From positions 186,001-250,000 of the forward strand of contig NZ_JAJNAL010000002.1 of NCBI RefSeq assembly GCF_022271405.1: a stretch of DNA of 64,000 nucleotides, read 5' to 3'. The translations under genes and the position numbers were made by a program. This document shows positions 1 through 64,000 of this stretch, piece by piece. Positions within the stretch are counted from its first letter, which is position 1. Every line of letters begins with the position of its first letter. The notes under the pieces were generated by a model. The model saw only the letters and a program-made list of their open reading frames with translations. It did no database searches and was not told the origin of the DNA. Origin of the DNA: Rhodopseudomonas infernalis. Lineage in GTDB: Bacteria > Pseudomonadota > Alphaproteobacteria > Rhizobiales > Xanthobacteraceae.

Positions 1-53
1 AGGCCATTTACGGAGCATAGCAGGGCGGGACCGGTGAGGCGACCCGCCTGGCG

Positions 54-1271
54 TCACCGGATTGGATCCGGCATCCAGCCGAGCAGCGCCAGCATGACGA
101 AGAAGCCGACGAAGTACGCGATGCCGACGTGCCAGCCGAAGCGTAGCCACAGGTAAACCGACTTGCCCTCGGGGAACATGTTGGTGAGGGCGACGCCGGC
201 CGAGGAGCCGAACCACATCATCGAGCCGCCGAAGCCGACCGCGTAGGCGAGGAAGCCCCAGTCGTAGCCGCCTTGTTTCAGCGCCAGCGCGGTGAGCGGA
301 ATGTTGTCGAAGCCGGCGGAGACGAAGCCGAGGCCGAGGGCGGTCTGCCAGCTCGCCGCAGGCAGTTCTTCCACCGGCATCATCGAGGCGGCGGTCACCA
401 GCGCCAGCAGGAAGATGGTGCCTTTGAGCGTCGACGGCATCAGCTCCCAGTCCGGCCGGCGGATCGGCGCGGTGATCAGCAGCACGGCCCACACGGTGAG
501 GCCGAGCAGAGGCAACTGATCGAGCAGCGCCGGGTAGTTGACGTTGGCGATGATGTTGGCGGCCAGCGCCGCGATCAGGATCGCCGCGACGATGCCGACG
601 CGGACCCATTCGATCCTGAGCCCGCGCGGCGGATCCTTGGCGATCGGCGAGAAGTTCTGCTGCTGGATCGAGGCAGGTACGGCGAACAGCAGCAGCGCGA
701 CGCCGGCCGCCACATAGGCTTCCACGACGCTCAGCGGGCTGACGCCGGCGATCCACATCATCGTCGTGGTGGTATCACCGACGACGCTGCCGGAGCCGCC
801 GGCGTTCGACGCCGCGACGATCGCCGCCAGATAGCCGATATGCACTCTGCCGCGAAACACGTGCCGCGCCACCATGCCGCCGATCAGCGCGGCGGCGATG
901 TTGTCGAGGAAGCTCGACAGCACGAACACCATGACCAGCAGGACGACCGGGCCCTTCCAGTCGTCCGGCAGCAGCGCCGGCATCTCGTCCGGAATACCGC
1001 TCTTCTCGAAATGTGCCGACAGCAGCGCGAAGCCCATCAGCAGCAGGAACAGGTTCGCCAGCGTTACCCATTCGTGCTGCAGATGCAGCGTCAGCCCGAG
1101 CAGGCCGGTGCCGGTCTTGAAGCCGCTGAACACCAGCTTGGTGGTGGTGATCGTCGCGAGCCCCGCCAGCGCGATCGCCAAGGTGTGGCGATGAAAGATC
1201 GCGACACCGAGCAGAGTCAGCGCGAACAGGATGAAGTCGAGCGGAATGCCGAAGATCAGGACCGGCGTCAC
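54..1271 (-). CDS. Na+/H+ antiporter-like ion transporter, 405 aa
   Basis: Polytopic inner-membrane protein with about ten hydrophobic helices. The pattern fits the ion-transporter superfamily that holds citrate and NhaD-type Na+/H+ antiporters: two halves, each with a polar re-entrant stretch (SSFLDNIAAALIGG near residue 120, then GSGSVVGDTTTTMMW near 160, and SAGFDNIPLTALAL plus FGSSAGVALTN in the C-terminal half). The paired DN motifs followed by small polar residues are the likely ion-binding elements. The start is GTG, preceded by a GAGG element five bases upstream. The substrate cannot be read from sequence; Na+/H+ exchange is the best guess and a carboxylate is the alternative. It stands alone, about 200 bases from the next gene on the same strand. 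Confidence 0.75.
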   Translation of the reverse strand: MTPVLIFGIPLDFILFALTLLGVAIFHRHTLAIALAGLATITTTKLVFSGFKTGTGLLGLTLHLQHEWVTLANLFLLLMGFALLSAHFEKSGIPDEMPALLPDDWKGPVVLLVMVFVLSSFLDNIAAALIGGMVARHVFRGRVHIGYLAAIVAASNAGGSGSVVGDTTTTMMWIAGVSPLSVVEAYVAAGVALLLFAVPASIQQQNFSPIAKDPPRGLRIEWVRVGIVAAILIAALAANIIANVNYPALLDQLPLLGLTVWAVLLITAPIRRPDWELMPSTLKGTIFLLALVTAASMMPVEELPAASWQTALGLGFVSAGFDNIPLTALALKQGGYDWGFLAYAVGFGGSMMWFGSSAGVALTNMFPEGKSVYLWLRFGWHVGIAYFVGFFVMLALLGWMPDPIR

Positions 1272-1473
1272 GCGGACCTCGGCGGGGCAGAAAGCTGTGC
1301 AGCGCCCGTTGCAACGGCGGCATGATGTCGGATGTTCAAGGTAGCGGTCTCGGTCTCGGCGAGGAAGTGGCCGACGCGCTCCTCAGAGGCGCCGGTCCGG
1401 CGCGGCGGAAGCTGCCCGACCTGCGACAAAATGGCAAGGTTACCCGGGAAGGGGCGACGTAAGCCTTTCGGCG

Positions 1474-2145
1474 TCAGCTCCGCACGGCGAGCCAGATCCA
1501 ATGCCGCGACCCGCTGCGCTTGCCGACGGCGCGGATCGGGACCTCGTTGACGGTAAAGCCGCTCTGCCGCAGCCGTCGGGTGAAGCCCTCGTCTGGCCCG
1601 GAGGACCACAGCGCCAGGACGCCGCCGTCGCGCAGCGCCGCACGGGTGGTGGCCAGGCCGCCATGGTCGTAAAGCCGATCGTTGGCTTTGCGGGACAGCC
1701 CCTCGGGCCCGTTGTCGACGTCGAGCAGGATGGCGTCGAAACGTCCGGCCCCGGCCTGGATCAGTTCGCCGACATCGCGGGCGATCAGGTTGACGCGGGG
1801 ATCGTCAAGGCTGTTGCCGTAGAGCGCGGCCATCGGCCCGCGACCCCAGTCGATCACCTCTGGCACCAATTCAGCGACGTCGATCGTCGCATCCTTGCCG
1901 AATACCGCCAGCGCAGCGCGCAGCGTGAAGCCCATGCCGAGGCCGCCGATCAGGACGTGCGGCCGAGTCCGCCCCGCGAGCTTCCTGCAGGCGAGGGTCG
2001 CAAGCGCTTCTTCCGAGCCGCCGAGCCGGCTGTTCATCAGTTCGTTGGCGCCGAGCTTGATCGAGAATTCTTCGCCCCGCTGCATCAGACGCAATTCGTC
2101 GCCGCCGGGAATCTGCGCGGTGGCAAGCTTGATCCAGGGCAGCAT
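1474..2145 (-). CDS. Spermidine synthase-like SAM-binding protein, 223 aa
   Basis: Class I Rossmann methyltransferase fold of the spermidine-synthase type. VLIGGLGMGFTLRAAL (about residues 64-79) is the glycine-rich nucleotide loop, VAELVPEVIDWGRG carries the acidic residue after beta-2, and DAILLDVDNGPEG corresponds to the catalytic region of polyamine synthases. The protein is shorter than true SpeE (about 280 aa) and lacks its N-terminal beta domain, as do many stand-alone bacterial spermidine-synthase-like proteins of unknown substrate. It follows the receiver-kinase hybrid gene by 12 bases, so it is probably the last gene of the two-component operon. I would not assign polyamine synthesis without biochemical data. 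Confidence 0.7.
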   Translation of the reverse strand: MLPWIKLATAQIPGGDELRLMQRGEEFSIKLGANELMNSRLGGSEEALATLACRKLAGRTRPHVLIGGLGMGFTLRAALAVFGKDATIDVAELVPEVIDWGRGPMAALYGNSLDDPRVNLIARDVGELIQAGAGRFDAILLDVDNGPEGLSRKANDRLYDHGGLATTRAALRDGGVLALWSSGPDEGFTRRLRQSGFTVNEVPIRAVGKRSGSRHWIWLAVRS

Positions 2146-2157
2146 CAGGTGCGCTCG

Positions 2158-3240
2158 TCAGGCGGCCGCGGGCGTTGGCGCCGGGCTCTTGGTACGCAGG
2201 AAACGCAGCACCATGCGGGTGCCGGAATGCGAGGGATCGCGGGTGACGGTGGCTTCGAGCTTGGTGGCCATCGCCTGCACGATCCGCTGTCCCATGCCGG
2301 TCGATTGCGGATGGGCCTTGGCCGAGAAGCCGACGCCCTCGTCGCGGATCGCCAGTTCGAGCTCGTCGCCATCGGCCTTGAGCTCGACATGGATCGGGCC
2401 TTTGCCTTCCGGATAGGCGTATTTCACCGCGTTCATCACCAACTCGTTGACCACGATGCCGATCGCCACGGCGCGGTCGGGGTCGATCTCGACCGCTTCG
2501 GCGGCGAGCGTCAGCCGCGACATCCGGTTGCCTTCGGCGGAGCGGCGCAAATCCTCGAGCAGTGCTTCCAGATACTGGTTCAGCATCACGCTCTTGAGGT
2601 CGTGCGAGGTGTAGAGCCGGCGGTGCACTTGCGCGACCGCCGCGACGCGGCCCATCGCATTGGTCAGTGCGGCCTTCACCTCGCCCTCCTTGCTGGAGGA
2701 GGCCTGCAGATGCAGCAGCGAGGCGATGATCTGCAGCGAGTTGCCGACGCGGTGATTGACCTCGCGCAGCAGCATCTCGCGTTCGGCGGCGAGCGCTGCG
2801 TAGCGATCGCGCGACGCGCGCACTTCGGCTTCGGCGTCGTCTCGGGCCTTGCGAATGACCGCCTGGCGCAGCGCCTGATCGGCGGCGACCTGGAGCAGGG
2901 GGATGAAATCGCCCTGCGTGTCCTTCACCAGATAGTCCGCCGCTCCAGCCTTCAGCGCGGTGACGGCGATGCTGGAATCCTGCGAGGCGGTGACAAACAC
3001 CACGGGCGGCGCGTCGGGAATGCTCTGGATTTGCTCGAGCGTCTCCAACCCGTCGAGGCCCGGCATGTACTGATCGAGCGCGACCACGTCGACGCCGCCC
3101 TGGCGCAGACGCGTGAGGCCGGCCTCGCCGCTCAGCACGTGTTCGACCGCAAAGCCCTGCCGCTTGAGGCCGCGAGTGACCAGCCGGCCCAGCGCCTCAT
3201 CGTCATCGATATACAGCAGAGTCGGCGTGGCAGGCGTCAT
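2158..3240 (-). CDS. Receiver-HisKA_2 hybrid sensor histidine kinase, 360 aa
   Basis: Soluble two-component protein with an N-terminal receiver domain (residues about 5-120: acidic pocket IDDDE, phospho-acceptor Asp56 in VVALDQYMPG, conserved Lys in YLVKD), then a HisKA_2 dimerisation helix with phospho-accepting His163 in REVNHRVGNSLQ, then a HATPase domain (NELVMNAVKYAY, DEGVGFS). The start ATG overlaps the stop of the preceding response regulator by four bases, which sets the start and implies translational coupling. HisKA_2/HWE kinases with an attached receiver often feed the PhyR-EcfG general stress response in alphaproteobacteria. Together with the EcfG-like promoter of this operon that makes a stress-signalling role likely, but this is inference. 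Confidence 0.88.
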   Translation of the reverse strand: MTPATPTLLYIDDDEALGRLVTRGLKRQGFAVEHVLSGEAGLTRLRQGGVDVVALDQYMPGLDGLETLEQIQSIPDAPPVVFVTASQDSSIAVTALKAGAADYLVKDTQGDFIPLLQVAADQALRQAVIRKARDDAEAEVRASRDRYAALAAEREMLLREVNHRVGNSLQIIASLLHLQASSSKEGEVKAALTNAMGRVAAVAQVHRRLYTSHDLKSVMLNQYLEALLEDLRRSAEGNRMSRLTLAAEAVEIDPDRAVAIGIVVNELVMNAVKYAYPEGKGPIHVELKADGDELELAIRDEGVGFSAKAHPQSTGMGQRIVQAMATKLEATVTRDPSHSGTRMVLRFLRTKSPAPTPAAA

Positions 3241-3680
3241 GTTGCTTCGGGTTGGGGGACCTGGATGACCGAGAAGAACAGGCCGAGCTGACGGATCGCG
3301 TTGGCGAAGCTTTCGTAGTTCACCGGCTTGGTGATGTAGACGTTGCAGCCCAGTTCGTAGCAACGCTTGATCTCCTGAGCGTCGTCGGTGGTGGTCAACA
3401 CCACGACCGGCGTGCACTTCAGGTGATCATTCTCCTTGATGCGGCGGAGAATATCGATGCCGCTGGCGTCGGGCAGATTAAGGTCGAGCAGCACCAGCAA
3501 GGCACGGTCGCGATGCTCCACGCCGGAGCCATCGGCCCCGAACAGATAGTTGAGCGCAGCTGTACCCGAGGTGAACGGGATGATCTCGTTGTTGACGCCC
3601 GACCGCCGGATGTTCCGCTCGATCAGGCGGGCGTGGCCCTCGTCGTCCTCGATCATGATGATAGTGACCGGATTGCTCAT
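3237..3680 (-). CDS. Single-domain response regulator, 147 aa
   Basis: Stand-alone receiver (REC) domain with no output domain. Acidic pair EDD at residues 11-13, phospho-acceptor Asp66 in LLVLLDLNLPDASG, switch Thr in VVVLTTTDD and conserved Lys in YITKPVN are all present. The type resembles the CheY-like regulators placed beside CHASE3 or phytochrome kinases. The chosen ATG overlaps the stop of the upstream kinase by four bases, and the gene overlaps the next one in the same way, so the three signalling genes are translationally coupled. It probably shuttles phosphate between the membrane kinase and the downstream receiver-kinase hybrid; no DNA-binding activity is expected. Confidence 0.88.
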   Translation of the reverse strand: MSNPVTIIMIEDDEGHARLIERNIRRSGVNNEIIPFTSGTAALNYLFGADGSGVEHRDRALLVLLDLNLPDASGIDILRRIKENDHLKCTPVVVLTTTDDAQEIKRCYELGCNVYITKPVNYESFANAIRQLGLFFSVIQVPQPEAT

Positions 3681-5209
3681 GAGCGGGATTCCCGATTTGT
3701 CGCCGCGGTCCATTTCATCGGCAACGTGATGGTGAATGTCGAACCTTCGCCGAGCGCGGAGGACACCGACATGGTTCCTCCCAGCCGCCTGACGAGTGCA
3801 CGGACGTGAGCGAGCCCGATCCCCTGACCGGGCCTGTCCTGTGTACCGGCCCGGCGGAAAAGATCAAAGATTCTCTGGTGGTCCTTCGGATCGATCCCCC
3901 GGCCGTTGTCCGAAACCTCGAAGATCGCGAAGCCGAGCTTCTGCCGGCCGCGGATCCGGATGTCGCCGGGGACGCCGCTCTTGAGATATTTCAGGGCATT
4001 GTCGATCAGATTGGAGAAGATCTGCTCGAGCGCCAGGCGGTCGCTGACGATGTCGGGCAGCGGCTCGATGCGGATCTCCGCATTCGCTTCGGCCGCCTGA
4101 TGCGCCATCGTCGAGGCGATGTTCTCGATCAGTTCGCGAGTGTCGATCGCCACCGGCTGGAATTGCCGGCGGCCCTCGCGGGTGAGGTTGAGGATCGCGC
4201 TGATCAGCCGGTCCATCTTGCCGATCGAGGATTTGATGAAGCCGAGCGCCTCGGTGAAATCCTCCGACAATTGTTGATCGGGCTGTGCCAGCTCGGGCTC
4301 GCCATCGGCGTCGGCTTTTTCCGGCATCTGCTTGTTGGCGACTTCGCGACTCAGGGTCGCGATGCGCCGGAAGATGTCGGTGCGCAGCTCTTCGAGCTCG
4401 CTGGTAAAGCCCATGATGTTGACCAGCGGCGAGCGCAGATCGTGGCTGACGATGTAGGCGAAGCGCTGAATCTCTTCGTTCGCCTCGCGCAGATCGGCGG
4501 TACGCTCGGAGACGGTGGCTTCGAGATTGAGGTTGTTGTCGCGCAGCTGCGATTCGGCCTCGTCGCGGGCGCGCGACGATCGCCGGACCAGGAAGATCGA
4601 CAGGCCGGCGAGCATCAGCACCAGGCCCGAGCCCGTGGCGGTGACGATCGACGTCAGCGACTGGCTGCGATCGGCGGCGGCGGTTCGCATGACGAACAGC
4701 TTGTTTTCCTCGGCGCGCATCGCCGCCATGTAGCTGGCGAACTGGTTCATGGCTTCGCGGCCGCCAGCATCGCGCACGGCGATCCGCGCCTCCGTGGCGC
4801 GATCACTCTGCGCCAGCGCGATCAGCTCCCGGAATTTGGCGATCCGAACCTCGGCGAGGGCGATGGTCCGCTCGATCAGCGGGAGTTGCACCGGGTTGTC
4901 GGCGACAAGCTGCCGCAGCCTCTGCAGCATGGTCGGGACCTGCGCGGCCGACCGCTCGAATTCGTCAATGAACTCGGCCTGACCTGTCAGCAGGAAGCCG
5001 CGCTCGGCGCTTTCGGCGCGACGCATCTCGAGTTGGGCGAGCGAGAGCTGGTTCTCGACTTCAAGCGTATGGGCGACCCAGGCGGTGTCCTCGCGGGCTT
5101 TGGCCAACAGGAAAATGGACGCCACGCTGATCAAGACCAGCACGGCGAACGACAATGAAAGCAGGGTAATCTGGATGAAAGCGCGATGGCGCGTGGCTTC
5201 CGGCGTCAC
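3677..5209 (-). CDS. Membrane sensor histidine kinase with CHASE3 domain, 510 aa
   Basis: First gene of a four-gene signalling operon. A transmembrane helix (about residues 13-35) is followed by an extracytoplasmic all-helical CHASE3 domain (about 37-180, including RRAESAERGFLLTG, a signature of the family) and a second transmembrane helix (about 188-208). A short coiled linker leads to a HisKA domain with phospho-accepting His256 in IVSHDLRSPLVNI and a HATPase domain (NLIDNALKYL, DNGRGIDPKD, GQGIGLAHVRAL). The insertion between HisKA helices (residues about 280-320) is acidic. The CHASE3 ligand is unknown. The putative EcfG-type promoter at 5281-5305 lies 72 bases upstream of the start. Confidence 0.88.
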   Translation of the reverse strand: MTPEATRHRAFIQITLLSLSFAVLVLISVASIFLLAKAREDTAWVAHTLEVENQLSLAQLEMRRAESAERGFLLTGQAEFIDEFERSAAQVPTMLQRLRQLVADNPVQLPLIERTIALAEVRIAKFRELIALAQSDRATEARIAVRDAGGREAMNQFASYMAAMRAEENKLFVMRTAAADRSQSLTSIVTATGSGLVLMLAGLSIFLVRRSSRARDEAESQLRDNNLNLEATVSERTADLREANEEIQRFAYIVSHDLRSPLVNIMGFTSELEELRTDIFRRIATLSREVANKQMPEKADADGEPELAQPDQQLSEDFTEALGFIKSSIGKMDRLISAILNLTREGRRQFQPVAIDTRELIENIASTMAHQAAEANAEIRIEPLPDIVSDRLALEQIFSNLIDNALKYLKSGVPGDIRIRGRQKLGFAIFEVSDNGRGIDPKDHQRIFDLFRRAGTQDRPGQGIGLAHVRALVRRLGGTMSVSSALGEGSTFTITLPMKWTAATNRESRS

Positions 5210-5280
5210 CGCGCGCCCTCGGACAGATCAAAACGAAGCAAGAACATCCCCCGCAAGACGTTCGAATGTGGAACCATCCA

Positions 5281-5305
5281 AACGCGTGATGGGGAAGCTG
5301 GTTCC
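5281..5305 (-). promoter_or_regulatory. Candidate EcfG-type (general stress sigma factor) promoter
   Basis: Reading the minus strand, GGAAC (5305-5301) is followed after exactly 16 bases by CGTT (5284-5281). This matches the alphaproteobacterial EcfG consensus GGAAC-N16/17-CGTT. The -10 element is 72 bases from the start of the CHASE3 kinase gene and points at it. A GGAACCA/TGGTTCC inverted repeat surrounds the site. No transcript evidence is available from sequence. Confidence 0.55.
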
Positions 5306-5331
5306 ACACGCCGCAAGATTATTTAGCGGCG

Positions 5332-6678
<1,347 letters not shown>

Positions 6679-6707
6679 CGGGGCCACCGGATTGAGAGGC
6701 GAATGAC

Positions 6708-6759
6708 GAGTGGCGAATGGGGTGCGGATGGCGTTGCGATGCAGTTCTATTCGCCACTC
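6708..6759. repeat. Inverted repeat in the accB-accC spacer
   Basis: GAGTGGCGAAT (6708-6718) is repeated in inverse orientation as ATTCGCCACTC (6749-6759), with further related GAATGACGAG/CTCGCTACTCG sequence on both sides up to about 6783. It can form an 11-bp hairpin in the accBC transcript just after the accB stop. The composition resembles short dispersed intergenic repeats of Rhodopseudomonas and Bradyrhizobium; no second copy of this type is seen in the window. Confidence 0.7.
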
Positions 6760-6774
6760 GCCATTCCCTACTCG

Positions 6775-7266
6775 CTACTCGATCACGACGAGCGGTTCGC
6801 CGAATTCGACGGGCTGGCCGTCTTCGACCAGGATCTGCGTGACCGTGCCGGCCCGCGGCGACGGGATCTGATTCATCGTCTTCATGGCTTCGACGATGAA
6901 CAGCGTCTCGCCGGCGGACACGCGCGAGCCGACTTCGATGAACGGCTTGGCGCCGGGCTCGGGCGCCCAATACACGGTGCCGACCATCGGCGAGGGCACG
7001 ACGCCCGGATGTTTGGCGAAGTCGACCGCAGAGGCCTCGAGCGGAGCGATCGCGGCGACGGCGCCTGGGGCGTAGCTCGCCGGGACAGCCGCGGCGATGC
7101 TGACATTGCGGGCGACGCGCACCCGCAGACCGGCTCGCTCGATCTCGATTTCCGTCAGATTGGTTTCGTCGAGCAGCAGCGCGAGTTCGCGGATCAGCGT
7201 GCTGTCTTCGGTTGCCGCGGCTTCTTTCGGCTTGGCGGCGGTCTTGGTGTCAGGCTGGCGGGCCAT
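6775..7266 (-). CDS. accB: Acetyl-CoA carboxylase, biotin carboxyl carrier protein
   Basis: 163-aa biotin carboxyl carrier subunit. The C-terminal biotinyl domain (about residues 86-163) carries biotin-accepting Lys129 in [10 protein letters not shown]. The N-terminal helix ([23 protein letters not shown]) is the conserved BCCP segment, joined by an Ala/Pro-rich flexible linker. The start MARQPD was chosen because upstream in-frame sequence has no BCCP similarity and runs into the aroQ coding region. It lies 38 bases downstream of aroQ on the same strand, the usual alphaproteobacterial aroQ-accB-accC order. Confidence 0.95.
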
Positions 7267-7304
7267 GTTTGGATCCAGATGGCTTGAGTGAACGGGGCGC
7301 GGGG

Positions 7305-7760
7305 TCAGGCCTTGGCGACGGCGCCGATTTTTGCGGCAAGCCCGGTGATGGCCAGCCGATAGCCGTCGATGCCGAAGCCACACAGGCTGGCAAAGGCGGC
7401 CTTCGCGATGAAGGAGTGGTGACGAAAGCTTTCGCGCGCAAAAACGTTGGAAACATGGACTTCCACCGTCGGAATTTGCACACCGACCAGCGCATCGTGC
7501 AGCGCCACCGAGGTGTGGGTGTAGCCGCCGGCGTTGAGCACGATGCCGACCGCCTGGTCGGCACGCGCCTGATGGATCCAGTCGATCAATTCGCCTTCGT
7601 GATTGGATTGCCGGCAGACGGCCGTGAAGCCGAGGCTGGCAGCGGTTTCAGTGCACAGCTTTTCGACGTCGGCCAAGGTGGCGTGGCCATAGATCTCCGG
7701 CTCGCGGGTCCCGAGCAAATTCAGGTTCGGACCATTGAGCACGTAAATCGGTTGAGGCAT
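7305..7760 (-). CDS. aroQ: Type II 3-dehydroquinate dehydratase
   Basis: 151-aa dodecameric-type dehydroquinase of the shikimate pathway, converting 3-dehydroquinate to 3-dehydroshikimate. Diagnostic motifs are [18 protein letters not shown] at the N-terminus (with the catalytic Arg and Tyr of the lid region), [12 protein letters not shown] in the substrate pocket and [17 protein letters not shown] with the catalytic His. Length and motifs are complete. It heads the aroQ-accB-accC unit; the 270 bases upstream hold no gene and should contain its promoter. Confidence 0.96.
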
Positions 7761-8030
7761 CCGAAAATCCGGCAATGTCAGCGAGGTTCCGGTCTGGCGG
7801 CCGGTCAAAATCCGGCTCTGCAGAAGCCGGTTTCCCGGGCGCAATTCACTTGATTGCGCGCGTTATAGGTAACCTCAACGCTCAGGGGAAGCCTCAACGC
7901 GTTTCCATGCCGCATGAATCGCCTGATGCTTTGGACGAGGACAGGCCGGCAAGGCGGTATAATTGCTCGCGAACCTTTCGCAATGAGTGCTGGCATCTGG
8001 CTTTATGGAGGTTGTGCACAAGGGTTGCGC

Positions 8031-8059
8031 AAACGAAAGGGCGACCCGAAGGCCGCCCT
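8031..8059 (-). terminator. Rho-independent terminator with UUCG tetraloop
   Basis: On the minus strand AGGGCGGCC (8059-8051) and GGTCGCCCT (8046-8038) pair as a 9-bp stem (one G-U pair) closed by UUCG, followed by TTCGTTT. It lies 27 bases after the stop of the DUF1236 gene and separates it from aroQ. The rest of 7761-8030 shows no recognisable gene. Confidence 0.75.
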
Positions 8060-8085
8060 CGCTCCATTGACGAACGTTGCCGCGG

Positions 8086-8811
8086 TCAGGCGTCGAGCAC
8101 GGCGACGATCTCCAACGTGCGCGGATTGACCACGATGATCTCGTCCCGGACCAGGAAGAACTCGTAGCCGCGCCAATCCGGATAGACCGTGATGATTTCG
8201 GCCGGCAGCGGGTGGAAGCGCACATCGCGCGGCACCCGGGTGCCAACCGAGATCGAGAAGTTGACGTTGGTCTGCGGCTGAATGTTCTGGTTCTTGATGA
8301 CGGTTGTGATCTTGGTGCGCTGCTCGGTGGAGAGCTTGGCGCCGGCGCCAGCCTGGCCGGTGGTGGTTCGATCACGCTGGCTGTCGGCGTTACGGTTCAT
8401 CCGGCCGCCGCGGTCCTTGTCTTTGTCGGCGGCGTTCTTGTTCATCTGCTCGCGATCGTTGCCGGCCTTGCGATCCATCTCGCCGCCCTTGCGATCCTCG
8501 GCTTTCATGTCCTTGCCGCCGGCGCGGCCGTTGTCGGAGCTCATCGAGCCCTTCGGCGCGCTGTCCTGGGCACGCTGACCGGTCGCCCCACCGGGAGCCG
8601 CGCGATCGTCCTGACCCGAGGTCATCCCCGAGCCGGCACCGCCGCCGGACCTGTTCATTTGCGGCGCCGAAGAACCGCGCTCGGCCGGTGCGGACGAGCC
8701 CGCCGACGGCGAAGCCCCCATCGATCCGCCGGCACCGGTGCCTTGCGCGTGGGCTGCGCCGCCAGCGATCAACGCGGCGGTCGCGACCGAGATCAAAAGG
8801 CGATTGATCAT
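8086..8811 (-). CDS. DUF1236 domain exported protein, 241 aa
   Basis: Signal peptide (MINRLLISVATAALIAGGAAHAQ) followed by about 140 residues of low-complexity Gly/Ser/Asp/Asn/Lys-rich linker, then a C-terminal DUF1236 domain (about residues 165-241: LSTEQRTKITTVI, VPRDVRFHPLPAEII, YEFFLVRDEIIVVNPRTLEIVAVLDA). DUF1236 proteins are common in Nitrobacteraceae and predicted periplasmic; their function is unknown. I chose the second ATG because AGGAGGAG lies eight bases before it, while the first ATG touches that ribosome binding site. A possible stress promoter lies 30-60 bases upstream. Confidence 0.8.
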   Translation of the reverse strand: MINRLLISVATAALIAGGAAHAQGTGAGGSMGASPSAGSSAPAERGSSAPQMNRSGGGAGSGMTSGQDDRAAPGGATGQRAQDSAPKGSMSSDNGRAGGKDMKAEDRKGGEMDRKAGNDREQMNKNAADKDKDRGGRMNRNADSQRDRTTTGQAGAGAKLSTEQRTKITTVIKNQNIQPQTNVNFSISVGTRVPRDVRFHPLPAEIITVYPDWRGYEFFLVRDEIIVVNPRTLEIVAVLDA

Positions 8812-8847
8812 TTCCATCTCCTCCTAATGAGCCTGCCCGCGCGCGAC

Positions 8848-8872
8848 AACCCGACGCATGTGTTTCCGTTCC
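8848..8872 (-). promoter_or_regulatory. Possible variant EcfG-type promoter of the DUF1236 gene
   Basis: On the minus strand GGAAC (8872-8868), 16 bases, GGTT (8851-8848). The -35 is perfect and the spacing right, but the -10 has G instead of the preferred C. The start codon is 37 bases downstream of the -10, a plausible leader length. Treat as tentative. Confidence 0.3.
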
Positions 8873-9074
8873 GCAGAACCGTGTTTCTGTTCTGCATAAG
8901 ACGGTTTCGCAGTTTTGTTTTGCTGCACGGGGGGAGGCGGATTAGTTTCTGGAGCACGACGAGGCGCAATCCATTCGGGATCTGCGACGTCTGGCGCCCG
9001 GCCGGATCCTGCGGTCCACCAGCCTGTTATCAGGCATGGCAATTGCAACGCCGATGGCTCGATCGGGAGGAAGT

Positions 9075-9287
9075 ATGGCGCACTATGTTGTACGTTTTAT
9101 GAAGGATATTCTCGGCGAGAACGGCCGGCACGCTGAGGTCTGTCAGCGGATGTTGGAAATCGAGGCGTCCAACCGGCACGAGGCAACGGAACTCGCCAAG
9201 CAGAAGTTCTGCGAGATGGAGCGCCTGCGTGAATGGTCGCTGCATGCCGACCGTGTCCACGTCGCCGAAAGTGATTTCCCGTCCTGA
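9075..9287 (+). CDS. Small conserved-type hypothetical protein, 70 aa
   Basis: Short soluble protein (starts MAHYVVRFMKDILGENGRH) with charged helical sequence and no signal peptide or membrane helix; two Cys residues (AEVCQRM, KQKFCEM). A strong GGGAGGAAG ribosome binding site immediately before the ATG at 9075 sets the start. A perfect hairpin follows nine bases after the stop. I do not recognise the family. Codon use matches the neighbours, so I regard it as a real gene expressed as a single unit. Confidence 0.65.
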   Translation: MAHYVVRFMKDILGENGRHAEVCQRMLEIEASNRHEATELAKQKFCEMERLREWSLHADRVHVAESDFPS

Positions 9288-9295
9288 TGGCGGCG

Positions 9296-9327
9296 TCCCG
9301 AGCGGGAGTGAGCCGCTCGGGATTCTT
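9296..9327. terminator. Bidirectional hairpin terminator
   Basis: TCCCGAGCGG (9296-9305) and CCGCTCGGGA (9313-9322) form a perfect 10-bp stem with a 7-base loop, followed by TTCTT on the plus strand. It sits between the convergent 70-aa gene and the DsbA-like gene and could serve both. The U-tract is short. Confidence 0.6.
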
Positions 9328-9379
9328 GCGAGATGGCAGCTCCGAGATTCTCAGAGCACGAGGAATTTCGGGGCGTCGC

Positions 9380-10147
9380 TCAGCACTGTTCCTTGCCGCA
9401 GCGGGCCTGCGCCACCTTCTGCCGAAGCGTTTCGAGACCAACGGCTCCGACCACGACCTGCTTGCCGATGACATAGCTGGGGGTGCCGTTCATGCCCATG
9501 GATTCGGCGAGCTTGAAGCTCTCTTCGATGGTGGCGCGCACTTCCGGGCTCTGCATATCCTTGTCGAGCCGCGCCATGTCGATGCCGGCATCCTTGGCTG
9601 CGGCAACGGCACGCGCCTTGTCGGCCTGACCGCGGCCGCCCATCAGCTTCTGGTGGAAATCGAGATACTTCTTGCCGCTCGGATCCTGCATCCGGACCGC
9701 GATCGCGACCTGAGCGGCCTCGACCGAGCCCGGCCCGAGCACCGGGAATTCCTTCAGCACGATCTTGAGCTTCGGATCGTCCTTCATCAGCTCGAGCATG
9801 TCGGTCATCGCGCGTTTGCAGTAACCGCAATTGTAGTCGAAGAACTCAACGAAGGTGACGTCGCCGTTCTTGTTGCCGAGCACGACGCTGCGCGGAGAAT
9901 TGAAGATCGCATCCGCATTGGCCTGGACCGCAGCCTGATGCTTTTCGGCGCTGGCTTGCGCCTGTCGCTTGCTCAGTTCCTCGGAGGCTTCCTCGAGTAC
10001 CTCGGGATGCGACACCAGATATTCCTTGATGATGCTCTCGATCTGGCTGCGCTGCTCGTCGGAGAATTTCTGCGCCGAAGCGACTCCTGGCGCGCCGAGC
10101 AGGGCTAGCGCGAGCAGAGCGGCGACGAGCGGGCGGAACGACGGCAT
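9380..10147 (-). CDS. DsbA-family periplasmic thiol:disulfide oxidoreductase, 255 aa
   Basis: Exported thioredoxin-fold protein. A signal peptide (LVAALLALALLGAPGVASAQ) is followed by an N-terminal helical segment (KFSDEQRSQIESIIKEYLVSHPEVLEEA) typical of Com1/ScsC-like DsbA proteins. The DsbA domain holds active site CGYC in FFDYNCGYCKRAM and cis-proline GTPSYVIG. The start used is the ATG preceded by GAAGGGA seven bases upstream; an in-frame ATG 18 codons earlier is possible but would bury the signal peptide. It probably oxidises or isomerises periplasmic disulfides; the N-terminal segment may mediate oligomerisation, as known for ScsC proteins. Confidence 0.88.
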   Translation of the reverse strand: MPSFRPLVAALLALALLGAPGVASAQKFSDEQRSQIESIIKEYLVSHPEVLEEASEELSKRQAQASAEKHQAAVQANADAIFNSPRSVVLGNKNGDVTFVEFFDYNCGYCKRAMTDMLELMKDDPKLKIVLKEFPVLGPGSVEAAQVAIAVRMQDPSGKKYLDFHQKLMGGRGQADKARAVAAAKDAGIDMARLDKDMQSPEVRATIEESFKLAESMGMNGTPSYVIGKQVVVGAVGLETLRQKVAQARCGKEQC

Positions 10148-10359
10148 GGGCAATCCCTTCACGGCGAGAACGGCTGATTGGCAGCGGAATCGAAGCTTCA
10201 TAGCGCTTTTCCCGCCCAAATACGCGCAATTTGTGAACACGTTTCGGTCAGCCGTCCTTCGGGCGCCGGCCGCCAAGCGGGCGCGGCGACGCCGTAAGGT
10301 CCGCCAGCGTTCGCCGTGGCGAACGCCTGCAGCAGCGGCGGCGTGATGCCGGGGGCGCG

Positions 10360-10989
10360 TTACTTGACGGTGGTGAGGCGCAGATAGGGGCGGGGTGCGT
10401 CCCAACCCTGGGGGAACGCCTTGGCCGCATCGTCGCCCTGCAGCGACAGCGGGATGATCACCTTGTCGCCGGCGCGCCAATCGGCCGGGGTGGCGACACG
10501 ATACTTGTCGGCGAGTTGCAGTGCGTCGATCACCCGCAGGATCTCATCGAAGTTTCGGCCGACATTCATCGGGTAGGTCATCGTCAGCCGGATCTTCTTG
10601 TTCGGATCGATGATGAACACCGAACGCACCGCCGCTGTGTCGCTCTGGTTGGGATGGATCATGTCGTAGAGCTTCGCCACCTTCAGATCGGGATCGGCGA
10701 CGATCGGAAACAGCAGGTCAGTTTGCTGCGTGTCGTTGACGTCCGCAATCCACTTCAGATGTTCGGACACGGTGTCGGTCGAAAGCCCGAGCGGCTTGAC
10801 GTTGCGCGCGGCGAACTGCTGCGACAGCTTTGCGGTCTTGCCCATCTCGGTGGTGCATACCGGCGTGAAGTCGGCCGGATGGCTGAAGAAGAACACCCAC
10901 GAGTCGGCGGCCCAGTCATGCAGCGAGATCGGGCCCGTCGTCGTGTCGGCGGTGAAATCGGGGGCGATGTCGCCAATGTGCAAAGACAT
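10360..10989 (-). CDS. 1-Cys peroxiredoxin (Prx6 type), 209 aa
   Basis: AhpC/TSA-fold peroxidase with peroxidatic Cys in SHPADFTPVCTTEMG and Arg in the conserved position of the active site. The C-terminal Prx domain (PMNVGRNFDEILRVIDALQLADKYRVATPADW, then PYLRLTTVK) is characteristic of the Prx6 group. No second conserved Cys is visible, so it should use an external reductant. Cytoplasmic, no signal peptide. CAGGAG seven bases before the ATG supports the start. Likely role: removal of H2O2 or organic peroxides. Confidence 0.9.
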   Translation of the reverse strand: MSLHIGDIAPDFTADTTTGPISLHDWAADSWVFFFSHPADFTPVCTTEMGKTAKLSQQFAARNVKPLGLSTDTVSEHLKWIADVNDTQQTDLLFPIVADPDLKVAKLYDMIHPNQSDTAAVRSVFIIDPNKKIRLTMTYPMNVGRNFDEILRVIDALQLADKYRVATPADWRAGDKVIIPLSLQGDDAAKAFPQGWDAPRPYLRLTTVK

Positions 10990-11197
10990 TTGAACTCCTG
11001 GTGTTTGACGAACGTCATTAGCGCGCCGCGGCGCTTCCACCGGGCGGGGGCAGGCTGTTTAGCTGGAGATCGGTGAGGGCTGCTTGCGCCGCATCAAAGC
11101 GCGAGCAAAGAGGCCGTGCGGCGATCGATACGCGTCACCGCACGGCGCAATTGTCTGAAGTACTTAATTCGATGAAATCGATGTTGCTATGCCGGGG

Positions 11198-11566
11198 TCA
11201 CGGGCAGGGACGGGCCCGGCCGTCCTTGCCGATATAGGTCATGGTCTCCGGATTGAACGACCGGAAGCGCGATGCGCAGTAGTTGATCGCGTCCTGACGG
11301 CGGGACTGTTCGGCTGCGCTCGCGGCAATCGCGCCGCCGAGGATGGCGGCCCCGATGCCGATTCCGACGGCGGCGCCGGCATCGCCGCCCCAGCCGCGTC
11401 CGCGACCCCGTCCGCGCCACGCCTGAGCAGGTGTCGTCGAGGCGGTGATTGCGACACCCGTGGTGGTGATAATTCCGAGTGCGTACATCCCCAGCAGGAT
11501 GCTGCTGGCCAACGTCCGCGAGATCAGCTTTCGCGCTTTGCCGCGCTGCAGTCCGGTGGTGCTCAT
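11198..11566 (-). CDS. BA14K family protein, 122 aa
   Basis: Small exported protein. A membrane/signal segment (ISRTLASSILLGMYALGIITTTGVAITAS) is followed by an Arg/Gly-rich stretch (WRGRGRGRGWGG), a glycine-zipper-like helix (AAVGIGIGAAILGGAIAAS) and a C-terminal BA14K motif (INYCASRFRSFNPETMTY, GKDGRARPCP) with its two conserved Cys. BA14K was first described as a Brucella immunoreactive lectin-like protein; in free-living Nitrobacteraceae its role is unknown. AGGGAGAG upstream of the ATG supports the start. The 208 bases downstream to the peroxiredoxin hold no gene. Confidence 0.85.
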   Translation of the reverse strand: MSTTGLQRGKARKLISRTLASSILLGMYALGIITTTGVAITASTTPAQAWRGRGRGRGWGGDAGAAVGIGIGAAILGGAIAASAAEQSRRQDAINYCASRFRSFNPETMTYIGKDGRARPCP

Positions 11567-11693
11567 TGATGTCTCTCCCTCGCAAGGCCACGACTCGCAC
11601 GGCGAGGCGCGGCGGATCGTTATCGAGACATGTGGTGTAGCCGCCAATTTGAGCTGCATCAATTCCGAGGTTCGAAAGCTGTGCTGGCGTGCA

Positions 11694-13121
11694 CTATTTG
11701 GACGGGCCCTTCGCTGCAACGATATCGTCGGCCCTGACCCAGCCGGGTGAGCCGACCGGGAAGCGCGTCTTGGCGCGCGACGCCAGTTCGCGGGCAGTTT
11801 TGTTGTCGCCGCGCAGATACGCGGCTTGCGCCGAAGCAAGGTCCGCTTCGGCGTAGTCGCCCTTGCGACCATAGGCCATCGCGAGCTGGCTGTAGCCGAT
11901 CGGTGCTTCGCTCTCGCGCGCCAGTGCGGCCCTGAGGATGCGGATCGCTTCCTCGGTGGTGCCTGGACTGTTCGATGCGACCAGTGCCTGGCCGAGCAGC
12001 ATTTCGATCAGCGGCGCGCCGCGGGTCATCGACACCGCCTTGCGGAGCGGGGCGATTGCGTCCTGCGGCCGGCCGCCTTCGAGCAGCGCCTGGCCGCGCA
12101 GCTCGTAGAAATATGGATTGTTCGGCTCGGCCTTGATCAGGCTGTCGATCTGCGCCAGCGCCGAGCGTGGGTCGCCGTGCAGATAGGTCGAGATCGCGCG
12201 GGCGTAGCGGGCCGGCAGGCTGGTGTTGGACAGTGGGTAGCGCCGGTTCACCGTGTCCGGACGCTCCATGAAGCCGGAAGTCTTGGCGCGCATCATCTCG
12301 TGGCGGAGCAGCAGCGCGGCGTCGTCCTTCTTGTCCCAGTTCGGGCTGGAGCGCGCCAGCTCCTCCAGTGCGCGAACACGCTCGGCCGGCATCGGATGCG
12401 ATTGCGCGTAAGGATCGGCGCCGCGCGCGGCGAACAGGCTTTCGTCGGTGAAGCGGCGGAAGGTCTCGTACATGCCTTTCGCCGACTGCCCGGTGGCGTC
12501 GAGGAATTTCACCGCGGCCTTGTCGGCGTTCTCTTCCTGCTGGCGCTGATACGACAACAGATTGCGGCGGATCAGCTCCTGCGGCGCAGACACCGCCGCG
12601 GCGCCGATATTGCTGGCGCCGCTGTTGGGGCCGCTGCGAGAGCCCGCCACCATGGCGCCGACGCCGAGCAGCATGGCGACGATCATCTGGGTCTGCGCCT
12701 GCGCCAGCTGGGTCCGCAGCTTCGACAGGTGGCCGCCGGCGAGGTGGCCGGTCTCATGCGCCAGCACGCCGATCAACTGGTTCGGCGTCTGCGACTGCAT
12801 CAATGCGCCGTAGTTGACGAAGATGCGGCGGCCATCTGCGACGAAGGCGTTGAATGTCGAATCGTTGATGATCGCGATCTGGATGTTCTGCTTCTCCAGC
12901 CCGGCGACGCGCAGGATCGGCCGCGTATAGTCGCGCAGCAGGTTCTCGATCTCGGTGTCGCGCAGCAGCGGCGGGCCTTTGGGCTGCGGCGCCTGGGCGA
13001 AGCTCGGGAACGGGGCGAGCGCCAGCGCGACGGCGCAGACCGTCGCGATGAGACGCGAGGCTCGCCTGCGCAGCGCACGGCGCGCGCAGCTCAGGGGACG
13101 TTCAACCGCCACTTTGATCAT
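11694..13121 (-). CDS. BepA-like M48 metalloprotease with TPR domain, 475 aa
   Basis: Periplasmic zinc protease and probable outer-membrane-protein quality-control factor. An Arg-rich N-terminus and signal peptide (up to about SFAQA, residue 43) precede the M48 catalytic domain with zinc motif HETGH (residues 122-126) and third-ligand Glu in QQEENADKAAVKFL. A C-terminal TPR array (about 300-470: YFYELRGQALLEGG, LIEMLLGQAL, IGYSQLAMAYGRKGDYAEA) follows. This architecture matches E. coli BepA/YfgC. It is divergently transcribed from the aminotransferase gene with a 106-base spacer. Confidence 0.9.
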   Translation of the reverse strand: MIKVAVERPLSCARRALRRRASRLIATVCAVALALAPFPSFAQAPQPKGPPLLRDTEIENLLRDYTRPILRVAGLEKQNIQIAIINDSTFNAFVADGRRIFVNYGALMQSQTPNQLIGVLAHETGHLAGGHLSKLRTQLAQAQTQMIVAMLLGVGAMVAGSRSGPNSGASNIGAAAVSAPQELIRRNLLSYQRQQEENADKAAVKFLDATGQSAKGMYETFRRFTDESLFAARGADPYAQSHPMPAERVRALEELARSSPNWDKKDDAALLLRHEMMRAKTSGFMERPDTVNRRYPLSNTSLPARYARAISTYLHGDPRSALAQIDSLIKAEPNNPYFYELRGQALLEGGRPQDAIAPLRKAVSMTRGAPLIEMLLGQALVASNSPGTTEEAIRILRAALARESEAPIGYSQLAMAYGRKGDYAEADLASAQAAYLRGDNKTARELASRAKTRFPVGSPGWVRADDIVAAKGPSK

Positions 13122-13227
13122 TGGCCGAGGTTCGAATACCGGTTATTGCCATGCATCAGCCCAGCATTACGGCAGCAGCGCGACGCCCGCCGGGTTCGCC
13201 GAACCGCGCGGGAGATAGCAGATTTCC

Positions 13228-14427
13228 ATGCACGATGCGACCAAGACAGACGCGGTGCGACGATTGCTGACACCCTCGGCTCGCAGCGACGTTCCGCCGT
13301 TCATGGTGATGGACGTGATGGCCGCCGCCGACAAGATCGAGGCTGCGGGTGGCCACGTCATCCACATGGAAGTCGGCCAGCCCTGGGCGCCGGCGCCCCG
13401 CACCGCGATCGCTGCGGCGCATGCGGCGCTGGAGCAGGGCCGGATCGACTACACCTCGGCGCTCGGCCTGCCGTCGCTGCGCGCGCGAATCGCGCGGTAT
13501 TATCGAGAGGCCTATGGCTGCGACGTCGCGCCCGAGCGCATCGTCGTCACCACCGGCTCGTCCGGCGCCTTCATCCTGTCGTTTCTGGCGCAGTTCGAGC
13601 CAGGCGACCGCGTCGCCGTCACCGTGCCGGGCTATCCGCCGTACCGGCACATCCTCACCGCGCTCGGCTGCGTCCCGGTGCCGATCGAGACTCACGCCGA
13701 AACCCGACACGCGCTGACCGGCGAGGCGGTGCTCGCCGCGCATCGCAAGGCGCCGCTCAAGGGCGTGCTGGTCGGCAGCCCGGCCAATCCGACCGGCACG
13801 ATGATGACCCGCGCGGCACTCAGCGAACTGATCGCGGTGGCGGAAAGTGCAGGCATCCGCTTCATCTCCGACGAGATCTATCACGGCCTCGACTACGCAT
13901 TCCCCGCGGTGACGGCAGCCGAGCTGTCGCCAAACGCGGTGGTGATCAACTCGTTCTCGAAATACTTCTGCATGACCGGGTGGCGCGTCGGCTGGATGGT
14001 GCTGCCGGAGGCGCTGGTCCGGCCGGTGGAGCGGCTGCAGCAGAACCTCGCAATCTCGGTGCCGACGCTGTCGCAGATCGCCGCCGAGGCGGCGTTCGAC
14101 GGTCGCGACGAGATGGAAGCCGTCAAGCACGGCTACGAAATCAACCGCCAGATCCTGATCGCAGGTTTGCCACAAGCCGGCCTGACCGAGTTCCTGCCGG
14201 CCGACGGCGCCTTCTACCTCTATGCCGACGTCTCCAAATTTACCGCCGACAGCTTCGATTTCACCAAGCGCATGCTGGCCGAAGCACATGTCGCCGCCAC
14301 CCCGGGAACCGACTTCGACCCGCTGCGCGGCAAGGATTACGTGCGTTTTTCTTACGCCCGATCGGCCGACGACATGCGCGAGGCAGTGCAGCGGATCACA
14401 GCCTGGCTTTCGGGAAAATCTCGGTGA
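13228..14427 (+). CDS. Class I/II PLP-dependent aminotransferase, 399 aa
   Basis: Fold-type I aminotransferase of the AspC/aromatic group. PLP-binding Lys is in SFSKYFCMTGWRVGW (around residue 245), with GSPANPTGT, SDEIYHGLDY (Asp and Tyr contacting the cofactor) and the C-terminal Arg in VRFSYARS that binds the substrate carboxylate. Length is normal. Substrate is not resolvable from sequence; aspartate, aromatic or branched amino acids are candidates. The ATG at 13228 lies after GGGAGATAG, a usable ribosome binding site. Confidence 0.9.
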   Translation: MHDATKTDAVRRLLTPSARSDVPPFMVMDVMAAADKIEAAGGHVIHMEVGQPWAPAPRTAIAAAHAALEQGRIDYTSALGLPSLRARIARYYREAYGCDVAPERIVVTTGSSGAFILSFLAQFEPGDRVAVTVPGYPPYRHILTALGCVPVPIETHAETRHALTGEAVLAAHRKAPLKGVLVGSPANPTGTMMTRAALSELIAVAESAGIRFISDEIYHGLDYAFPAVTAAELSPNAVVINSFSKYFCMTGWRVGWMVLPEALVRPVERLQQNLAISVPTLSQIAAEAAFDGRDEMEAVKHGYEINRQILIAGLPQAGLTEFLPADGAFYLYADVSKFTADSFDFTKRMLAEAHVAATPGTDFDPLRGKDYVRFSYARSADDMREAVQRITAWLSGKSR

Positions 14428-14453
14428 GATGACGGCCCTGCGCGAAACGCCGC

Positions 14454-14483
14454 TTGATCTCAGCGGCAATTCGTCGCTATAGG
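14454..14483 (+). promoter_or_regulatory. Possible sigma-70-type promoter upstream of dctA
   Basis: TTGATC (14454-14459), 18 bases, TATAGG (14478-14483). It would give a leader of about 280 bases before dctA, containing the GC-rich palindrome CCCGCGGCCGCGGG. No sigma-54 GGCAC-N5-TTGC element, common before rhizobial dctA, was found in the 342-base spacer, and I see no gene there. Confidence 0.3.
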
Positions 14484-14769
14484 CAGCCGCGAATAATTCC
14501 TTCCGGGAGAATTGGGTTGCCGATCGGTTCGTCCGCGTTCCCCTACTGCAACGGACACTTGGTGCTCGGCGCGATGCCGGGATCGGATCCCGCGGACGAC
14601 GGCGCCGAGGCTGGACGCATCGTGGCGCCGATCCCCCGCGGCCGCGGGCGAGGGTGGTCGCCTCGACCCTGACCTCCATTCTGCACTGACTTGGTCGACC
14701 GGTCTGCCTGTGGTCGTTCCTGACGTCATACCCAACGACAGGCACATCATGGTCAGTGGAGTGACGGCT

Positions 14770-16116
14770 ATGTCGACGATGACCGATTTGGATGCTCATG
14801 GAGCATCGCATGCCAAAGGCCGGCCGCACCGCAAGCCCTGGTACACAGTTCTCTATGTTCAGGTCCTGATCGCGATCGTGCTCGGCGTGCTGCTGGGTTG
14901 GTTGTGGCCGCATCTCGCCACCAACGAATGGATCAAGGCGCTCGGCGACGGCTTCGTCAAGTTGATCAAGATGGTGATCGCGCCGATCATCTTCTGCACC
15001 GTGGTGTCGGGCATTGCCCACATTCAGGACGCCCGCAAGGTCGGCCGCGTCGGCGTCAAGGCACTGGTGTATTTCGAGGTGGTGTCGTCCTTCGCACTGA
15101 TCCTCGGCCTGATCGTTGGCAATATTTTCCAGGTCGGACACGGTCTCGCGGCCAAGCCGGATGCCGCCGCGGTGGCGAAATACGTCGATCAGGCCAGCCA
15201 TCTGAAGGCCGTCGATTTCGTGCTGCACGTCATCCCCGACAGCGTGGTCGGTGCCTTCGCGCAAGGCGACATCCTGCAGGTGCTGCTGTTCGCGGTGTTG
15301 TTCGGCTTCGCCCTGATGGCGCTCGGCGAGCGTGGTCATCGGCTGCGCGACGTGATCGACGACGCCGCCCATGCGGTGTTCGGCGTCATCGCGATCGTGA
15401 TGAAGGCCGCACCGATCGGAGCATTCGGTGCGATGGCGTTCACCATCGGCAAATACGGTCCGGCCGCGCTGAGCAATTTGATCGGCTTGGTGCTGCTGTT
15501 CTACGCGACCGCTGCGCTGTTCGTGATCCTGGTGCTCGGGCTGATCGCGCGGTTCGTCGGCTTCAACATCTTCAAGTTCATCGCTTACATCAAAGACGAG
15601 CTGTTGATCGTGCTCGGCACCTCGTCATCGGAAAGCGCGCTGCCGCAACTGATGGAGAAGCTCGAGCGCCTCGGTTGTTCGAAGTCGGTCGTCGGCCTGG
15701 TGGTGCCGACCGGCTACTCGTTCAACCTCGATGGCACCAACATCTACATGACGCTGGCGACGCTGTTCATCGCGCAGGCGCTCGGCGTCGAATTGTCGTT
15801 CAGCAACCAGGTTGCGATCCTGCTGGTGGCGATGCTGACCTCGAAAGGCGCCAGCGGAGTCACCGGCGCAGGTTTCGTCACGCTGGCCGGCACGCTGGCC
15901 GCCGTGAATCCGGCGTTGGTGCCCGGCATGGCGATCGTGTTCTCGATCGACAAATTCATGAGCGAGGTTCGCGCGCTGACCAACATCACGGGCAACGGCG
16001 TCGCCGCGGTGTTCGTGTCGTGGTGGGAAGGCGAACTCGACCACGACCGCCTGCACGCCAACCTCAACCGCACCATCGACCCATCGGACGTTGAGACGGC
16101 CGTCACCACGGGGTGA
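14770..16116 (+). CDS. dctA: C4-dicarboxylate:cation symporter DctA, 448 aa
   Basis: Inner-membrane DAACS-family symporter for succinate, fumarate and malate. Characteristic segments are [23 protein letters not shown] near residue 60, the serine-rich re-entrant loop [14 protein letters not shown], and the substrate- and cation-binding helices ([63 protein letters not shown]). The ATG at 14770 is used because GGAG lies eight bases before it; a second ATG seven codons upstream is less well placed. A strong terminator follows. In a photoheterotroph such as Rhodopseudomonas this would be a main route for dicarboxylate uptake. Confidence 0.94.
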
Positions 16117-16142
16117 TGATCGCCTGTGTCCCGATGTAGAAC

Positions 16143-16172
16143 CGCCCGGCTGATGAAGCCGGGCGTTTTTTT
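16143..16172 (+). terminator. Rho-independent terminator of dctA
   Basis: CGCCCGGCT (16143-16151), loop GATGA, AGCCGGGCG (16157-16165), then seven T. Perfect 9-bp stem with a full U-tract, 26 bases after the dctA stop. Confidence 0.92.
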
Positions 16173-16360
16173 GTCGGGGCAGTGGTGCCGGCCCGAGCGG
16201 TTGAACTATGAGCAATTGTCCGCTGGCGCGGCAGTTTCCGCAGCCATCGTCCTGAAGGGCGGGGGCGGCGGGTCCTGAAGGACAGGCCGCGGCTGTTGCA
16301 GGCCGTTTGGACGGTACCGCGAGTGAAGGCGGCGTTGCGTGGCCGGAAGCCTCTCATGTG

Positions 16361-16388
16361 AAAATGCCCGCGACTGGCGCGGGCATTT
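16361..16388 (-). terminator. Rho-independent terminator of rne
   Basis: On the minus strand AAATGCCCGCG (16388-16378) pairs with CGCGGGCATTT (16372-16362) around a 5-base loop, ending in a short T run. It lies 26 bases after the rne stop. The 190 bases between this and the dctA terminator contain no recognisable gene. Confidence 0.85.
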
Positions 16389-16413
16389 GCAAGCGAGGCT
16401 ATGGCGTGCGGAG

Positions 16414-19400
16414 TTAGTTGCCGCCGCCACCGAAGCGGCGGGACCACCAGCCGGCGCGGCGCGGCGCCTCGGACGCAGGCTCAGCGGCGGTCTGCGGTGC
16501 GGATTCCGACGCAAGAGCCGCCGGCTCCGCCGGGGCCGGAGTCTCTTCTGTCGCCGGGGAGGCCGCGACGTCCGGCTTCGGCGCAGTTGCACCGAAATTC
16601 ACCTTCTCGCGCACTGTCGAGCGACGACGGGCCGAACGCTCTGCTGCAGTCTCTTCGGCGGGAGCAGCCTCGGCGGGGGCCGGGACGGACTCGGCGGTAG
16701 CCGTGAGGCTAGCAATCGCAGTGAGAGCGGGCTTTTCAACGTGAAGTTCCGCAGTCTCCGCTGCAGACGCACTCGGAGCGGAAGCATCCTCGGCCTCGCT
16801 GTCCTGCTCGTGCCGCTTGCCGAGCCAGGGCTCGGCGGACGATTCCGAGGCGGGCGAAAGCGGTGCGGCTTCGCCATGGGATTCGCCGTCGGGTTCAGCA
16901 TGATTTTCGTCGGCCTGGTCGGTCGCGCCGAACTCGTCGGAGCCACCGGCGGCAGATTCCTCACCCTCCGGGCCACCACGCCGGCGCCGGCCACCACGAC
17001 GGCCGCGGCGGCGCGGACGGCGCTCGCCGTTCGCCTGATCGGCGCGTGCTTCGCCTTCGCCCTCGGCGCCGTCTTCGGTGTCGTCACCTTCTTCGTCGGC
17101 AGCGCTTTCCGCTTCGCCGGCCTCGGGCGCGGAGCTCGGTTCGCCGTCCTCGGTCGGGGCGCTGGCGTCGCGGCCTTCGCCGTTGCGGGAGCGGCGACGC
17201 CGACGGCGCTTGCGCTTGCGCTCGCCGCCTTCACCTTCGCTACTCTCGCCGGACTGCTCGTCGGCGAGACCAACGGTTTCGTCGGTCTCGATCTCGGCCT
17301 CGAACTCGTAGCCCTCATCGTCGGCGTATGGCTCATCGGGCTGCGGGGGCGACGCGGCGACCTGCGCAGCGAGCAGCGCCTTGGCGGCTTCCAGCGTATG
17401 CACCTGTTCGCCGCGATCGATCACGAACGACTGCTGACCGGACACGGTCGGATCGGACACCACCGACAGCGACACCTTGAAGCCGGTTTCCAGATCACGC
17501 AGATGGCCGCGCTTCTGGTTCAGCACATAGAGCGCGACGTCGGCGCGGGTGCGCACGATCAGATTGTGGGTCGCGCCCTTCATCAGGATCTCTTCAAGGC
17601 CGCGCAGCAACTGCAGCGCAACCGAGGAGACCGAGCGGACGTGACCCGAACCGCCGCAATGCGGGCAGGGCTCGGTAGAGCTCTCCAGCACGCTGGCGCG
17701 GATACGCTGGCGCGACATTTCGAGCAGGCCGAAATGCGAGATGCGGCCGACCTGGATGCGGGCGCGATCCTGCCGCAGGCAGTCGCTGAGCTTGCGCTCG
17801 ACCGCGCGGTTGTTGCGCTTCTCGTCCATATCGATGAAGTCGATGACGATCAGGCCGGCGAGGTCGCGCAGACGCAGCTGCCGCGCGACTTCCTCCGAGG
17901 CTTCGAGGTTGGTCTTGAGCGCGGTGTCCTCGATGTGATGTTCGCGGGTCGAGCGCCCGGAGTTGACGTCGATCGAGACCAGCGCTTCGGTCTGATTGAT
18001 GACGATGTAGCCACCGGAGCGCAGCTGCACGGTCGGCGAGAACATCGCATCGAGCTGGCTCTCCACGCCCATCCGCGAGAACAACGGCTGGCCGTCGCGA
18101 TACAGCTTCACCGCGCGCACTTGCGACGGCATCAGCATGTGCATGAAATCGCGCGCTTCCTGATAGCCGGCTTCGCCGGCGACCTGAATCTCGTCGATCT
18201 CCTTGTTGTAGAGATCGCGCAGCGAGCGCTTGATCAGCGAGCCTTCCTCGTAGACCAGCGTCGGGGCCTGGGAATTCAAGGTGACGTCGCGGACCGTCTC
18301 CCACATCCGGATCAGATACTCGAAGTCGCGCTTGATCTCCGGCTTGGTCCGGGTCGCGCCAGCGGTGCGCAGGATGATGCCCATGCCTTCCGGCACGTCG
18401 AGATCCTGCACCACTTCCTTGAGGCGCGAACGATCCTGCGCCGAGGTGATCTTGCGGCTGATGCCGCCGCCGCGCGCAGTGTTCGGCATCAGCACGGCGT
18501 AGCGGCCGGCCAGCGACAGATAGGTCGTCAACGCCGCGCCCTTGTTGCCGCGCTCTTCCTTGACGACCTGCACCAGCATCACCTGGCGACGCTTGATGAC
18601 TTCCTGGATCTTGTACTGACGGCGCGGGCGGAAAGCGCGTTCCGGCACTTCCTCAAGCACGTCGTCGCCGCCGACCGATTCGACGATGTCTTCCTCGGCC
18701 TCGTCGTCATCGTCCTCGTCGTCGTCCCCGTCCGCTTCGACGTCGTCTTCAGCTTCGGCCTCGGCATGCTCGGCGTGGGCGTGATCGTCTTCATCCTGGT
18801 CATGCTCCGCGCTCTCCGCGAGCGGGAACGGAGCGTCCTCAGCGTAGCCGCTGTTGTCGTCCGCAACGTGCTCATCCGAGCCCAGCTCGTCCGCGCGCTG
18901 GTCGTGAGGCACGTGATCGGCGGCGGCAGGGGCGGCAACTTCGACTGGTTCAGCGTTCGCCGGAGCTTCGGCGACGATCGCCGAAACGGCCTCGGCCTGG
19001 TTGTGATGCTCGATGGACGACTGTTCGCCAGCCTGACCATCGGCGTTTCCGAATTCGGTCGACGATGTTTCGGGCGTCGCGCCGGCCTCCTGCGCCGGCG
19101 ACTCGTGCATCAGCGGCGCGTCGGCGGCGCGCTGATGATCGGCGTCATTGTGATCGGTGTGGTTGTGCTCGGTGTGAGCGTGATCCGATTGGTCGTGATC
19201 ATGATGCTGGCCGTGATCGTGGTCCGCATGAACCTGATCGGAGCCGTTGTGCTCGTGGTCGTGCGGCTGTTCCGCAGAGGGGTCGGCGTCGACCACCTCG
19301 CTCTGAACGCGCTCGCCACTGCCGCGGCGGCGGTGGCTGCGATGCCGCGAGCGGCGGCGGGTGGAGCGCTGCTCGCTTTCCTCTTCGGCCTCGCGATGGG

Positions 19401-19686
19401 CGCGCTCGTCGGCTTCGATCAGAGCCTGCCGATCGGCGACCGGGATCTGATAATAATCAGGGTGGATTTCGCTGAAGGCGAGGAAGCCGTGACGGTTGCC
19501 GCCGTATTCGATGAACGCCGCCTGCAGCGACGGCTCGACCCGGGTGACTTTGGCGAGGTAGATGTTGCCGCGCAGTTGTTTGCGCTGGGCGGTCTCGAAA
19601 TCAAATTCTTCGACGCGGTTGCCGCGGACCACGACCACCCGGGTCTCTTCCGGGTGGGTGGCGTCGATCAGCATCTTGTTGGGCAT
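16414..19686 (-). CDS. rne: Ribonuclease E, 1090 aa, with large S1-domain insertion
   Basis: Endoribonuclease core of the degradosome. The N-terminal catalytic half is clear: split S1 domain (residues about 37-90 and resuming near 350), 5-prime sensor region, DNase I-like catalytic motifs IDVNSGRSTR and GLIVIDFIDMDEKRNNRAVE holding the two metal-binding Asp, and the zinc-link CPHCGGSG that joins subunits. The S1 domain carries an insertion of about 260 residues (about 97-355) beginning with basic RRRSRHRSHRRR, then a His/Asp-rich tract (15 His in residues 142-185), then acidic DEDD-type repeats. The C-terminal half is disordered, with Arg-rich RRPRRRGRRGGRRRRGG and acidic tracts as expected for RNA-binding and degradosome scaffolding; it ends GWWSRRFGGGGN. 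Confidence 0.95.
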   Translation of the reverse strand: MPNKMLIDATHPEETRVVVVRGNRVEEFDFETAQRKQLRGNIYLAKVTRVEPSLQAAFIEYGGNRHGFLAFSEIHPDYYQIPVADRQALIEADERAHREAEEESEQRSTRRRSRHRSHRRRGSGERVQSEVVDADPSAEQPHDHEHNGSDQVHADHDHGQHHDHDQSDHAHTEHNHTDHNDADHQRAADAPLMHESPAQEAGATPETSSTEFGNADGQAGEQSSIEHHNQAEAVSAIVAEAPANAEPVEVAAPAAADHVPHDQRADELGSDEHVADDNSGYAEDAPFPLAESAEHDQDEDDHAHAEHAEAEAEDDVEADGDDDEDDDDEAEEDIVESVGGDDVLEEVPERAFRPRRQYKIQEVIKRRQVMLVQVVKEERGNKGAALTTYLSLAGRYAVLMPNTARGGGISRKITSAQDRSRLKEVVQDLDVPEGMGIILRTAGATRTKPEIKRDFEYLIRMWETVRDVTLNSQAPTLVYEEGSLIKRSLRDLYNKEIDEIQVAGEAGYQEARDFMHMLMPSQVRAVKLYRDGQPLFSRMGVESQLDAMFSPTVQLRSGGYIVINQTEALVSIDVNSGRSTREHHIEDTALKTNLEASEEVARQLRLRDLAGLIVIDFIDMDEKRNNRAVERKLSDCLRQDRARIQVGRISHFGLLEMSRQRIRASVLESSTEPCPHCGGSGHVRSVSSVALQLLRGLEEILMKGATHNLIVRTRADVALYVLNQKRGHLRDLETGFKVSLSVVSDPTVSGQQSFVIDRGEQVHTLEAAKALLAAQVAASPPQPDEPYADDEGYEFEAEIETDETVGLADEQSGESSEGEGGERKRKRRRRRRSRNGEGRDASAPTEDGEPSSAPEAGEAESAADEEGDDTEDGAEGEGEARADQANGERRPRRRGRRGGRRRRGGPEGEESAAGGSDEFGATDQADENHAEPDGESHGEAAPLSPASESSAEPWLGKRHEQDSEAEDASAPSASAAETAELHVEKPALTAIASLTATAESVPAPAEAAPAEETAAERSARRRSTVREKVNFGATAPKPDVAASPATEETPAPAEPAALASESAPQTAAEPASEAPRRAGWWSRRFGGGGN

Positions 19687-20379
19687 TGTTCAACTCATGG
19701 CGGCGGAACGCGCGCGAGACGGCCAGCGCAGAGAGCGCGGCCGGACAACGCAACGGTCCACCTGATTCGGGGGTGAGGGGAAGGCCGAAACGCAACTCAC
19801 CGCGCCGTGCCGGCGTGGGACCTGAGGCGTTGCGCGTGGCGAAGCGGGTGCTTCGCGGCGGCGCGGCCTTTACGTGGGTCCGGTTCGGCATCGCATTGTG
19901 GCGCATTAAGCGTCGGCCCGTCTGAACGATTGGCGGCAAATTATCCGCCTTGTCTTCCTGCTGAAGGACCGGCCTGGCGCCGAAGCGCTCACCGGCATGG
20001 ATCATCCGGCCTTGGCCGGACGGATCGGTCATGAAGAGTCTGAACCGTCCCTGGTACGAAGAAGCCCGGGGACCGGACGCCGCTCGGGCCTCACCGACGC
20101 TCCTGCCTGGCCGCGCGCTGCGCTGGCGAGGAGGGGACGGAAAAACGCAAGATCCCACTTGTTGGATCGGAGGGATCGGGCGCTGCACCGAATGGCTGAA
20201 CGCGACACAACCGGAAGATTAGACCGTCAGCACCAGATACATACGTGGATTGGCTCTCGCTTGCAAGGAGAGCGTCGCCGTCCGGTCACACTGCGGCTTA
20301 TTCGAGCCAGGTCGCTTAAGAGGCGATTAACCACGCAGTTCTATTGCGGTAGAAGGCAATTGGAGAGGGGCCCGAATCC
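19687..20379. other. Long divergent intergenic region between rne and the amidase
   Basis: 693 bases with no credible gene. Small open frames here lack ribosome binding sites and family resemblance. The region must hold the rne promoter and leader; GGATAAT on the minus strand near 19940 is a possible -10. Several short GC-rich inverted repeats occur (for example around 20060-20110). In other bacteria rne autoregulates through a structured 5-prime UTR of several hundred bases, so the length is suggestive but not proof. Confidence 0.4.
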
Positions 20380-21681
20380 TTGCAGGGGCGCGCAAATCAT
20401 TTTGTTTTGTTCCGCGCCCTCGTGGTGTGCGCCGCAGCATTTCTGTGCGCGCCGACCGTCAGCTTTGCAACTGGAGCTGAGCAGAGCGCGGTGCCGGCGC
20501 CTGGTGGTTTCCCGGTTGCCTCCGAGGCCCGCCTTGCTGGCGACGAGACACAAACTCGCTTCATCGTCGACCTCGACGCCAAAGTGCCGATGCGGGCCTT
20601 CACGCTGGCCGACCCTTATCGAGTCGTGATTGATCTGCCGCAGATCAATTTTCGCCTGCCGGCCGCCGTGGGCGGCAGCGGTCGCGGTCTGATCAAGGCG
20701 TTTCGCTACGGCCTGGTGATGCCGGGTGGTTCGCGGATCGTTCTGGAATTGACCGGGCCCGCCAAGATCTCCAAAGCCGAGATGCTCGATGCGGCCAATG
20801 GTCAGCCGGCCCGCATGGTGATCGAGCTTGATTCGGTCGACCGCACCGCCTTCACCGAGCAACTCGGCGCCGAAAAGGGTCCCGACCTGCGCCCGACGCT
20901 CGGCGCGTCCGAGACCACTGCGTCGGTCCCGCGAAGTGCGGAAACGGCCAAAGCCGACGCCGCCAAGGACGATCTGCGGCCCGTCGTCGTCCTCGACCCG
21001 GGGCACGGCGGAATTGACAATGGCACCCAGTCGGCCAGCGGCATCGCCGAGAAGCAACTTGTGCTCGATTTCGCCCTGGCGCTCCGCGACCAGATGGAGA
21101 AGGGCGGCAAGTACCGGGTCGTTCTCACGCGCAGTGACGACACGTTCATCCCACTCAACGACCGGGTGAAGATCGCGCGAGCGCAGTCGGCGGCGCTGTT
21201 CGTGTCGATTCATGCAGACGCGCTGCCGCGCGGCGAGGGTGATGCCCAGGGGGCGACGATCTACACGCTGTCCGACAAGGCCTCCGACGCCGAAGCGCAG
21301 CGCCTGGCCGACGCCGAAAACAAGGCCGACGCGATCGGCGGCGTCAATTTGACGGAAGAGCCGACCGATGTCGCCGACATCTTGATCGACCTCGCGCAGC
21401 GCGAGACCAAGACCTTCTCCAACCGCTTCGCCCGAACGCTGATGCGGGAAATGAAGGGCACCACCCGGCTGCACAAGAACCCGCTGAAATCCGCCGGCTT
21501 CCGTGTCCTCAAGGCGCCGGATGTGCCGTCGGTGCTGCTCGAACTCGGCTACGTCTCCAACAAGGGCGACCTGCAGCAGCTGGTGTCGGAGCAGTGGCGG
21601 ACCAAGACGGTCGCGGCGGTCGCCCAGGCGATCGATTCGTTCTTCGCCAAGCGGGTCGTCTCGGCCGGCAGGCCGGACTGA
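20380..21681 (+). CDS. N-acetylmuramoyl-L-alanine amidase, AmiC-like, 433 aa
   Basis: Periplasmic peptidoglycan amidase that cleaves between MurNAc and the stem peptide, needed for daughter-cell separation. A signal peptide (LVVCAAAFLCAPTVSFA) leads to an AMIN domain (about residues 55-145: TRFIVDLDAKVPMRAFTLADPYRVVIDLP) for septal targeting, a linker, and an Amidase_3 domain with zinc ligands in DPGHGGID, IAEKQLVLDFAL and SIHADAL and catalytic Glu in LLELGYVSN. No ATG fits; the TTG at 20380, nine bases after GGAGAGGGG, gives a complete signal peptide and is preceded in frame by a stop. It is followed by mrcA, the usual alphaproteobacterial order. Confidence 0.92.
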   Translation: MQGRANHFVLFRALVVCAAAFLCAPTVSFATGAEQSAVPAPGGFPVASEARLAGDETQTRFIVDLDAKVPMRAFTLADPYRVVIDLPQINFRLPAAVGGSGRGLIKAFRYGLVMPGGSRIVLELTGPAKISKAEMLDAANGQPARMVIELDSVDRTAFTEQLGAEKGPDLRPTLGASETTASVPRSAETAKADAAKDDLRPVVVLDPGHGGIDNGTQSASGIAEKQLVLDFALALRDQMEKGGKYRVVLTRSDDTFIPLNDRVKIARAQSAALFVSIHADALPRGEGDAQGATIYTLSDKASDAEAQRLADAENKADAIGGVNLTEEPTDVADILIDLAQRETKTFSNRFARTLMREMKGTTRLHKNPLKSAGFRVLKAPDVPSVLLELGYVSNKGDLQQLVSEQWRTKTVAAVAQAIDSFFAKRVVSAGRPD

Positions 21682-21875
21682 AACTGGCGGCGGGCGAGGC
21701 CGGGCCCTAGTTTGGCCACAGCGCAAGCTTTATAAGACGCCCAGTGCAGTTCGTGATTTCGGTTTGGATCAAGGCCGGTCCCGGCGAGCGTGATCGCAGG
21801 GTTGCGGACCGAGCCAATCTCGTTCAAGGGACATTTCGCCGCGTCGCGCGGTCCTCGTGATACGGAACTCAATCG

Positions 21876-24365
21876 ATGCGCTTGCTGCTGCGGTTTTTCG
21901 GCTTTCTGTTTGCGGCCGGGACGATCGTGTTTCTCGTCGGCGTCGCTGCCGCAGCCGGGCTGATCTGGCACTATTCCAAGGACTTGCCGGACTACTCTCA
22001 GCTTCAGGATTACGAGCCGCCGGTGATGACCCGCGTCCACGCGGCGGACGGCTCGCTGGTCGGCGAGTATTCCAAGGAGCGCCGGCTGTATCTGCCGATT
22101 CAGGCGGTGCCGAAGCTGGTGATCAACGCATTCCTGGCCGCCGAAGACAAGAACTTCTACGAGCACGGCGGCATCGACTATTCGGGCATGGCCCGCGCCG
22201 CGCTGCTGTACGCCCAGAACATCGGCTCGAATCGCCGCCCGCAGGGCGCCTCGACCATCACGCAGCAGGTCGCCAAGAACTTCCTTTTGACCAACGAGGT
22301 GTCGTTCACCCGCAAGATCAAGGAAGCGCTGCTGGCGATGCGCATCGAGCGGGCCTATTCGAAGGACCGCATTCTCGAGCTGTATCTGAACGAGATTTAT
22401 CTGGGCCTCGGCGCCTATGGCATCGCTGCCGCGTCGCTGGTGTATTTCGACAAGTCGGTCAACGAGCTGACGGTCGCCGAAGCGTCGTATCTGGCGGCGC
22501 TGCCGAAGGCGCCCGCCGCACTGCATCCGATCCGCAACCACGACCGCGCGGTCGAGCGCCGCAACTACGTGATCGATCGCCTGCTGGAGAACGGCTGGAT
22601 CAAACAGGCCGACGCGGACAAGGCTCGCAAGGAGCCGCTGGCGGTTGCCACCCGCGGCACTGGCGCGCACACCTTCGCCGGCGAGTATTTCGCCGAGGAG
22701 GTTCGCCGCGACATCCTCGAGCGCTATGGCGAGAAGAAGCTGTATGAAGGCGGCCTGTCGGTGCGCGCCACCCTCGATCCCAAGCTGCAGGTCGAGGCGC
22801 GCCGGACCATGACGGCCGGTCTCGTCAAGTTCGACGAAGCGCAGGGCTGGCGCGGGTCGCACACCAAACTCGACATCAGCGGCGACTGGGGCGTTAAGCT
22901 GGCCGAGGTCAAATCGCTCTCGGATATCTCGCCGTGGCGCATGGCCGTTGTGCTCGACACCTCCGACCAGTCGGCGCGGATCGGCTTCCAGCCGGGTCGC
23001 GAACTCGGCGGCGCCGTGTCGAAGCAGCGCGAGACCGGGCTGATCTCGCTCGACGGCGTGCGCTGGGCCAAGGCCGCCACCGGCCCGCAACGCGGGCGGA
23101 CACCGAGCAACGTGTCGCAGGTGCTGTCCGCGGGCGACGTGATCTACGCCGACCCGCTGCTCGACAAGGAAGGCAAGGTCGTCGACGGCCAGTACCGGCT
23201 GCGACAGATCCCCGAAGTGTCCGGCGCGATGGTTGCGATGGACCCGTGGACCGGCCGTGTGCTGGCGATGGTCGGCGGCTTCTCGTTCGATCAGAGTCAG
23301 TTCAACCGCGCCACCCAGGCCTATCGGCAGCCCGGTTCTTCGTTCAAGCCGCTGGTCTATTCGGCCGCGATGGACAACGGCTACACGCCGTCGACCGTCG
23401 TGATCGACGCGCCGATCGAAATCGATCAGGGGCAGGGCGTCGGCGTCTGGCGGCCGGAGAACTACTCGACCGGCAAGTATTACGGCCCGACCACGCTGCG
23501 CAACGCGCTGCAGCGCTCGCTCAACACCGTGACGGTGCGGCTCGCGCAGGACATCGGCATGCCGCTGATCGGCGAATACGCCAAGCGGTTCGGTGTCTAT
23601 GACGAATTGCCGAACTATCTCTCCTATGCGCTGGGCGCTGGCGAAACCACCGTCATGCGGATGGTCACCGCCTATTCGATGTTCGCCAATGGCGGACGCC
23701 GGGTGAAGGCGACGCTGATCGACCGCATTCAGGATCGTTACGGCCGCACCATCTTCAAGCACGATGCCCGCGAATGCCGCGGCTGCGAAGCGCCGGAAGG
23801 CTGGAAGAATCAGCCCGAGCCGCAGCTGGTCGACCGCCGCGAGCAGGTGCTCGATCCGATGACCGCCTATCAGATCACGTCCATGATGGAAGGTGTGGTT
23901 CAGGCCGGCACCGCCACCGTGGTGCGCGAAGTCGGCAAGCCGATCGCCGGCAAGACCGGTACCACCAATGACGAGAAGGATGCCTGGTTCATCGGCTTCT
24001 CGCCGGACCTCGTGGTCGGCATCTATTTCGGTTACGACAAGCCGCGCAACCTCGGCCGCGGCGCCACAGGCGGACATCTCGCGGCGCCTGTCGCCAAGGA
24101 CTTCTTCAAGCTGGCGTTGGCCGACAAGCCGGCCGTGCCGTTCCGCGTTCCGGCCGGCATCAAGCTGATCCGCGTCGACGCCAAGAGCGGCATGCGGGCC
24201 GGCCCGGGCGATGGCCGCACCATTCTCGAGGCGTTCAAGCCCGGCACTGCGCCGCCGGACAACTACTCGGTGATCGGCGTCGCCGATGCCGACGGCCGCC
24301 AGCAGCAGATGGCGCCGCCCGACGACCGCGGCTTCTTCCGCCCCGGCACCGGCGGCCTCTACTGA
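21876..24365 (+). CDS. mrcA: Penicillin-binding protein 1A, bifunctional peptidoglycan synthase, 829 aa
   Basis: Class A PBP anchored by one N-terminal transmembrane helix. The GT51 glycosyltransferase domain carries catalytic Glu in AAEDKNFYEHGGIDY and GASTITQQVAKNFLL. A PCB_OB insertion (about residues 320-430) is followed by the transpeptidase domain with SxxK nucleophile in PGSSFKPLVY, SLNTVTVRLA (SxN) and AGKTGTTNDEKDAWF (KTG). Length is typical. Two Cys occur close together in DARECRGCEAPEG, an oddity shared by some alphaproteobacterial homologues. Its place behind an AmiC-type amidase groups cell-wall synthesis and cleavage. Confidence 0.96.
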   Translation: MRLLLRFFGFLFAAGTIVFLVGVAAAAGLIWHYSKDLPDYSQLQDYEPPVMTRVHAADGSLVGEYSKERRLYLPIQAVPKLVINAFLAAEDKNFYEHGGIDYSGMARAALLYAQNIGSNRRPQGASTITQQVAKNFLLTNEVSFTRKIKEALLAMRIERAYSKDRILELYLNEIYLGLGAYGIAAASLVYFDKSVNELTVAEASYLAALPKAPAALHPIRNHDRAVERRNYVIDRLLENGWIKQADADKARKEPLAVATRGTGAHTFAGEYFAEEVRRDILERYGEKKLYEGGLSVRATLDPKLQVEARRTMTAGLVKFDEAQGWRGSHTKLDISGDWGVKLAEVKSLSDISPWRMAVVLDTSDQSARIGFQPGRELGGAVSKQRETGLISLDGVRWAKAATGPQRGRTPSNVSQVLSAGDVIYADPLLDKEGKVVDGQYRLRQIPEVSGAMVAMDPWTGRVLAMVGGFSFDQSQFNRATQAYRQPGSSFKPLVYSAAMDNGYTPSTVVIDAPIEIDQGQGVGVWRPENYSTGKYYGPTTLRNALQRSLNTVTVRLAQDIGMPLIGEYAKRFGVYDELPNYLSYALGAGETTVMRMVTAYSMFANGGRRVKATLIDRIQDRYGRTIFKHDARECRGCEAPEGWKNQPEPQLVDRREQVLDPMTAYQITSMMEGVVQAGTATVVREVGKPIAGKTGTTNDEKDAWFIGFSPDLVVGIYFGYDKPRNLGRGATGGHLAAPVAKDFFKLALADKPAVPFRVPAGIKLIRVDAKSGMRAGPGDGRTILEAFKPGTAPPDNYSVIGVADADGRQQQMAPPDDRGFFRPGTGGLY

Positions 24366-24380
24366 CGACCGATAGGGTCC

Positions 24381-24413
24381 AACGGGCGATTGCGCTTTGC
24401 CGCGTCGCCCGTT
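24381..24413 (+). terminator. Hairpin after mrcA
   Basis: AACGGGCGA (24381-24389) and TCGCCCGTT (24405-24413) form a perfect 9-bp stem with a 15-base loop, 15 bases after the mrcA stop and 51 bases before prfB. It is followed by AAAT rather than a U-tract, so termination is uncertain; attenuation or RNA protection are alternatives. Confidence 0.4.
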
Positions 24414-24463
24414 AAATCGCGTCATCCATTCGCGGCGACCCGTGTCCGCACCCAAGAGATCCC

Positions 24464-25595
24464 ATGCGCGCAGAAATCGAACGCCTTGTCGAAGAGATCA
24501 AGCAGTCAGTCGGGCTGCTGAGGAGGCATCTTTGACGTCGACCAGTCGACTGTCCGCCTCGCGGAGCTGAACAAGCTCGCCGAGGACCCCGACCTCTGGA
24601 ACGATCCGCAGAAGGCCCAGAAGCTGATGCAGGAGCGAACCTCGCTGGAGGATTCGCTGACCGGCATCGGCAAGGTCGAGCGTGAGCTGACCGACAATGT
24701 CGAGATGATCGAACTCGGCGAAGCCGAGGGCGACGAAGGCATCGTCAAGGAAGCCGAGAACGCGCTCAAGGCGCTGAAGAAGGAAGTGGCGCGGCGCGAG
24801 CTCGAAGCCCTTCTGTCCGGCGAGGCCGATCGCTTCGACACCTATCTCGAAGTTCATGCCGGCGCCGGCGGCACCGAGAGCCAGGACTGGGCCTCGATGC
24901 TGCTGCGCATGTACACGCGCTGGGCCGAAAAGCACGGCTTCAAGATCGAGTATCTCGAAGAGTCCGAAGGCGAAGAAGCGGGGATCAAGTCGGCGACGAT
25001 CCAGATCTCCGGCCACAACGCCTATGGCTGGTTGAAGACCGAGGCGGGCGTGCATCGCCTCGTTCGGATCTCGCCGTTCGACTCCAATGCGCGGCGGCAC
25101 ACTTCGTTCTCGTCGGTGCAGATCTTCCCGGTGATCGACAATTCGATCAAGATCGATATCGCCGAGTCCGACGTCCGCGTCGATACGATGCGGTCGGGCG
25201 GCGCCGGCGGTCAGCACGTCAACAAGACCGAATCCGCGGTGCGCCTGACCCACATCCCGACCGGCGTCGCGGTGGTCTGTCAGGCCGGCCGTTCGCAGCA
25301 CAAGAACCGCGCCCAGGCGTGGGACATGCTGCGCGCGCGGCTCTACGAGATCGAGTTGAAGAAGCGCGAGGAACAGGCCGCCGCCGATCAGGCCGCCAAG
25401 ACCGAGATCGGCTGGGGCCACCAGATCCGCTCCTACGTCCTGCAACCGTATCAGATGGTCAAAGACCTGCGCACCGGCGTGCAGACCTCCGACACCGCGG
25501 GCGTGCTCGACGGCGATCTCGACGAGTTCATGGCCGCGACCCTGGCGCAGCGCGCGTTCGGCACCGGGCCGGGCAGCGTCGAGGACGTGGACTGA
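24464..25595 (+). CDS. prfB: Peptide chain release factor 2 (programmed +1 frameshift)
   Basis: RF2 terminates translation at UGA and UAA. The reading frame begins at ATG 24464 ([17 protein letters not shown]), runs 23 codons to CTT at 24530-24532, meets an in-frame TGA at 24533-24535, and continues in the +1 frame from GAC at 24534 to the stop at 25595, giving about 376 aa, the normal RF2 length. The body carries the RF2-specific SPF tripeptide ([13 protein letters not shown]) and the catalytic GGQ loop ([18 protein letters not shown]). Annotation that ignores the frameshift would start wrongly at an internal ATG near 24627 and lose about 54 residues. A dehydrogenase gene follows two bases after the stop. 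Confidence 0.95.
24521..24536 (+). promoter_or_regulatory. prfB autoregulatory +1 frameshift site
   Basis: The sequence reads AGG AGG CAT CTT TGA C. The AGGAGG Shine-Dalgarno-like element three bases before CTT, the slippery CTT codon, the UGA stop and the following C all match the classical RF2 frameshift signal. Low RF2 slows termination at this UGA and promotes slippage, so RF2 controls its own synthesis (established for E. coli prfB). Confidence 0.95.
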
Positions 25596-25597
25596 GC

Positions 25598-26500
25598 GTG
25601 GACGACAGCAGCCGCATTCGGGTTGGTTTCATCGGCCTCGGCAAGATGGGCCACGGCATGGCCGGCCGGATGCTCGATGCCGGTTTCGACGTCGCAGTGT
25701 GGAATCGCAATGCGGTCAAGGCCGATGATCTGATCGCGCGCGGCGCACGCCGCGCGGCGACGCCGGCGGAGGCCGCACGCGGCGCGGATGCGATCATCAC
25801 CATGGTGTCCGATGACGACGCTTCCCAGGCGGTCTGGTTAGGCGCCGAGGGCGCGGCCACGGCCTCGAAAGCGGGTGCGCTCGCAATCGAGTGTTCGACG
25901 GTTTCGTACCAGCACGCGCTCGATCTTGCCGCAGCGATTCGCGCGAGCGGGCTGATCTATATCGACTGCCCGGTGACCGGGTTGCCCGATGCCGCGGCGC
26001 GCGGCGAACTCACGCTGCTGATTGGCGCCGAAGCCGGCGATCTCGACACCGCGCGACCATTTCTCGCTGCGCTCGGTCAGACCATCCGCCATTTCGGGCC
26101 GGTCGGCGCCGGCACCGTCTACAAGCTGATCAACAATCTGATGGGCGCGATCCAGATCGCAGGGCTCGCCGAGGGCATCGCGATCGCCGAGCGGGCTGGT
26201 CTCGATATGGATCTGGTGCGTGAGGCGATCCTCGGCGGCGTCGTGGCAAGTCCGCAGGTCGTCCGGCATACACCCCGCATGATTGCCCGCGACTTCAGCA
26301 ACGCCACCTTCACCGCCGCGCTCCGCCACAAGGATGCGGACTACGCGGTGAGGCTCGCCGAACAATTGCTGCCCCAGCTGCCGCTGAGCCGTGCGGCCGT
26401 CGCAGCCTATGCCGCCGCGAAGACCGCTGCGCCGCATGAGGATGAAGGCAAGCTGATCGAACTGTTGTCGGCCGGTGCGCCGAACGTCGCGGCCGACTGA
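25598..26500 (+). CDS. NAD(P)-dependent beta-hydroxyacid dehydrogenase family protein, 300 aa
   Basis: 6-phosphogluconate dehydrogenase-like/3-hydroxyisobutyrate dehydrogenase family. N-terminal Rossmann motif GFIGLGKMGHGMAGRML, substrate-binding ITMVSDDDA and DCPVTGLPDAAARGELTLLIG, and the catalytic Lys in GTVYKLINNLMG. The start is GTG at 25598, two bases after the prfB stop, so it is probably co-transcribed with prfB. Substrate unknown (tartronate semialdehyde, hydroxyisobutyrate and succinic semialdehyde are all reduced by relatives). A second family member follows 111 bases downstream. Confidence 0.88.
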   Translation: MDDSSRIRVGFIGLGKMGHGMAGRMLDAGFDVAVWNRNAVKADDLIARGARRAATPAEAARGADAIITMVSDDDASQAVWLGAEGAATASKAGALAIECSTVSYQHALDLAAAIRASGLIYIDCPVTGLPDAAARGELTLLIGAEAGDLDTARPFLAALGQTIRHFGPVGAGTVYKLINNLMGAIQIAGLAEGIAIAERAGLDMDLVREAILGGVVASPQVVRHTPRMIARDFSNATFTAALRHKDADYAVRLAEQLLPQLPLSRAAVAAYAAAKTAAPHEDEGKLIELLSAGAPNVAAD

Positions 26501-26611
26501 GCGTTTCTGGCTCGTCCTAGCGGCGGTTGCTCTGTGGTTTTGGTGGAGCCTCGCATCTCATCGATACGGCTCTGCCGGACTGCAGTGACCCTCACATCAG
26601 GAGATGATCGC

Positions 26612-27463
26612 ATGGACGTCGGTATGATCGGGCTTGGCGCCATGGGGCGCGCGATGGCGCTGAACCTGGCCGCCGCGGGCCACCGCGTGAAGGCGTGGAA
26701 TCGCTCTGGCGGTACGCTGGACGGCATCACGATGGTCGCAACTCCTGCCGATGCGCTGCAAGGCGAGGTGGCGCTGACGATGCTGTCCGACGACGCCGCG
26801 ATCCGCTCGGTGCTGCTCGACAGCGGCGCGCTCGCCGCGGCAAACAAGAATCTGCTCCACGTCGTCACGTCGACGATCTCGGTGGCCTTCGCGCGCGAAC
26901 TCGTGACTGCGCACCACGACCTGGGCGTTCGCTATGTGTCGGCGCCCGTGCTCGGGCGGCCCGATGTCGCGGCGGCCGGCCAACTGCACATTCTGGCTGG
27001 TGGGCCTCCGGAGGCCGTGGCGGCGGTGCGTCCGGTGCTCGATGTCATCGGCGGCAAGTTCTGGGACATGGGCCCCGAGGCGCCGACCGCAAATGCCGCC
27101 AAAGTCGCCTGCAACATGATGATCACCATGGCGATCGAGGCGATGGCCGAGGGCGTGGTGATCACCGAGGCGAACGGCCTGCCGCGCGGGACCTTCTTCG
27201 AGCTGATTCTCGGCACGCTGTTCGGCGCGCGATCCTATCAGGTGTATTCGGCGATCATCGCGGAAGGAAAGTATCAGCCGGGGTTCAAGGCCACGCTGGG
27301 ATTGAAGGACCTTCGTCTGGCCACCGAGGCTGCCGGGCAGGCCGGGCGTCAGCTGCCGATGCTGGACGCCGTGCACCACCAGATGTCGGAGACGGTCCGG
27401 GCCGGCATGGGCGACCGCGATTGGGCGGCGATGGCCGATTACACCATCCGCGGCGGCAAGTAA
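26612..27463 (+). CDS. NAD(P)-dependent beta-hydroxyacid dehydrogenase family protein, 283 aa
   Basis: Same family as the gene before it but clearly divergent, so not a recent duplicate. Rossmann motif GMIGLGAMGRAMALNLAAAG, then APVLGRPDVAAAGQLHILAGG, catalytic Lys in NAAKVACNMM, and a C-terminal GFKATLGLKDLRLATEAA helix typical of the GHBDH/GLYR-type reductases. The ATG at 26612 has AGGAG eight bases upstream. Substrate not predictable; succinic semialdehyde or glyoxylate reduction is possible because of the GLYR-like C-terminus. Confidence 0.87.
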   Translation: MDVGMIGLGAMGRAMALNLAAAGHRVKAWNRSGGTLDGITMVATPADALQGEVALTMLSDDAAIRSVLLDSGALAAANKNLLHVVTSTISVAFARELVTAHHDLGVRYVSAPVLGRPDVAAAGQLHILAGGPPEAVAAVRPVLDVIGGKFWDMGPEAPTANAAKVACNMMITMAIEAMAEGVVITEANGLPRGTFFELILGTLFGARSYQVYSAIIAEGKYQPGFKATLGLKDLRLATEAAGQAGRQLPMLDAVHHQMSETVRAGMGDRDWAAMADYTIRGGK

Positions 27464-27479
27464 GCCGTTGGCGGCGGCG

Positions 27480-28865
27480 TTAGTTCGCCCCCGCCAGCCG
27501 CACCCCCGCGCGCAGAAACTTCTGCGGATCCACTGCTTCGCCGTCGATGCGGGTTTCGTAGTGCAAATGCGGGCCGGTGGAGCGGCCGGTGGAGCCGACT
27601 TCGCCGATGACCTGGCCGATCTGGACGCTCTGTCCGACCTTGGCGATGATCTTCGACAAGTGGCCGTAGCGCGTCGACAGGCCGTTGCCGTGGTCGATCT
27701 CGACCATCTGGCCGTAGCCGCCTTGCCAGCCGGCGTTCACCACCTTGCCGATTGCGGTGGCGCGGACGGGGTCGCCCGTGGACGCGCGGAAGTCGAGGCC
27801 GGAGTGCATCGCGGGGCGGCCGAGAAACGGATCGGAGCGGACGCCGAAGCCGGACGAAAATTCGACTTCGCCGAGCACCGGCTTGCGATACGGCACCAGC
27901 GTCAGCGCGCGGTTGAGGCGGTCGAGCTGGGCTCGGCTGATATTGATGCGATAGAGCTGGCGGTCGAACGAGCTGGCGCTGCTACCGGGGGCCTTCAGGG
28001 GTACGAACGGGCCGCCGATGCCGCCGCTGCCGCCGCGCGGCGCAGCGGCTTCGATGCCGCGTGCGTCGAGGCCGAGATCGGTCAGCACGCCGCGCATCCT
28101 GCGGGCTCGGGATTCGAACGATTCTTCCACCGAGCCGAGCAGGGCGATCTGCCGGCGCTCGACCTGATCGAGCGACTGGTCGAGCTTCGACAGCGCGGTG
28201 CCGACACCCTGCGCCTTTGCGTATTGCGTCGTCGGCAGCGCCGGAGCCACAGAGGGGGTGCGCGACTCCAGCCGCGCATCGCGATCAGGCGGCGCCACGA
28301 AGATCACGGTGTTGTTGATCGGTGATGGCTTCAGCGGCCCGGCGGGGGCGGTGTCGGCCGCCGAGGTCCGGCCGCTCTTGATGCTGCCGGTGACGGCGAC
28401 GTCGGGCAGGCTGCTCAAGGAATTAGCGCGCGACTCCAGCATGCTCTGGCGGCGCATGATCTGGTCGAGCTTCTGGTCGAACTGCTCCTGATCGAGCAAC
28501 TGCCGGCTGGTGGTGCGATCGACCTTGGCGCGCAGCTCGGCGATGCGGTCCTCATATGCGTATTGCATCTCCGCCTGGCGGGCGATCAGGCGGGTCAGTA
28601 CGTCGTCGCGGAATGCGAAGTAGGTCGCGGTGGCGGCCGACCAGACGCCGAGCGCGACGACGGTGCCGACCACGATCCAGAACACCACGGGCCCGATCCG
28701 GACCTGTTTGCCCGCATGGGCGATGGTGTAGCTGCTGCCTTCCGCGACCGCAGCCTGGGCCATCTTCGGGGCCGGATACTGCGGCCGTGGCGCGCGTTGC
28801 GGCTGCTGCGAGCGGCCGTGATGAGGGGCGTGGGGCTGGTGGTCGGGACCGGAACGGTAGGACAT
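27480..28865 (-). CDS. M23 family metallopeptidase, membrane-anchored, 461 aa
   Basis: Cell-wall endopeptidase-type protein. A cytoplasmic His/Pro/Gln-rich N-terminus is followed by one transmembrane helix (VVFWIVVGTVVALGVWSAATATYFAF, about residues 60-85), a coiled-coil region (about 90-150 and 225-260) and a C-terminal LytM/peptidase_M23 domain with zinc motifs HSGLDF and HLHYE (about residues 370-450). Both catalytic motifs are intact, so it is more likely an active DD-endopeptidase than an EnvC-like activator, though its topology resembles both. It is convergent with the preceding dehydrogenase gene, 16 bases apart. Confidence 0.9.
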   Translation of the reverse strand: MSYRSGPDHQPHAPHHGRSQQPQRAPRPQYPAPKMAQAAVAEGSSYTIAHAGKQVRIGPVVFWIVVGTVVALGVWSAATATYFAFRDDVLTRLIARQAEMQYAYEDRIAELRAKVDRTTSRQLLDQEQFDQKLDQIMRRQSMLESRANSLSSLPDVAVTGSIKSGRTSAADTAPAGPLKPSPINNTVIFVAPPDRDARLESRTPSVAPALPTTQYAKAQGVGTALSKLDQSLDQVERRQIALLGSVEESFESRARRMRGVLTDLGLDARGIEAAAPRGGSGGIGGPFVPLKAPGSSASSFDRQLYRINISRAQLDRLNRALTLVPYRKPVLGEVEFSSGFGVRSDPFLGRPAMHSGLDFRASTGDPVRATAIGKVVNAGWQGGYGQMVEIDHGNGLSTRYGHLSKIIAKVGQSVQIGQVIGEVGSTGRSTGPHLHYETRIDGEAVDPQKFLRAGVRLAGAN

Positions 28866-28951
28866 CGATACTCCCGCGCCGACGGAACGGGTCGTCGGCT
28901 TAACGCGCGGGCAGATTTGACCCCCTCATGGTTAATTTTCGGAAAAGGTAT

Positions 28952-29611
28952 TCACAACAATTGCGCAGCTGCGAGGACCTGATCGGCGTGGCCGTCGACC
29001 TTCACGTTACGCCAGACCCGGGCGACCTTGCCGTCCCGTCCGATCACAACCGTGGTCCGGATAACGCCTTCGAACTTGCGGCCGTATAACGATTTTTCGC
29101 CCCAGGCGCCGTAGGCTTCGAGCATCTCGTGGGTCGGGTCCGACAGCAGCGGGGTCGCCAGGCTGTGCTTGTCGCGAAACGAGTCCTGCGCCTTCACCGA
29201 GTCGGCCGAGACACCGATCACTGCGGTGTCGCATTTCTCAAATGCCGGCTTCAGCCGGGTGAAGTCGATCGCCTCCTTGGTGCAGCCTGGCGTATTGGCG
29301 CGCGGATAAAAGAAGATCACCAGCTTCTGGCCGGCAAAGCTCGCCAGCGTGACGGTTTCGCCGCCGTCGCGGGGAAGTGTGAAAGCTGGCGCCTTGGCGC
29401 CTTCTGCCAGCGCTCCGGGGGCTGGCGCTTGCCCAGCTGCCTTCACTTTGGTCGGCGCTTCGGCCGGACCGGGCGGCTTGGCAGGGGCGGCTGCTTTCGG
29501 CTTGGTTGCGGCTTTCGCGGACGAGGCAGGCCGTTTGGCGGCTGCGGATTTCGTCGCGGGCCCCTTCGCAGTTCCCGACTTCAAGGGATTCTCGCGCGTT
29601 TGCTTGGACAT
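28952..29611 (-). CDS. Bcp/PrxQ-type peroxiredoxin with Ala/Lys-rich N-terminal extension, 219 aa
   Basis: The C-terminal 150 residues are a thioredoxin-dependent PrxQ peroxidase: VIFFYPRANTPGCTKEAIDFTR holds the peroxidatic Cys. The resolving Cys five residues later in E. coli Bcp is absent; another Cys in FEKCDTAV is present. The first 70 residues are low-complexity (repeated AAAK, KPKAAAPAKPPGPA) and strongly basic, reminiscent of histone H1-like tails; normal PrxQ proteins are about 155 aa. The start ATG at 29611 is the only one giving this extension; a later start would lack a good ribosome binding site. It probably detoxifies lipid and other peroxides, possibly near nucleic acid. Confidence 0.88.
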   Translation of the reverse strand: MSKQTRENPLKSGTAKGPATKSAAAKRPASSAKAATKPKAAAPAKPPGPAEAPTKVKAAGQAPAPGALAEGAKAPAFTLPRDGGETVTLASFAGQKLVIFFYPRANTPGCTKEAIDFTRLKPAFEKCDTAVIGVSADSVKAQDSFRDKHSLATPLLSDPTHEMLEAYGAWGEKSLYGRKFEGVIRTTVVIGRDGKVARVWRNVKVDGHADQVLAAAQLL

Positions 29612-29761
29612 ACGCCTTCCTTTCGTCGCTTTCGGCGGGTCAAACGGAGGTTCGCGAATGTTGCTGCGGCACTGCCGTCGCTGGGCAAATCCGTTCGCCT
29701 CAGGATATGGTTGCAGGGATTCGTGATCCCGACCAGATAGCTACGTAAGCCTTCCGGCTCG

Positions 29762-32700
29762 GTGACGAGTCAACAGTTCAACCGAGGACGGGCAGAAATG
29801 CCGCCACAGGAGCGTCTCCTGCGCGTCGGCGCGCAAACCTCCCTCGGCGATCAGGCTGCGACCGAGAGCGCACAACGAGAGGCAATGGCCAACTACCCAT
29901 CGCCCAATGCTTCCGGTCCGCATTCCCAGCGTGACGACGATGCCCATCGTTGGGACGATGGGGATTGGGATCCCGAGCACGAAGAGGCTAGTCGCCATCG
30001 TGCCCGTAAGCTGCTTGGGCAGCGCAATCTTGGCTTTCACCATGTCGACGATTCGATGCGCAGGTGGCGGCGCCGGTTCGCCGGATCGCCGTGGCTCAGG
30101 CGAACCCTGATCACGCTCGTCGTGGTCGGCTTCGTGCTGGCAGCCGGGTTTGGTGGCGTCTGGCTGCGGCTTGGAGCCGGGCCGATCAATCTGGATATGG
30201 CCACGCCTTGGCTTGCCGAGGCGATCGAGCAGAACATCGGCCATGGCAACACCGTCGAGGTCGGCGGCACCCAGATCGAGCGCGCCGGACGGATCCGCAT
30301 CGCAGTCCGGATTCGCGACATTGTCGTGCGCGACCGCGACCACGTGATCGTGGCAACCGCGCCCAAGGCCGAGGTCCGGCTGTCGGGCTGGGCATTGCTG
30401 CTGGGCAAGCTGCGGGCCGAGAGCCTGCGCCTGGTCGATGCCGAACTCGCCATTCGAATTACTCCCGATGGGCAGGTGACCGTCTCTACCGGAGACACCG
30501 CCCGCCCCCTGGCCACCGGCGTCGCCTCGAGCCGCAAGCCGCCGGAATTCACGCTTCCGGTTCAACCGCCCGCTCTGACACCGGGCGACGCAGCGTCGCC
30601 TGCCGGCACGCCCGGTGCCGACGATGGCGAGGCAATGAAGAACTTGTTGGCTGGGCTCGATTGGCTCGACAGTCTGAGTCTGACAGGCCTGGATGGTCAG
30701 AACCTCGACGAGATCGGCCTGAAGAACGGCAACCTCGTCGTCGACGATCAGCAACGCGGCAATCGCTGGAATTTCGAGAACATCAGCTTCAGCCTGCGCC
30801 GGCCGAGTCGCGGTGGGGTCGCGCTGAGCCTCGGTGAGGAAGGTCGCAAGGCGTGGTCACTCCGGGTGCAGGTCGGGCCGCCGCACGACGGCGTCCGGGC
30901 GGTGGAGGTGCACGCCAACCAATTGCCGACCCGCAACATCCTGCTGGCACTGCGGCTTAAGAACCTGACCTATGGTGCCGACTTCCCGTTGACGGGCGAT
31001 CTGCGCGGCGAGCTCGGCCGCGACGGAGTGCCGACCTATCTGCGCGGCAAGTTGGTCGCCGGGGCCGGCACGCTGATCGACTACGACACGCCGGACTATC
31101 CGATGGCGATCGACCAGGCGGAGTTCAACTTCGAATGGGATGCCAATCGGCGCGTGTTGATGGTTCCGCTCAAGGTGATTGCCGGAGCTAATCGAGTCAC
31201 GCTGCTGGCGTCGCTCGAGCCGCCGAACGGCACCGCCAACGACTGGCGGCTCGGCCTTTCCGGCGGGACCATCGTGCTGCCCGGCGCCGAAGGCGAGCAG
31301 CCGCTGATCTTCAACCGCATCGCGGTGCGTATTCGTTTCGACACTGAAAATAGTCGTGTGCTGCTGACACAGGCGGATTTCAACAACGGCGAAATCGGTG
31401 TCGCCGGGTCGGGCAGCATCGACTATTCGGGCGAGCCGCGGCTGAAGCTTGGCTTCGCCGGCACACCGATGTCGGTGTCGGCGCTGAAGCGGATGTGGCC
31501 GATCCTGGTCGTGCCCGAAGTTCGCGAATGGGTGAACGAGCGGATCGAGAAGGGCGCGGTTCAGAGCATTGACATCGCCGTGAATTCGCCGGTGAAGAAC
31601 CTGTCCCGCCGCGGTCCCCCGATCCCCGACGATGGACTTCTGGTCAACATCAACGGCAGCGGCGCGACGATCCACCCGGTCGACGGGATGCCGTCGGTCC
31701 GCGATGCCGATATGCGCGTGCGCGTAACCGGCCGCACTGCGACCGTTGCGATCGCGCAGGCCAATGCGGAGACCGCAAGCGGCCGCCGCATCGCGCTCTC
31801 CGACATCCTGTTCGAGGTGCCGGATATGGCGCCGAAGCCGTCGCCGTCGCGGATCAAGTTCAAGCTCGAAGCGCCGGTGCCGGCCGTTGCCGAAGTGCTG
31901 TCGTCCGGGCGGCTCAGCGACGTCAGCAACGTGCCGATCGATCCAGCGGCTACCAAGGGCAATGTCACCGCGCAGATCATGCTCGGCATGCCGATCCAGC
32001 GCGAACTGACCAAGACCGATACGACCTACGCCATCAACGCCGATCTCACGGGCTTCTCAGGCGACAAGCTGGTGATGGGTCAGAAGCTCGAGGCGAACAC
32101 GCTGAAGCTGATCGCCAACAATCAGGGCTATCAGGTCAAAGGCGACGTCAAGATCAACGGCCAGGCGGCGACACTCGATTATCGCAAACCGGCCGATGGC
32201 GATGCCGACGTCAAGCTGCAGGCGACGCTCGACGATGCCAGCCGCGCCAAGCTCGGCTTCGATCTCGGTCCGGCCGTGAGCGGCGCCATGCCGGTGAAGC
32301 TGTCCGGCAAGATGGGCGACAACGATCAGGAGACCAAGCTTGGCCTGGACATCGATCTCACGGCGCTGAAGTTCGACAACGTGCTGCCGGGCTGGACCAA
32401 GCAGACCGGAAAAGCCGGCCGCGCCACCTTCAATGTCATCAAGAAGCCGCAGTCGACCCGGCTCGAGGACATTCAGATCGAAGGCAGCGGCACGCTGATC
32501 AAGGGCTCGCTCGAGCTCGACGAGGACGGCGATATCATCAACGCCAATTTCCCGGTGTATTCGCCATCGGAAGGCGACAAGACCACGCTCAGGGCGGAGC
32601 GCGGGTCGGACGGCGTCGTCAAGGTGGTGATGCGCGGCGACGTGTTCGACGGCCGCGGCTTCATCAAGTCGGCGCTGTCGGGCACTCAGGCCGAGCCGAA

Positions 32701-33505
32701 GAGCAAGTCCAAGAGCCTGGATTTCGATCTCGACCTCAAGCTCGGCGCCGTGGCCGGTTATTTCGGCGAGGCGCTGCGCGGCGTCGACGTCAAGATGGTC
32801 CGCCGCAACGGCGCGTTCCGATCCTTCAGCTTCAACGGCAAGATCGGCCGCGACACCCCGATCAGCGCCGATCTGCGCGGCAAGAACAAGGGTCGCGAGG
32901 TGGTCTACCTCGAGACCAACGACGCCGGCGCATTCTTCCGCTTCTCGGACACATACTCCAAGATGTATGGCGGCCAGCTCGCGCTGGCGCTCGAGCCTCC
33001 GACCGCCGAACCGCGCGAGAAGGAAGGTCTGATCAACGTTCGCGACTTCACCGTGAAGGGCGAGGCGGCGCTGGAGCGGGCCGCCGCCGGCGCGCCGGGA
33101 GGCGCCGCCGCAGGCATAGCGTTCTCGCGGCTGCGTGCCGAGTTCACGCGCCAAAACGGCCAACTCACCGTGCGCGACGGCGTTGTGAAAGGACCGACGA
33201 TCGGCGCGACGATCGAGGGCTCGATCGACTATCCGGCCAACCAGGTGCGGATGAGCGGCACCTTCGTGCCGATGTACGGGCTGAACAATATGTTCGGCCA
33301 GATCCCGATCGTCGGGCTATTCCTCGGTGGCGGCAGCAACGAGGGCCTGATCGGCGTTACCTACGAAGTGGTCGGCACACCTGGTCAGCCGGTGCTCCGA
33401 GTCAACCCGATCTCGGCCATGGCGCCCGGCGTGCTGCGCAAAATCTTTGAGTTCAACACCGGCCGGCAAAACAACGGCGTCGATTTCCCGACGCCGCCGA
33501 ACTAG
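29762..33505 (+). CDS. Giant AsmA/YhdP-like (DUF3971) envelope protein, about 1247 aa
   Basis: A cytoplasmic acidic N-terminus (RDDDAHRWDDGDWDPEHEE) is followed by one transmembrane helix (about residues 113-135: LRRTLITLVVVGFVLAAGFGGVWL) and more than 1000 residues of beta-rich periplasmic sequence typical of DUF3971/AsmA_2 proteins, ending in an AsmA C-terminal region (ANQVRMSGTFVPMYGLNNMFGQIPIVGLFLGGG). Such proteins form hydrophobic grooves that move phospholipids between inner and outer membrane (established for E. coli YhdP/TamB/YdbH). The start is uncertain: GTG at 29762, ATG at 29798 or ATG at 29885 are all possible. It is divergent from the PrxQ gene. Confidence 0.85.
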   Translation: MTSQQFNRGRAEMPPQERLLRVGAQTSLGDQAATESAQREAMANYPSPNASGPHSQRDDDAHRWDDGDWDPEHEEASRHRARKLLGQRNLGFHHVDDSMRRWRRRFAGSPWLRRTLITLVVVGFVLAAGFGGVWLRLGAGPINLDMATPWLAEAIEQNIGHGNTVEVGGTQIERAGRIRIAVRIRDIVVRDRDHVIVATAPKAEVRLSGWALLLGKLRAESLRLVDAELAIRITPDGQVTVSTGDTARPLATGVASSRKPPEFTLPVQPPALTPGDAASPAGTPGADDGEAMKNLLAGLDWLDSLSLTGLDGQNLDEIGLKNGNLVVDDQQRGNRWNFENISFSLRRPSRGGVALSLGEEGRKAWSLRVQVGPPHDGVRAVEVHANQLPTRNILLALRLKNLTYGADFPLTGDLRGELGRDGVPTYLRGKLVAGAGTLIDYDTPDYPMAIDQAEFNFEWDANRRVLMVPLKVIAGANRVTLLASLEPPNGTANDWRLGLSGGTIVLPGAEGEQPLIFNRIAVRIRFDTENSRVLLTQADFNNGEIGVAGSGSIDYSGEPRLKLGFAGTPMSVSALKRMWPILVVPEVREWVNERIEKGAVQSIDIAVNSPVKNLSRRGPPIPDDGLLVNINGSGATIHPVDGMPSVRDADMRVRVTGRTATVAIAQANAETASGRRIALSDILFEVPDMAPKPSPSRIKFKLEAPVPAVAEVLSSGRLSDVSNVPIDPAATKGNVTAQIMLGMPIQRELTKTDTTYAINADLTGFSGDKLVMGQKLEANTLKLIANNQGYQVKGDVKINGQAATLDYRKPADGDADVKLQATLDDASRAKLGFDLGPAVSGAMPVKLSGKMGDNDQETKLGLDIDLTALKFDNVLPGWTKQTGKAGRATFNVIKKPQSTRLEDIQIEGSGTLIKGSLELDEDGDIINANFPVYSPSEGDKTTLRAERGSDGVVKVVMRGDVFDGRGFIKSALSGTQAEPKSKSKSLDFDLDLKLGAVAGYFGEALRGVDVKMVRRNGAFRSFSFNGKIGRDTPISADLRGKNKGREVVYLETNDAGAFFRFSDTYSKMYGGQLALALEPPTAEPREKEGLINVRDFTVKGEAALERAAAGAPGGAAAGIAFSRLRAEFTRQNGQLTVRDGVVKGPTIGATIEGSIDYPANQVRMSGTFVPMYGLNNMFGQIPIVGLFLGGGSNEGLIGVTYEVVGTPGQPVLRVNPISAMAPGVLRKIFEFNTGRQNNGVDFPTPPN

Positions 33506-33692
33506 GCGGGGGGCTTAAGCCGTCGGCGGCGTCCACTTTGCTCCGACCATGACCGCCCTTGAGCAAGGGCAGGGAGCGGGCGGAGGCGGACACACTTTCC
33601 GAAGAAGCAACACGCGACCTTTCGAAGGTGGCCGGCCCGACTTGTATCTCCACCCCCACTTCATCCGTAATATCCCCAGGATTGGGCCGCCT

Positions 33693-33830
33693 CTACGAAT
33701 CGACGAAGAGTTGTATTTTCGCAAGTAGCGCGTGCAAGTGATTGGATGATCGGTGGTCGACTCCCTCACGGATGATGTCGAGTTGACCGTCAGAAATCTG
33801 CGTCGTCAGCACATTCGAGAGTCGTCCCGT
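33693..33830 (-). pseudogene. Possible remnant of a LysR regulator C-terminus
   Basis: The minus-strand translation ending at 33693 contains ISDGQLDIIREGVDH, then LHALLAKIQLFVDS and a stop. This resembles the end of LysR effector domains (dIadGrLv.vL.d...p.halyp...pakvraFvDfl) with a short internal gap. No DNA-binding domain or upstream effector domain is present. The match is short and made by eye. Confidence 0.3.
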
Positions 33831-34039
33831 GCACCATGCAGAGCCTACTGCGTCCGACGTGCCAGGTATCCCGTCCAAAACCCGTTGGCTGTTTCCCAAT
33901 GGGTTGGTCAGCCTAGACCTATCTGCCGAGAACGTTTCGCTTCCTCACGACATTCGGCGCGTGAGCCGACTTCATCATTCGTTGGGACCTTGGGCTGGAA
34001 CTATCCACCTACGATGCCGGCTTCAGATCTTCGCTCACG

Positions 34040-34330
34040 ATGAGCTACGAGGTCCTCACCGGCGCGGGATCGCATACGCCGATCACCGCCGTGATCGGCG
34101 ACAATCAGATTCCGGCCGCCGATCTTCGCCAATTCGGACGGCAGGTCCATGTGTCGATGGCGCAAGTCATCCGCCCGTTTCACACCTCGCTCGACGGCGA
34201 CGTGTTGTTCGCCTGCTCGGTCGGCGAGGAGCCGCTTGCCTCTCCCGCGGCGATCGCGGCCGAGTTCGGCTCCGTCCTGGCGCGGCAGGCGATCTTCAGC
34301 GCGATTCCGTCCTGGCGCGAACGAACACCG
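34040..34330 (+). pseudogene. C-terminal fragment of a DmpA-type (S58, P1 family) peptidase
   Basis: About 95 codons match the end of P1-family aminopeptidases: TPITAVIGDNQI, then FGRQVHVSMAQVIRPFHTSLDGDVLFACSVGE, and AIAAEFGSVLARQAIFSAI. (The middle stretch is quoted here only as its key elements: GRQVH, MAQVIRPFHT, DGDVLFA.) The family is about 360 aa and autoprocesses at a catalytic Ser; that part and the N-terminal three quarters are absent upstream. The open frame reads on past the amidase start at 34386, so no normal C-terminus remains. Most likely a truncated relic of a gene that once preceded the amidase. Confidence 0.6.
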
Positions 34331-34385
34331 GAAGAGCTGTTTCCTTGTCAGGCCTGGGGCCGCGCGCAACAACAAAGAGTTCAAC

Positions 34386-35948
34386 ATGAACGACAGCACG
34401 AAACAGTCGCAGACAGCGAACACAAGCATGCAGATGAATAAGCGGAGTTTCATCGCCGGGCTGATGGCTGCGCCGTCCGTGCTGAAGTCGGGTCTCGCAA
34501 CGGCGGCATCAGATAGTTCAGCCGTGGGAGCCGCCGACCCGCTCTGCTATGCATCGGTCGATGAACTCAAGGCGATGTTTCAGGCCGGCAAGGCCTCGCC
34601 GGTCGATCTGCTGAAGGCGCAGATCAGGCGCATCGAAGCGCTCAATCCGAAGGTCAATTGTATCACCTACACGCATTTCGACCAGGCGATGACGGAAGCT
34701 CAGGAGTCCGAAGCGCGCTACCGGCGCGGCGAGGCGAGGGCGCTGGAAGGGATCACGGTCGCCCTCAAGGACGATGCGAGCCGGGCCGGCTGGAAGACGA
34801 CGCAGGGCTCGCTGCTCTTCAAGGATGCGCCGCCGGCCACGGAAAACGTCGCCATCGTCGACATGCTCGAAGCGGCCGGCGCCGTCATGCCGTTCCAGAC
34901 TACCGTGCCGGAGTTCTATTTATTCGTCGGCGCGTCCACCCGCGCCTATGGCACGACCCGCACGCCGTGGAATCTGGCGTACTCGCCCGGCGGGTCGTCG
35001 GCGGGATCGGGTGCGGCGCTGGCCGCAGGCTTCGCGACACTCGCCACGGGGTCGGACATGGGTGGCTCGATCCGCCTTCCCGCCTCGCAAAACGGCATCT
35101 ATGGCTTCAGGCCGACGTTCGGGCGGGTTGCGAGCGGCGAAGTCCCGATGGCGACCAACGGTCCGATGGCCCGACGCTTCGACGACCTGGTCCATCTCCA
35201 GAACGTCATCGTCGGTCCCTCCGAGAAATGCATGGCCGCCATTAGGCCGCGCCTCGACTATCCAGCCCAGTACCCGGACCTGTCGGGGTGGCGGATCGCC
35301 GTGGACTGGGGTGCCGACATCGCCAAGCTCACGCCGGCGATGAAAGACGCGATGCTGAAAGGCATCGAGGTGCTCCGCGCCGCCGGCTGCGTCGTCGAAG
35401 ACGTCGACTGCGGCTTCTCGAAGAAGGACTTCAACACCTACGCTCATGGCCTGATGGCGACCTCCATCGGCGTGCTCGTCGCGATCGCGAACGGCGGTCG
35501 TGATCAGCTCTCGCCCTATATGACCGACATTCTCGACCAGGTCGCCGGCGCAACCGCCGGACCACGAGAGGCCGACGCAGCCGAGGCGTTGCTGGCGCGC
35601 TGGCACCGGCAGGTTCAGCAGCGCGTCTATGGCAAGGGCTATCGCATTCTGCTGATGCCGACCATGGCGACGTCTCTCGTCAGCGCCGACATGTTCAAGA
35701 GCAAGGACACTAATGTGCCGCTGTTGGAAGGCAGCGGGCTGGCCTATGCGCTCACGTGGCCGTGGAACCTGCTCAACCGCTATCCGATTGTGGATGTCCC
35801 GCTCGGCATCGTCGAGGACCGAATGCCCGCGGGCATGCAGGTGATCGGACAGACCTTCAGCGATCTCGACACTTTCCAGTTCGCGTTCAACTGGTCTCGT
35901 CTGGCGCAGCCGTTGTTCACCGATGGGCGTTTCCCGACCTTCGCCTGA
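34386..35948 (+). CDS. Exported amidase-signature family hydrolase, 520 aa
   Basis: Ser-Ser-Lys amidase. Catalytic Lys in ITVALKDDASRAGW, cis-Ser in SPGGSSAGSGAALAAG, nucleophile Ser in TGSDMGGSIRLPAS; the domain covers about residues 60-515. The N-terminus has a Tat-like signal (NKRSFIAGLMAAPSVL; Lys-Arg instead of twin Arg, possible but not certain) and a stretch suggesting cleavage before SDSSAVG. I use ATG 34386, with AAAGAG upstream; ATG 34434 is an alternative that begins right at the signal. Substrate unknown; periplasmic amide or peptide-amide hydrolysis is likely. Directly downstream of an S58 peptidase relic, another amide hydrolase. Confidence 0.85.
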   Translation: MNDSTKQSQTANTSMQMNKRSFIAGLMAAPSVLKSGLATAASDSSAVGAADPLCYASVDELKAMFQAGKASPVDLLKAQIRRIEALNPKVNCITYTHFDQAMTEAQESEARYRRGEARALEGITVALKDDASRAGWKTTQGSLLFKDAPPATENVAIVDMLEAAGAVMPFQTTVPEFYLFVGASTRAYGTTRTPWNLAYSPGGSSAGSGAALAAGFATLATGSDMGGSIRLPASQNGIYGFRPTFGRVASGEVPMATNGPMARRFDDLVHLQNVIVGPSEKCMAAIRPRLDYPAQYPDLSGWRIAVDWGADIAKLTPAMKDAMLKGIEVLRAAGCVVEDVDCGFSKKDFNTYAHGLMATSIGVLVAIANGGRDQLSPYMTDILDQVAGATAGPREADAAEALLARWHRQVQQRVYGKGYRILLMPTMATSLVSADMFKSKDTNVPLLEGSGLAYALTWPWNLLNRYPIVDVPLGIVEDRMPAGMQVIGQTFSDLDTFQFAFNWSRLAQPLFTDGRFPTFA

Positions 35949-36071
35949 CGAGCGGACCACTGATACAGAAGTTTCGCGCTTGCTGATCCTGCAAGGCGAA
36001 GCAACCCATTCTTCTGAGGACTGAGCCTCTGGATTGCTTCGCCGCCCTGCAAAAATGCGTGCGCGGAACGC

Positions 36072-36635
36072 TTACTTGCCGCGCAGCCAGGGCACCATGC
36101 GGCCGAGCGTGGCGTCGTGGCGGAAGTACTGATGCCATAGCGCGCCGGCGATGTGGATGCCGACCACAGCCAGCGTCACCACGAAGATCGTCTCGTGCGC
36201 TTCGTGCAGGATGCCGGCGAGCTGCTTGTTGGCGGCGAACAGCGGCGGGATGCCGAGCAGGGTGACGCCGCGGCCGGCGGCGAGCACCATGGCGAGGCCC
36301 GAGGCGGGCACGGCGAGCAGCAGCAGATACAGCAGGCCGTGGCTGATGCGCGCGACCACTTCGGTGAGCCGCGGCGACGGTACCAGGTCGGGCGCACCGT
36401 GAAACCGGATCCACAGGATCCGCACGGCCGCAACGCCCAGCACCACGACGCCAAGCGCCTTGTGCCAGTCCATCAGCGTGATGCGCAACGGGTCAGCCTT
36501 ATCCAGGCTGCCGGCATATTTCACGAGAACGAACAGCGCGATCACGGCGAAGAAGATCGCCCAATGCAGCAGGACGGCGAGAGCGCCGTACTCACTGGGG
36601 CGTTTGTCAGCGGAATCGAGGGTGGTCGTGGTCAT
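36072..36635 (-). CDS. Cytochrome b561 family membrane protein, 187 aa
   Basis: Four transmembrane helices with the His ligands of the bacterial b561 (YodB/YceJ) family: AVLLHWAIF, MDWHKALGV, RISHGLLYL and ILHEAHETIF, enough to bind two b-type hemes. Likely transfers electrons between quinol and a periplasmic partner; the E. coli relative CybB acts as a superoxide:ubiquinone oxidoreductase. Monocistronic, with a 123-base spacer to the convergent amidase and about 200 bases to the MFS gene on the other side. Confidence 0.9.
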   Translation of the reverse strand: MTTTTLDSADKRPSEYGALAVLLHWAIFFAVIALFVLVKYAGSLDKADPLRITLMDWHKALGVVVLGVAAVRILWIRFHGAPDLVPSPRLTEVVARISHGLLYLLLLAVPASGLAMVLAAGRGVTLLGIPPLFAANKQLAGILHEAHETIFVVTLAVVGIHIAGALWHQYFRHDATLGRMVPWLRGK

Positions 36636-36833
36636 GATGTCTCCCGAATTGATCTGGCGCGCAAAAACCTGCGGCGCTTGCTACCCGCGGCGGCATCATG
36701 TGCGGCATGGCCGCTGGCGTGATGTGATCGAGCGCAAATCTCGGGAACACATTTTCCTGATCGAGCGCGGCGGCGACGCGATGCCGCAGCCCATGCTTGA
36801 AGTAGCTGCGATTGAATCGCAGTTAGCTGCGCA

Positions 36834-38063
36834 CTATCGCTCGCGCAGCGCCGGCACCACTAGGAACGGAATCATGCCGAGCAGTACGGCGACCAGCGCG
36901 AAGGCGATCAGCGGATTGTAGCTGCCGCTGAGGTCGTGGATCAGGCCGCCGCACCAGGAGCCGAACGCCGAGCCGAGGCCGCTGCCGATCGTTATCGTGC
37001 CGTAGATCAGCCCGACCTGCTTGCCGTGAAACACCTTCATGGCGGTCGCGGTGATCAGCGGCCCGCGCGAGCCGATCATGCTGCCGAAACACAGCACGAA
37101 GCCCGAGAGGACGATGTAGTTCGGGTACCATTGCAGCAGCCACAGCAGCACGATGCCGGTGATCGAGATCGCATAGCTGACCAGGATGGACGGCCGGCGC
37201 CCGATCACGCCATCGAGCCAGCTCACGCTCAGCATGCCGATCACCAGAACCACGCCGGAGAAACCCCAGGCCGTCGCGGCCTGCAACGGTGGGAAGCCGG
37301 CGTCGACCAGATAGGCGACCACCTGCGCGGAGATCGCGTACATGCCGATGGCGGTGAAGAAGAAGGTCGCGAACAGCGCCCAGAACGCGTGATGGCGAAC
37401 GGCCAAGCGCAACGTCCAGCCGTCGTCCGGTGCCTCGAGTGTCGGCGCGGGCGACATGCCGGCGGTGCCTGCGGCGTAACGGCGCCACGGCAGCATCAGC
37501 AGCGGAACGATCAGCAGCAGCATCGCGGCGCCGAGCATCTCGTAGGCGCCGCGCCAACCGGAGCGATCGATCAGCAGCTGGGCGATCGGCAGCATCAACA
37601 GCACGCCGGCGCCGGTCGCCGAATACACCACCGCCATCGCGGTCGGCAGCCGAGGCCCGAACCAGCGGCCGAGCAGGATCGAGTTCGGCACGTTGCCGGT
37701 GAGCGCAATCCCGAGCCCGACGCACAGACCGACCGCGATCTGCAACTGCCACAGCTGCTGCGCGATCGCAGCGCCGAGAAATGCGCCGCCGAGCAGCAGC
37801 GCGCCGAGCATGTAGACGATGCGCGGACCGGAGCGGTCGAACAGCCGGCCGACGAACGGCGAGGCGAGGCCGGTGCAAAGCGCCGTCAGCGAATAGATCG
37901 ACACCACCTCGGCGCGGTCCCAGCCGAAGGATTGCGAGATCGGCAGCAGGAACACGGTGAAGCTTTCACCGAGGCCGCGGCCGAGCAGCGACAGCACGAA
38001 GCAGACGCCGAGCACGGCGAGGCCGGTGCGCTGCGGCGCGCGCGGATTCGATGTGTGGTCCAA
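36834..38063 (-). CDS. Major facilitator superfamily transporter, 409 aa
   Basis: Twelve predicted transmembrane helices with the inter-helix loop 2-3 motif FVGRLFDRSGPR (MFS motif A-like) and the central cytoplasmic loop after helix 6 (APTLEAPDDGWTLR). Resembles monocarboxylate/oxalate-formate (OFA/MCT)-type carriers more than drug exporters. The start given is TTG at 38063, which yields MDHTSNPRAPQRTG before the first helix; there is no ATG in frame close by. Just upstream of it (on the coding strand) lies tyrS, ending 79 bases earlier. Confidence 0.82.
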   Translation of the reverse strand: MDHTSNPRAPQRTGLAVLGVCFVLSLLGRGLGESFTVFLLPISQSFGWDRAEVVSIYSLTALCTGLASPFVGRLFDRSGPRIVYMLGALLLGGAFLGAAIAQQLWQLQIAVGLCVGLGIALTGNVPNSILLGRWFGPRLPTAMAVVYSATGAGVLLMLPIAQLLIDRSGWRGAYEMLGAAMLLLIVPLLMLPWRRYAAGTAGMSPAPTLEAPDDGWTLRLAVRHHAFWALFATFFFTAIGMYAISAQVVAYLVDAGFPPLQAATAWGFSGVVLVIGMLSVSWLDGVIGRRPSILVSYAISITGIVLLWLLQWYPNYIVLSGFVLCFGSMIGSRGPLITATAMKVFHGKQVGLIYGTITIGSGLGSAFGSWCGGLIHDLSGSYNPLIAFALVAVLLGMIPFLVVPALRER

Positions 38064-38141
38064 GGGCGATTCATCCCGGAAAACGTTTGCTCCATGGAGC
38101 GCGCTTCCGCGGGAAAAGAACAGCGCCTGCGGCGAATGGGG

Positions 38142-39398
38142 CTATGCAGGCTTCAGCAGCACGTGCTTTTTCTTGCCCATCGACAGCTTGATTACACCGT
38201 CGCCGGTGAGATCGGCCGCCGTCAGCGCCATCTTCTCGTCGGTGACCGCGACGTCGTTTACCCTGAGGCCGCCGGCCTTGATCTGGCGACGCGCTTCGCC
38301 GTTGGACGCGACGAGCCCGGCCTTCTCGGCGAACGCTGCCAGCACGCCCAGGCCGGCGTCGAGTTCGGCGCGGGAGATCTCGACGCTCGGCAAGTCTTGC
38401 GCGGTGCCGCCTTGCTCGAAGGTGGTGCGGGCGGTCGCTTCCGCTTTCTCTGCGGTCTCGCGGCCGTGCATCAGCGCGGTCGCCTCCGTGGCCAGCACCT
38501 TCTTGGCGTCGTTGATCTCGGCGCCCTGCAGCTTCGACAGCCGCTCGATTTCGTCCATCGGCAGCAGCGTGAACAGCTTGAGGAAGCGGCCGACATCGGC
38601 GTCCTCGGTGTTGCGCCAGTACTGCCAGTAATCATAGGGCGACAGCATGTCGCCGTTGAGCCAGACGGCGCCGGCGGCGGTCTTGCCCATCTTGGCGCCG
38701 GACGCGGTCGTCAGCAGCGGGCAGGTCAGGGCGTGGAGCTGATGCGTGCCCATGCGGCGGCCGAGATCGACGCCGGTGACGATGTTGCCCCACTGATCGG
38801 AGCCGCCCATCTGCAGATTGCACTTATAGCGCCGCGCCAGCTCGACGAAGTCGTAGGACTGCAGGATCATGTAGTTGAATTCGATGAAGGACAGCTCCTG
38901 CTCGCGCTCGAGCCGCATCCGCACCGAATCCATCGTCAGCATGCGGTTGATCGAGAAGTGGCGGCCGATGTCGCGCAGCATCTCGATGTAGTTCAGCTTG
39001 GTCAGCCATTCGGCGTTGTCGGCCATCAGCGCGTCGCTGGCGCCATCGCCGAACTTGATGAACTTGGAGAACGTGCCCTTGATCGAGTCTTTGTTGGCGT
39101 CGATCTGCTCGTAGGTGAGGATCTTGCGGGTCTCGTCGCGGCCGGACGGATCGCCGACCCGCGTGGTGCCGCCGCCCATCAGCGCGATCGGCTTGTTTCC
39201 GGTCGCCTGCAGCCAGTGCAGCATCATGATCGACAGCAGATGACCGACATGCAACGACGCTGCGGTGCAGTCGTAACCCACATAGGCCACCACTTCGCGC
39301 TTCGCGGCGAGCGCGTCCAGCGACTCCGGGTCCGAAATCTGATGAATGAAGCCCCGCTGCTGGAGCACATTCATAAAATCTGACTTAAAGGCGGCCAT
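38142..39398 (-). CDS. tyrS: Tyrosyl-tRNA synthetase, 418 aa
   Basis: Class I aminoacyl-tRNA synthetase. HIGH motif appears as LHVGHLLSI (about residue 46), the tyrosine and ATP pocket as [13 protein letters not shown] and [12 protein letters not shown], and the KMSKS loop as [12 protein letters not shown]-terminal S4 RNA-binding domain ([23 protein letters not shown]) completes it; the GLRVND end is typical. Length normal. A sigma-70-like promoter lies about 95 bases upstream. Confidence 0.96.
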
Positions 39399-39491
39399 CT
39401 GTATCGATCTCTGATCACTGATCCTTCACGTTGGCGCAGATCGCGACAAACGTGGCGCAGGAAGGTTTTTCAGGCGGGTTACACGTGTGGC

Positions 39492-39518
39492 ATTATAAGA
39501 ACTGGGTGTTTGACACAA
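39492..39518 (-). promoter_or_regulatory. Putative sigma-70 promoter of tyrS
   Basis: On the minus strand TTGTGT (39518-39513), 15 bases, TATAAT (39497-39492). The -10 is perfect; the -35 is partial and the spacing short. A transcript from here would have a leader of about 90 bases. Confidence 0.35.
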
Positions 39519-39555
39519 GTTGGACGTTCCGCAGCGCTCGGAAAGGCGCAAGGCC

Positions 39556-40659
39556 ATGATGCTGACGGCGATCGGACTGATGAGTGGGACCTCGCTCGAC
39601 GGCGTCGACGTCGCGCTGATCAAGACCGACGGCCGGCGGGTCGCCGAACTCGGGCCCGCTGGCTATCGCCGCTACACCGACGCCGAACGCGCATTGCTGC
39701 GTCAGGCGCTGGGAGAGGCGACGCAGCTCGATCGCCGCGATGCAAGGCCCGGCTGTATCGCAGAAGCCGAGCGCGCGGTGACGATCGCCCATGCCGAGGC
39801 TGTGGCGGCGTTCACTGCGCAGAACCGCATCGCCACCGAAAAGGTCGATATCGTCGGCTTTCACGGCCAGACCGTACTGCATCGTCCGGCGGCGAAGCTG
39901 ACCGTGCAGATCGGCGACGCACAGGCGCTGGCGAAGGCGATTCACATCCCGGTGGTGTACGATTTTCGCGCGGCCGACGTCGCGGCCGGCGGGCAGGGCG
40001 CGCCATTCGTGCCGGTGTATCACCGCGCGCTGGCGCAGTCGCTCGGGCGCGAGGGGCCGGTGCTGGTGGTCAATATCGGCGGGGTGTCCAACATCACTTA
40101 CATTGACGGCAACGACACGCTGATTGCCTGCGACACCGGGCCTGGTAATGCGCTGCTGGATGATTTCGTGTTCCGGACAATCGGCAAGGCGTTCGACGGC
40201 GAGGGCAAGTTGGCGGCGCAGGGCCGGGCCGATGAAACGTGGTTGGCGCAGGCGCTGCAGCATCCGTTCTTCGCCAAGCCGGCTCCCAAGTCGCTGGACC
40301 GCAACGATTTCGCTGCGATGGCGTGGGGCCAATGGTCGGCCGCCGATGGGGCGGCGACGCTGACGGCGTTCACGGCGGGAGCAATCGCAGCCATTGTGCC
40401 GCTGCTGCCGAAGCCGCCGCACAGCGTCGTCATCACCGGCGGCGGCGCGCGCAACCTGACAATGATGCGGATGCTACGTGAGCGGCTGGCGCCAGCCCGG
40501 GTGGAGAGCGCCGATGCGCTCGGCTGGTCGGCGGATGCGATGGAGGCGCAGGCGTTCGGCTTTCTCGCCGCGCGCGGCCTGAAGGGCCTTCCGCTGAGCT
40601 ATCCGGCGACGACCGGCGTTGCATTTCCGATGACCGGCGGGCTGTTGGCGCGGCCTTAG
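39556..40659 (+). CDS. anmK: Anhydro-N-acetylmuramic acid kinase, 367 aa
   Basis: Cell-wall recycling enzyme that opens and phosphorylates 1,6-anhydro-MurNAc to MurNAc-6-phosphate. ASKHA-fold motifs: GLMSGTSLDGVDVAL at the N-terminus, VGFHGQTVLHRP, VYDFRAADVAAGGQGAP (catalytic Asp), NIGGVSNITYI, ACDTGPGNALLDD and ITGGGARN. Full length. The ATG at 39556 has AAGG close upstream; a TTG at 39520 is less likely. It is convergent with the alpha/beta hydrolase gene. Confidence 0.94.
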   Translation: MMLTAIGLMSGTSLDGVDVALIKTDGRRVAELGPAGYRRYTDAERALLRQALGEATQLDRRDARPGCIAEAERAVTIAHAEAVAAFTAQNRIATEKVDIVGFHGQTVLHRPAAKLTVQIGDAQALAKAIHIPVVYDFRAADVAAGGQGAPFVPVYHRALAQSLGREGPVLVVNIGGVSNITYIDGNDTLIACDTGPGNALLDDFVFRTIGKAFDGEGKLAAQGRADETWLAQALQHPFFAKPAPKSLDRNDFAAMAWGQWSAADGAATLTAFTAGAIAAIVPLLPKPPHSVVITGGGARNLTMMRMLRERLAPARVESADALGWSADAMEAQAFGFLAARGLKGLPLSYPATTGVAFPMTGGLLARP

Positions 40660-40674
40660 CCGCGCCGATCGCCA

Positions 40675-41322
40675 CTAGCGGACGTTGGCGAGCCGCATGT
40701 CGAGATAGGACGTCACCGTTTCCATCAACGGCTCCATCTTCTCCTCGAAGAAGTGGTTGGCGCCGGGGATGGTCTGCTGGTCGATGACGATGCCCTTCTG
40801 GGTTTTCAGCTTTTCGACCAGGGTGTTGACGTCCTTGGCGGGCGCCACGATGTCTTTTTCACCATGGACGATCAGGCCCGATGACGGGCAGGGCGCCAGG
40901 AACGAGAAGTCGTAGCGATTCGGCTCCGGGGCGATCGAGATGAAGCCTTCGACCTCGGGCCGGCGCATCAGGAGCTGCATGCCGATCCAGGCGCCGAACG
41001 AGAAGCCGGCGACCCAGCAGGCGCGTGCTTCGGGGTTGATGGTCTGGGCCCAGTCGAGCGCCGACGCCGCATCCGACAATTCGCCGGTGCCGTGGTCGAA
41101 CGAGCCCTGGCTGCGGCCGACGCCGCGGAAGTTGAAGCGCAGCACCGAGAATCCGCGTGCCACGAAGGCGTAATAGACCTGATAGACGATCGGGTGGTTC
41201 ATGTTGCCGCGGAACTGCGGGTGCGGGTGTAGCACCATCGCGATCGGGGCGTTCTTCTGCTTGGCGGGGTGATAGCGGCCTTCTAGGCGGCCCGCCGGAC
41301 CGGTGAAAATGACTTCAGGCAT
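40675..41322 (-). CDS. Small alpha/beta hydrolase (CocE/YsnE-type), 215 aa
   Basis: Compact alpha/beta hydrolase with nucleophile elbow GFSFGAWIG, oxyanion region LHPHPQFRGNMNHP, acid in HGEKD and His in PGANHFFEEK. These features match the DUF-type hydrolases annotated as alpha/beta hydrolase of the KANL3/Tex30 group, with FNFRGVGRSQGSFDHG conserved. No signal peptide. The start MPEVIFTGPAG was chosen because residues upstream are arginine-rich readthrough without family similarity. Substrate unknown. Confidence 0.85.
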   Translation of the reverse strand: MPEVIFTGPAGRLEGRYHPAKQKNAPIAMVLHPHPQFRGNMNHPIVYQVYYAFVARGFSVLRFNFRGVGRSQGSFDHGTGELSDAASALDWAQTINPEARACWVAGFSFGAWIGMQLLMRRPEVEGFISIAPEPNRYDFSFLAPCPSSGLIVHGEKDIVAPAKDVNTLVEKLKTQKGIVIDQQTIPGANHFFEEKMEPLMETVTSYLDMRLANVR

Positions 41323-41556
41323 CAGCGATCCTTGGTAGACATGGCGTTCGGACTGGCGCGTCCAGAGCGCACCGGTCTTGCACAGCATCGGCCGCCGGAT
41401 CCCGTCGGGCGGGGCAGGCAAATGGCCGGATGAACGGGAAGCCGCGTTCTAGCATAGGGCGCAGGGCCAAATGCAAGCATATTGAACACGTACAGGATTT
41501 CGGGTGCGGCTGTTGTGACATCCGGTGTGGTAAACGGAACAAAGGAAGCTGACTGC

Positions 41557-42732
41557 GTGGCGAGCGACCGGGTCTATCTCGACTGGAATGCAACGACACC
41601 GCTGCGGGCCGAGGCCAAAGCCGCGATGGTGGCTGCGCTCGAGGTCGCCGGCAACCCGTCGTCGATCCATGCCGAGGGGCGTGCGGCCCGGGCGCTGGTG
41701 GAGCAGGCGCGTGCGGCCGTCGGGAGCGCCGTCGGGGCGGCAGCCCGGGATGTCGTGTTTACCTCCAGCGGGACCGAGGCGGACGCATTGGCGCTCACGC
41801 CCGGACTCCGGGTCGGTTCTCAAACCGTTGAGCGGCTTCTGGTTTCCGCGATCGAGCACGCCGCGGTGCTGAACGGCGGACGGTTCCCTCCGTCGCAGAT
41901 TGAGGTTGTTGAGGTGACGCCTGAAGGCGTCGTCGATTTGAGCCACCTGAGCCGGCTACTCGCCGGCCGGCCGCCGGCGCTGGTCTCGTTGATGCTCGCC
42001 AACAACGAGACTGGAGCGCTGCAACCCGTTCAGGACGCAGCCGAAATGATCCATGCGGCAGGCGGCGTCCTGCACGTGGATGCGATCCAGGCGCTCGGCA
42101 AGATTCCGTTTCGGATCAAGGATTTGGGCGCGGACCTTCTGTCGCTGTCTGCGCACAAGATCGGGGGCCCAAAAGGCGTTGGCGCGCTGGTGTTCGGGGC
42201 GGATGTGGCGGGGCTGGAGCCGATGTTGCGTGGCGGTGGACAAGAGCTGGGGCGGCGGGGCGGAACCGAGAATGTCGCTGGAATCGCCGGCTTCGGTGCG
42301 GCCGTTTCGGCCGCGATGCCGGCGATGGCCGAGGACATGGCGCGGATCGAAAAACTCCGGGATCGTCTGGAAAAAGGCTTGAGGCAAACCGACGGCAGCG
42401 CTGGCGGCGTGGTGGTGGCTGAATCCGTGGCGCGGCTGCCGAACACGACGCTGTTCGCGGTGCCGGGACTGCGCGCCGAAACCGCTGTGATCGGCTTCGA
42501 CCTCGCCGGCGTGGCAGTGTCGTCCGGCTCCGCGTGCTCGTCTGGCAAGGTCCAACCGTCGCATGTGCTGCAGGCGATGGGGTTCGGTCCGGAACTTGCA
42601 CAATCGGCAATACGGATCAGCCTTGGCTGGTCGAGTAGCGAATCCGACATCGACAGGTGCCTAAGAGCTTGGAAAAAGCTCGCCGGCGACCTACTTAGGA
42701 GGGATCATGAAACAGTGCCAGAACGGTTCTAA
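41557..42732 (+). CDS. Group I cysteine desulfurase (NifS/IscS-like), first gene of the suf operon
   Basis: PLP enzyme that removes sulfur from cysteine. VYLDWNATTPLR at the N-terminus, SSGTEADALAL, PLP Lys in LSLSAHKIGGPKGVG, and catalytic Cys loop VSSGSACSSGKVQPSHVL with the longer group I loop. 391 aa. I chose GTG 41557 (after AAAGGAAG) because it puts the start just before YLD, as in homologues; a TTG at 41482 would add 25 residues of no similarity. Alphaproteobacterial suf operons often begin with iscR and iscS; here the desulfurase is first and no iscR is present. It lies 82 bases before sufB. Confidence 0.9.
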   Translation: MASDRVYLDWNATTPLRAEAKAAMVAALEVAGNPSSIHAEGRAARALVEQARAAVGSAVGAAARDVVFTSSGTEADALALTPGLRVGSQTVERLLVSAIEHAAVLNGGRFPPSQIEVVEVTPEGVVDLSHLSRLLAGRPPALVSLMLANNETGALQPVQDAAEMIHAAGGVLHVDAIQALGKIPFRIKDLGADLLSLSAHKIGGPKGVGALVFGADVAGLEPMLRGGGQELGRRGGTENVAGIAGFGAAVSAAMPAMAEDMARIEKLRDRLEKGLRQTDGSAGGVVVAESVARLPNTTLFAVPGLRAETAVIGFDLAGVAVSSGSACSSGKVQPSHVLQAMGFGPELAQSAIRISLGWSSSESDIDRCLRAWKKLAGDLLRRDHETVPERF

Positions 42733-42814
42733 GAGGGTTTCATCCCGCGTCGGATCGTGTAAGCATGTTCCAGCAGATCCACCGCGGTCCTTGAAACCGC
42801 GAGCGGAGGTTTAA

Positions 42815-44311
<1,497 letters not shown>

Positions 44312-44316
44312 TTGGA

Positions 44317-44553
44317 ATGAACGAGTTTTGGTTCACCCCAAAACTGACCGGCTACGGCGCGACTCCATCGACCTGGGAGGGATACACCCTGGTCGCTGTG
44401 TTTCTCGCCGTAGTGATGGTCTGCTCGTTCATCGCCATCCGGCGGCAGCACACCTACACCTCGATCTTCTCGCCTCCGATGAGGGTCGTGGCCGTATCGA
44501 CGATCGTATTCGTGGTCGTCTGCGCATGGAAAACGAATGGGTCGTGGGGCTGA
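44317..44553 (+). CDS. Small two-helix membrane protein between sufB and sufC, 78 aa
   Basis: Starts MNEFWFTPKLTGYGATP and has two hydrophobic segments, TLVAVFLAVVMVCSFIAI (about residues 24-41) and VVAVSTIVFVVVCAW (about 57-71), separated by a short basic/polar loop (RRQHTYTSIFSPPMR). It lies five bases after sufB and 34 bases before sufC on the same strand, so it is co-transcribed with the operon. It is not a known SUF component; the ATAATTGGA before the ATG is a modest ribosome binding site, and downstream translation may depend on coupling. Family not recognised. Its place suggests a membrane-linked accessory role, but hitchhiking cannot be excluded. Confidence 0.75.
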   Translation: MNEFWFTPKLTGYGATPSTWEGYTLVAVFLAVVMVCSFIAIRRQHTYTSIFSPPMRVVAVSTIVFVVVCAWKTNGSWG

Positions 44554-44587
44554 AAAGCCAACGCTTTCGAAGATTAGGAACTGACAA

Positions 44588-45346
44588 ATGTCCGCACTGC
44601 TCGAAGTCAAGAATCTCCAGGTCAGCGTCGCGGATCGCGAGATCCTGCATGGGCTGACGCTCTCGGTGAATGCCGGCGAAGTGCATGCGATCATGGGGCC
44701 GAACGGCTCGGGCAAGTCGACGCTGTCGCATGTGATTGCCGGCAAGCCGGGCTACGAAGTCACCGGCGGCGAGATCCTGTTCAAGGGCGAGGATCTGCTC
44801 GCGATGGCGCCGGACGAGCGCGCCGCCAAGGGCGTCTTCCTGGCTTTCCAGTATCCGGTCGAGATCCCCGGCGTCGCCACCATGACGTTCCTGCGCACCG
44901 CGCTGAACGCCCAGCGCAAGGCGCGCGGCGAGGAAGAATTCTCGACGCCCGATTTTCTCAAGCGCGTGCGCGAGGTCGCGTCCTCGCTCGGCATTCCGCA
45001 GGAGATGCTGAAGCGCGGCGTCAATGTCGGGTTCTCGGGCGGCGAGAAGAAGCGCAACGAAGTGCTGCAGATGGCGCTGTTCCAGCCGAGCCTGTGCATC
45101 CTCGACGAAATGGACTCCGGCCTCGACATCGACGCGCTGCGGGTCGCCTCCGAAGGCGTCAACGCGCTGCGCACGCCGGATCGCGCCATGGTGGTGATCA
45201 CCCACTATCAGCGCTTGCTCGACTACATCGTGCCCGACCACGTCCACGTGATGTCGCGCGGCAAGGTGGTGAAGAGCGGCGGCAAGGAGCTGGCGCTCGA
45301 ACTCGAGGCCAACGGCTACGCGCAGTATCAGGAAGCGGCGGCCTGA
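44588..45346 (+). CDS. sufC: Fe-S assembly ATPase SufC, 252 aa
   Basis: ABC-type ATPase that powers the SufBC2D scaffold. Walker A GPNGSGKST, Q-loop FLAFQYP, ABC signature NVGFSGGEKKRNEVLQM, Walker B LCILDEMDSGLDID and H-loop VVITHYQRLL, all as in SufC (the GEKKRNE signature is SufC-specific). Full length; AGGA before the ATG. Confidence 0.97.
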   Translation: MSALLEVKNLQVSVADREILHGLTLSVNAGEVHAIMGPNGSGKSTLSHVIAGKPGYEVTGGEILFKGEDLLAMAPDERAAKGVFLAFQYPVEIPGVATMTFLRTALNAQRKARGEEEFSTPDFLKRVREVASSLGIPQEMLKRGVNVGFSGGEKKRNEVLQMALFQPSLCILDEMDSGLDIDALRVASEGVNALRTPDRAMVVITHYQRLLDYIVPDHVHVMSRGKVVKSGGKELALELEANGYAQYQEAAA

Positions 45347-45362
45347 CGCCGAGGATCGCATC

Positions 45363-46676
45363 ATGAATATCGCATTAGCGAAGACCGAGAAGGCAGACGT
45401 CGCGGGGGCGAACTTCGCGAGCGTGTTGGCGGCCCAGCCGGATTCCGGCAAGGTCGGCGATGCCCGGCGACGCGCCTTCGATCAGTTCCAGCTCATCGGC
45501 CTGCCGCATCGACGGATCGAGGACTGGAAGTACACCGACCTGCGCGCGCTGATGCGCGAGGTGCTGCCGATCGCGCCGGCGCCGGACGCCGGCACGCTCG
45601 CCCGCGCCGAGGCGGCGGTGAATCTGCACGCAATCGACGGCGTTCGCCGGCTGGTGCTGGTCGACGGCACATTGTCGGCCGAACTGTCGGACCTGTCGGG
45701 ATTGGAGCAGGGTCTGTCGATCCGCAGTCTGCGCGACGCGCTCGCGGCCGGCGACGAACGGCTGCTGTCGCTCGGCACCGCCGATCCGATGGTCGCGCTG
45801 AACACCGCATTGATGACGGACGGCGTGGTGATCGAAGTCGCGGACGGCGCCAAGCTGGCACAGCCGCTGCACATCGTGCACGTCGCGGCGAGCGGCGCGA
45901 CGTCGGCAAGCTTCACCCGTTCGCTGATTCAGATCGGCAACGATGCGGCCGCGACGGTGGTCGAGAGTTACGTCGCGGGCGAGGGCGCCGGCACCTATCA
46001 GGTCCACGACGCCGCCGTGATCAGCATCGGTGACGGGGCGCGGCTCGATCATGTTCGTCTGGTCGAGGACGCGCGCGATGCGTTCAACATCGCCGCCGCC
46101 GAAGTGCGGGTCGGCACGCGGGCGCATTACGGCGTGGTCGGTATCAACACCGGCTCGCTGGTCAGCCGCTACTCGTCGACCGTGACGATCGCCGGTGAGC
46201 ACGCCCATGTGGAGACCAACGGCGTCAACCTTCTCAACGGCACGCAGCATGCCGACACCACGCTGGTGATGAACCACGACGTGCCGCATTGCGTCAGCCG
46301 CGAAGGATTTCGCGCGGTGGCGGATGACCGCGGTCACTCGGTGTTCCAGGGCCGTATCAACGTGCGCCAGCCGGCGCAGCAGACCGACGCCAAGATGATG
46401 ACGCGCGCGCTGCTGCTGTCCGACGAAGCCGAGGCCGACAACAAGCCGGAACTCGAGATCTTCGCCGACGACGTCACCTGTGGCCACGGCGCCGCGATCG
46501 GCGCGCTCGACGATCAACTGCTGTTCTATCTGCGCGCCCGCGGCTTGCCGGAAAAGGAAGCCGAGGCGCTGCTGATCCAGGCCTTCGTCGGCGAGGCTAT
46601 CGAAGCGATCGCCGACGACAATCTGCGCGCGCTGGCGATCGCCGCGGCGGAACGCTGGCTGGCGGCGCGGGGGTAA
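45363..46676 (+). CDS. sufD: Fe-S cluster assembly protein SufD, 437 aa
   Basis: Partner of SufB in the scaffold. Beta-helix core with HRRIEDWKYTDLRALM-type N-terminal helix, RVGTRAHYGVVG, FQGRINVRQPAQQTDAKM and the conserved CGHGAAIGALDDQLLFYL motif whose Cys/His pair lies at the SufB-SufD interface. C-terminal helices end AIAAAERWLAARG. GAGGA before the ATG; 16 bases after sufC. A palindromic repeat follows, separating it from sufS. Confidence 0.95.
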   Translation: MNIALAKTEKADVAGANFASVLAAQPDSGKVGDARRRAFDQFQLIGLPHRRIEDWKYTDLRALMREVLPIAPAPDAGTLARAEAAVNLHAIDGVRRLVLVDGTLSAELSDLSGLEQGLSIRSLRDALAAGDERLLSLGTADPMVALNTALMTDGVVIEVADGAKLAQPLHIVHVAASGATSASFTRSLIQIGNDAAATVVESYVAGEGAGTYQVHDAAVISIGDGARLDHVRLVEDARDAFNIAAAEVRVGTRAHYGVVGINTGSLVSRYSSTVTIAGEHAHVETNGVNLLNGTQHADTTLVMNHDVPHCVSREGFRAVADDRGHSVFQGRINVRQPAQQTDAKMMTRALLLSDEAEADNKPELEIFADDVTCGHGAAIGALDDQLLFYLRARGLPEKEAEALLIQAFVGEAIEAIADDNLRALAIAAAERWLAARG

Positions 46677-46691
46677 CGATGCGCATGAGTT

Positions 46692-46811
46692 CGTCATTGC
46701 GAGCACCCGGATCGGCGCTTCGCGCCGTCCGGGCACAGGCTCCGCGAAGCAATCCGGAAGCACAGTACACCGAGCTGGATTGCTTCGTCGCAAGAGCTCC
46801 TCGCAATGACG
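46692..46811. repeat. Palindromic intergenic repeat, family A, copy 1
   Basis: Terminal inverted repeats CGTCATTGCGAG (46692-46703) and CTCGCAATGACG (46800-46811). Inside, GAAGCAATCC and GGATTGCTTC form a second inverted pair. 120 bp in the sufD-sufS spacer. A shorter copy with the same ends lies at 48487-48569. Confidence 0.9.
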
Positions 46812-46854
46812 CAGTGCCTAACTCACTTAAAGACAGTTGAAAGTTAGTACGGTC

Positions 46855-48099
46855 ATGGCGCATCCCGCAGTTAGCAACGGTTCTTACGACGTCGCCAAGG
46901 TTCGCGAGGACTTTCCGGCGCTGGCGCTGAAGGTCTATGGCAAGGATCTGGTGTATCTGGACAACGCTGCTTCGGCGCAGAAGCCGCGCGTTGTGCTGGA
47001 GCGGATGACCAAGGCGTATGAGAGCGAATACGCCAACGTGCATCGCGGCCTGCACTATCTCGCCAATGCGGCGACCGAGGCTTACGAGGGCGGCCGCAGC
47101 CGGGTGCAGGGCTTCCTCAATGCGCGCAAGCCCGAGGAAATCATCTTCACCCGCAACGCTACCGAGGCGATCAACCTTGTCGCCTCGTCCTACGGCGCGC
47201 CGAATATCGGCGAGGGCGACGAGATCGTGCTCTCGATCATGGAGCATCATTCCAACATCGTGCCGTGGCACTTCCTGCGCGAGCGCCAGGGCGCCGTGCT
47301 GAAATGGGCTCCGGTCGATGACGAAGGCAACTTCCTGATCGACGAGTTCGAGAAGCTGCTGTCGCCGAAGACCAAGCTGGTCGCAATCACGCAGATGTCC
47401 AACGCGCTCGGCACCATCGTGCCAGTGAAGGAGGTCGTGAAGATCGCGCACGACCGCGGCATTCCGGTGCTGGTCGACGGCAGCCAGGGCGCGGTGCATC
47501 TGACCATCGACGTCCAGGACATCGATTGCGATTTCTACATCATGACCGGCCACAAGCTTTACGGCCCGACCGGCATCGGCGTGCTGTACGGCAAGTACGA
47601 CGTGCTGTCGAAGATGCGCCCCTTCAACGGCGGCGGGGAGATGATCCGCGAAGTGGCGCAGGACTGGGTGACCTATGGCGACCCGCCGCACCGTTTCGAG
47701 GCCGGCACGCCGGCGATCGTCGAGGCGGTAGGGCTCGGGGCGGCGATCGACTACGTCAATTCGATCGGCAAGGAGCGCATCGCCGCGCACGAACACGATC
47801 TTTTGACGTATGCGGAACAGCGCCTGCGCGAAATCAATTCACTGCGCATCATCGGCACCGCCAAGGGCAAGGGGCCGGTGATTTCCTTCGAAATGAAGGG
47901 TGCGCACCCGCACGACATCGCTACCGTGATCGACCGACAGGGCATTGCGGTGCGGGCGGGAACTCACTGCGTCATGCCGTTGCTGGAGCGGTTCCAGGTC
48001 ACGGCGACGTGCCGAGCGTCGTTCGGCATGTATAATACGCGCGACGAAGTCGACCAACTCGCACAGGCGCTGATCAAGGCGCGGGATCTGTTCGCATGA
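46855..48099 (+). CDS. sufS: Group II cysteine desulfurase SufS, 414 aa
   Basis: Second desulfurase of the operon. Motifs VYLDNAASAQKPRVVLE, PLP Lys in MTGHKLYGPTGIGVLYG, and the short group II catalytic Cys loop VTATCRASFGMYNT. Normally works with a SufE or SufU partner, neither of which is in the window. The ATG at 46855 starts MAHPAVSNG; an in-frame TTG six codons earlier is less likely. The stop overlaps the sufT start by four bases. Confidence 0.96.
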   Translation: MAHPAVSNGSYDVAKVREDFPALALKVYGKDLVYLDNAASAQKPRVVLERMTKAYESEYANVHRGLHYLANAATEAYEGGRSRVQGFLNARKPEEIIFTRNATEAINLVASSYGAPNIGEGDEIVLSIMEHHSNIVPWHFLRERQGAVLKWAPVDDEGNFLIDEFEKLLSPKTKLVAITQMSNALGTIVPVKEVVKIAHDRGIPVLVDGSQGAVHLTIDVQDIDCDFYIMTGHKLYGPTGIGVLYGKYDVLSKMRPFNGGGEMIREVAQDWVTYGDPPHRFEAGTPAIVEAVGLGAAIDYVNSIGKERIAAHEHDLLTYAEQRLREINSLRIIGTAKGKGPVISFEMKGAHPHDIATVIDRQGIAVRAGTHCVMPLLERFQVTATCRASFGMYNTRDEVDQLAQALIKARDLFA

Positions 48100-48464
48100 C
48101 CGATACGATCGAGGCCAAAGCCAATATGCAGACCGTCTCGGCGCTGCCGCCCGAGGAGACCGAGCGGCTCGGCACCGAAATCGTGGCGGCACTCAAAACG
48201 GTGTTCGACCCGGAGATCCCGGCGGACATCTACGAGCTTGGCCTGATCTACAAGGTCGAGATCAAGGACGACCGCACCGTCGATCTCGACATGACGCTGA
48301 CGACGCCGAACTGTCCGGCCGCGGCTGAGCTGCCGACGATGGTGGAGAACGCCGTGGCGTCGGTGCCCGGCGTCGGCGTGGTCAACGTCACCATCGTTTG
48401 GGAGCCGCCGTGGACGCCCGAGCGCATGAGCGACGAAGCGCGTCTCGTGCTGAACATGTGGTGA
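48096..48464 (+). CDS. sufT: SUF system Fe-S maturation protein SufT (DUF59/MIP18), 122 aa
   Basis: MIP18-fold protein with the conserved core ALKTVFDPEIPADIYELGLIY and Cys in MTLTTPNCPAAAELP, followed by GVGVVNVTIVWEPPWTPERMS. SufT-type proteins help transfer or load Fe-S clusters. Full length and overlaps sufS by ATGA. Confidence 0.92.
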   Translation: MTDTIEAKANMQTVSALPPEETERLGTEIVAALKTVFDPEIPADIYELGLIYKVEIKDDRTVDLDMTLTTPNCPAAAELPTMVENAVASVPGVGVVNVTIVWEPPWTPERMSDEARLVLNMW

Positions 48465-48486
48465 GGGCGAAAACAAACCGCGCGTT

Positions 48487-48569
48487 CGTCATTGCGAGCG
48501 AAGCGAAGCGATCCAGAAGCGTCGTGCACTGAGCTGGATTGCTTCGTCGCTTCGCTCCTCGCAATGACG
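48487..48569. repeat. Palindromic intergenic repeat, family A, copy 2
   Basis: 83 bp with ends CGTCATTGCGAG and CTCGCAATGACG and inner GCGAAGCGATCCAG/CTGGATTGCTTCG. It lies between sufT and sufA. Same family as the copy 1.7 kb upstream but about 37 bp shorter. Confidence 0.9.
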
Positions 48570-48629
48570 GGGATAGGTCACTATCTGAAACCAACCGGGC
48601 GGCCTTGAACCGCCTCGAGGATGGAAACG

Positions 48630-49028
48630 ATGACGGAAACGACACCGGTGACGACCAAGCCCGCCCGTCGGCCGCGCCCGCAGGTGATGCGGCTGACCGA
48701 CGCGGCGGCGACGCGCGTCAAGGAGCTGATGGGCCGCGCCGACAGCGAGATCCTCGGCTTGCGCGTCGGCATCAAGAACGGCGGCTGCGCCGGGCAGTCC
48801 TACACGGTGGACTACGCGCACGATATCAAGTCCACCGACGAAGTGATCGAAGACAAGGGCGTGAAGATCCTGATCGACCCGAAGGCCGTACTGTTCCTGC
48901 TCGGCACCGAGATGGACTACAAGGCCGACCGCATGCAGGCGCAGTTCGTGTTCAACAACCCGAACCAGATCTCGGCCTGCGGCTGCGGCGAGTCGGTCGA
49001 GCTGAAGCCGGCCGAAATCGACGGCTAA
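48630..49028 (+). CDS. sufA: A-type Fe-S carrier protein SufA/IscA, 132 aa
   Basis: HesB-like fold with the three conserved Cys: GIKNGGCAGQSY and SACGCGESVELK near the C-terminus. It should accept clusters from SufBC2D and pass them on. The second ATG (48630) is preferred because GAGG lies about eight bases before it; the first ATG at 48621 overlaps that element. Last gene of the suf operon. Confidence 0.93.
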   Translation: MTETTPVTTKPARRPRPQVMRLTDAAATRVKELMGRADSEILGLRVGIKNGGCAGQSYTVDYAHDIKSTDEVIEDKGVKILIDPKAVLFLLGTEMDYKADRMQAQFVFNNPNQISACGCGESVELKPAEIDG

Positions 49029-49066
49029 AGTCGACTTTCCAGATCGCCGAGTCTGCTCGCAGATTG

Positions 49067-49159
49067 CGTCATGGCCGGGCTTGTTGTCCCGGCCATCCAC
49101 GCCTTTGACGGGTTTCCCTCAGCAAGACGTGGATGCCCGGCACAGGGCCGGGCGTGACG
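49067..49159. repeat. Palindromic intergenic repeat, family B
   Basis: 93 bp after sufA. CGTCATGGCCGGG...CCCGGCCATCCACG at the left and ACGTGGATGCCCGGC...GCCGGGCGTGACG at the right, able to fold into a cruciform. The only copy of this type that I see in the window. Its ends (CGTCA/TGACG) match those of family A and C. Confidence 0.85.
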
Positions 49160-49286
49160 GACGCCTCACTTGAACAAGTCAGTCCTCATTTTGTGAACCT
49201 GAAGCTCAATCGCCGCATATGCCATTAATTTGGAATTAAGAGCCGGTCGCGAATAACTCCTGCGAAACATTCGCAGGGGAGATCGC

Positions 49287-51248
49287 ATGAAACGACGTGA
49301 CTTTCTGCTCGGAGCTGCAGCGCTGGGCCTTGGGGGGCCGATCCTCGCCAAGGCGGCGGTGTCCTCGCTGCATGCCCAGCAGGCCGCGCCGCAGGGCGCC
49401 AAGATCGCCAAGGTGGCGATCTTTCCGGCCATCGGCTTCTCCCGCGTCGGCAATGCCGATGACTGGTTTCTCGCTCCCGAAGTGCCTGGCCTGCTCGACG
49501 AGCCGGACGGCGGCTTTAAGGATTCGCGGGGCCGCATCAAGAAGCAGGTCCAGCGCTTCCGTCTGTTCGGCTACGACGACCAGGGCCGCGTCGTGCGCGA
49601 GATCGATGCCGCGCAGGCCAAGTGGACCGTGCACGCCGCCAACACCAAGGCGACCTGGTATGGCTTCGTCAACGCACTCGATCGCGGCGCCAGCGCGCCC
49701 GGCGTGCCGAACCCGCAGCGCAACGCCTTCATCCCGCTCGACAAGCGCGAACAGATGCTGTGCATCAATCCCGGCGTGGTCGCGATTTCGGGCGCCTCCG
49801 TCAACGGCGCGGGCGGCGACGACGCCTATAAACTCAAGGGCCGGTTCTGGCAGACGCTCGACGTCTCGCTCGGCCATCTGCGCACCGACGACAAGGGGCG
49901 GCTGCTGGTGTTCGCCGCCGACGGCGTGTCGCGCTCGTCGCTGCCGCAAAATCCGGTGCGCGACTTTACGAACAATGACGGCTGGCACGACGATTGGGCC
50001 GACGGCTGGGTCAAGGCCAGCGTCACGATCGACGGCCAGACCGTCGACGCCGAGCCGGCGTGGGTGGTGTGCTGCGGGCCGAAATTCGCGCCGCAGCTCG
50101 AGCCGATCGTCACGCTGTACGATGCGGCGCGCGAGGCGATGATCGACCTCGGCCAGCTGAAGGCGCCGGCCGACAAGGTCTCGTTCCGCCGCGACGTGTT
50201 GCCGATCCTGCGCCGCGCCGGCACCATGCAGTGGGTCGCGGCCGCGTCGTTCCTCGGCGCAGCCTGGCACGACGTCGGCGATCTGTCCGATCCGGCGATC
50301 ATCGAAACGCTGTCGAAACCCACCGCGGAAACCAAGGCCGCGCGAAAGAAGGTGTTCGACATCTTCCGCCGGCCGGGCGGCGAAGACACCCGGGCTTACG
50401 CGGTGCCGATCATGCTCGGCGATGGGGTCAACTACCCGGACAGCGCGCACTCTTGGCTGGCGTTGACGCACTCGCAATATCGCGTGCTGGAGCTGTGGGC
50501 CGACGGCAAGTTAGAGGCGGACTACACCAACGCGGCGGCCGATGCGGTGAAGACGCTCGACGATCTGCCGATCGAGCTGCGGCCTGAGGCGATGACGCGC
50601 GCTGCGCTCGATGCCTGCTCGGGCGGCGCTTTCCATCCCGGCGTCGAGATCACTTGGCCGATCCGTCACAAGGCGCTGTATCGCGGCCCGAACGAAACCA
50701 AGCTGCCGTTCCGTATCGCGCTGTCCAACCGCAAGACGCTCAACCAGGATCTGGGCCTGCAGCTCAACGCGGACAACGTGTTCGCCGGCAACCCGGCGAA
50801 GCCGGACCAGGGCGCGCCGATCGGTCCGCAGGCGCCCGGCGATCTGACGCGCTGGATGGGCGTGCCGTGGCAGGGTGATGCGTTCAGCTGCCAGGCCGTG
50901 CTCACCGCGAGCGGTTTCCCGACGCCGGTGTGGTGGCCGGCGCTGCTGCCGGTCGATGTGCTGCCCGAGGCGTTCTACAAGCAGATGATGCGCACAGACC
51001 TCAGCGAGGAAGAGCGCCTGCGGTTCTACCACACGCGCGTGCCGTGGGCGCGGGGCGCGGCCGGCATCGGCCTGCATGTCGAAGCCGGCTACACCGACGG
51101 CCTGCGCCGCATGATCGAGTTGTGGACCCGCATGGGCGTGGTGGTGAAGCGTCCCGGCCCGAAGGGACTGGCGGGGGTGCCGGACCAGGTGTTCGTCGAG
51201 GTGCAGCGTGGCTCGATGGATATCGTCGAGCCGATCCCGTCGCGCTAA
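49287..51248 (+). CDS. LodA/GoxA-like CTQ-dependent amino-acid oxidase, Tat-exported, 653 aa
   Basis: Member of the LodA family, whose characterised members oxidise the epsilon-amine of L-lysine (LodA) or glycine (GoxA), producing the oxo acid, ammonia and H2O2 with a self-derived cysteine tryptophylquinone (CTQ). Here Cys535 in GDAFSCQAV with Asp531 four residues before it, and Trp549/550 in PVWWPALLPVDVLP are the likely CTQ precursors; the Asp at minus four agrees with Asp512/Cys516 of LodA. The N-terminus MKRRDFLLGAAALGLGG is a Tat signal, so the folded holoenzyme is probably exported. Length is shorter than LodA (about 726). Followed after six bases by its LodB-like gene. Substrate unknown. 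Confidence 0.85.
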   Translation: MKRRDFLLGAAALGLGGPILAKAAVSSLHAQQAAPQGAKIAKVAIFPAIGFSRVGNADDWFLAPEVPGLLDEPDGGFKDSRGRIKKQVQRFRLFGYDDQGRVVREIDAAQAKWTVHAANTKATWYGFVNALDRGASAPGVPNPQRNAFIPLDKREQMLCINPGVVAISGASVNGAGGDDAYKLKGRFWQTLDVSLGHLRTDDKGRLLVFAADGVSRSSLPQNPVRDFTNNDGWHDDWADGWVKASVTIDGQTVDAEPAWVVCCGPKFAPQLEPIVTLYDAAREAMIDLGQLKAPADKVSFRRDVLPILRRAGTMQWVAAASFLGAAWHDVGDLSDPAIIETLSKPTAETKAARKKVFDIFRRPGGEDTRAYAVPIMLGDGVNYPDSAHSWLALTHSQYRVLELWADGKLEADYTNAAADAVKTLDDLPIELRPEAMTRAALDACSGGAFHPGVEITWPIRHKALYRGPNETKLPFRIALSNRKTLNQDLGLQLNADNVFAGNPAKPDQGAPIGPQAPGDLTRWMGVPWQGDAFSCQAVLTASGFPTPVWWPALLPVDVLPEAFYKQMMRTDLSEEERLRFYHTRVPWARGAAGIGLHVEAGYTDGLRRMIELWTRMGVVVKRPGPKGLAGVPDQVFVEVQRGSMDIVEPIPSR

Positions 51249-51254
51249 CCGCTG

Positions 51255-52358
51255 ATGGATCGTATCGCCGTGATCGGTGGCGGGGTGGCGGGACTATCCG
51301 CCGCCCGCCGGTTGATGCTGGCCGGACACCAGCCGATCCTGATCAGTCCCGATCCCGCCGTGCCTAACCGCGGAGAGACGCTGTCGCCGAAGGCGCTGAC
51401 GCTGCTGGAAGCGCTGCAATGGGGACATCTGCTCGACGCCGACAGCGCGCTGCCGGGCGAGGGGCGGTTCTCGGTCTGGGGTGACGCGACGCTGCGCAAG
51501 GCGCCCGATCAGGAGGGCCTCGGCTATCATCTCGACCGCGTTCAATTCGAGCGGCTGATGCGAACCGCGCTGCTCGCTGACAACATCGAGCGGATCAGCA
51601 GCACGGTCACCGCGATGGAGCATCTGCCTGACGGCGTCGGCCTGACGCTTGCCGACCGAGCCGTGATCACGGCCGCGGCCGTCATCGATTGCACCGGGCG
51701 GGCGGCGCTGTCGTCCGGAGCCGCGGCCGAGCGGCGGCGGCTCGATCGACTGATCGCAGCGTGGCGCGTTCTCGACCTGCCGGACGACGCCGACACCGCG
51801 GCGGCGACCCTGGTCGAAGCGGTCGAGCTCGGCTGGTGGTACATGTCCCCGCTGCCCGGCCGTCGCATGATGCTCGGACTGTTCACCGACACCGATCTGC
51901 TACCCACCGGCGTTGCGCAGGACGGCCCGCGCTGGGTCGGTCTCGCATCCGGGACCCACGCGATCGCGCCGCGGCTGCAGAGCCTCGGTCTCGATTCCGT
52001 TGCGGCGGATGCGGCGCCGGCGATCGCGCCGGCGGCGTCGGTTGCCGTCAGGCGCCTGATCGAAGGCCGCATCGTGCGCGCTGGCGACGCCGCCGCTGCG
52101 CTCGATCCGGTCGGCGCAAACGGCCTCGCCACAGCGCTGTGGAGCGGCCTGCACGCCGCCGCTGCGGCGCTGGCCCTGGCCAAAGGGGAGGCGGATGCCG
52201 GCATGGCCTACGAGCGCGATTACTTGCAGGGCGTCACCCATCAGCTTGCGACCCAGCAGGCGATGTATGCGTCCGAACCCCGCTTCGCCAAGGCGCCGTT
52301 CTGGCGCCGGCGCCAGATCGAGCCATCTGCATCCGACCAACAGGAGAAAACCGCATGA
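51255..52358 (+). CDS. LodB-like FAD-dependent maturation protein, 367 aa
   Basis: Flavoprotein related to LodB and tryptophan halogenase-type monooxygenases: GxGxxG motif in VIGGGVAGLSAARRL at the N-terminus, ETLSPKALTLLEAL near residue 40, IDCTGRAAL and GRIVRAGDAAAALDPVGANGLATALW (second FAD motif, GD). LodB is required to build the CTQ cofactor of LodA (established in Marinomonas). It starts six bases after the LodA-like gene and its stop overlaps the next gene by ATGA. No signal peptide, as expected for cytoplasmic maturation before Tat export. Confidence 0.86.
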   Translation: MDRIAVIGGGVAGLSAARRLMLAGHQPILISPDPAVPNRGETLSPKALTLLEALQWGHLLDADSALPGEGRFSVWGDATLRKAPDQEGLGYHLDRVQFERLMRTALLADNIERISSTVTAMEHLPDGVGLTLADRAVITAAAVIDCTGRAALSSGAAAERRRLDRLIAAWRVLDLPDDADTAAATLVEAVELGWWYMSPLPGRRMMLGLFTDTDLLPTGVAQDGPRWVGLASGTHAIAPRLQSLGLDSVAADAAPAIAPAASVAVRRLIEGRIVRAGDAAAALDPVGANGLATALWSGLHAAAAALALAKGEADAGMAYERDYLQGVTHQLATQQAMYASEPRFAKAPFWRRRQIEPSASDQQEKTA

Positions 52359-52828
52359 ACCGTCCGCTCCACGCGCTGCTACTCGCCGCCGTCTTCGCCA
52401 CAGCAATGCCGGTCGCCGCCTCGGCTGAAAGCGCCGTGAAGATCATCGCGCCGACCGACAAGACCATCACGCCGAGCGGCACCTGGAGCATCGGCGCGCG
52501 CGCCGGTGACTTCGTGTTCATCGGCGGCATGCGCGGCACCGATCGCGTCACCGGCAAGATGGTCGACGGCGACGAAGCGCGCGTGCGCCGGATGTTCGAC
52601 AACATGCTGGCCGCCGCCGAAGCCGCCGGCGCCACCAAGGCCGACGCGGTGCGGCTCACCGTGTTCGTCACCGACGTCGCTAAATATCGCCCGCTGGTCA
52701 ACAAGGTGCAGAAGGATATCTGGGGCGATGGCCCATACCCGCCGCGCACCGTGCTGCAGGTCCCGGCGCTCGACCAGGGCGACATCGCCGAGATCGACGG
52801 CACCTTCTACGCGCCGGTGAAGAAGTAG
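52355..52828 (+). CDS. RidA/YjgF-family protein with signal peptide, 157 aa
   Basis: RidA (Rid7C/UK114) fold: FVFIGGMRGTDRVTGKMV, ARVRRMFDNMLAAAEAAGAT, VFVTDVAKYRPLVN, and PPRTVLQVPALDQGDIAEID with the conserved Arg that binds the substrate carboxylate. RidA enzymes hydrolyse imines/enamines such as 2-aminoacrylate. Unusual point: a clear cleavable signal peptide (LLLAAVFATAMPVAASAES), whereas RidA is normally cytoplasmic. AGGAG nine bases before the ATG. Overlaps lodB by four bases and so belongs to the same operon. Confidence 0.88.
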   Translation: MNRPLHALLLAAVFATAMPVAASAESAVKIIAPTDKTITPSGTWSIGARAGDFVFIGGMRGTDRVTGKMVDGDEARVRRMFDNMLAAAEAAGATKADAVRLTVFVTDVAKYRPLVNKVQKDIWGDGPYPPRTVLQVPALDQGDIAEIDGTFYAPVKK

Positions 52829-52867
52829 TTCGGACAATTGGCGTCGTAACCGGGATCCCAACGGCGT

Positions 52868-52982
52868 CGTCACCCGCGCAGGCGGGTGATCCAGTAGGCA
52901 GAGGTCCGCTTGTCGCGATGACGCTCTGCCTACACGCGTGCGCTCTGTTAAACGGGGGCGCCCGCCTTCGCGGCAGATGACG
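52868..52982. repeat. Palindromic intergenic repeat, family C
   Basis: 115 bp downstream of the ridA-like gene. Begins CGTCACCCGCGCAGGCGGGTG and ends CGCCCGCCTTCGCGGCAGATGACG; an inner pair GGCAGAG/CTCTGCC strengthens the fold. Such elements are scattered in many Nitrobacteraceae genomes. It could end the lodA-lodB-ridA transcript. Confidence 0.8.
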
Positions 52983-53102
52983 ATGTTGAGTGGGGGCAAC
53001 GACGGGCTCCCGAGTGCGCACCGACGCAAGTAGCGGGACGTTGCGTCCGGCTTCCGGCTTGCTATGCTGACCGTCTCGCGAGCAGGGCAGGGCCTGGCGC
53101 CG

Positions 53103-53555
53103 ATGGATCGTGATTACCTCACCGATTTGTTCGAGCCGTTCGGGCCGGTGACGATCCGGCGGATGTTTTCCGGGTTCGGGATATCGGCCGACGGCATCAC
53201 CTTCGCGCTGGTGATCCAGGGCGCGCTGTATCTGCGTGCCGATGCGGCGACGATACCCAGGTTCGAGGCCGAAGGCTCGCAGCCGTTCTCCTACACGACC
53301 CGCCTGCGGACGGTCACGGTCGCGTCGTATTGGCGGCTGCCGGACCGGCTGCTTGACGATGCAGACGAGTTGGCGGAATGGTCGCGGGCGTCGCTCGCCG
53401 CGGCCGAGCGCGCGGCGCTGAAGAAAGCGCGCAAGCCACGCAAGCCCGCAGCCGTCGCCAAGACGAAGGCCGGCACGACGAAGGCAAAAGGTGCGAAGAA
53501 AGCCGTTAAACTAGCGCCGGCGAAAAAGCCGGCTCGGTTGCCGCGCAAAGGATGA
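53103..53555 (+). CDS. TfoX/Sxy N-terminal domain protein with basic C-terminal tail, 150 aa
   Basis: Residues about 5-100 match the TfoX N-terminal domain (LTDLFEPFGPVTIRRMFSGFGI, GALYLRADAATIPRFEAEGSQPFSY, ASYWRLPDRLLDDADELAEWSR). The last 40 residues are Lys/Ala/Pro-rich (KKARKPRKPAAVAKTK, TKAKGAKKAVKLAP) and may bind nucleic acid. It lacks the second TfoX domain. Start at ATG 53103 (MDRDYL) preferred over an ATG at 53064. TfoX regulates competence in Haemophilus; the role here is unknown. Confidence 0.8.
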   Translation: MDRDYLTDLFEPFGPVTIRRMFSGFGISADGITFALVIQGALYLRADAATIPRFEAEGSQPFSYTTRLRTVTVASYWRLPDRLLDDADELAEWSRASLAAAERAALKKARKPRKPAAVAKTKAGTTKAKGAKKAVKLAPAKKPARLPRKG

Positions 53556-53590
53556 GTACCACGCGGTCAGCCGGCGAGGCGCTTGCGCGA

Positions 53591-54658
53591 CTACGCCACC
53601 TTGGCGGGTTCGACTTTGCGGAATTCGGGGTCGGTTTCGCAGATGACGCGGTTGCGGCCGTTGCGCTTGGCTGAGTACAGGCAGGCGTCGGCGCGCTCGA
53701 TCAGGGAGTCGGCGTCGTCGTCGGGCTTCAGCGTCGAGACGCCCGCCGACAGCGTCACGCGGCCGAGGATCTCTCCGGTCGACTTCTTCTTCAGCTCTTT
53801 CGACATCACTACGCGGCGGATGTCGTCGGCGACCATCAGCGCCTGGCGCAGCGGCGTGTCCGGCAATACCACGGCGAATTCTTCGCCGCCATAGCGGGCC
53901 GGAATGTCCTGGTGCTTGATGGTCTGCTTCAGCGTCATGCCGACCAGCCGCAGCACCTGATCGCCGGTGAGATGGCCGTAGTTGTCGTTGAACGATTTGA
54001 AGTGATCGATGTCGATCATCACCAGCGACAGCGGACGGCGGCTGCCCGACGCGTTGCGGACGGCATCGTTGACGACGCGGTCGAAATGCTTGCGATTGCC
54101 GAGGCCGGTCAGCGGGTCCGTGACGCTTTCGGCGCGGATCGCTTCCAGGCTGGCTTGCAGATTGCTGATTTCGTTGCGTGAACTCGAGAGCCGGTCTTCG
54201 AGCGCGTCGTTGGCCTGCTGCATCTCGCGGGTCGCCGAGACCAGGCGCTCGACGATCGTCTTGATCTGCTCGTGATCGGTGGCCAGCGACAGCTTCTGGC
54301 TGGCGCCTTTCAGGTTGTCACCGAAGGTGGCGGTGGTGCCGAGCGTGTCGGCGAGCAGCGACATCATGTCGTCGATCTCGCTCAGCACGCGCGCGCCGAT
54401 GCGGTCGATCCGGTCGTTGGCGCGGCTGTGCGAGAGATAGCAGTCGTGGAGTTGTTCGAGATCGGCGTCGGTGAGACGGCCGCGGCTGCTGAGGGCTTCG
54501 TTGATCGCCTTGTTCAGCTCGACATTGTAGCCGGTGGCGTAGACGTACCAGATCTCGTAATTGCGCGGCAATGCGGGCTGCCGCAGCGCTTTGATCTGGT
54601 TCAGCGCGAGCTCGGCAAACGCCATGCTGCGCTCATGTTCGTCCTGCATCGCAGCCAC
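53591..54658 (-). CDS. Diguanylate cyclase (GGDEF), 355 aa
   Basis: Soluble c-di-GMP synthase. N-terminal helical region (residues 1-180) with coiled-coil sequence (REMQQANDALEDRLSSSRNEISNLQASLEAI split around residue 150), then a GGDEF domain: DPLTGLGNRKHF, MIDIDHFKSFNDNYGH and active-site RYGGEEFAVV. The inhibitory I-site RxxD, expected five residues before GGEEF, reads KHQD, so product inhibition may be weak. Start is GTG 54658 or ATG 54649. Convergent with the TfoX-like gene. Confidence 0.9.
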   Translation of the reverse strand: MAAMQDEHERSMAFAELALNQIKALRQPALPRNYEIWYVYATGYNVELNKAINEALSSRGRLTDADLEQLHDCYLSHSRANDRIDRIGARVLSEIDDMMSLLADTLGTTATFGDNLKGASQKLSLATDHEQIKTIVERLVSATREMQQANDALEDRLSSSRNEISNLQASLEAIRAESVTDPLTGLGNRKHFDRVVNDAVRNASGSRRPLSLVMIDIDHFKSFNDNYGHLTGDQVLRLVGMTLKQTIKHQDIPARYGGEEFAVVLPDTPLRQALMVADDIRRVVMSKELKKKSTGEILGRVTLSAGVSTLKPDDDADSLIERADACLYSAKRNGRNRVICETDPEFRKVEPAKVA

Positions 54659-54755
54659 CGCGTCCCCAACGGGCCGAATCCGCCCTTCCCAATGGGTGGA
54701 AGGCTAAGGCGTGACGGTGAATGACGCGTAAATATCCGAGGCGATGTCCCGCGGC

Positions 54756-56240
54756 TCAGCCGCGGGCGCGGACCGGGCGAAGCAGAAACGCCGGGAGATG
54801 GGAGTGGTCCCCCGGCTCGGACGAGGTGTCGCGCGGCGGCGGCGCCGAGCCGAACGACGCATGCGCTGCAGCAGCAGCGGGCGCGCTGCGCGGCTCACGG
54901 CGCGGCTTACGGGCTTCGCGCGGCTCACGGCGGGCTTCGGCGCGCGGCTCGCGCTGTTCACGCAGCTCGACGGGCTCGCGCTGTTCACGGGGCTCGCGCG
55001 CCTCTCGCGGTGCGCGATCCTCGCCCCGGGCTTCGCGGGGCTCGCGATGGCGCGATCCGGACGAGCGGCGGGACGAACGCGCGGGGCGCTCTTGTTCTTC
55101 CTCGACGTCGCCGGCCGGGCCGGCCTCCGCACGCGGAATTTCTTTACCGATCAGCTTCTCGATCGCGGCGATCGATTTCTGGTCGGAGGGGGCGACGATC
55201 GAGATCGCGGTGCCGAGACGGCCGGCGCGGCCGGTGCGGCCGACGCGATGGACGTAGTCGTCCGGATGATGCGGGACGTCGAAATTGAAGACGTGGCTGA
55301 CTTCCGGAATGTCGAGGCCACGGGCCGCGACGTCGGAGGCGACCAGGATCGGCAATTCACCCTTGCGGAACTGATCCAGCGCCGCGGTGCGGGCGCTCTG
55401 ATCCATATCGCCATGCAGCGCGCCGACGCTGAAGCCGTGCTTCTGCAGCGACTTCGCCAGCAGCGCGACTTCGCGCTTGCGGTTGCAGAAGATGATCGCG
55501 TTCTGGAGGTCAGTGGCCTCGCGGATCAGGCGGCGCAGCGTCTCGCGCTTCTCGTGCGGCTCGCGCCCGCAGGGGACCTGCGACTGCGTCACCGTGACGG
55601 CGGTGGACGCCGGCTTGGAGACTTCGATCTTCTCGGGATTGTGCAGGAAGGTCTCGGTGACGCGGCGGATTTCCGGCGGCATCGTCGCGGTGAAGAACAG
55701 CGTCTGCCGGGTGAAGGGGACCAGCTTGCAGACCCGCTCGATGTCCGGGATGAAGCCCATGTCCAGCATACGGTCGGCTTCGTCGATGATCAGCATCTCG
55801 ACGCCGGTGAGCAGCAGGCCGCCGCGTTCGGTGTGGTCGAGCAGGCGGCCCGGGGTAGCGATCAACACGTCGACGCCGCGGCCGAGTTTGAGATCCTGAT
55901 CGCCGAACGAGACGCCGCCGATCAGCAAAGCGACGTTGAGCTTCTGGCCGGCGCCGTATTTGTCGAACTGCTCTTTGACCTGGGCGGCGAGTTCGCGGGT
56001 CGGCTCGAGGATCAGGGTGCGGGGCATTCGGGCCCGGGCGCGGCCCTTTTCGAGCATCGTCAGCATCGGCAGCACGAAGGCGGCGGTCTTGCCGGTGCCG
56101 GTCTGAGCGATGCCGAGGACGTCCTTGCGGGCGAGGACGTGGGGGATCGCCTGTTCTTGAATGGGGGTGGGGGTCGTGTAACCGCTAGCCGCGACGGCAG
56201 CGAGGACCTTGTCTGAAAGGCCGAGATTGGAAAAGGACAT
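54756..56240 (-). CDS. DEAD-box RNA helicase, RhlE-like, 494 aa
   Basis: Complete DEAD-box core: Q motif YTTPTPIQEQAIP, AQTGTGKTAAF (I), PTRELAAQV (Ia), TPGRLLDH, DEADRMLDMGF (II), FFTATMP (III), VASDVAARGLDIPEV (V), HRVGRTGRAGRLG (VI). After residue 385 a low-complexity tail rich in Arg/Glu/Pro (repeated EPREA/REPRE units) replaces the usual RhlE C-terminus and should be disordered and RNA-binding. The start MSFSNLGLS follows GAAAAGGACAT-type sequence with the ribosome binding site overlapping the leader. A putative promoter lies about 210 bases upstream. Confidence 0.93.
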   Translation of the reverse strand: MSFSNLGLSDKVLAAVAASGYTTPTPIQEQAIPHVLARKDVLGIAQTGTGKTAAFVLPMLTMLEKGRARARMPRTLILEPTRELAAQVKEQFDKYGAGQKLNVALLIGGVSFGDQDLKLGRGVDVLIATPGRLLDHTERGGLLLTGVEMLIIDEADRMLDMGFIPDIERVCKLVPFTRQTLFFTATMPPEIRRVTETFLHNPEKIEVSKPASTAVTVTQSQVPCGREPHEKRETLRRLIREATDLQNAIIFCNRKREVALLAKSLQKHGFSVGALHGDMDQSARTAALDQFRKGELPILVASDVAARGLDIPEVSHVFNFDVPHHPDDYVHRVGRTGRAGRLGTAISIVAPSDQKSIAAIEKLIGKEIPRAEAGPAGDVEEEQERPARSSRRSSGSRHREPREARGEDRAPREAREPREQREPVELREQREPRAEARREPREARKPRREPRSAPAAAAAHASFGSAPPPRDTSSEPGDHSHLPAFLLRPVRARG

Positions 56241-56450
56241 TGAGCCTCTGTTGTCGGCGTGATCGGATCCGAACGAGTATTGAACCGGTTCGAAGATCAC
56301 GCCACTTGATGAAACCGCCGCCGGGATTTCTCGTAAATCACTGTCGCGCTCAACCCCGGAGCGGCAAGCAATGTTGCACGGGGATGTCGGTCGCGGACAG
56401 GCGGCTCAATCGGGATATCGCTAGTCGATACCGGGCCGCATCACGGCCGG

Positions 56451-56478
56451 AACATAGGCCGGAATCGGCCAAAGTCAA
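56451..56478 (-). promoter_or_regulatory. Putative sigma-70 promoter of the DEAD-box helicase gene
   Basis: On the minus strand TTGACT (56478-56473), 16 bases, TATGTT (56456-56451). The predicted leader is about 200 bases, long as in cold-induced DEAD-box helicase genes; it contains the 10-bp palindrome GAACCGGTTC at 56282-56291. The 397-base region between the two divergent genes holds no other recognisable feature. Confidence 0.4.
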
Positions 56479-56637
56479 TGCGCCGGACCATGAAACGACT
56501 GAAAAGCTTAATATTCTTGCAGTTTTAGTGGCTTCAAGCGGTCTGCAAGGCCGGATCGAACGGGTTGAACCGACATCGGTTTTTAACCGACTATGGCGCA
56601 GGCGGCGAGGGGCGCCGGGTTGAGTGGGGATCTGGGA

Positions 56638-58140
56638 ATGCGATCGCTGACGCTGCGGGGGATATCGGCGATCGCTTTCGTCGCGACGGTGCTGATCTGT
56701 TGCGCACCTGCGCAGGCGGCAAAGCGCGTCGCGCTGGTGATCGGCAACGACGACTACCGCAACGTCCCGAAGCTGCAGAAGGCGGTGAACGACGCCCGCA
56801 CCATGGGCGACACGCTGCGTGCGCTCGGCTTCCAGGTGATGATCGCCGAGAACCAGAGCCGCGCCGCTTTCAGCCAGAGCCTGCTGGCGTTCGACAGCAT
56901 CATCGAGCCCGGCGACACCGCGTTCTTCTTCTATGCCGGCCACGGCTTCGAGATCGCCGGCCAGAATTTTCTGCTGCCGACCGATGTGCCGGCCGCGACC
57001 GAAGGGCAGGAAGAACTGGTCCGCGACGCCTCGATCATGGCGGACCGCATCGTCGACCGGCTGCAGAATCGCGGCGCGCGCACCGCCATCCTGGTACTCG
57101 ACGCCTGCCGCAACAATCCGTTCGAGCGCCGCGGCGTCCGCGCGCTGTCCGGGCGCGGCGGCCTGGCGCCGATGACGACGCTGCCGGAAGGCGTGTTCTC
57201 GATCTTCTCGGCTGGGCCGCGGCAGACCGCGCTTGACCGGCTGTCGGACAGCGACAGCAATCCGAATTCGGTGTTCACCCGCGTGTTCGCCAAGCAGATC
57301 CGCGACCCGGGTGACAATCTCGTCCAGGTCGCGCAGCGCACCCGGCGGCAGGTCAGCGAGATGGCCGAGACCGTCGGCCACAAGCAGGTGCCGGTGTATT
57401 TCGACCAGATGGTCGACGACGTGTTTCTCAATGGGCCGCCGAAGCCGGCTGGCAGCGCCGCGCCAGCGCCGAGCCAGGCGCCCGACAAGGTCGCGGCGCT
57501 GCCACCGGTGGCGCCGCTGAAGCCGCCGAGCTCGGAAAGCCTGAACGCGCCGATCGCCAGCTTCTCGCGCCACAATGGCGGCTGGACCGTGGTGTTCTCG
57601 ATTGCGGATCCGACGCTCGGGATTTCGTGGCGGATGGCCGGCGAGGGCGACTTCCGCGAGACCGGCTTCATGGATTCGCTCGATCCGCGCACCCGCAAGC
57701 GGCTGCCGAACCCGTCGATCCAGCTGCCGGCCGATGCGCCTGCCTCGACCATCGAAGTCCGCTACGTCGATGCGCAGGGAGAACTGCAGGGGCCGTTTCC
57801 AATCCGGTTCGAGCCCGAGGCAGCGCTGCTTCGCGATCAGCGCAAGATCCTGGATATGACCGCGACGAGTTGGCTGTCGTTCCGCGACTACAACGGCCTT
57901 TTGGTCTACTACACGCATCTGATGTCATATCGCTGCGCCATCCGCGAAGCGCGGATCGGCGTCGACAGCGCGGTGCCCGACAAGGTGCTGAAGATGCCGG
58001 CCTGCGACATGCGCGATCCGGTCGCGATCCCGAGCAGCGCCACACCGTATTTCAAGCTGCCGTCGAACGTGAAGTCGGTCTCGGTCGAGCTGACTTACCG
58101 CGACGGCAGCGTGTCGGAGATCAAGACGTTCCGGCGGTGA
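56638..58140 (+). CDS. Secreted caspase-like (peptidase C14) protein, 500 aa
   Basis: A signal peptide (LRGISAIAFVATVLICCAPAQA) is followed by a p20-like caspase/metacaspase domain (about residues 28-285): RVALVIGNDDYRNVPKL, catalytic His102 in FFFYAGHGFEIAG and Cys157 in ILVLDACRNNPFERR, so both dyad residues are kept. The C-terminal 170 residues (about 320-500) are beta-rich without a recognised domain. Such periplasmic caspase-fold proteins are common in Nitrobacteraceae; none is well characterised. ATG 56638 with GGGGA upstream is chosen; an ATG 15 codons earlier would spoil the signal peptide. Confidence 0.9.
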   Translation: MRSLTLRGISAIAFVATVLICCAPAQAAKRVALVIGNDDYRNVPKLQKAVNDARTMGDTLRALGFQVMIAENQSRAAFSQSLLAFDSIIEPGDTAFFFYAGHGFEIAGQNFLLPTDVPAATEGQEELVRDASIMADRIVDRLQNRGARTAILVLDACRNNPFERRGVRALSGRGGLAPMTTLPEGVFSIFSAGPRQTALDRLSDSDSNPNSVFTRVFAKQIRDPGDNLVQVAQRTRRQVSEMAETVGHKQVPVYFDQMVDDVFLNGPPKPAGSAAPAPSQAPDKVAALPPVAPLKPPSSESLNAPIASFSRHNGGWTVVFSIADPTLGISWRMAGEGDFRETGFMDSLDPRTRKRLPNPSIQLPADAPASTIEVRYVDAQGELQGPFPIRFEPEAALLRDQRKILDMTATSWLSFRDYNGLLVYYTHLMSYRCAIREARIGVDSAVPDKVLKMPACDMRDPVAIPSSATPYFKLPSNVKSVSVELTYRDGSVSEIKTFRR

Positions 58141-58193
58141 GGGGACGGCAGGCGTGGAGGCGCGAAGCGCCGTCGCTGCAAATCTGCAACGGC

Positions 58194-59114
58194 CTACAGC
58201 GACGGGCGGGGCATCGTCGGGCCGACCATGCCGCGGTTTCGGTCGGTCCAGATCAGCCGCGAAGCGTTGACTCCCACAGCCGGCAGCGCTGCCGCGAGGT
58301 AATCGCCGAGCGCGGAGATGGCGTCGCCACGCGCGGCGCCGCGGCACATCACGATCTCGGTGTCCGGTAGTTCGGGTAGCTGCTCGGCCGCGCCGAGCAC
58401 GGCGAAGTCCGACAGCACCGCGCTCTGTCCCAGCACACTGACACCGACGCCGGCCGCGACCGCAGCCTGGACGCCACCCAGGCTGGTACTGGTGTACACG
58501 ATCTCCCATTCGCGCGGGCCGGCGCGCATGCGCCGCAACACTTCGTTGCGATACACGCAGCCCGCCGGGAACATCACCAACGGCACCGGCCCTTCGGCAA
58601 ACGCGCCATGCGGTGCGGCGACCCAGCGCAGCGGTTCACGCCACAGCGTCTCACCGGCGCTGGAGCTGTCCTGACGCCGCACCACCACGATGTCGAGTTC
58701 GCCGTTGTCCAGTTCGCGCTGCAGATCGGCCGTCAAAGCGCTCCGCACCATCAGCCGCGCTCCCGGATAGGCGTCCTTGAAACGGCGCAGCGCAGTGGGC
58801 AGCATTTCGGTGGCGAAGTCTTCGAGGATACCGAGCCGCACCGTGCCCACCGCCGTCGGGCGGTGCAGCTTGAGCATCGCCTCGTTATTCAGCTCGATCA
58901 TCGCCTCGGCATAGACGCGCAGCACTTCGCCGCGTTCGGTCAGCGTCGCCTTGCGTCCGGCACGCTCGAACAGCGGATGACCGACGGCCTGTTCGAGACG
59001 CTGGATGTGCAGGCTGATGGTGGATTGAGTTTTGTGCAATGCGCGCGACGCGCAGGTAAATCCGCCGTGGTCGAGCACGGCCAGGAAGCTCTTCAGCAAG
59101 ACGAGATCGAGCAT
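58194..59114 (-). CDS. LysR-family transcriptional regulator, 306 aa
   Basis: N-terminal winged helix (LVLLKSFLAVLDHGGFTCASRALHKTQSTISLHIQRLEQ) and C-terminal effector-binding domain (GTVRLGILEDFATEMLPTALRRF, GVSVLGQSAVLSDFAVLG). It is transcribed away from a four-gene biosynthesis-like cluster that starts 183 bases away, the classical arrangement for a LysR regulator and its target. Expected to bind the shared intergenic region and respond to a pathway metabolite. Confidence 0.92.
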   Translation of the reverse strand: MLDLVLLKSFLAVLDHGGFTCASRALHKTQSTISLHIQRLEQAVGHPLFERAGRKATLTERGEVLRVYAEAMIELNNEAMLKLHRPTAVGTVRLGILEDFATEMLPTALRRFKDAYPGARLMVRSALTADLQRELDNGELDIVVVRRQDSSSAGETLWREPLRWVAAPHGAFAEGPVPLVMFPAGCVYRNEVLRRMRAGPREWEIVYTSTSLGGVQAAVAAGVGVSVLGQSAVLSDFAVLGAAEQLPELPDTEIVMCRGAARGDAISALGDYLAAALPAVGVNASRLIWTDRNRGMVGPTMPRPSL

Positions 59115-59296
59115 GGCGGTGACCCATCGACATTCTCGATGAATTTCGATCGGTTAATATCATTTGTCAACATCAGCACGCTTAGTTAGCGTCGCTGCAC
59201 GCTTTCAATTCATCGCTCAAGTTTGCAGTTGCGACCGGGTCTTTCGGCATTGCATGCCGCCGGCGCGTGGCCAGTCGTGTTCATTGGAGAGTCAAA
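59115..59296. promoter_or_regulatory. Divergent regulatory region between LysR gene and its cluster
   Basis: 182 bases, more AT-rich than the genes. Contains TTCTCGATGAA (59133-59143, TTC-N5-GAA dyad) and CGCTTAGTTAGCG (59179-59191), plausible LysR half-sites, and a possible plus-strand promoter TTGTCA (59164-59169), 17 bases, TAGCGT (59187-59192). These are by-eye calls. Confidence 0.4.
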
Positions 59297-60265
59297 ATGA
59301 TTGCCGCGGTACGATCTCTCAAATCGCTGTACGACATTCACGGCATCACGTCCGGTGTCTTGCCGGACGCTGTTACCATCGTCCAGGACATGTCGGGCCT
59401 CGAAGACGATCCGCGCAACGACTGGCTGCATGTCGCATTGTCGGAGTTTCGTCACTTCCGGGCGGAGCGGGGCGAACATATCCGCTCTGCCGGCTTCATC
59501 GGCAGCGCCAATGGCATCGACGTGATCGCGGCGCTGCGGCTGTTCTCGATCGAGCGGCTGACCGTGACCGATATCGTCCCGGCGTTGCTGCCGGACATCG
59601 AGCGAAACATCCGCGCAAATACCGCGGGCAGCCGAATGCCCGATGTGATCCGGTTCGCCGCAGGGCGCGACTGCGAGCCGCTCGAGGAGCCGTGCGACCT
59701 GATCTACGCCAACCTGCCGCTGGTGATGGTCGACACCGATCAGCTCGGCAGCGAACTCGCGACCACGACGCTGACCGACGCCCGCGCTTATGCGCATCTT
59801 CAGACGGGCCCCGACGACCTGCTGGCGCGCTGGTCGCTGCTGCCTCAACTCGGCTTACTGCTGTCGGCAAAGGCCCGGCTCGCCCCCGGCGGCGCGATCA
59901 TCACCTTGATCGGAGGCCGGATCAGCGATGCGGCGATCGAGCACTGTTTCGAGCGGGCGGGAATGCACCATGAGCGCGGCACGGTCGCGATCATGCGTCA
60001 GAGCGACGAACAGTATCTGGCGCAATACGCCGACCACGAGCAGCGCCTGAACGGCGATACCTTCGCGTTCTACGACGAGGCCGAGGCCGCCCGCATCCTG
60101 GGCGCCGCGGGGCACGACTATCCTTCGATCTTGACCTTCTCGCCGGAAGTGGCGCGAACACTGCTCGAACCGGCTTTGCTATCGGCCGGCGAGGCCTGGG
60201 AGCATGTTCAGCAGGGACATCACGTCGCGCATCTCGCCTACGGATTTCAGGCCGTCGTCCGGTAG
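59297..60265 (+). CDS. Class I SAM-dependent methyltransferase-fold enzyme, 322 aa
   Basis: SAM-binding Rossmann core: motif I GFIGSANGIDVIAAL (residues about 67-80), acidic Asp92 in LTVTDIVPALLPDIE, and motif IV DLIYANLPLV (134-143), related to the (D/N)PPY-type active-site motif. The rest, about 180 residues, is not recognised and includes Asp/His/Glu-rich segments. Ribosome binding site GGAGAG before the ATG. It opens the cluster; PLP enzymes and an exporter follow nine bases later and on. Known relatives are mostly small-molecule methyltransferases, but such folds can also transfer aminocarboxypropyl groups or cyclise SAM; which applies here is open. Confidence 0.75.
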   Translation: MIAAVRSLKSLYDIHGITSGVLPDAVTIVQDMSGLEDDPRNDWLHVALSEFRHFRAERGEHIRSAGFIGSANGIDVIAALRLFSIERLTVTDIVPALLPDIERNIRANTAGSRMPDVIRFAAGRDCEPLEEPCDLIYANLPLVMVDTDQLGSELATTTLTDARAYAHLQTGPDDLLARWSLLPQLGLLLSAKARLAPGGAIITLIGGRISDAAIEHCFERAGMHHERGTVAIMRQSDEQYLAQYADHEQRLNGDTFAFYDEAEAARILGAAGHDYPSILTFSPEVARTLLEPALLSAGEAWEHVQQGHHVAHLAYGFQAVVR

Positions 60266-60274
60266 GAGCCAGCG

Positions 60275-61270
60275 ATGATGCAGAGCAGCGCTGCCGGCGC
60301 CGCCGTGCGGCCCTTGCCGGTCGAGCGGTCGCCGCTGGAGTACAACGCGGCGGTGTCGCGGATCGTCGGCGCCGAAGTGTGGGTCAAGCGCGAGGATCTG
60401 CAGGACGGTGTCGGCTCCGGTGTCAAGCGCCGCGCCATTGCTGCGATCCTCGACGGCCACGCGGCGCCTGATCGCGATCCGATCGTCATCGACGGCGTGC
60501 CGCAGTCCAATTGTCTGATGTCGATGGCGCACTACTGCCGGATCGCCGGCGCACCGCTCTACGTGATCCTGCGCGGCCGCGGTCCGCGCCAACCCGTGGG
60601 CAACTACGCGCGGTTGCTGGCGTCGGGCGCGCACGTCATCGAATTGCCGGACGCCAGGCATTTCGAAGCGATCCGCGACGCGCTGGTCGCCGATCTGATC
60701 CGCTCCGGCCGGCGGCCGCTGGTCGTGCCGGCCGGCGCCGTGTCGGCAACCGCGGGGCCGATGGGACTCGGCGTCGAATTGGCCGCGCAGGAGGCCGAAC
60801 TCGCGACCCGGTTCGACGTCGTCGTGCTGCCCGTCGGCACCGGCGGGACCATCATCGGTCTTGCGCTGAGCCGTCGATTTCATCGCTCGCGATGGCGTCT
60901 GGTCGGCATTCGGATCGACGATTATTCGGCCGACACCTATCGTGACAACTTCCGCCGCGCCGCGACGTCGCTCGGCTTCGCGCCAAGCAAGGCAGAAACA
61001 CCTCTTAGCGGAGATCCGGACGAAGCGTTTGCTCTGTATGACGGTGCGCTCGGCGGCGGTTACGGGGTGACCATCGCGGCGGACTTCGAACACAGCGAAC
61101 GTCTGTTCGGCACCACCGGCCTGTATTTCGGCCCGACCTACATGCTGAAGGCGCTGCGCGGCCTCACCGACATGGTTGCGGCCGGCAGGATCGCTTCGTC
61201 GAGCCGCGTGCTGCTGGTGCACACCGGCGGCGCCAACGAACGCAGCCTGCATCGCAGGTCGATCCGATGA
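60275..61270 (+). CDS. ACC deaminase/D-cysteine desulfhydrase-like PLP enzyme, 331 aa
   Basis: Fold-type II PLP enzyme. EVWVKREDLQDGVGSGVKRRAI holds the putative Schiff-base Lys51 (ACC deaminases have GNKTRKLEY at this place; here GVKRR). Other marks are QSNCLMSMAHYCRIAG, GNYARLLASGA and phosphate-binding GTGGTIIG (188-195). The GVK variation and overall divergence argue against simple ACC or D-cysteine degradation. Starts nine bases after the methyltransferase gene and its stop overlaps the exporter by ATGA, so the three are tightly coupled. Confidence 0.82.
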   Translation: MMQSSAAGAAVRPLPVERSPLEYNAAVSRIVGAEVWVKREDLQDGVGSGVKRRAIAAILDGHAAPDRDPIVIDGVPQSNCLMSMAHYCRIAGAPLYVILRGRGPRQPVGNYARLLASGAHVIELPDARHFEAIRDALVADLIRSGRRPLVVPAGAVSATAGPMGLGVELAAQEAELATRFDVVVLPVGTGGTIIGLALSRRFHRSRWRLVGIRIDDYSADTYRDNFRRAATSLGFAPSKAETPLSGDPDEAFALYDGALGGGYGVTIAADFEHSERLFGTTGLYFGPTYMLKALRGLTDMVAAGRIASSSRVLLVHTGGANERSLHRRSIR

Positions 61271-62259
61271 CCGACGCCCCTCGATCGGACCTCAAACCTT
61301 GGCAGCCGCAGGATCTGAAAGCGTTGCCGGTTCCTGTGCTGGGGCTGCTCGCCGGGGTGGGCTTCGCGCTGATCTGGAGCGGATCGTTCATTGCGACCAA
61401 GATCGCGTTGCCGCTGGCGCCGCCGCTTTGGCTTTCGGCCGGTCGCCTGACCGCGGCGGCGCTGCTGCTGCTGCCGTTCGTCGGCCGGCGGGCGTTCGCG
61501 CAGTATCGCGCCGCCTCGGCCGCGCAGCGCGTCCGGCTGCTCGCGGCCGCCGGGCTGAGCCAGAGCTATTACCTCGGCGCCGTGTTCTACGCGCTTCACG
61601 CGCTGCCAGCGGCTCTGGTCTCGGTGGTCGGCTCCAGTCTTCCGTTGATCTCGATCCCGATCGCCGTCGTGTTGCTCGGGGAGCGTGCCTCGATGCGCGA
61701 AGCGCTGGCCACCGCGGGCGCGGTGATCAGTCTTGGCATCGTCATCCTCGGGCGCGACAACGGCGTGCAAATCGATTCCGTCGTCATTTCTCCGCCGATC
61801 GCGCTGATGCTCTCGGGCGTCGTGGCGCTGGCCGTGGGCAATACGTTGCTCAAGCCGTTGATCGGAGCGGACGGTCCTCTCCCGTTGCTGGCCTTCCAGC
61901 TGATCGTCGGCAGCATCGTGTCCGTGATCGCCGCGGCGTTGCTCGAAGGCTGGCCGCAATTTAGCTGGAGCGGCGCGATGCTGCTCGCTTTTCTATATCT
62001 GGTGGTGATCGGCTCGATCGCTGGGACTTGGCTATGGGTCCTCATCCTGCGCCAGTTCTCGGCGATCGGCGCGAGCGGCTTCTTCCTGCTGACGCCGGTG
62101 TTCGGCGTCGCGCTGGGATTTCTGATCCTGTCGGAACGGTTGACGTTCGTACAACTGGTCGGGACCGCGCTGCTCTGCCTCATGATCGCCACTCGTGCCG
62201 TACCCGGACGCCGCGAAGGCAGGCCGACCCGCGACGCAGCAGGCATCGACCCGGTCTGA
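61267..62259 (+). CDS. EamA-family (DMT) membrane transporter, 330 aa
   Basis: Ten transmembrane helices in two EamA repeats: FALIWSGSFIATKIALPLAPPLW at the start and VALAVGNTLLKPLIGADGPLP in the second half. Drug/metabolite transporters of this type export amino acids, sugars and related metabolites (RhtA, YdcZ, YddG are known examples). Overlaps the preceding PLP gene by four bases, which ties it to the pathway and suggests export of its product. Confidence 0.92.
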   Translation: MTDAPRSDLKPWQPQDLKALPVPVLGLLAGVGFALIWSGSFIATKIALPLAPPLWLSAGRLTAAALLLLPFVGRRAFAQYRAASAAQRVRLLAAAGLSQSYYLGAVFYALHALPAALVSVVGSSLPLISIPIAVVLLGERASMREALATAGAVISLGIVILGRDNGVQIDSVVISPPIALMLSGVVALAVGNTLLKPLIGADGPLPLLAFQLIVGSIVSVIAAALLEGWPQFSWSGAMLLAFLYLVVIGSIAGTWLWVLILRQFSAIGASGFFLLTPVFGVALGFLILSERLTFVQLVGTALLCLMIATRAVPGRREGRPTRDAAGIDPV

Positions 62260-62292
62260 CCGAAACAATTTCAACACGAAAGGATCGCGACG

Positions 62293-63285
62293 ATGCCCAA
62301 GAGATTGGAAGATGCGATCGGCGGGACGCCGCTCGTCGAACTCACCAAGCTCGATGTCCCGGATGGCATCCGGATCTTCGCCAAGCTGGAGTTTCTCAAC
62401 CCCGGGGGCAGCATCAAGGACCGGATGGTTCGTTTCATCATCGAGGATGCCGAGCGCACCGGGCAATTGCGGCCCGGCGCCACCATCGTCGAGAATACGT
62501 CGGGCAACACCGGCGCCGCGATCGCGATGCTGGCGGCGGCGCGCGGCTATCGGGCGATCCTGACGATGCCCGACAAGGTGAGCAAGGAAAAGCAGGATTT
62601 CCTGGTCGCGCTTGGCGCGGAGATCGTGGTGTGTCCAACCGCCGCGGCGGCGGGCTCGCCGGAGCACTATGTCGAGCGTGCGCGCCGGCTGCGCGCCGGC
62701 CTGCCTAACGCTTTCATGCTCAATCAGTACGATAATCCGATGAATGCGGAGGCGCATTTCAGGACCACCGGGCCGGAGATCTGGTCGGCGCTCGGCGACA
62801 GCATCACGGCGTTCGTCGCGGCCGGCAGCACCGGTGGCACCATCTCGGGAGTCGGCCGTTTTCTGCGATCGCGCAAGCCCGACACCGAGATCGTCCTCCT
62901 TGATCCGGTGGGCTCGATCTACTTCAAGTATTTCCACCACGGCGTCGTCGATCACGACGAGATCGCGACCTACCATGTCGAGGGAGTGGGCGAAGACCAC
63001 CTCGCGAAGTGCATGGACTTTTCGGTGGTCACCGATGTGATCCGCTTCGATGACCGCGCCGCTTTCGCGATGTGTCATGAACTGGCCGCCAAAGAGGGGC
63101 TGTTGTGCGGAGGTAGTTCCGGCGCCAATGTCTGGGGCGCGTTGCAGGTGGCGCGGCGGCTGGCGCCGCCCGCGACTATCGTGACGGTGCTGCCCGACAG
63201 CGGCGTGAAATACGTGTCGAAAATCTACAACGACGCCTGGCTGAGCGCCCACGGGCTCGCAGAGCGCGGGCGCTGGGCTGCCTGA
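62293..63285 (+). CDS. Cystathionine beta-synthase/cysteine synthase-like PLP enzyme, 330 aa
   Basis: Fold-type II PLP enzyme of the CBS/OASS family without a regulatory CBS pair. NPGGSIKDRMV holds PLP Lys42, NTSGNTGAAIAMLAA (68-82) the substrate loop, GSTGGTISGVGRFL the phosphate cradle. The C-terminal part (VEGVGEDHLAKCMD, EGLLCGGSSGANVW, VLPDSGVKYVSKIYND) matches CBS more than CysK. It could condense an activated serine/homoserine with an amine or thiol nucleophile. AAAGGA before the ATG; 33 bases after the exporter. Confidence 0.88.
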   Translation: MPKRLEDAIGGTPLVELTKLDVPDGIRIFAKLEFLNPGGSIKDRMVRFIIEDAERTGQLRPGATIVENTSGNTGAAIAMLAAARGYRAILTMPDKVSKEKQDFLVALGAEIVVCPTAAAAGSPEHYVERARRLRAGLPNAFMLNQYDNPMNAEAHFRTTGPEIWSALGDSITAFVAAGSTGGTISGVGRFLRSRKPDTEIVLLDPVGSIYFKYFHHGVVDHDEIATYHVEGVGEDHLAKCMDFSVVTDVIRFDDRAAFAMCHELAAKEGLLCGGSSGANVWGALQVARRLAPPATIVTVLPDSGVKYVSKIYNDAWLSAHGLAERGRWAA

Positions 63286-63369
63286 CACGGCTACACAGGA
63301 GGGCGGCTAGGCTTCGGACGGCGCTCACTTGAGAATTGCGTCGCCTCGAGCAGTCGATGAAGTCCGGAT

Positions 63370-64000
63370 CTAGTCGGCCTTCGCTTCGATCAGTTCACGC
63401 ATGCGCTCGGCAACCTGAGGCGAGGCGGGATTGTAGACGATCATGCCGAGGTCGGGGCGGCCTTCCACCGCGAAGGATGAAAACTCCAGGTCGAGACGAC
63501 CCGCTTCGGGATGTTTGATGCACTTGACGCCTTCGCCGTGCGCGACGACCTCGTTGTCCTGCCACAGCGCTGCGAATTCGGAGCTGAGCCGGCACAACTC
63601 ATCCACCAGCCGGGAGACTTCTTTGGTCGCCCCGGCACCGGCGCGGGCAACGTCGGCCCGGAATGCGCCGACCACGAAACGCGCGACGCTGCTCCAATCC
63701 TCCTGTCGGGCCCGTTTGCGCGCATTGCCGAACAGCAGGCGCAGGATGTTGCGTTGCTCGCGCGGCAGCTTGCTGTAGTCCGTCAGCAGCGCAGCGGCGG
63801 CCTTGTTCCATCCGACCACGTCCCATGTCGCGGTCTTGATGATGGCCGGACTAAGCGGCATCGCGTCGAGCACGCGCTGCAGCCGCGGCGTGATGCCTTC
63901 GGTCGGCGTATAGCGCACCTCGGGCGGGCGGCCGAGGCCGAGCATGAACAGATGCTCGCGCTCCGGCTCGGTCAGCATCAACCCCTTGGCGATCCGATCG
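63370..64000 (-). CDS. XRE-family regulator with MmyB-like ligand-binding domain, partial
   Basis: The open frame continues without stop to the end of the window; the N-terminal helix-turn-helix is outside it. Present are the linker (DRIAKGLMLTEPEREHLFMLG) and the MmyB-like domain (PLSPAIIKTATWDVVGWNKAAAALL, LLFGNARKRARQEDWSSVARFVVGAFRADVA, AALWQDNEVVAHGEGVKCIKHPEAGRLDLEFSSF). MmyB-type regulators sense fatty-acyl or other small ligands. Convergent with the CBS-like gene. Confidence 0.88.
   Translation of the reverse strand, partial: DRIAKGLMLTEPEREHLFMLGLGRPPEVRYTPTEGITPRLQRVLDAMPLSPAIIKTATWDVVGWNKAAAALLTDYSKLPREQRNILRLLFGNARKRARQEDWSSVARFVVGAFRADVARAGAGATKEVSRLVDELCRLSSEFAALWQDNEVVAHGEGVKCIKHPEAGRLDLEFSSFAVEGRPDLGMIVYNPASPQVAERMRELIEAKAD

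Follow-up and report, generated by a model that had tools for sequence, protein, structure and literature searches.

The window analysed here, a 64,000-nucleotide stretch of Rhodopseudomonas infernalis DNA, carries a three-gene operon in which a GoxA-type oxidase gene with a twin-arginine signal and a GoxB-like flavoprotein gene are followed by a gene for a Rid-family protein with a signal sequence of its own, and this arrangement recurs in two separate clades of the GoxA tree. We read it tentatively, at a little short of an even chance, as a gox operon with an added third gene, whose exported Rid product would clear C=N by-products. The features of the operon are as follows.

49287..51248, + strand: goxA-like gene encoding a 653-aa CTQ-family oxidase, glycine-oxidase type (NF038173, LodA_N and LodA_C, PDB sequence search, conserved residues)
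49287..49379, + strand: N-terminal twin-arginine signal of the oxidase with the motif KRRDFLLG..., some 31 residues with an approximate end (from the sequence)
51255..52358, + strand: goxB-like gene for a FAD-dependent, maturase-like flavoprotein, 367 aa, without a signal peptide (GoxB the best NCBIfam model, below its cut-off)
52355..52828, + strand: gene for a predicted exported Rid-family protein, 157 aa, with an ATGA overlap with goxB (PF01042, near-identity to PDB 3LME, dN/dS)
52355..52426, + strand: predicted Sec-type signal peptide, 24 residues with an ASA site, at the N-terminus of the Rid protein (heuristic, dN/dS)

A sequence check of the window confirmed 3/3 open reading frames at these coordinates. 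The goxB-like start lies 6 nt past the goxA-like stop and the start of the Rid gene overlaps the goxB-like stop (ATGA), which bears out the three coupled genes of a preliminary description of this DNA. The products fall into the Pfam families LodA_N and LodA_C (oxidase), FAD proteins (flavoprotein), and PF01042 (Rid). The operon can be placed beyond chance because dN/dS among 12 Rhodopseudomonas sequences is 0.048 in the mature Rid versus 0.41 in its signal/linker region, and because the gene order is found in other genera; by dN/dS the mature Rid is the most strongly constrained part of the operon. A promoter and terminator scan found no promoter and 3 terminator-like sites versus 2.0 in shuffles, none of them behind the Rid gene, and no inverted repeat of at least 12 was found behind the operon.

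The oxidase passes the equivalog cut-off of the model for the CTQ glycine oxidase GoxA (NF038173; 869.8 bits, cut-off 750), and GoxA structures rank first in a PDB sequence search. Identity as a LodA lysine 6-oxidase was rejected (NF038172; 172.1 bits, cut-off 600). On these scores the protein is assigned to the GoxA family and not to LodA, and the label "LodA-like" given to it earlier is withdrawn. Conservation was read from 81 aligned rows, namely 79 loci of a species-wide scan (from the best 80 of 212 GoxA-like matches), the window, and one further genome. The cofactor residues C535, W549, and W550 are identical in 81/81 rows, and a CTQ cofactor is predicted for the window oxidase. We take the active site of PlGoxA to comprise Phe316, His583, Asp678, Tyr766, and His767. 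The window oxidase keeps 4/5 of these: in the register of the PDB sequence search, the positions equivalent to Phe316, His583, Asp678, and His767 are identical in 81/81 rows, and the equivalent of Tyr766 is Leu596. This last position is Leu in 21/21 rows of the window clade and Tyr in 57/81 rows overall, the clade being approximately 50% identical to other GoxA proteins, and the available parts of the GoxA literature yielded no characterised enzyme from it. All three observations would suit an oxidase with a substrate other than glycine, the imine or enamine of whose product would be handled by the Rid protein; however, the glycine-oxidase cut-off is passed, the other active-site residues listed are kept throughout, and clade B, which also has a Rid, carries Tyr in 7/7 rows, so that we consider such a substrate distinctly improbable.

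The N-terminus of the oxidase, MKRRDFLLGAAALGLGG, is a twin-arginine signal, as proposed earlier, and RRx[FLIVM] lies close to the N-terminus in 80/81 of the oxidase relatives (from the best 80 of 212 matches). This feature of GoxA-type oxidases is already known: PMC4417212 and PMC3948610 record Tat signals for group II, that of the GoxA proteins.

The flavoprotein gene stands directly behind the goxA-like gene, the expected place for a GoxB/LodB-like maturase. Its product scores 256.6 bits against the GoxB maturase model NF038174, below the cut-off of 400, yet this is the best NCBIfam model; the QhpG (156.5 bits) and LodB (139.4 bits) scores are also below their own cut-offs. A GGGVAGL dinucleotide-binding motif is found at the N-terminus and a signal peptide is absent, and the cytoplasmic LodB-like flavoprotein of the preliminary description is supported as LodB/GoxB-like.

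The third product is a member of the Rid superfamily (PF01042; 54.5 bits, gathering cut-off 27.3), and its score of 53 bits against the RidA model TIGR00004 (cut-off 106.25) leaves it outside the RidA subfamily. Relative to the TdcF/RidA site (Tyr17, Ser30, Asn88, Arg105, and Glu120; PMC5979572), window-type Rids keep Asn, Arg, and Glu, with Trp in place of Tyr and Gly in place of Ser. The catalytic Arg (R131) and Glu are kept in 12/12 aligned gox-linked Rids, and the window protein is a candidate imine hydrolase. Its N-terminus, MNRPLHALLLAAVFATAMPVAASA-E, reads as a Sec-type signal with an ASA site. The deposited structure 3LME, for which no account of gene context was found, matches query residues 27-155 and is nearly identical to the mature Rid; since the match starts at residue 27, the structure begins just past the signal peptide. 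We take 3LME ("possible translation initiation inhibitor") to be from R. palustris. Signal peptides were called with a home-made heuristic, the final form of which requires 15 or more residues ahead of the domain; an earlier form falsely flagged the paralogue L013, while the final form flags 0/8 other Rid paralogues of the same genome. It finds a signal peptide in 20/21 gox-linked Rids, the sole exception being a truncated one, and flags those of L088 and L089 only if a TTG start is used. The L173/L236 Rid looks exported by eye and is unflagged. The "secreted RidA" described earlier is therefore upheld as to its predicted signal peptide and superfamily, and gives way as to the RidA subfamily site and the TIGR00004 cut-off. 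Together the two N-termini suggest an extracytoplasmic location for both the oxidase and the Rid protein.

A same-strand Rid gene lies behind goxB in 19 of the 79 scan loci, one of these genes being truncated, and no such gene is present in the remaining 60/79 (all from the best 80 of 212 matches); with the window and the further genome added, 21/81 rows have a same-strand Rid directly behind goxB. These gox-linked Rids are found in several genera and in two separate GoxA clades, one gammaproteobacterium included. Rid presence on the GoxA tree takes 4 changes versus 18.9 when shuffled, with 0/500 shuffles as low. Because long open reading frames in G+C-rich loci such as these are often spurious, a neighbour gene was given a name only if it matched a Pfam or NCBIfam model. 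Of the ORF families found in at least 4 genera, only the two Rid families occupy the position downstream on the same strand. In Rhodopseudomonas, the window-type Rid occurs in exactly the 12/16 genomes with LodA_N, a co-occurrence that would be equally expected if the operon were gained or lost as one block. A one-strain artefact is rejected, as the trio recurs across the genus and in other genera, and the co-occurrence check suggested by the preliminary description found signal-bearing Rids beside goxA/goxB well beyond one strain.

Exported Rids also occur away from GoxA, and their restriction to oxidase loci is rejected. Window-type Rids stand alone in 3 genomes of the family without LodA_N and are sister to the gox-linked ones in the tree, while other signal-bearing Rids adjoin phosphofructokinase, C1 peptidase, ABC-transporter, and histidine-kinase genes. 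Such neighbourhoods would be expected if the Rid had a general extracytoplasmic role, with a substrate unrelated to GoxA, and its place in the operon were incidental. We regard this as rather unlikely, since the same place is filled in the two GoxA clades by Rids of types that share only 21-29% identity with that of the window, and since on L022 a Rid gene is also found divergent from goxA. Among LodA-family loci outside GoxA, a Rid gene was found in only 1/22 regions (20 plus L074 and L075), and this one (L258) is divergent and lacks a signal peptide. The term "self-contained" used earlier for the system is too strong, given the many GoxA loci without a Rid and the exported Rids without GoxA.

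Instead of being a pathway enzyme, the Rid protein might serve GoxA as a structural partner (a subunit) or as a stabiliser (a holdase under the peroxide produced by the oxidase). Its very strong constraint fits a protein with binding surfaces, and in Chlamydomonas the periplasmic LAAO complex is cited as having a Rid protein for its non-catalytic subunit (PMC5053998). We nevertheless judge this role unlikely, as most GoxA loci in the scan have no Rid, the window-type Rid also stands alone, and the catalytic Arg and Glu are retained in every aligned gox-linked copy.

In the favoured reading, that of a gox operon with an added gene for an exported Rid, we infer the cofactor, substrate, localisation, and Rid step, of which the last is the weakest link. 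GoxB would help to form cysteine tryptophylquinone in GoxA in the cytoplasm, and the folded GoxA would exit via Tat. Outside the cytoplasm it would oxidise glycine, or a small amino compound close to it, yielding glyoxylate (or the corresponding aldehyde) together with ammonia and H2O2. Rid would exit via Sec to the same compartment and hydrolyse reactive C=N by-products there, either the imino acid escaping GoxA or imines of glyoxylate with ammonia or amines.

CTQ enzymes are expected to work like TPQ amine oxidases. The latter hydrolyse the product Schiff base on the cofactor and release the aldehyde (PMC3382800). The release of a reactive imine by the oxidase, as first proposed, is doubtful because quinoprotein amine oxidases are expected to release the aldehyde. 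According to PMC4433059, Rid proteins hydrolyse the imines that an amino acid oxidase produces. Separate origins for the two types of gox-linked Rid are conjectural: a grouping of the Rids of clades A (that of the window) and B alone was rejected (p-AU 0.00087), but a grouping of both with L157 and L022 was not (p 0.53). We give little credence to the conjecture that these GoxA enzymes, unlike textbook quinoprotein amine oxidases, leak imino acid in free form (or a transiminated amine adduct) outside the cytoplasm and that two different exported Rids were recruited independently for it.

Chlamydomonas LAO1, a flavin enzyme, belongs to one of the closest parallels considered, a eukaryotic one. 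The periplasmic LAO1 and LAO2/RIDA of this green alga (PMC10805672) share with the window an extracytoplasmic amino acid oxidase, a neighbouring Rid gene, and a common compartment, and differ in the oxidase being an L-amino acid oxidase without a quinone cofactor or maturase. The lao-cccA-ridA genes of Gluconacetobacter diazotrophicus (PMC5053998) form a bacterial operon that joins a Tat-signal amino acid oxidase to ridA, but the oxidase is a flavin-type LAAO accompanied by a cytochrome c, and export of RidA is not stated in the available part of that source. The Marinomonas mediterranea gox operon and the group II LodA-like quinoproteins (PMC3948610 and PMC4417212, available parts) share with the window the GoxA-type oxidase with its Tat signal, the cofactor Cys and Trp, and an adjoining goxB-like gene. 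The available parts describe no Rid gene there, and none is present at two Marinomonas GoxA loci examined (L117 and L119); the window clade further differs in its Leu for the Tyr766 equivalent. The preliminary description knew of no account of a secreted RidA paired with LodA; an oxidase-RidA pair outside the cytoplasm is already on record for the flavin L-amino acid oxidase of Chlamydomonas.

Two parts of the GoxA tree thus pair a predicted exported oxidase of the CTQ family with a signal-bearing Rid, which is under very strong selection, and this pairing points to extracytoplasmic imine control. Rid proteins have been studied mainly as damage-control enzymes within cells and organelles, the RidA family being best known for the intracellular removal of reactive imines. 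With the GoxA-Rid pairing, the idea that quinoprotein oxidases release aldehydes only can be put to the test, and a near-identical solved Rid structure (3LME) and a culturable genus render the test practical. If free imino acid were released, the operon would parallel the flavin oxidase-RidA pair, with an extracytoplasmic quinoprotein as its oxidase.

The trio comprises three consecutive plus-strand genes in the window:

49287-51248, plus strand: goxA-like oxidase gene (ORF, GoxA of the NF038173 type)
51255-52358, plus strand: goxB-like flavoprotein gene (ORF, best NCBIfam model GoxB)
52355-52828, plus strand: Rid gene (ORF, PF01042)

The trio is preceded by genes for a SufBD-core protein and a SufS-like class V aminotransferase and followed by a TfoX_N gene and a GGDEF gene on the opposite strand; no connection between these flanking genes and the trio was seen. 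The oxidase passed the NCBIfam equivalog cutoff for CTQ-dependent glycine oxidase GoxA (869.8 bits; cutoff, 750) and failed that for LodA (172.1 bits; cutoff, 600), so the LodA-like identity given in the preliminary description was abandoned. Its top matches in a PDB sequence search are GoxA entries. The flavoprotein scored best with GoxB (256.6 bits, under the cutoff of 400), followed by QhpG (156.5 of 240) and LodB (139.4 of 400), both also under cutoff. The oxidase additionally matches PHROG family phrog_30760 (295 bits), which indicates that LodA-like proteins are filed among phage proteins.

The distribution of the trio was surveyed within the genus and across species. LodA_N was found in 12 of the 61 relatives searched, all among the 16 genomes of the genus; the window-type Rid occurs in the same 12 Rhodopseudomonas genomes (the window and 11 others), directly behind goxB in every case, and is absent from the other 4. 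A species-wide GoxA scan (one genome per species) used the best 80 of 212 relatives, among which Rhodopseudomonas loci are the closest named relatives of the window oxidase; L154, whose contig ends within goxA, was left out, leaving 79 loci. A same-strand Rid lies right behind goxB in 19 of these 79. Locus L096 is unable to show one, as its contig stops 44 bases past the goxB frame, and L129 was not counted because its Rid is upstream, on the opposite strand, and without a signal peptide. The carriers are Rhodopseudomonas, Methylobacterium, Bradyrhizobium, an Afipia metagenome-assembled genome, Devosia, Roseibium, Lamprobacter (Chromatiaceae), isolate BAL199, and Thalassobaculum, and L067 is one further Rid-carrying GoxA locus beyond the scan. 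One of the 19, in Bradyrhizobium sp. Leo170 (L087, 6445-6684), is truncated, with only the C-terminal half found.

By our sequence heuristic, a signal peptide is predicted in 20 of 21 gox-linked Rids (19 scan loci, the window, and L067), the exception being the truncated copy, and in 0 of the 8 other Rid paralogues among the nine Rid genes of the window genome. The putative export of the Rid, as earlier proposed, and its co-occurrence with the oxidase operon extend well beyond a single strain, to several genera. On the GoxA tree, the Rid-bearing loci form two groups, with 15 of 21 rows in clade A, which holds the window, and 6 of 7 in clade B. Rid presence required 4 changes, whereas shuffling gave 18.9 and none of 500 shuffles came that low; near-copies favor such clustering. 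When all ORFs of at least 75 residues within 3.5 kb were clustered, only the two Rid families held the same-strand downstream place among families in at least four genera; the other such clusters lay on the opposite strand or in mixed places. One of these contains an ORF with a weak globin match (L141, 10414-10824; PF01152, 27.6 bits; cutoff, 21), downstream of goxB on the opposite strand; its cluster covers five loci, four of them in that arrangement. On L022, a 27.7-kb IMG/VR contig classed as viral, a Rid of exported type by the heuristic flag is divergent from goxA, with a weak match to a tyrosine recombinase (39.5 bits; cutoff, 220) nearby.

The clade B Rids share 21 to 29% identity with the window Rid and separate from it in the unconstrained tree; a tree forcing clades A and B, L157, and L022 together was not rejected (P = 0.53). 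The two gox-linked Rid types were likely recruited independently.

The GoxA alignment combines the 79 scan loci with the window oxidase and L067, giving 81 rows, with the register to PlGoxA numbering taken from the PDB sequence search. C535, W549, W550, H450, H597, F227, and D531 are invariant in all 81, and position 596 is Tyr in 57, Leu in 23, and His in 1, with Leu in 21 of 21 window-clade rows. These positions align with what are cofactor and active-site residues in PlGoxA. RRx[FLIVM][LIVMFA] is close to the N terminus in 80 of 81 rows, which bears out the Tat signal proposed for the oxidase; the Zwartia panacis relative (L140) has KRDFLA in its place. In the accessible text of the respective papers, the twin-arginine motif is already reported for group IIA and IIB LodA-like proteins and the cofactor Cys and Trp for all LodA-like proteins (PMC4417212), while Marinomonas GoxA bears a Tat signal and Marinomonas supernatants show glycine oxidase activity (PMC3948610).

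A solved structure, 3LME, is of a nearly identical protein to the window Rid, which scores below the TIGR00004 cutoff. Aligned with the TdcF site residues listed in the text available from PMC5979572, it retains Asn, Arg, and Glu and has Trp for Tyr17 and Gly for Ser30. For 12 Rhodopseudomonas sequences, those of the window and of 11 relatives, dN/dS came to 0.048 in the mature Rid, 0.410 in its signal and linker, 0.160 in goxA, and 0.293 in the goxB-like gene, the weakest constraint among the trio genes.

To call the oxidase-Rid system self-contained, as in the preliminary description, goes too far: 60 of 79 scan loci have no same-strand Rid behind goxB, and exported Rids also occur without gox. 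Six GoxA genomes that lack the linked Rid yielded no clear exported Rid, of whichever type, elsewhere among the matches fetched (flags for L209 and L227 were unsure); one of them, G102, gave no Rid at an E value of 1e-6. The gox-linked Rid profile matched 94 of 289 class-wide genomes, and 13 regions were examined that either scored strongly or matched from near the N terminus. Among these, L229 and L231 to L235, six in all, have a Rid flagged as exported and no gox genes; the L236 Rid is export-like by eye, and that of L237 has only a weak flag. Ten neighboring ORFs from six regions were scanned: exported-type Rids adjoin phosphofructokinase genes in L231 and L232 (both alphaproteobacterial), a C1 peptidase in L233, a histidine kinase and ABC-transporter ATPase in L236, and a GCS2 ligase in L229, and three of the ten ORFs gave no match. 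Window-type Rids also occur in three family genomes without LodA_N, where a signal peptide was recognized by eye in L262, L263, and the two-domain L264 protein (a third L264 copy is ambiguous); in the tree, these stand-alone Rids are the sister group of the gox-linked ones. The L264 genes (G036, 5974-6906 and 7062-7778) comprise the fused two-domain Rid with a third Rid alongside, near a caspase-domain (Peptidase_C14) gene.

Our literature search, which covered few subscription papers, found no paper joining RidA and glycine oxidase. Among the matches listed, no RidA-LodA pair was apparent by title, the nearest one checked using other words, and no title concerned an oxidase-Rid pair besides the Chlamydomonas and Gluconacetobacter papers. 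In its accessible text, a chitin-pathway paper assigns a RidA-family protein to cytoplasmic steps (PMC9537276). An oxidase-Rid pairing as such is therefore already published for flavin-type oxidases, as far as the available text of those papers goes, but its quinoprotein version, which the preliminary description did not know as described, was not found in the literature searched.

CTQ enzymes are expected to release the aldehyde and later ammonium, as TPQ amine oxidases do. In the latter, according to the accessible text of PMC3382800, the bound product Schiff base is hydrolyzed, the aldehyde leaves, and nitrogen follows later as ammonium. The proposal that the Rid processes the oxidase's imine agrees with the in vitro hydrolysis by Rid proteins of imines from L-amino acid oxidase (PMC4433059, available text), but those assays involve flavin chemistry, unlike quinoprotein GoxA, and TPQ-type chemistry gives aldehyde. 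If quinoprotein oxidases thus give off aldehyde, the putative substrates of the Rid would be iminoacetate that leaks out, or the imines that glyoxylate forms with ammonia or amines. The oxidase and the Rid are both predicted to be exported and would meet on the same side of the membrane, which is compatible with imine control there.
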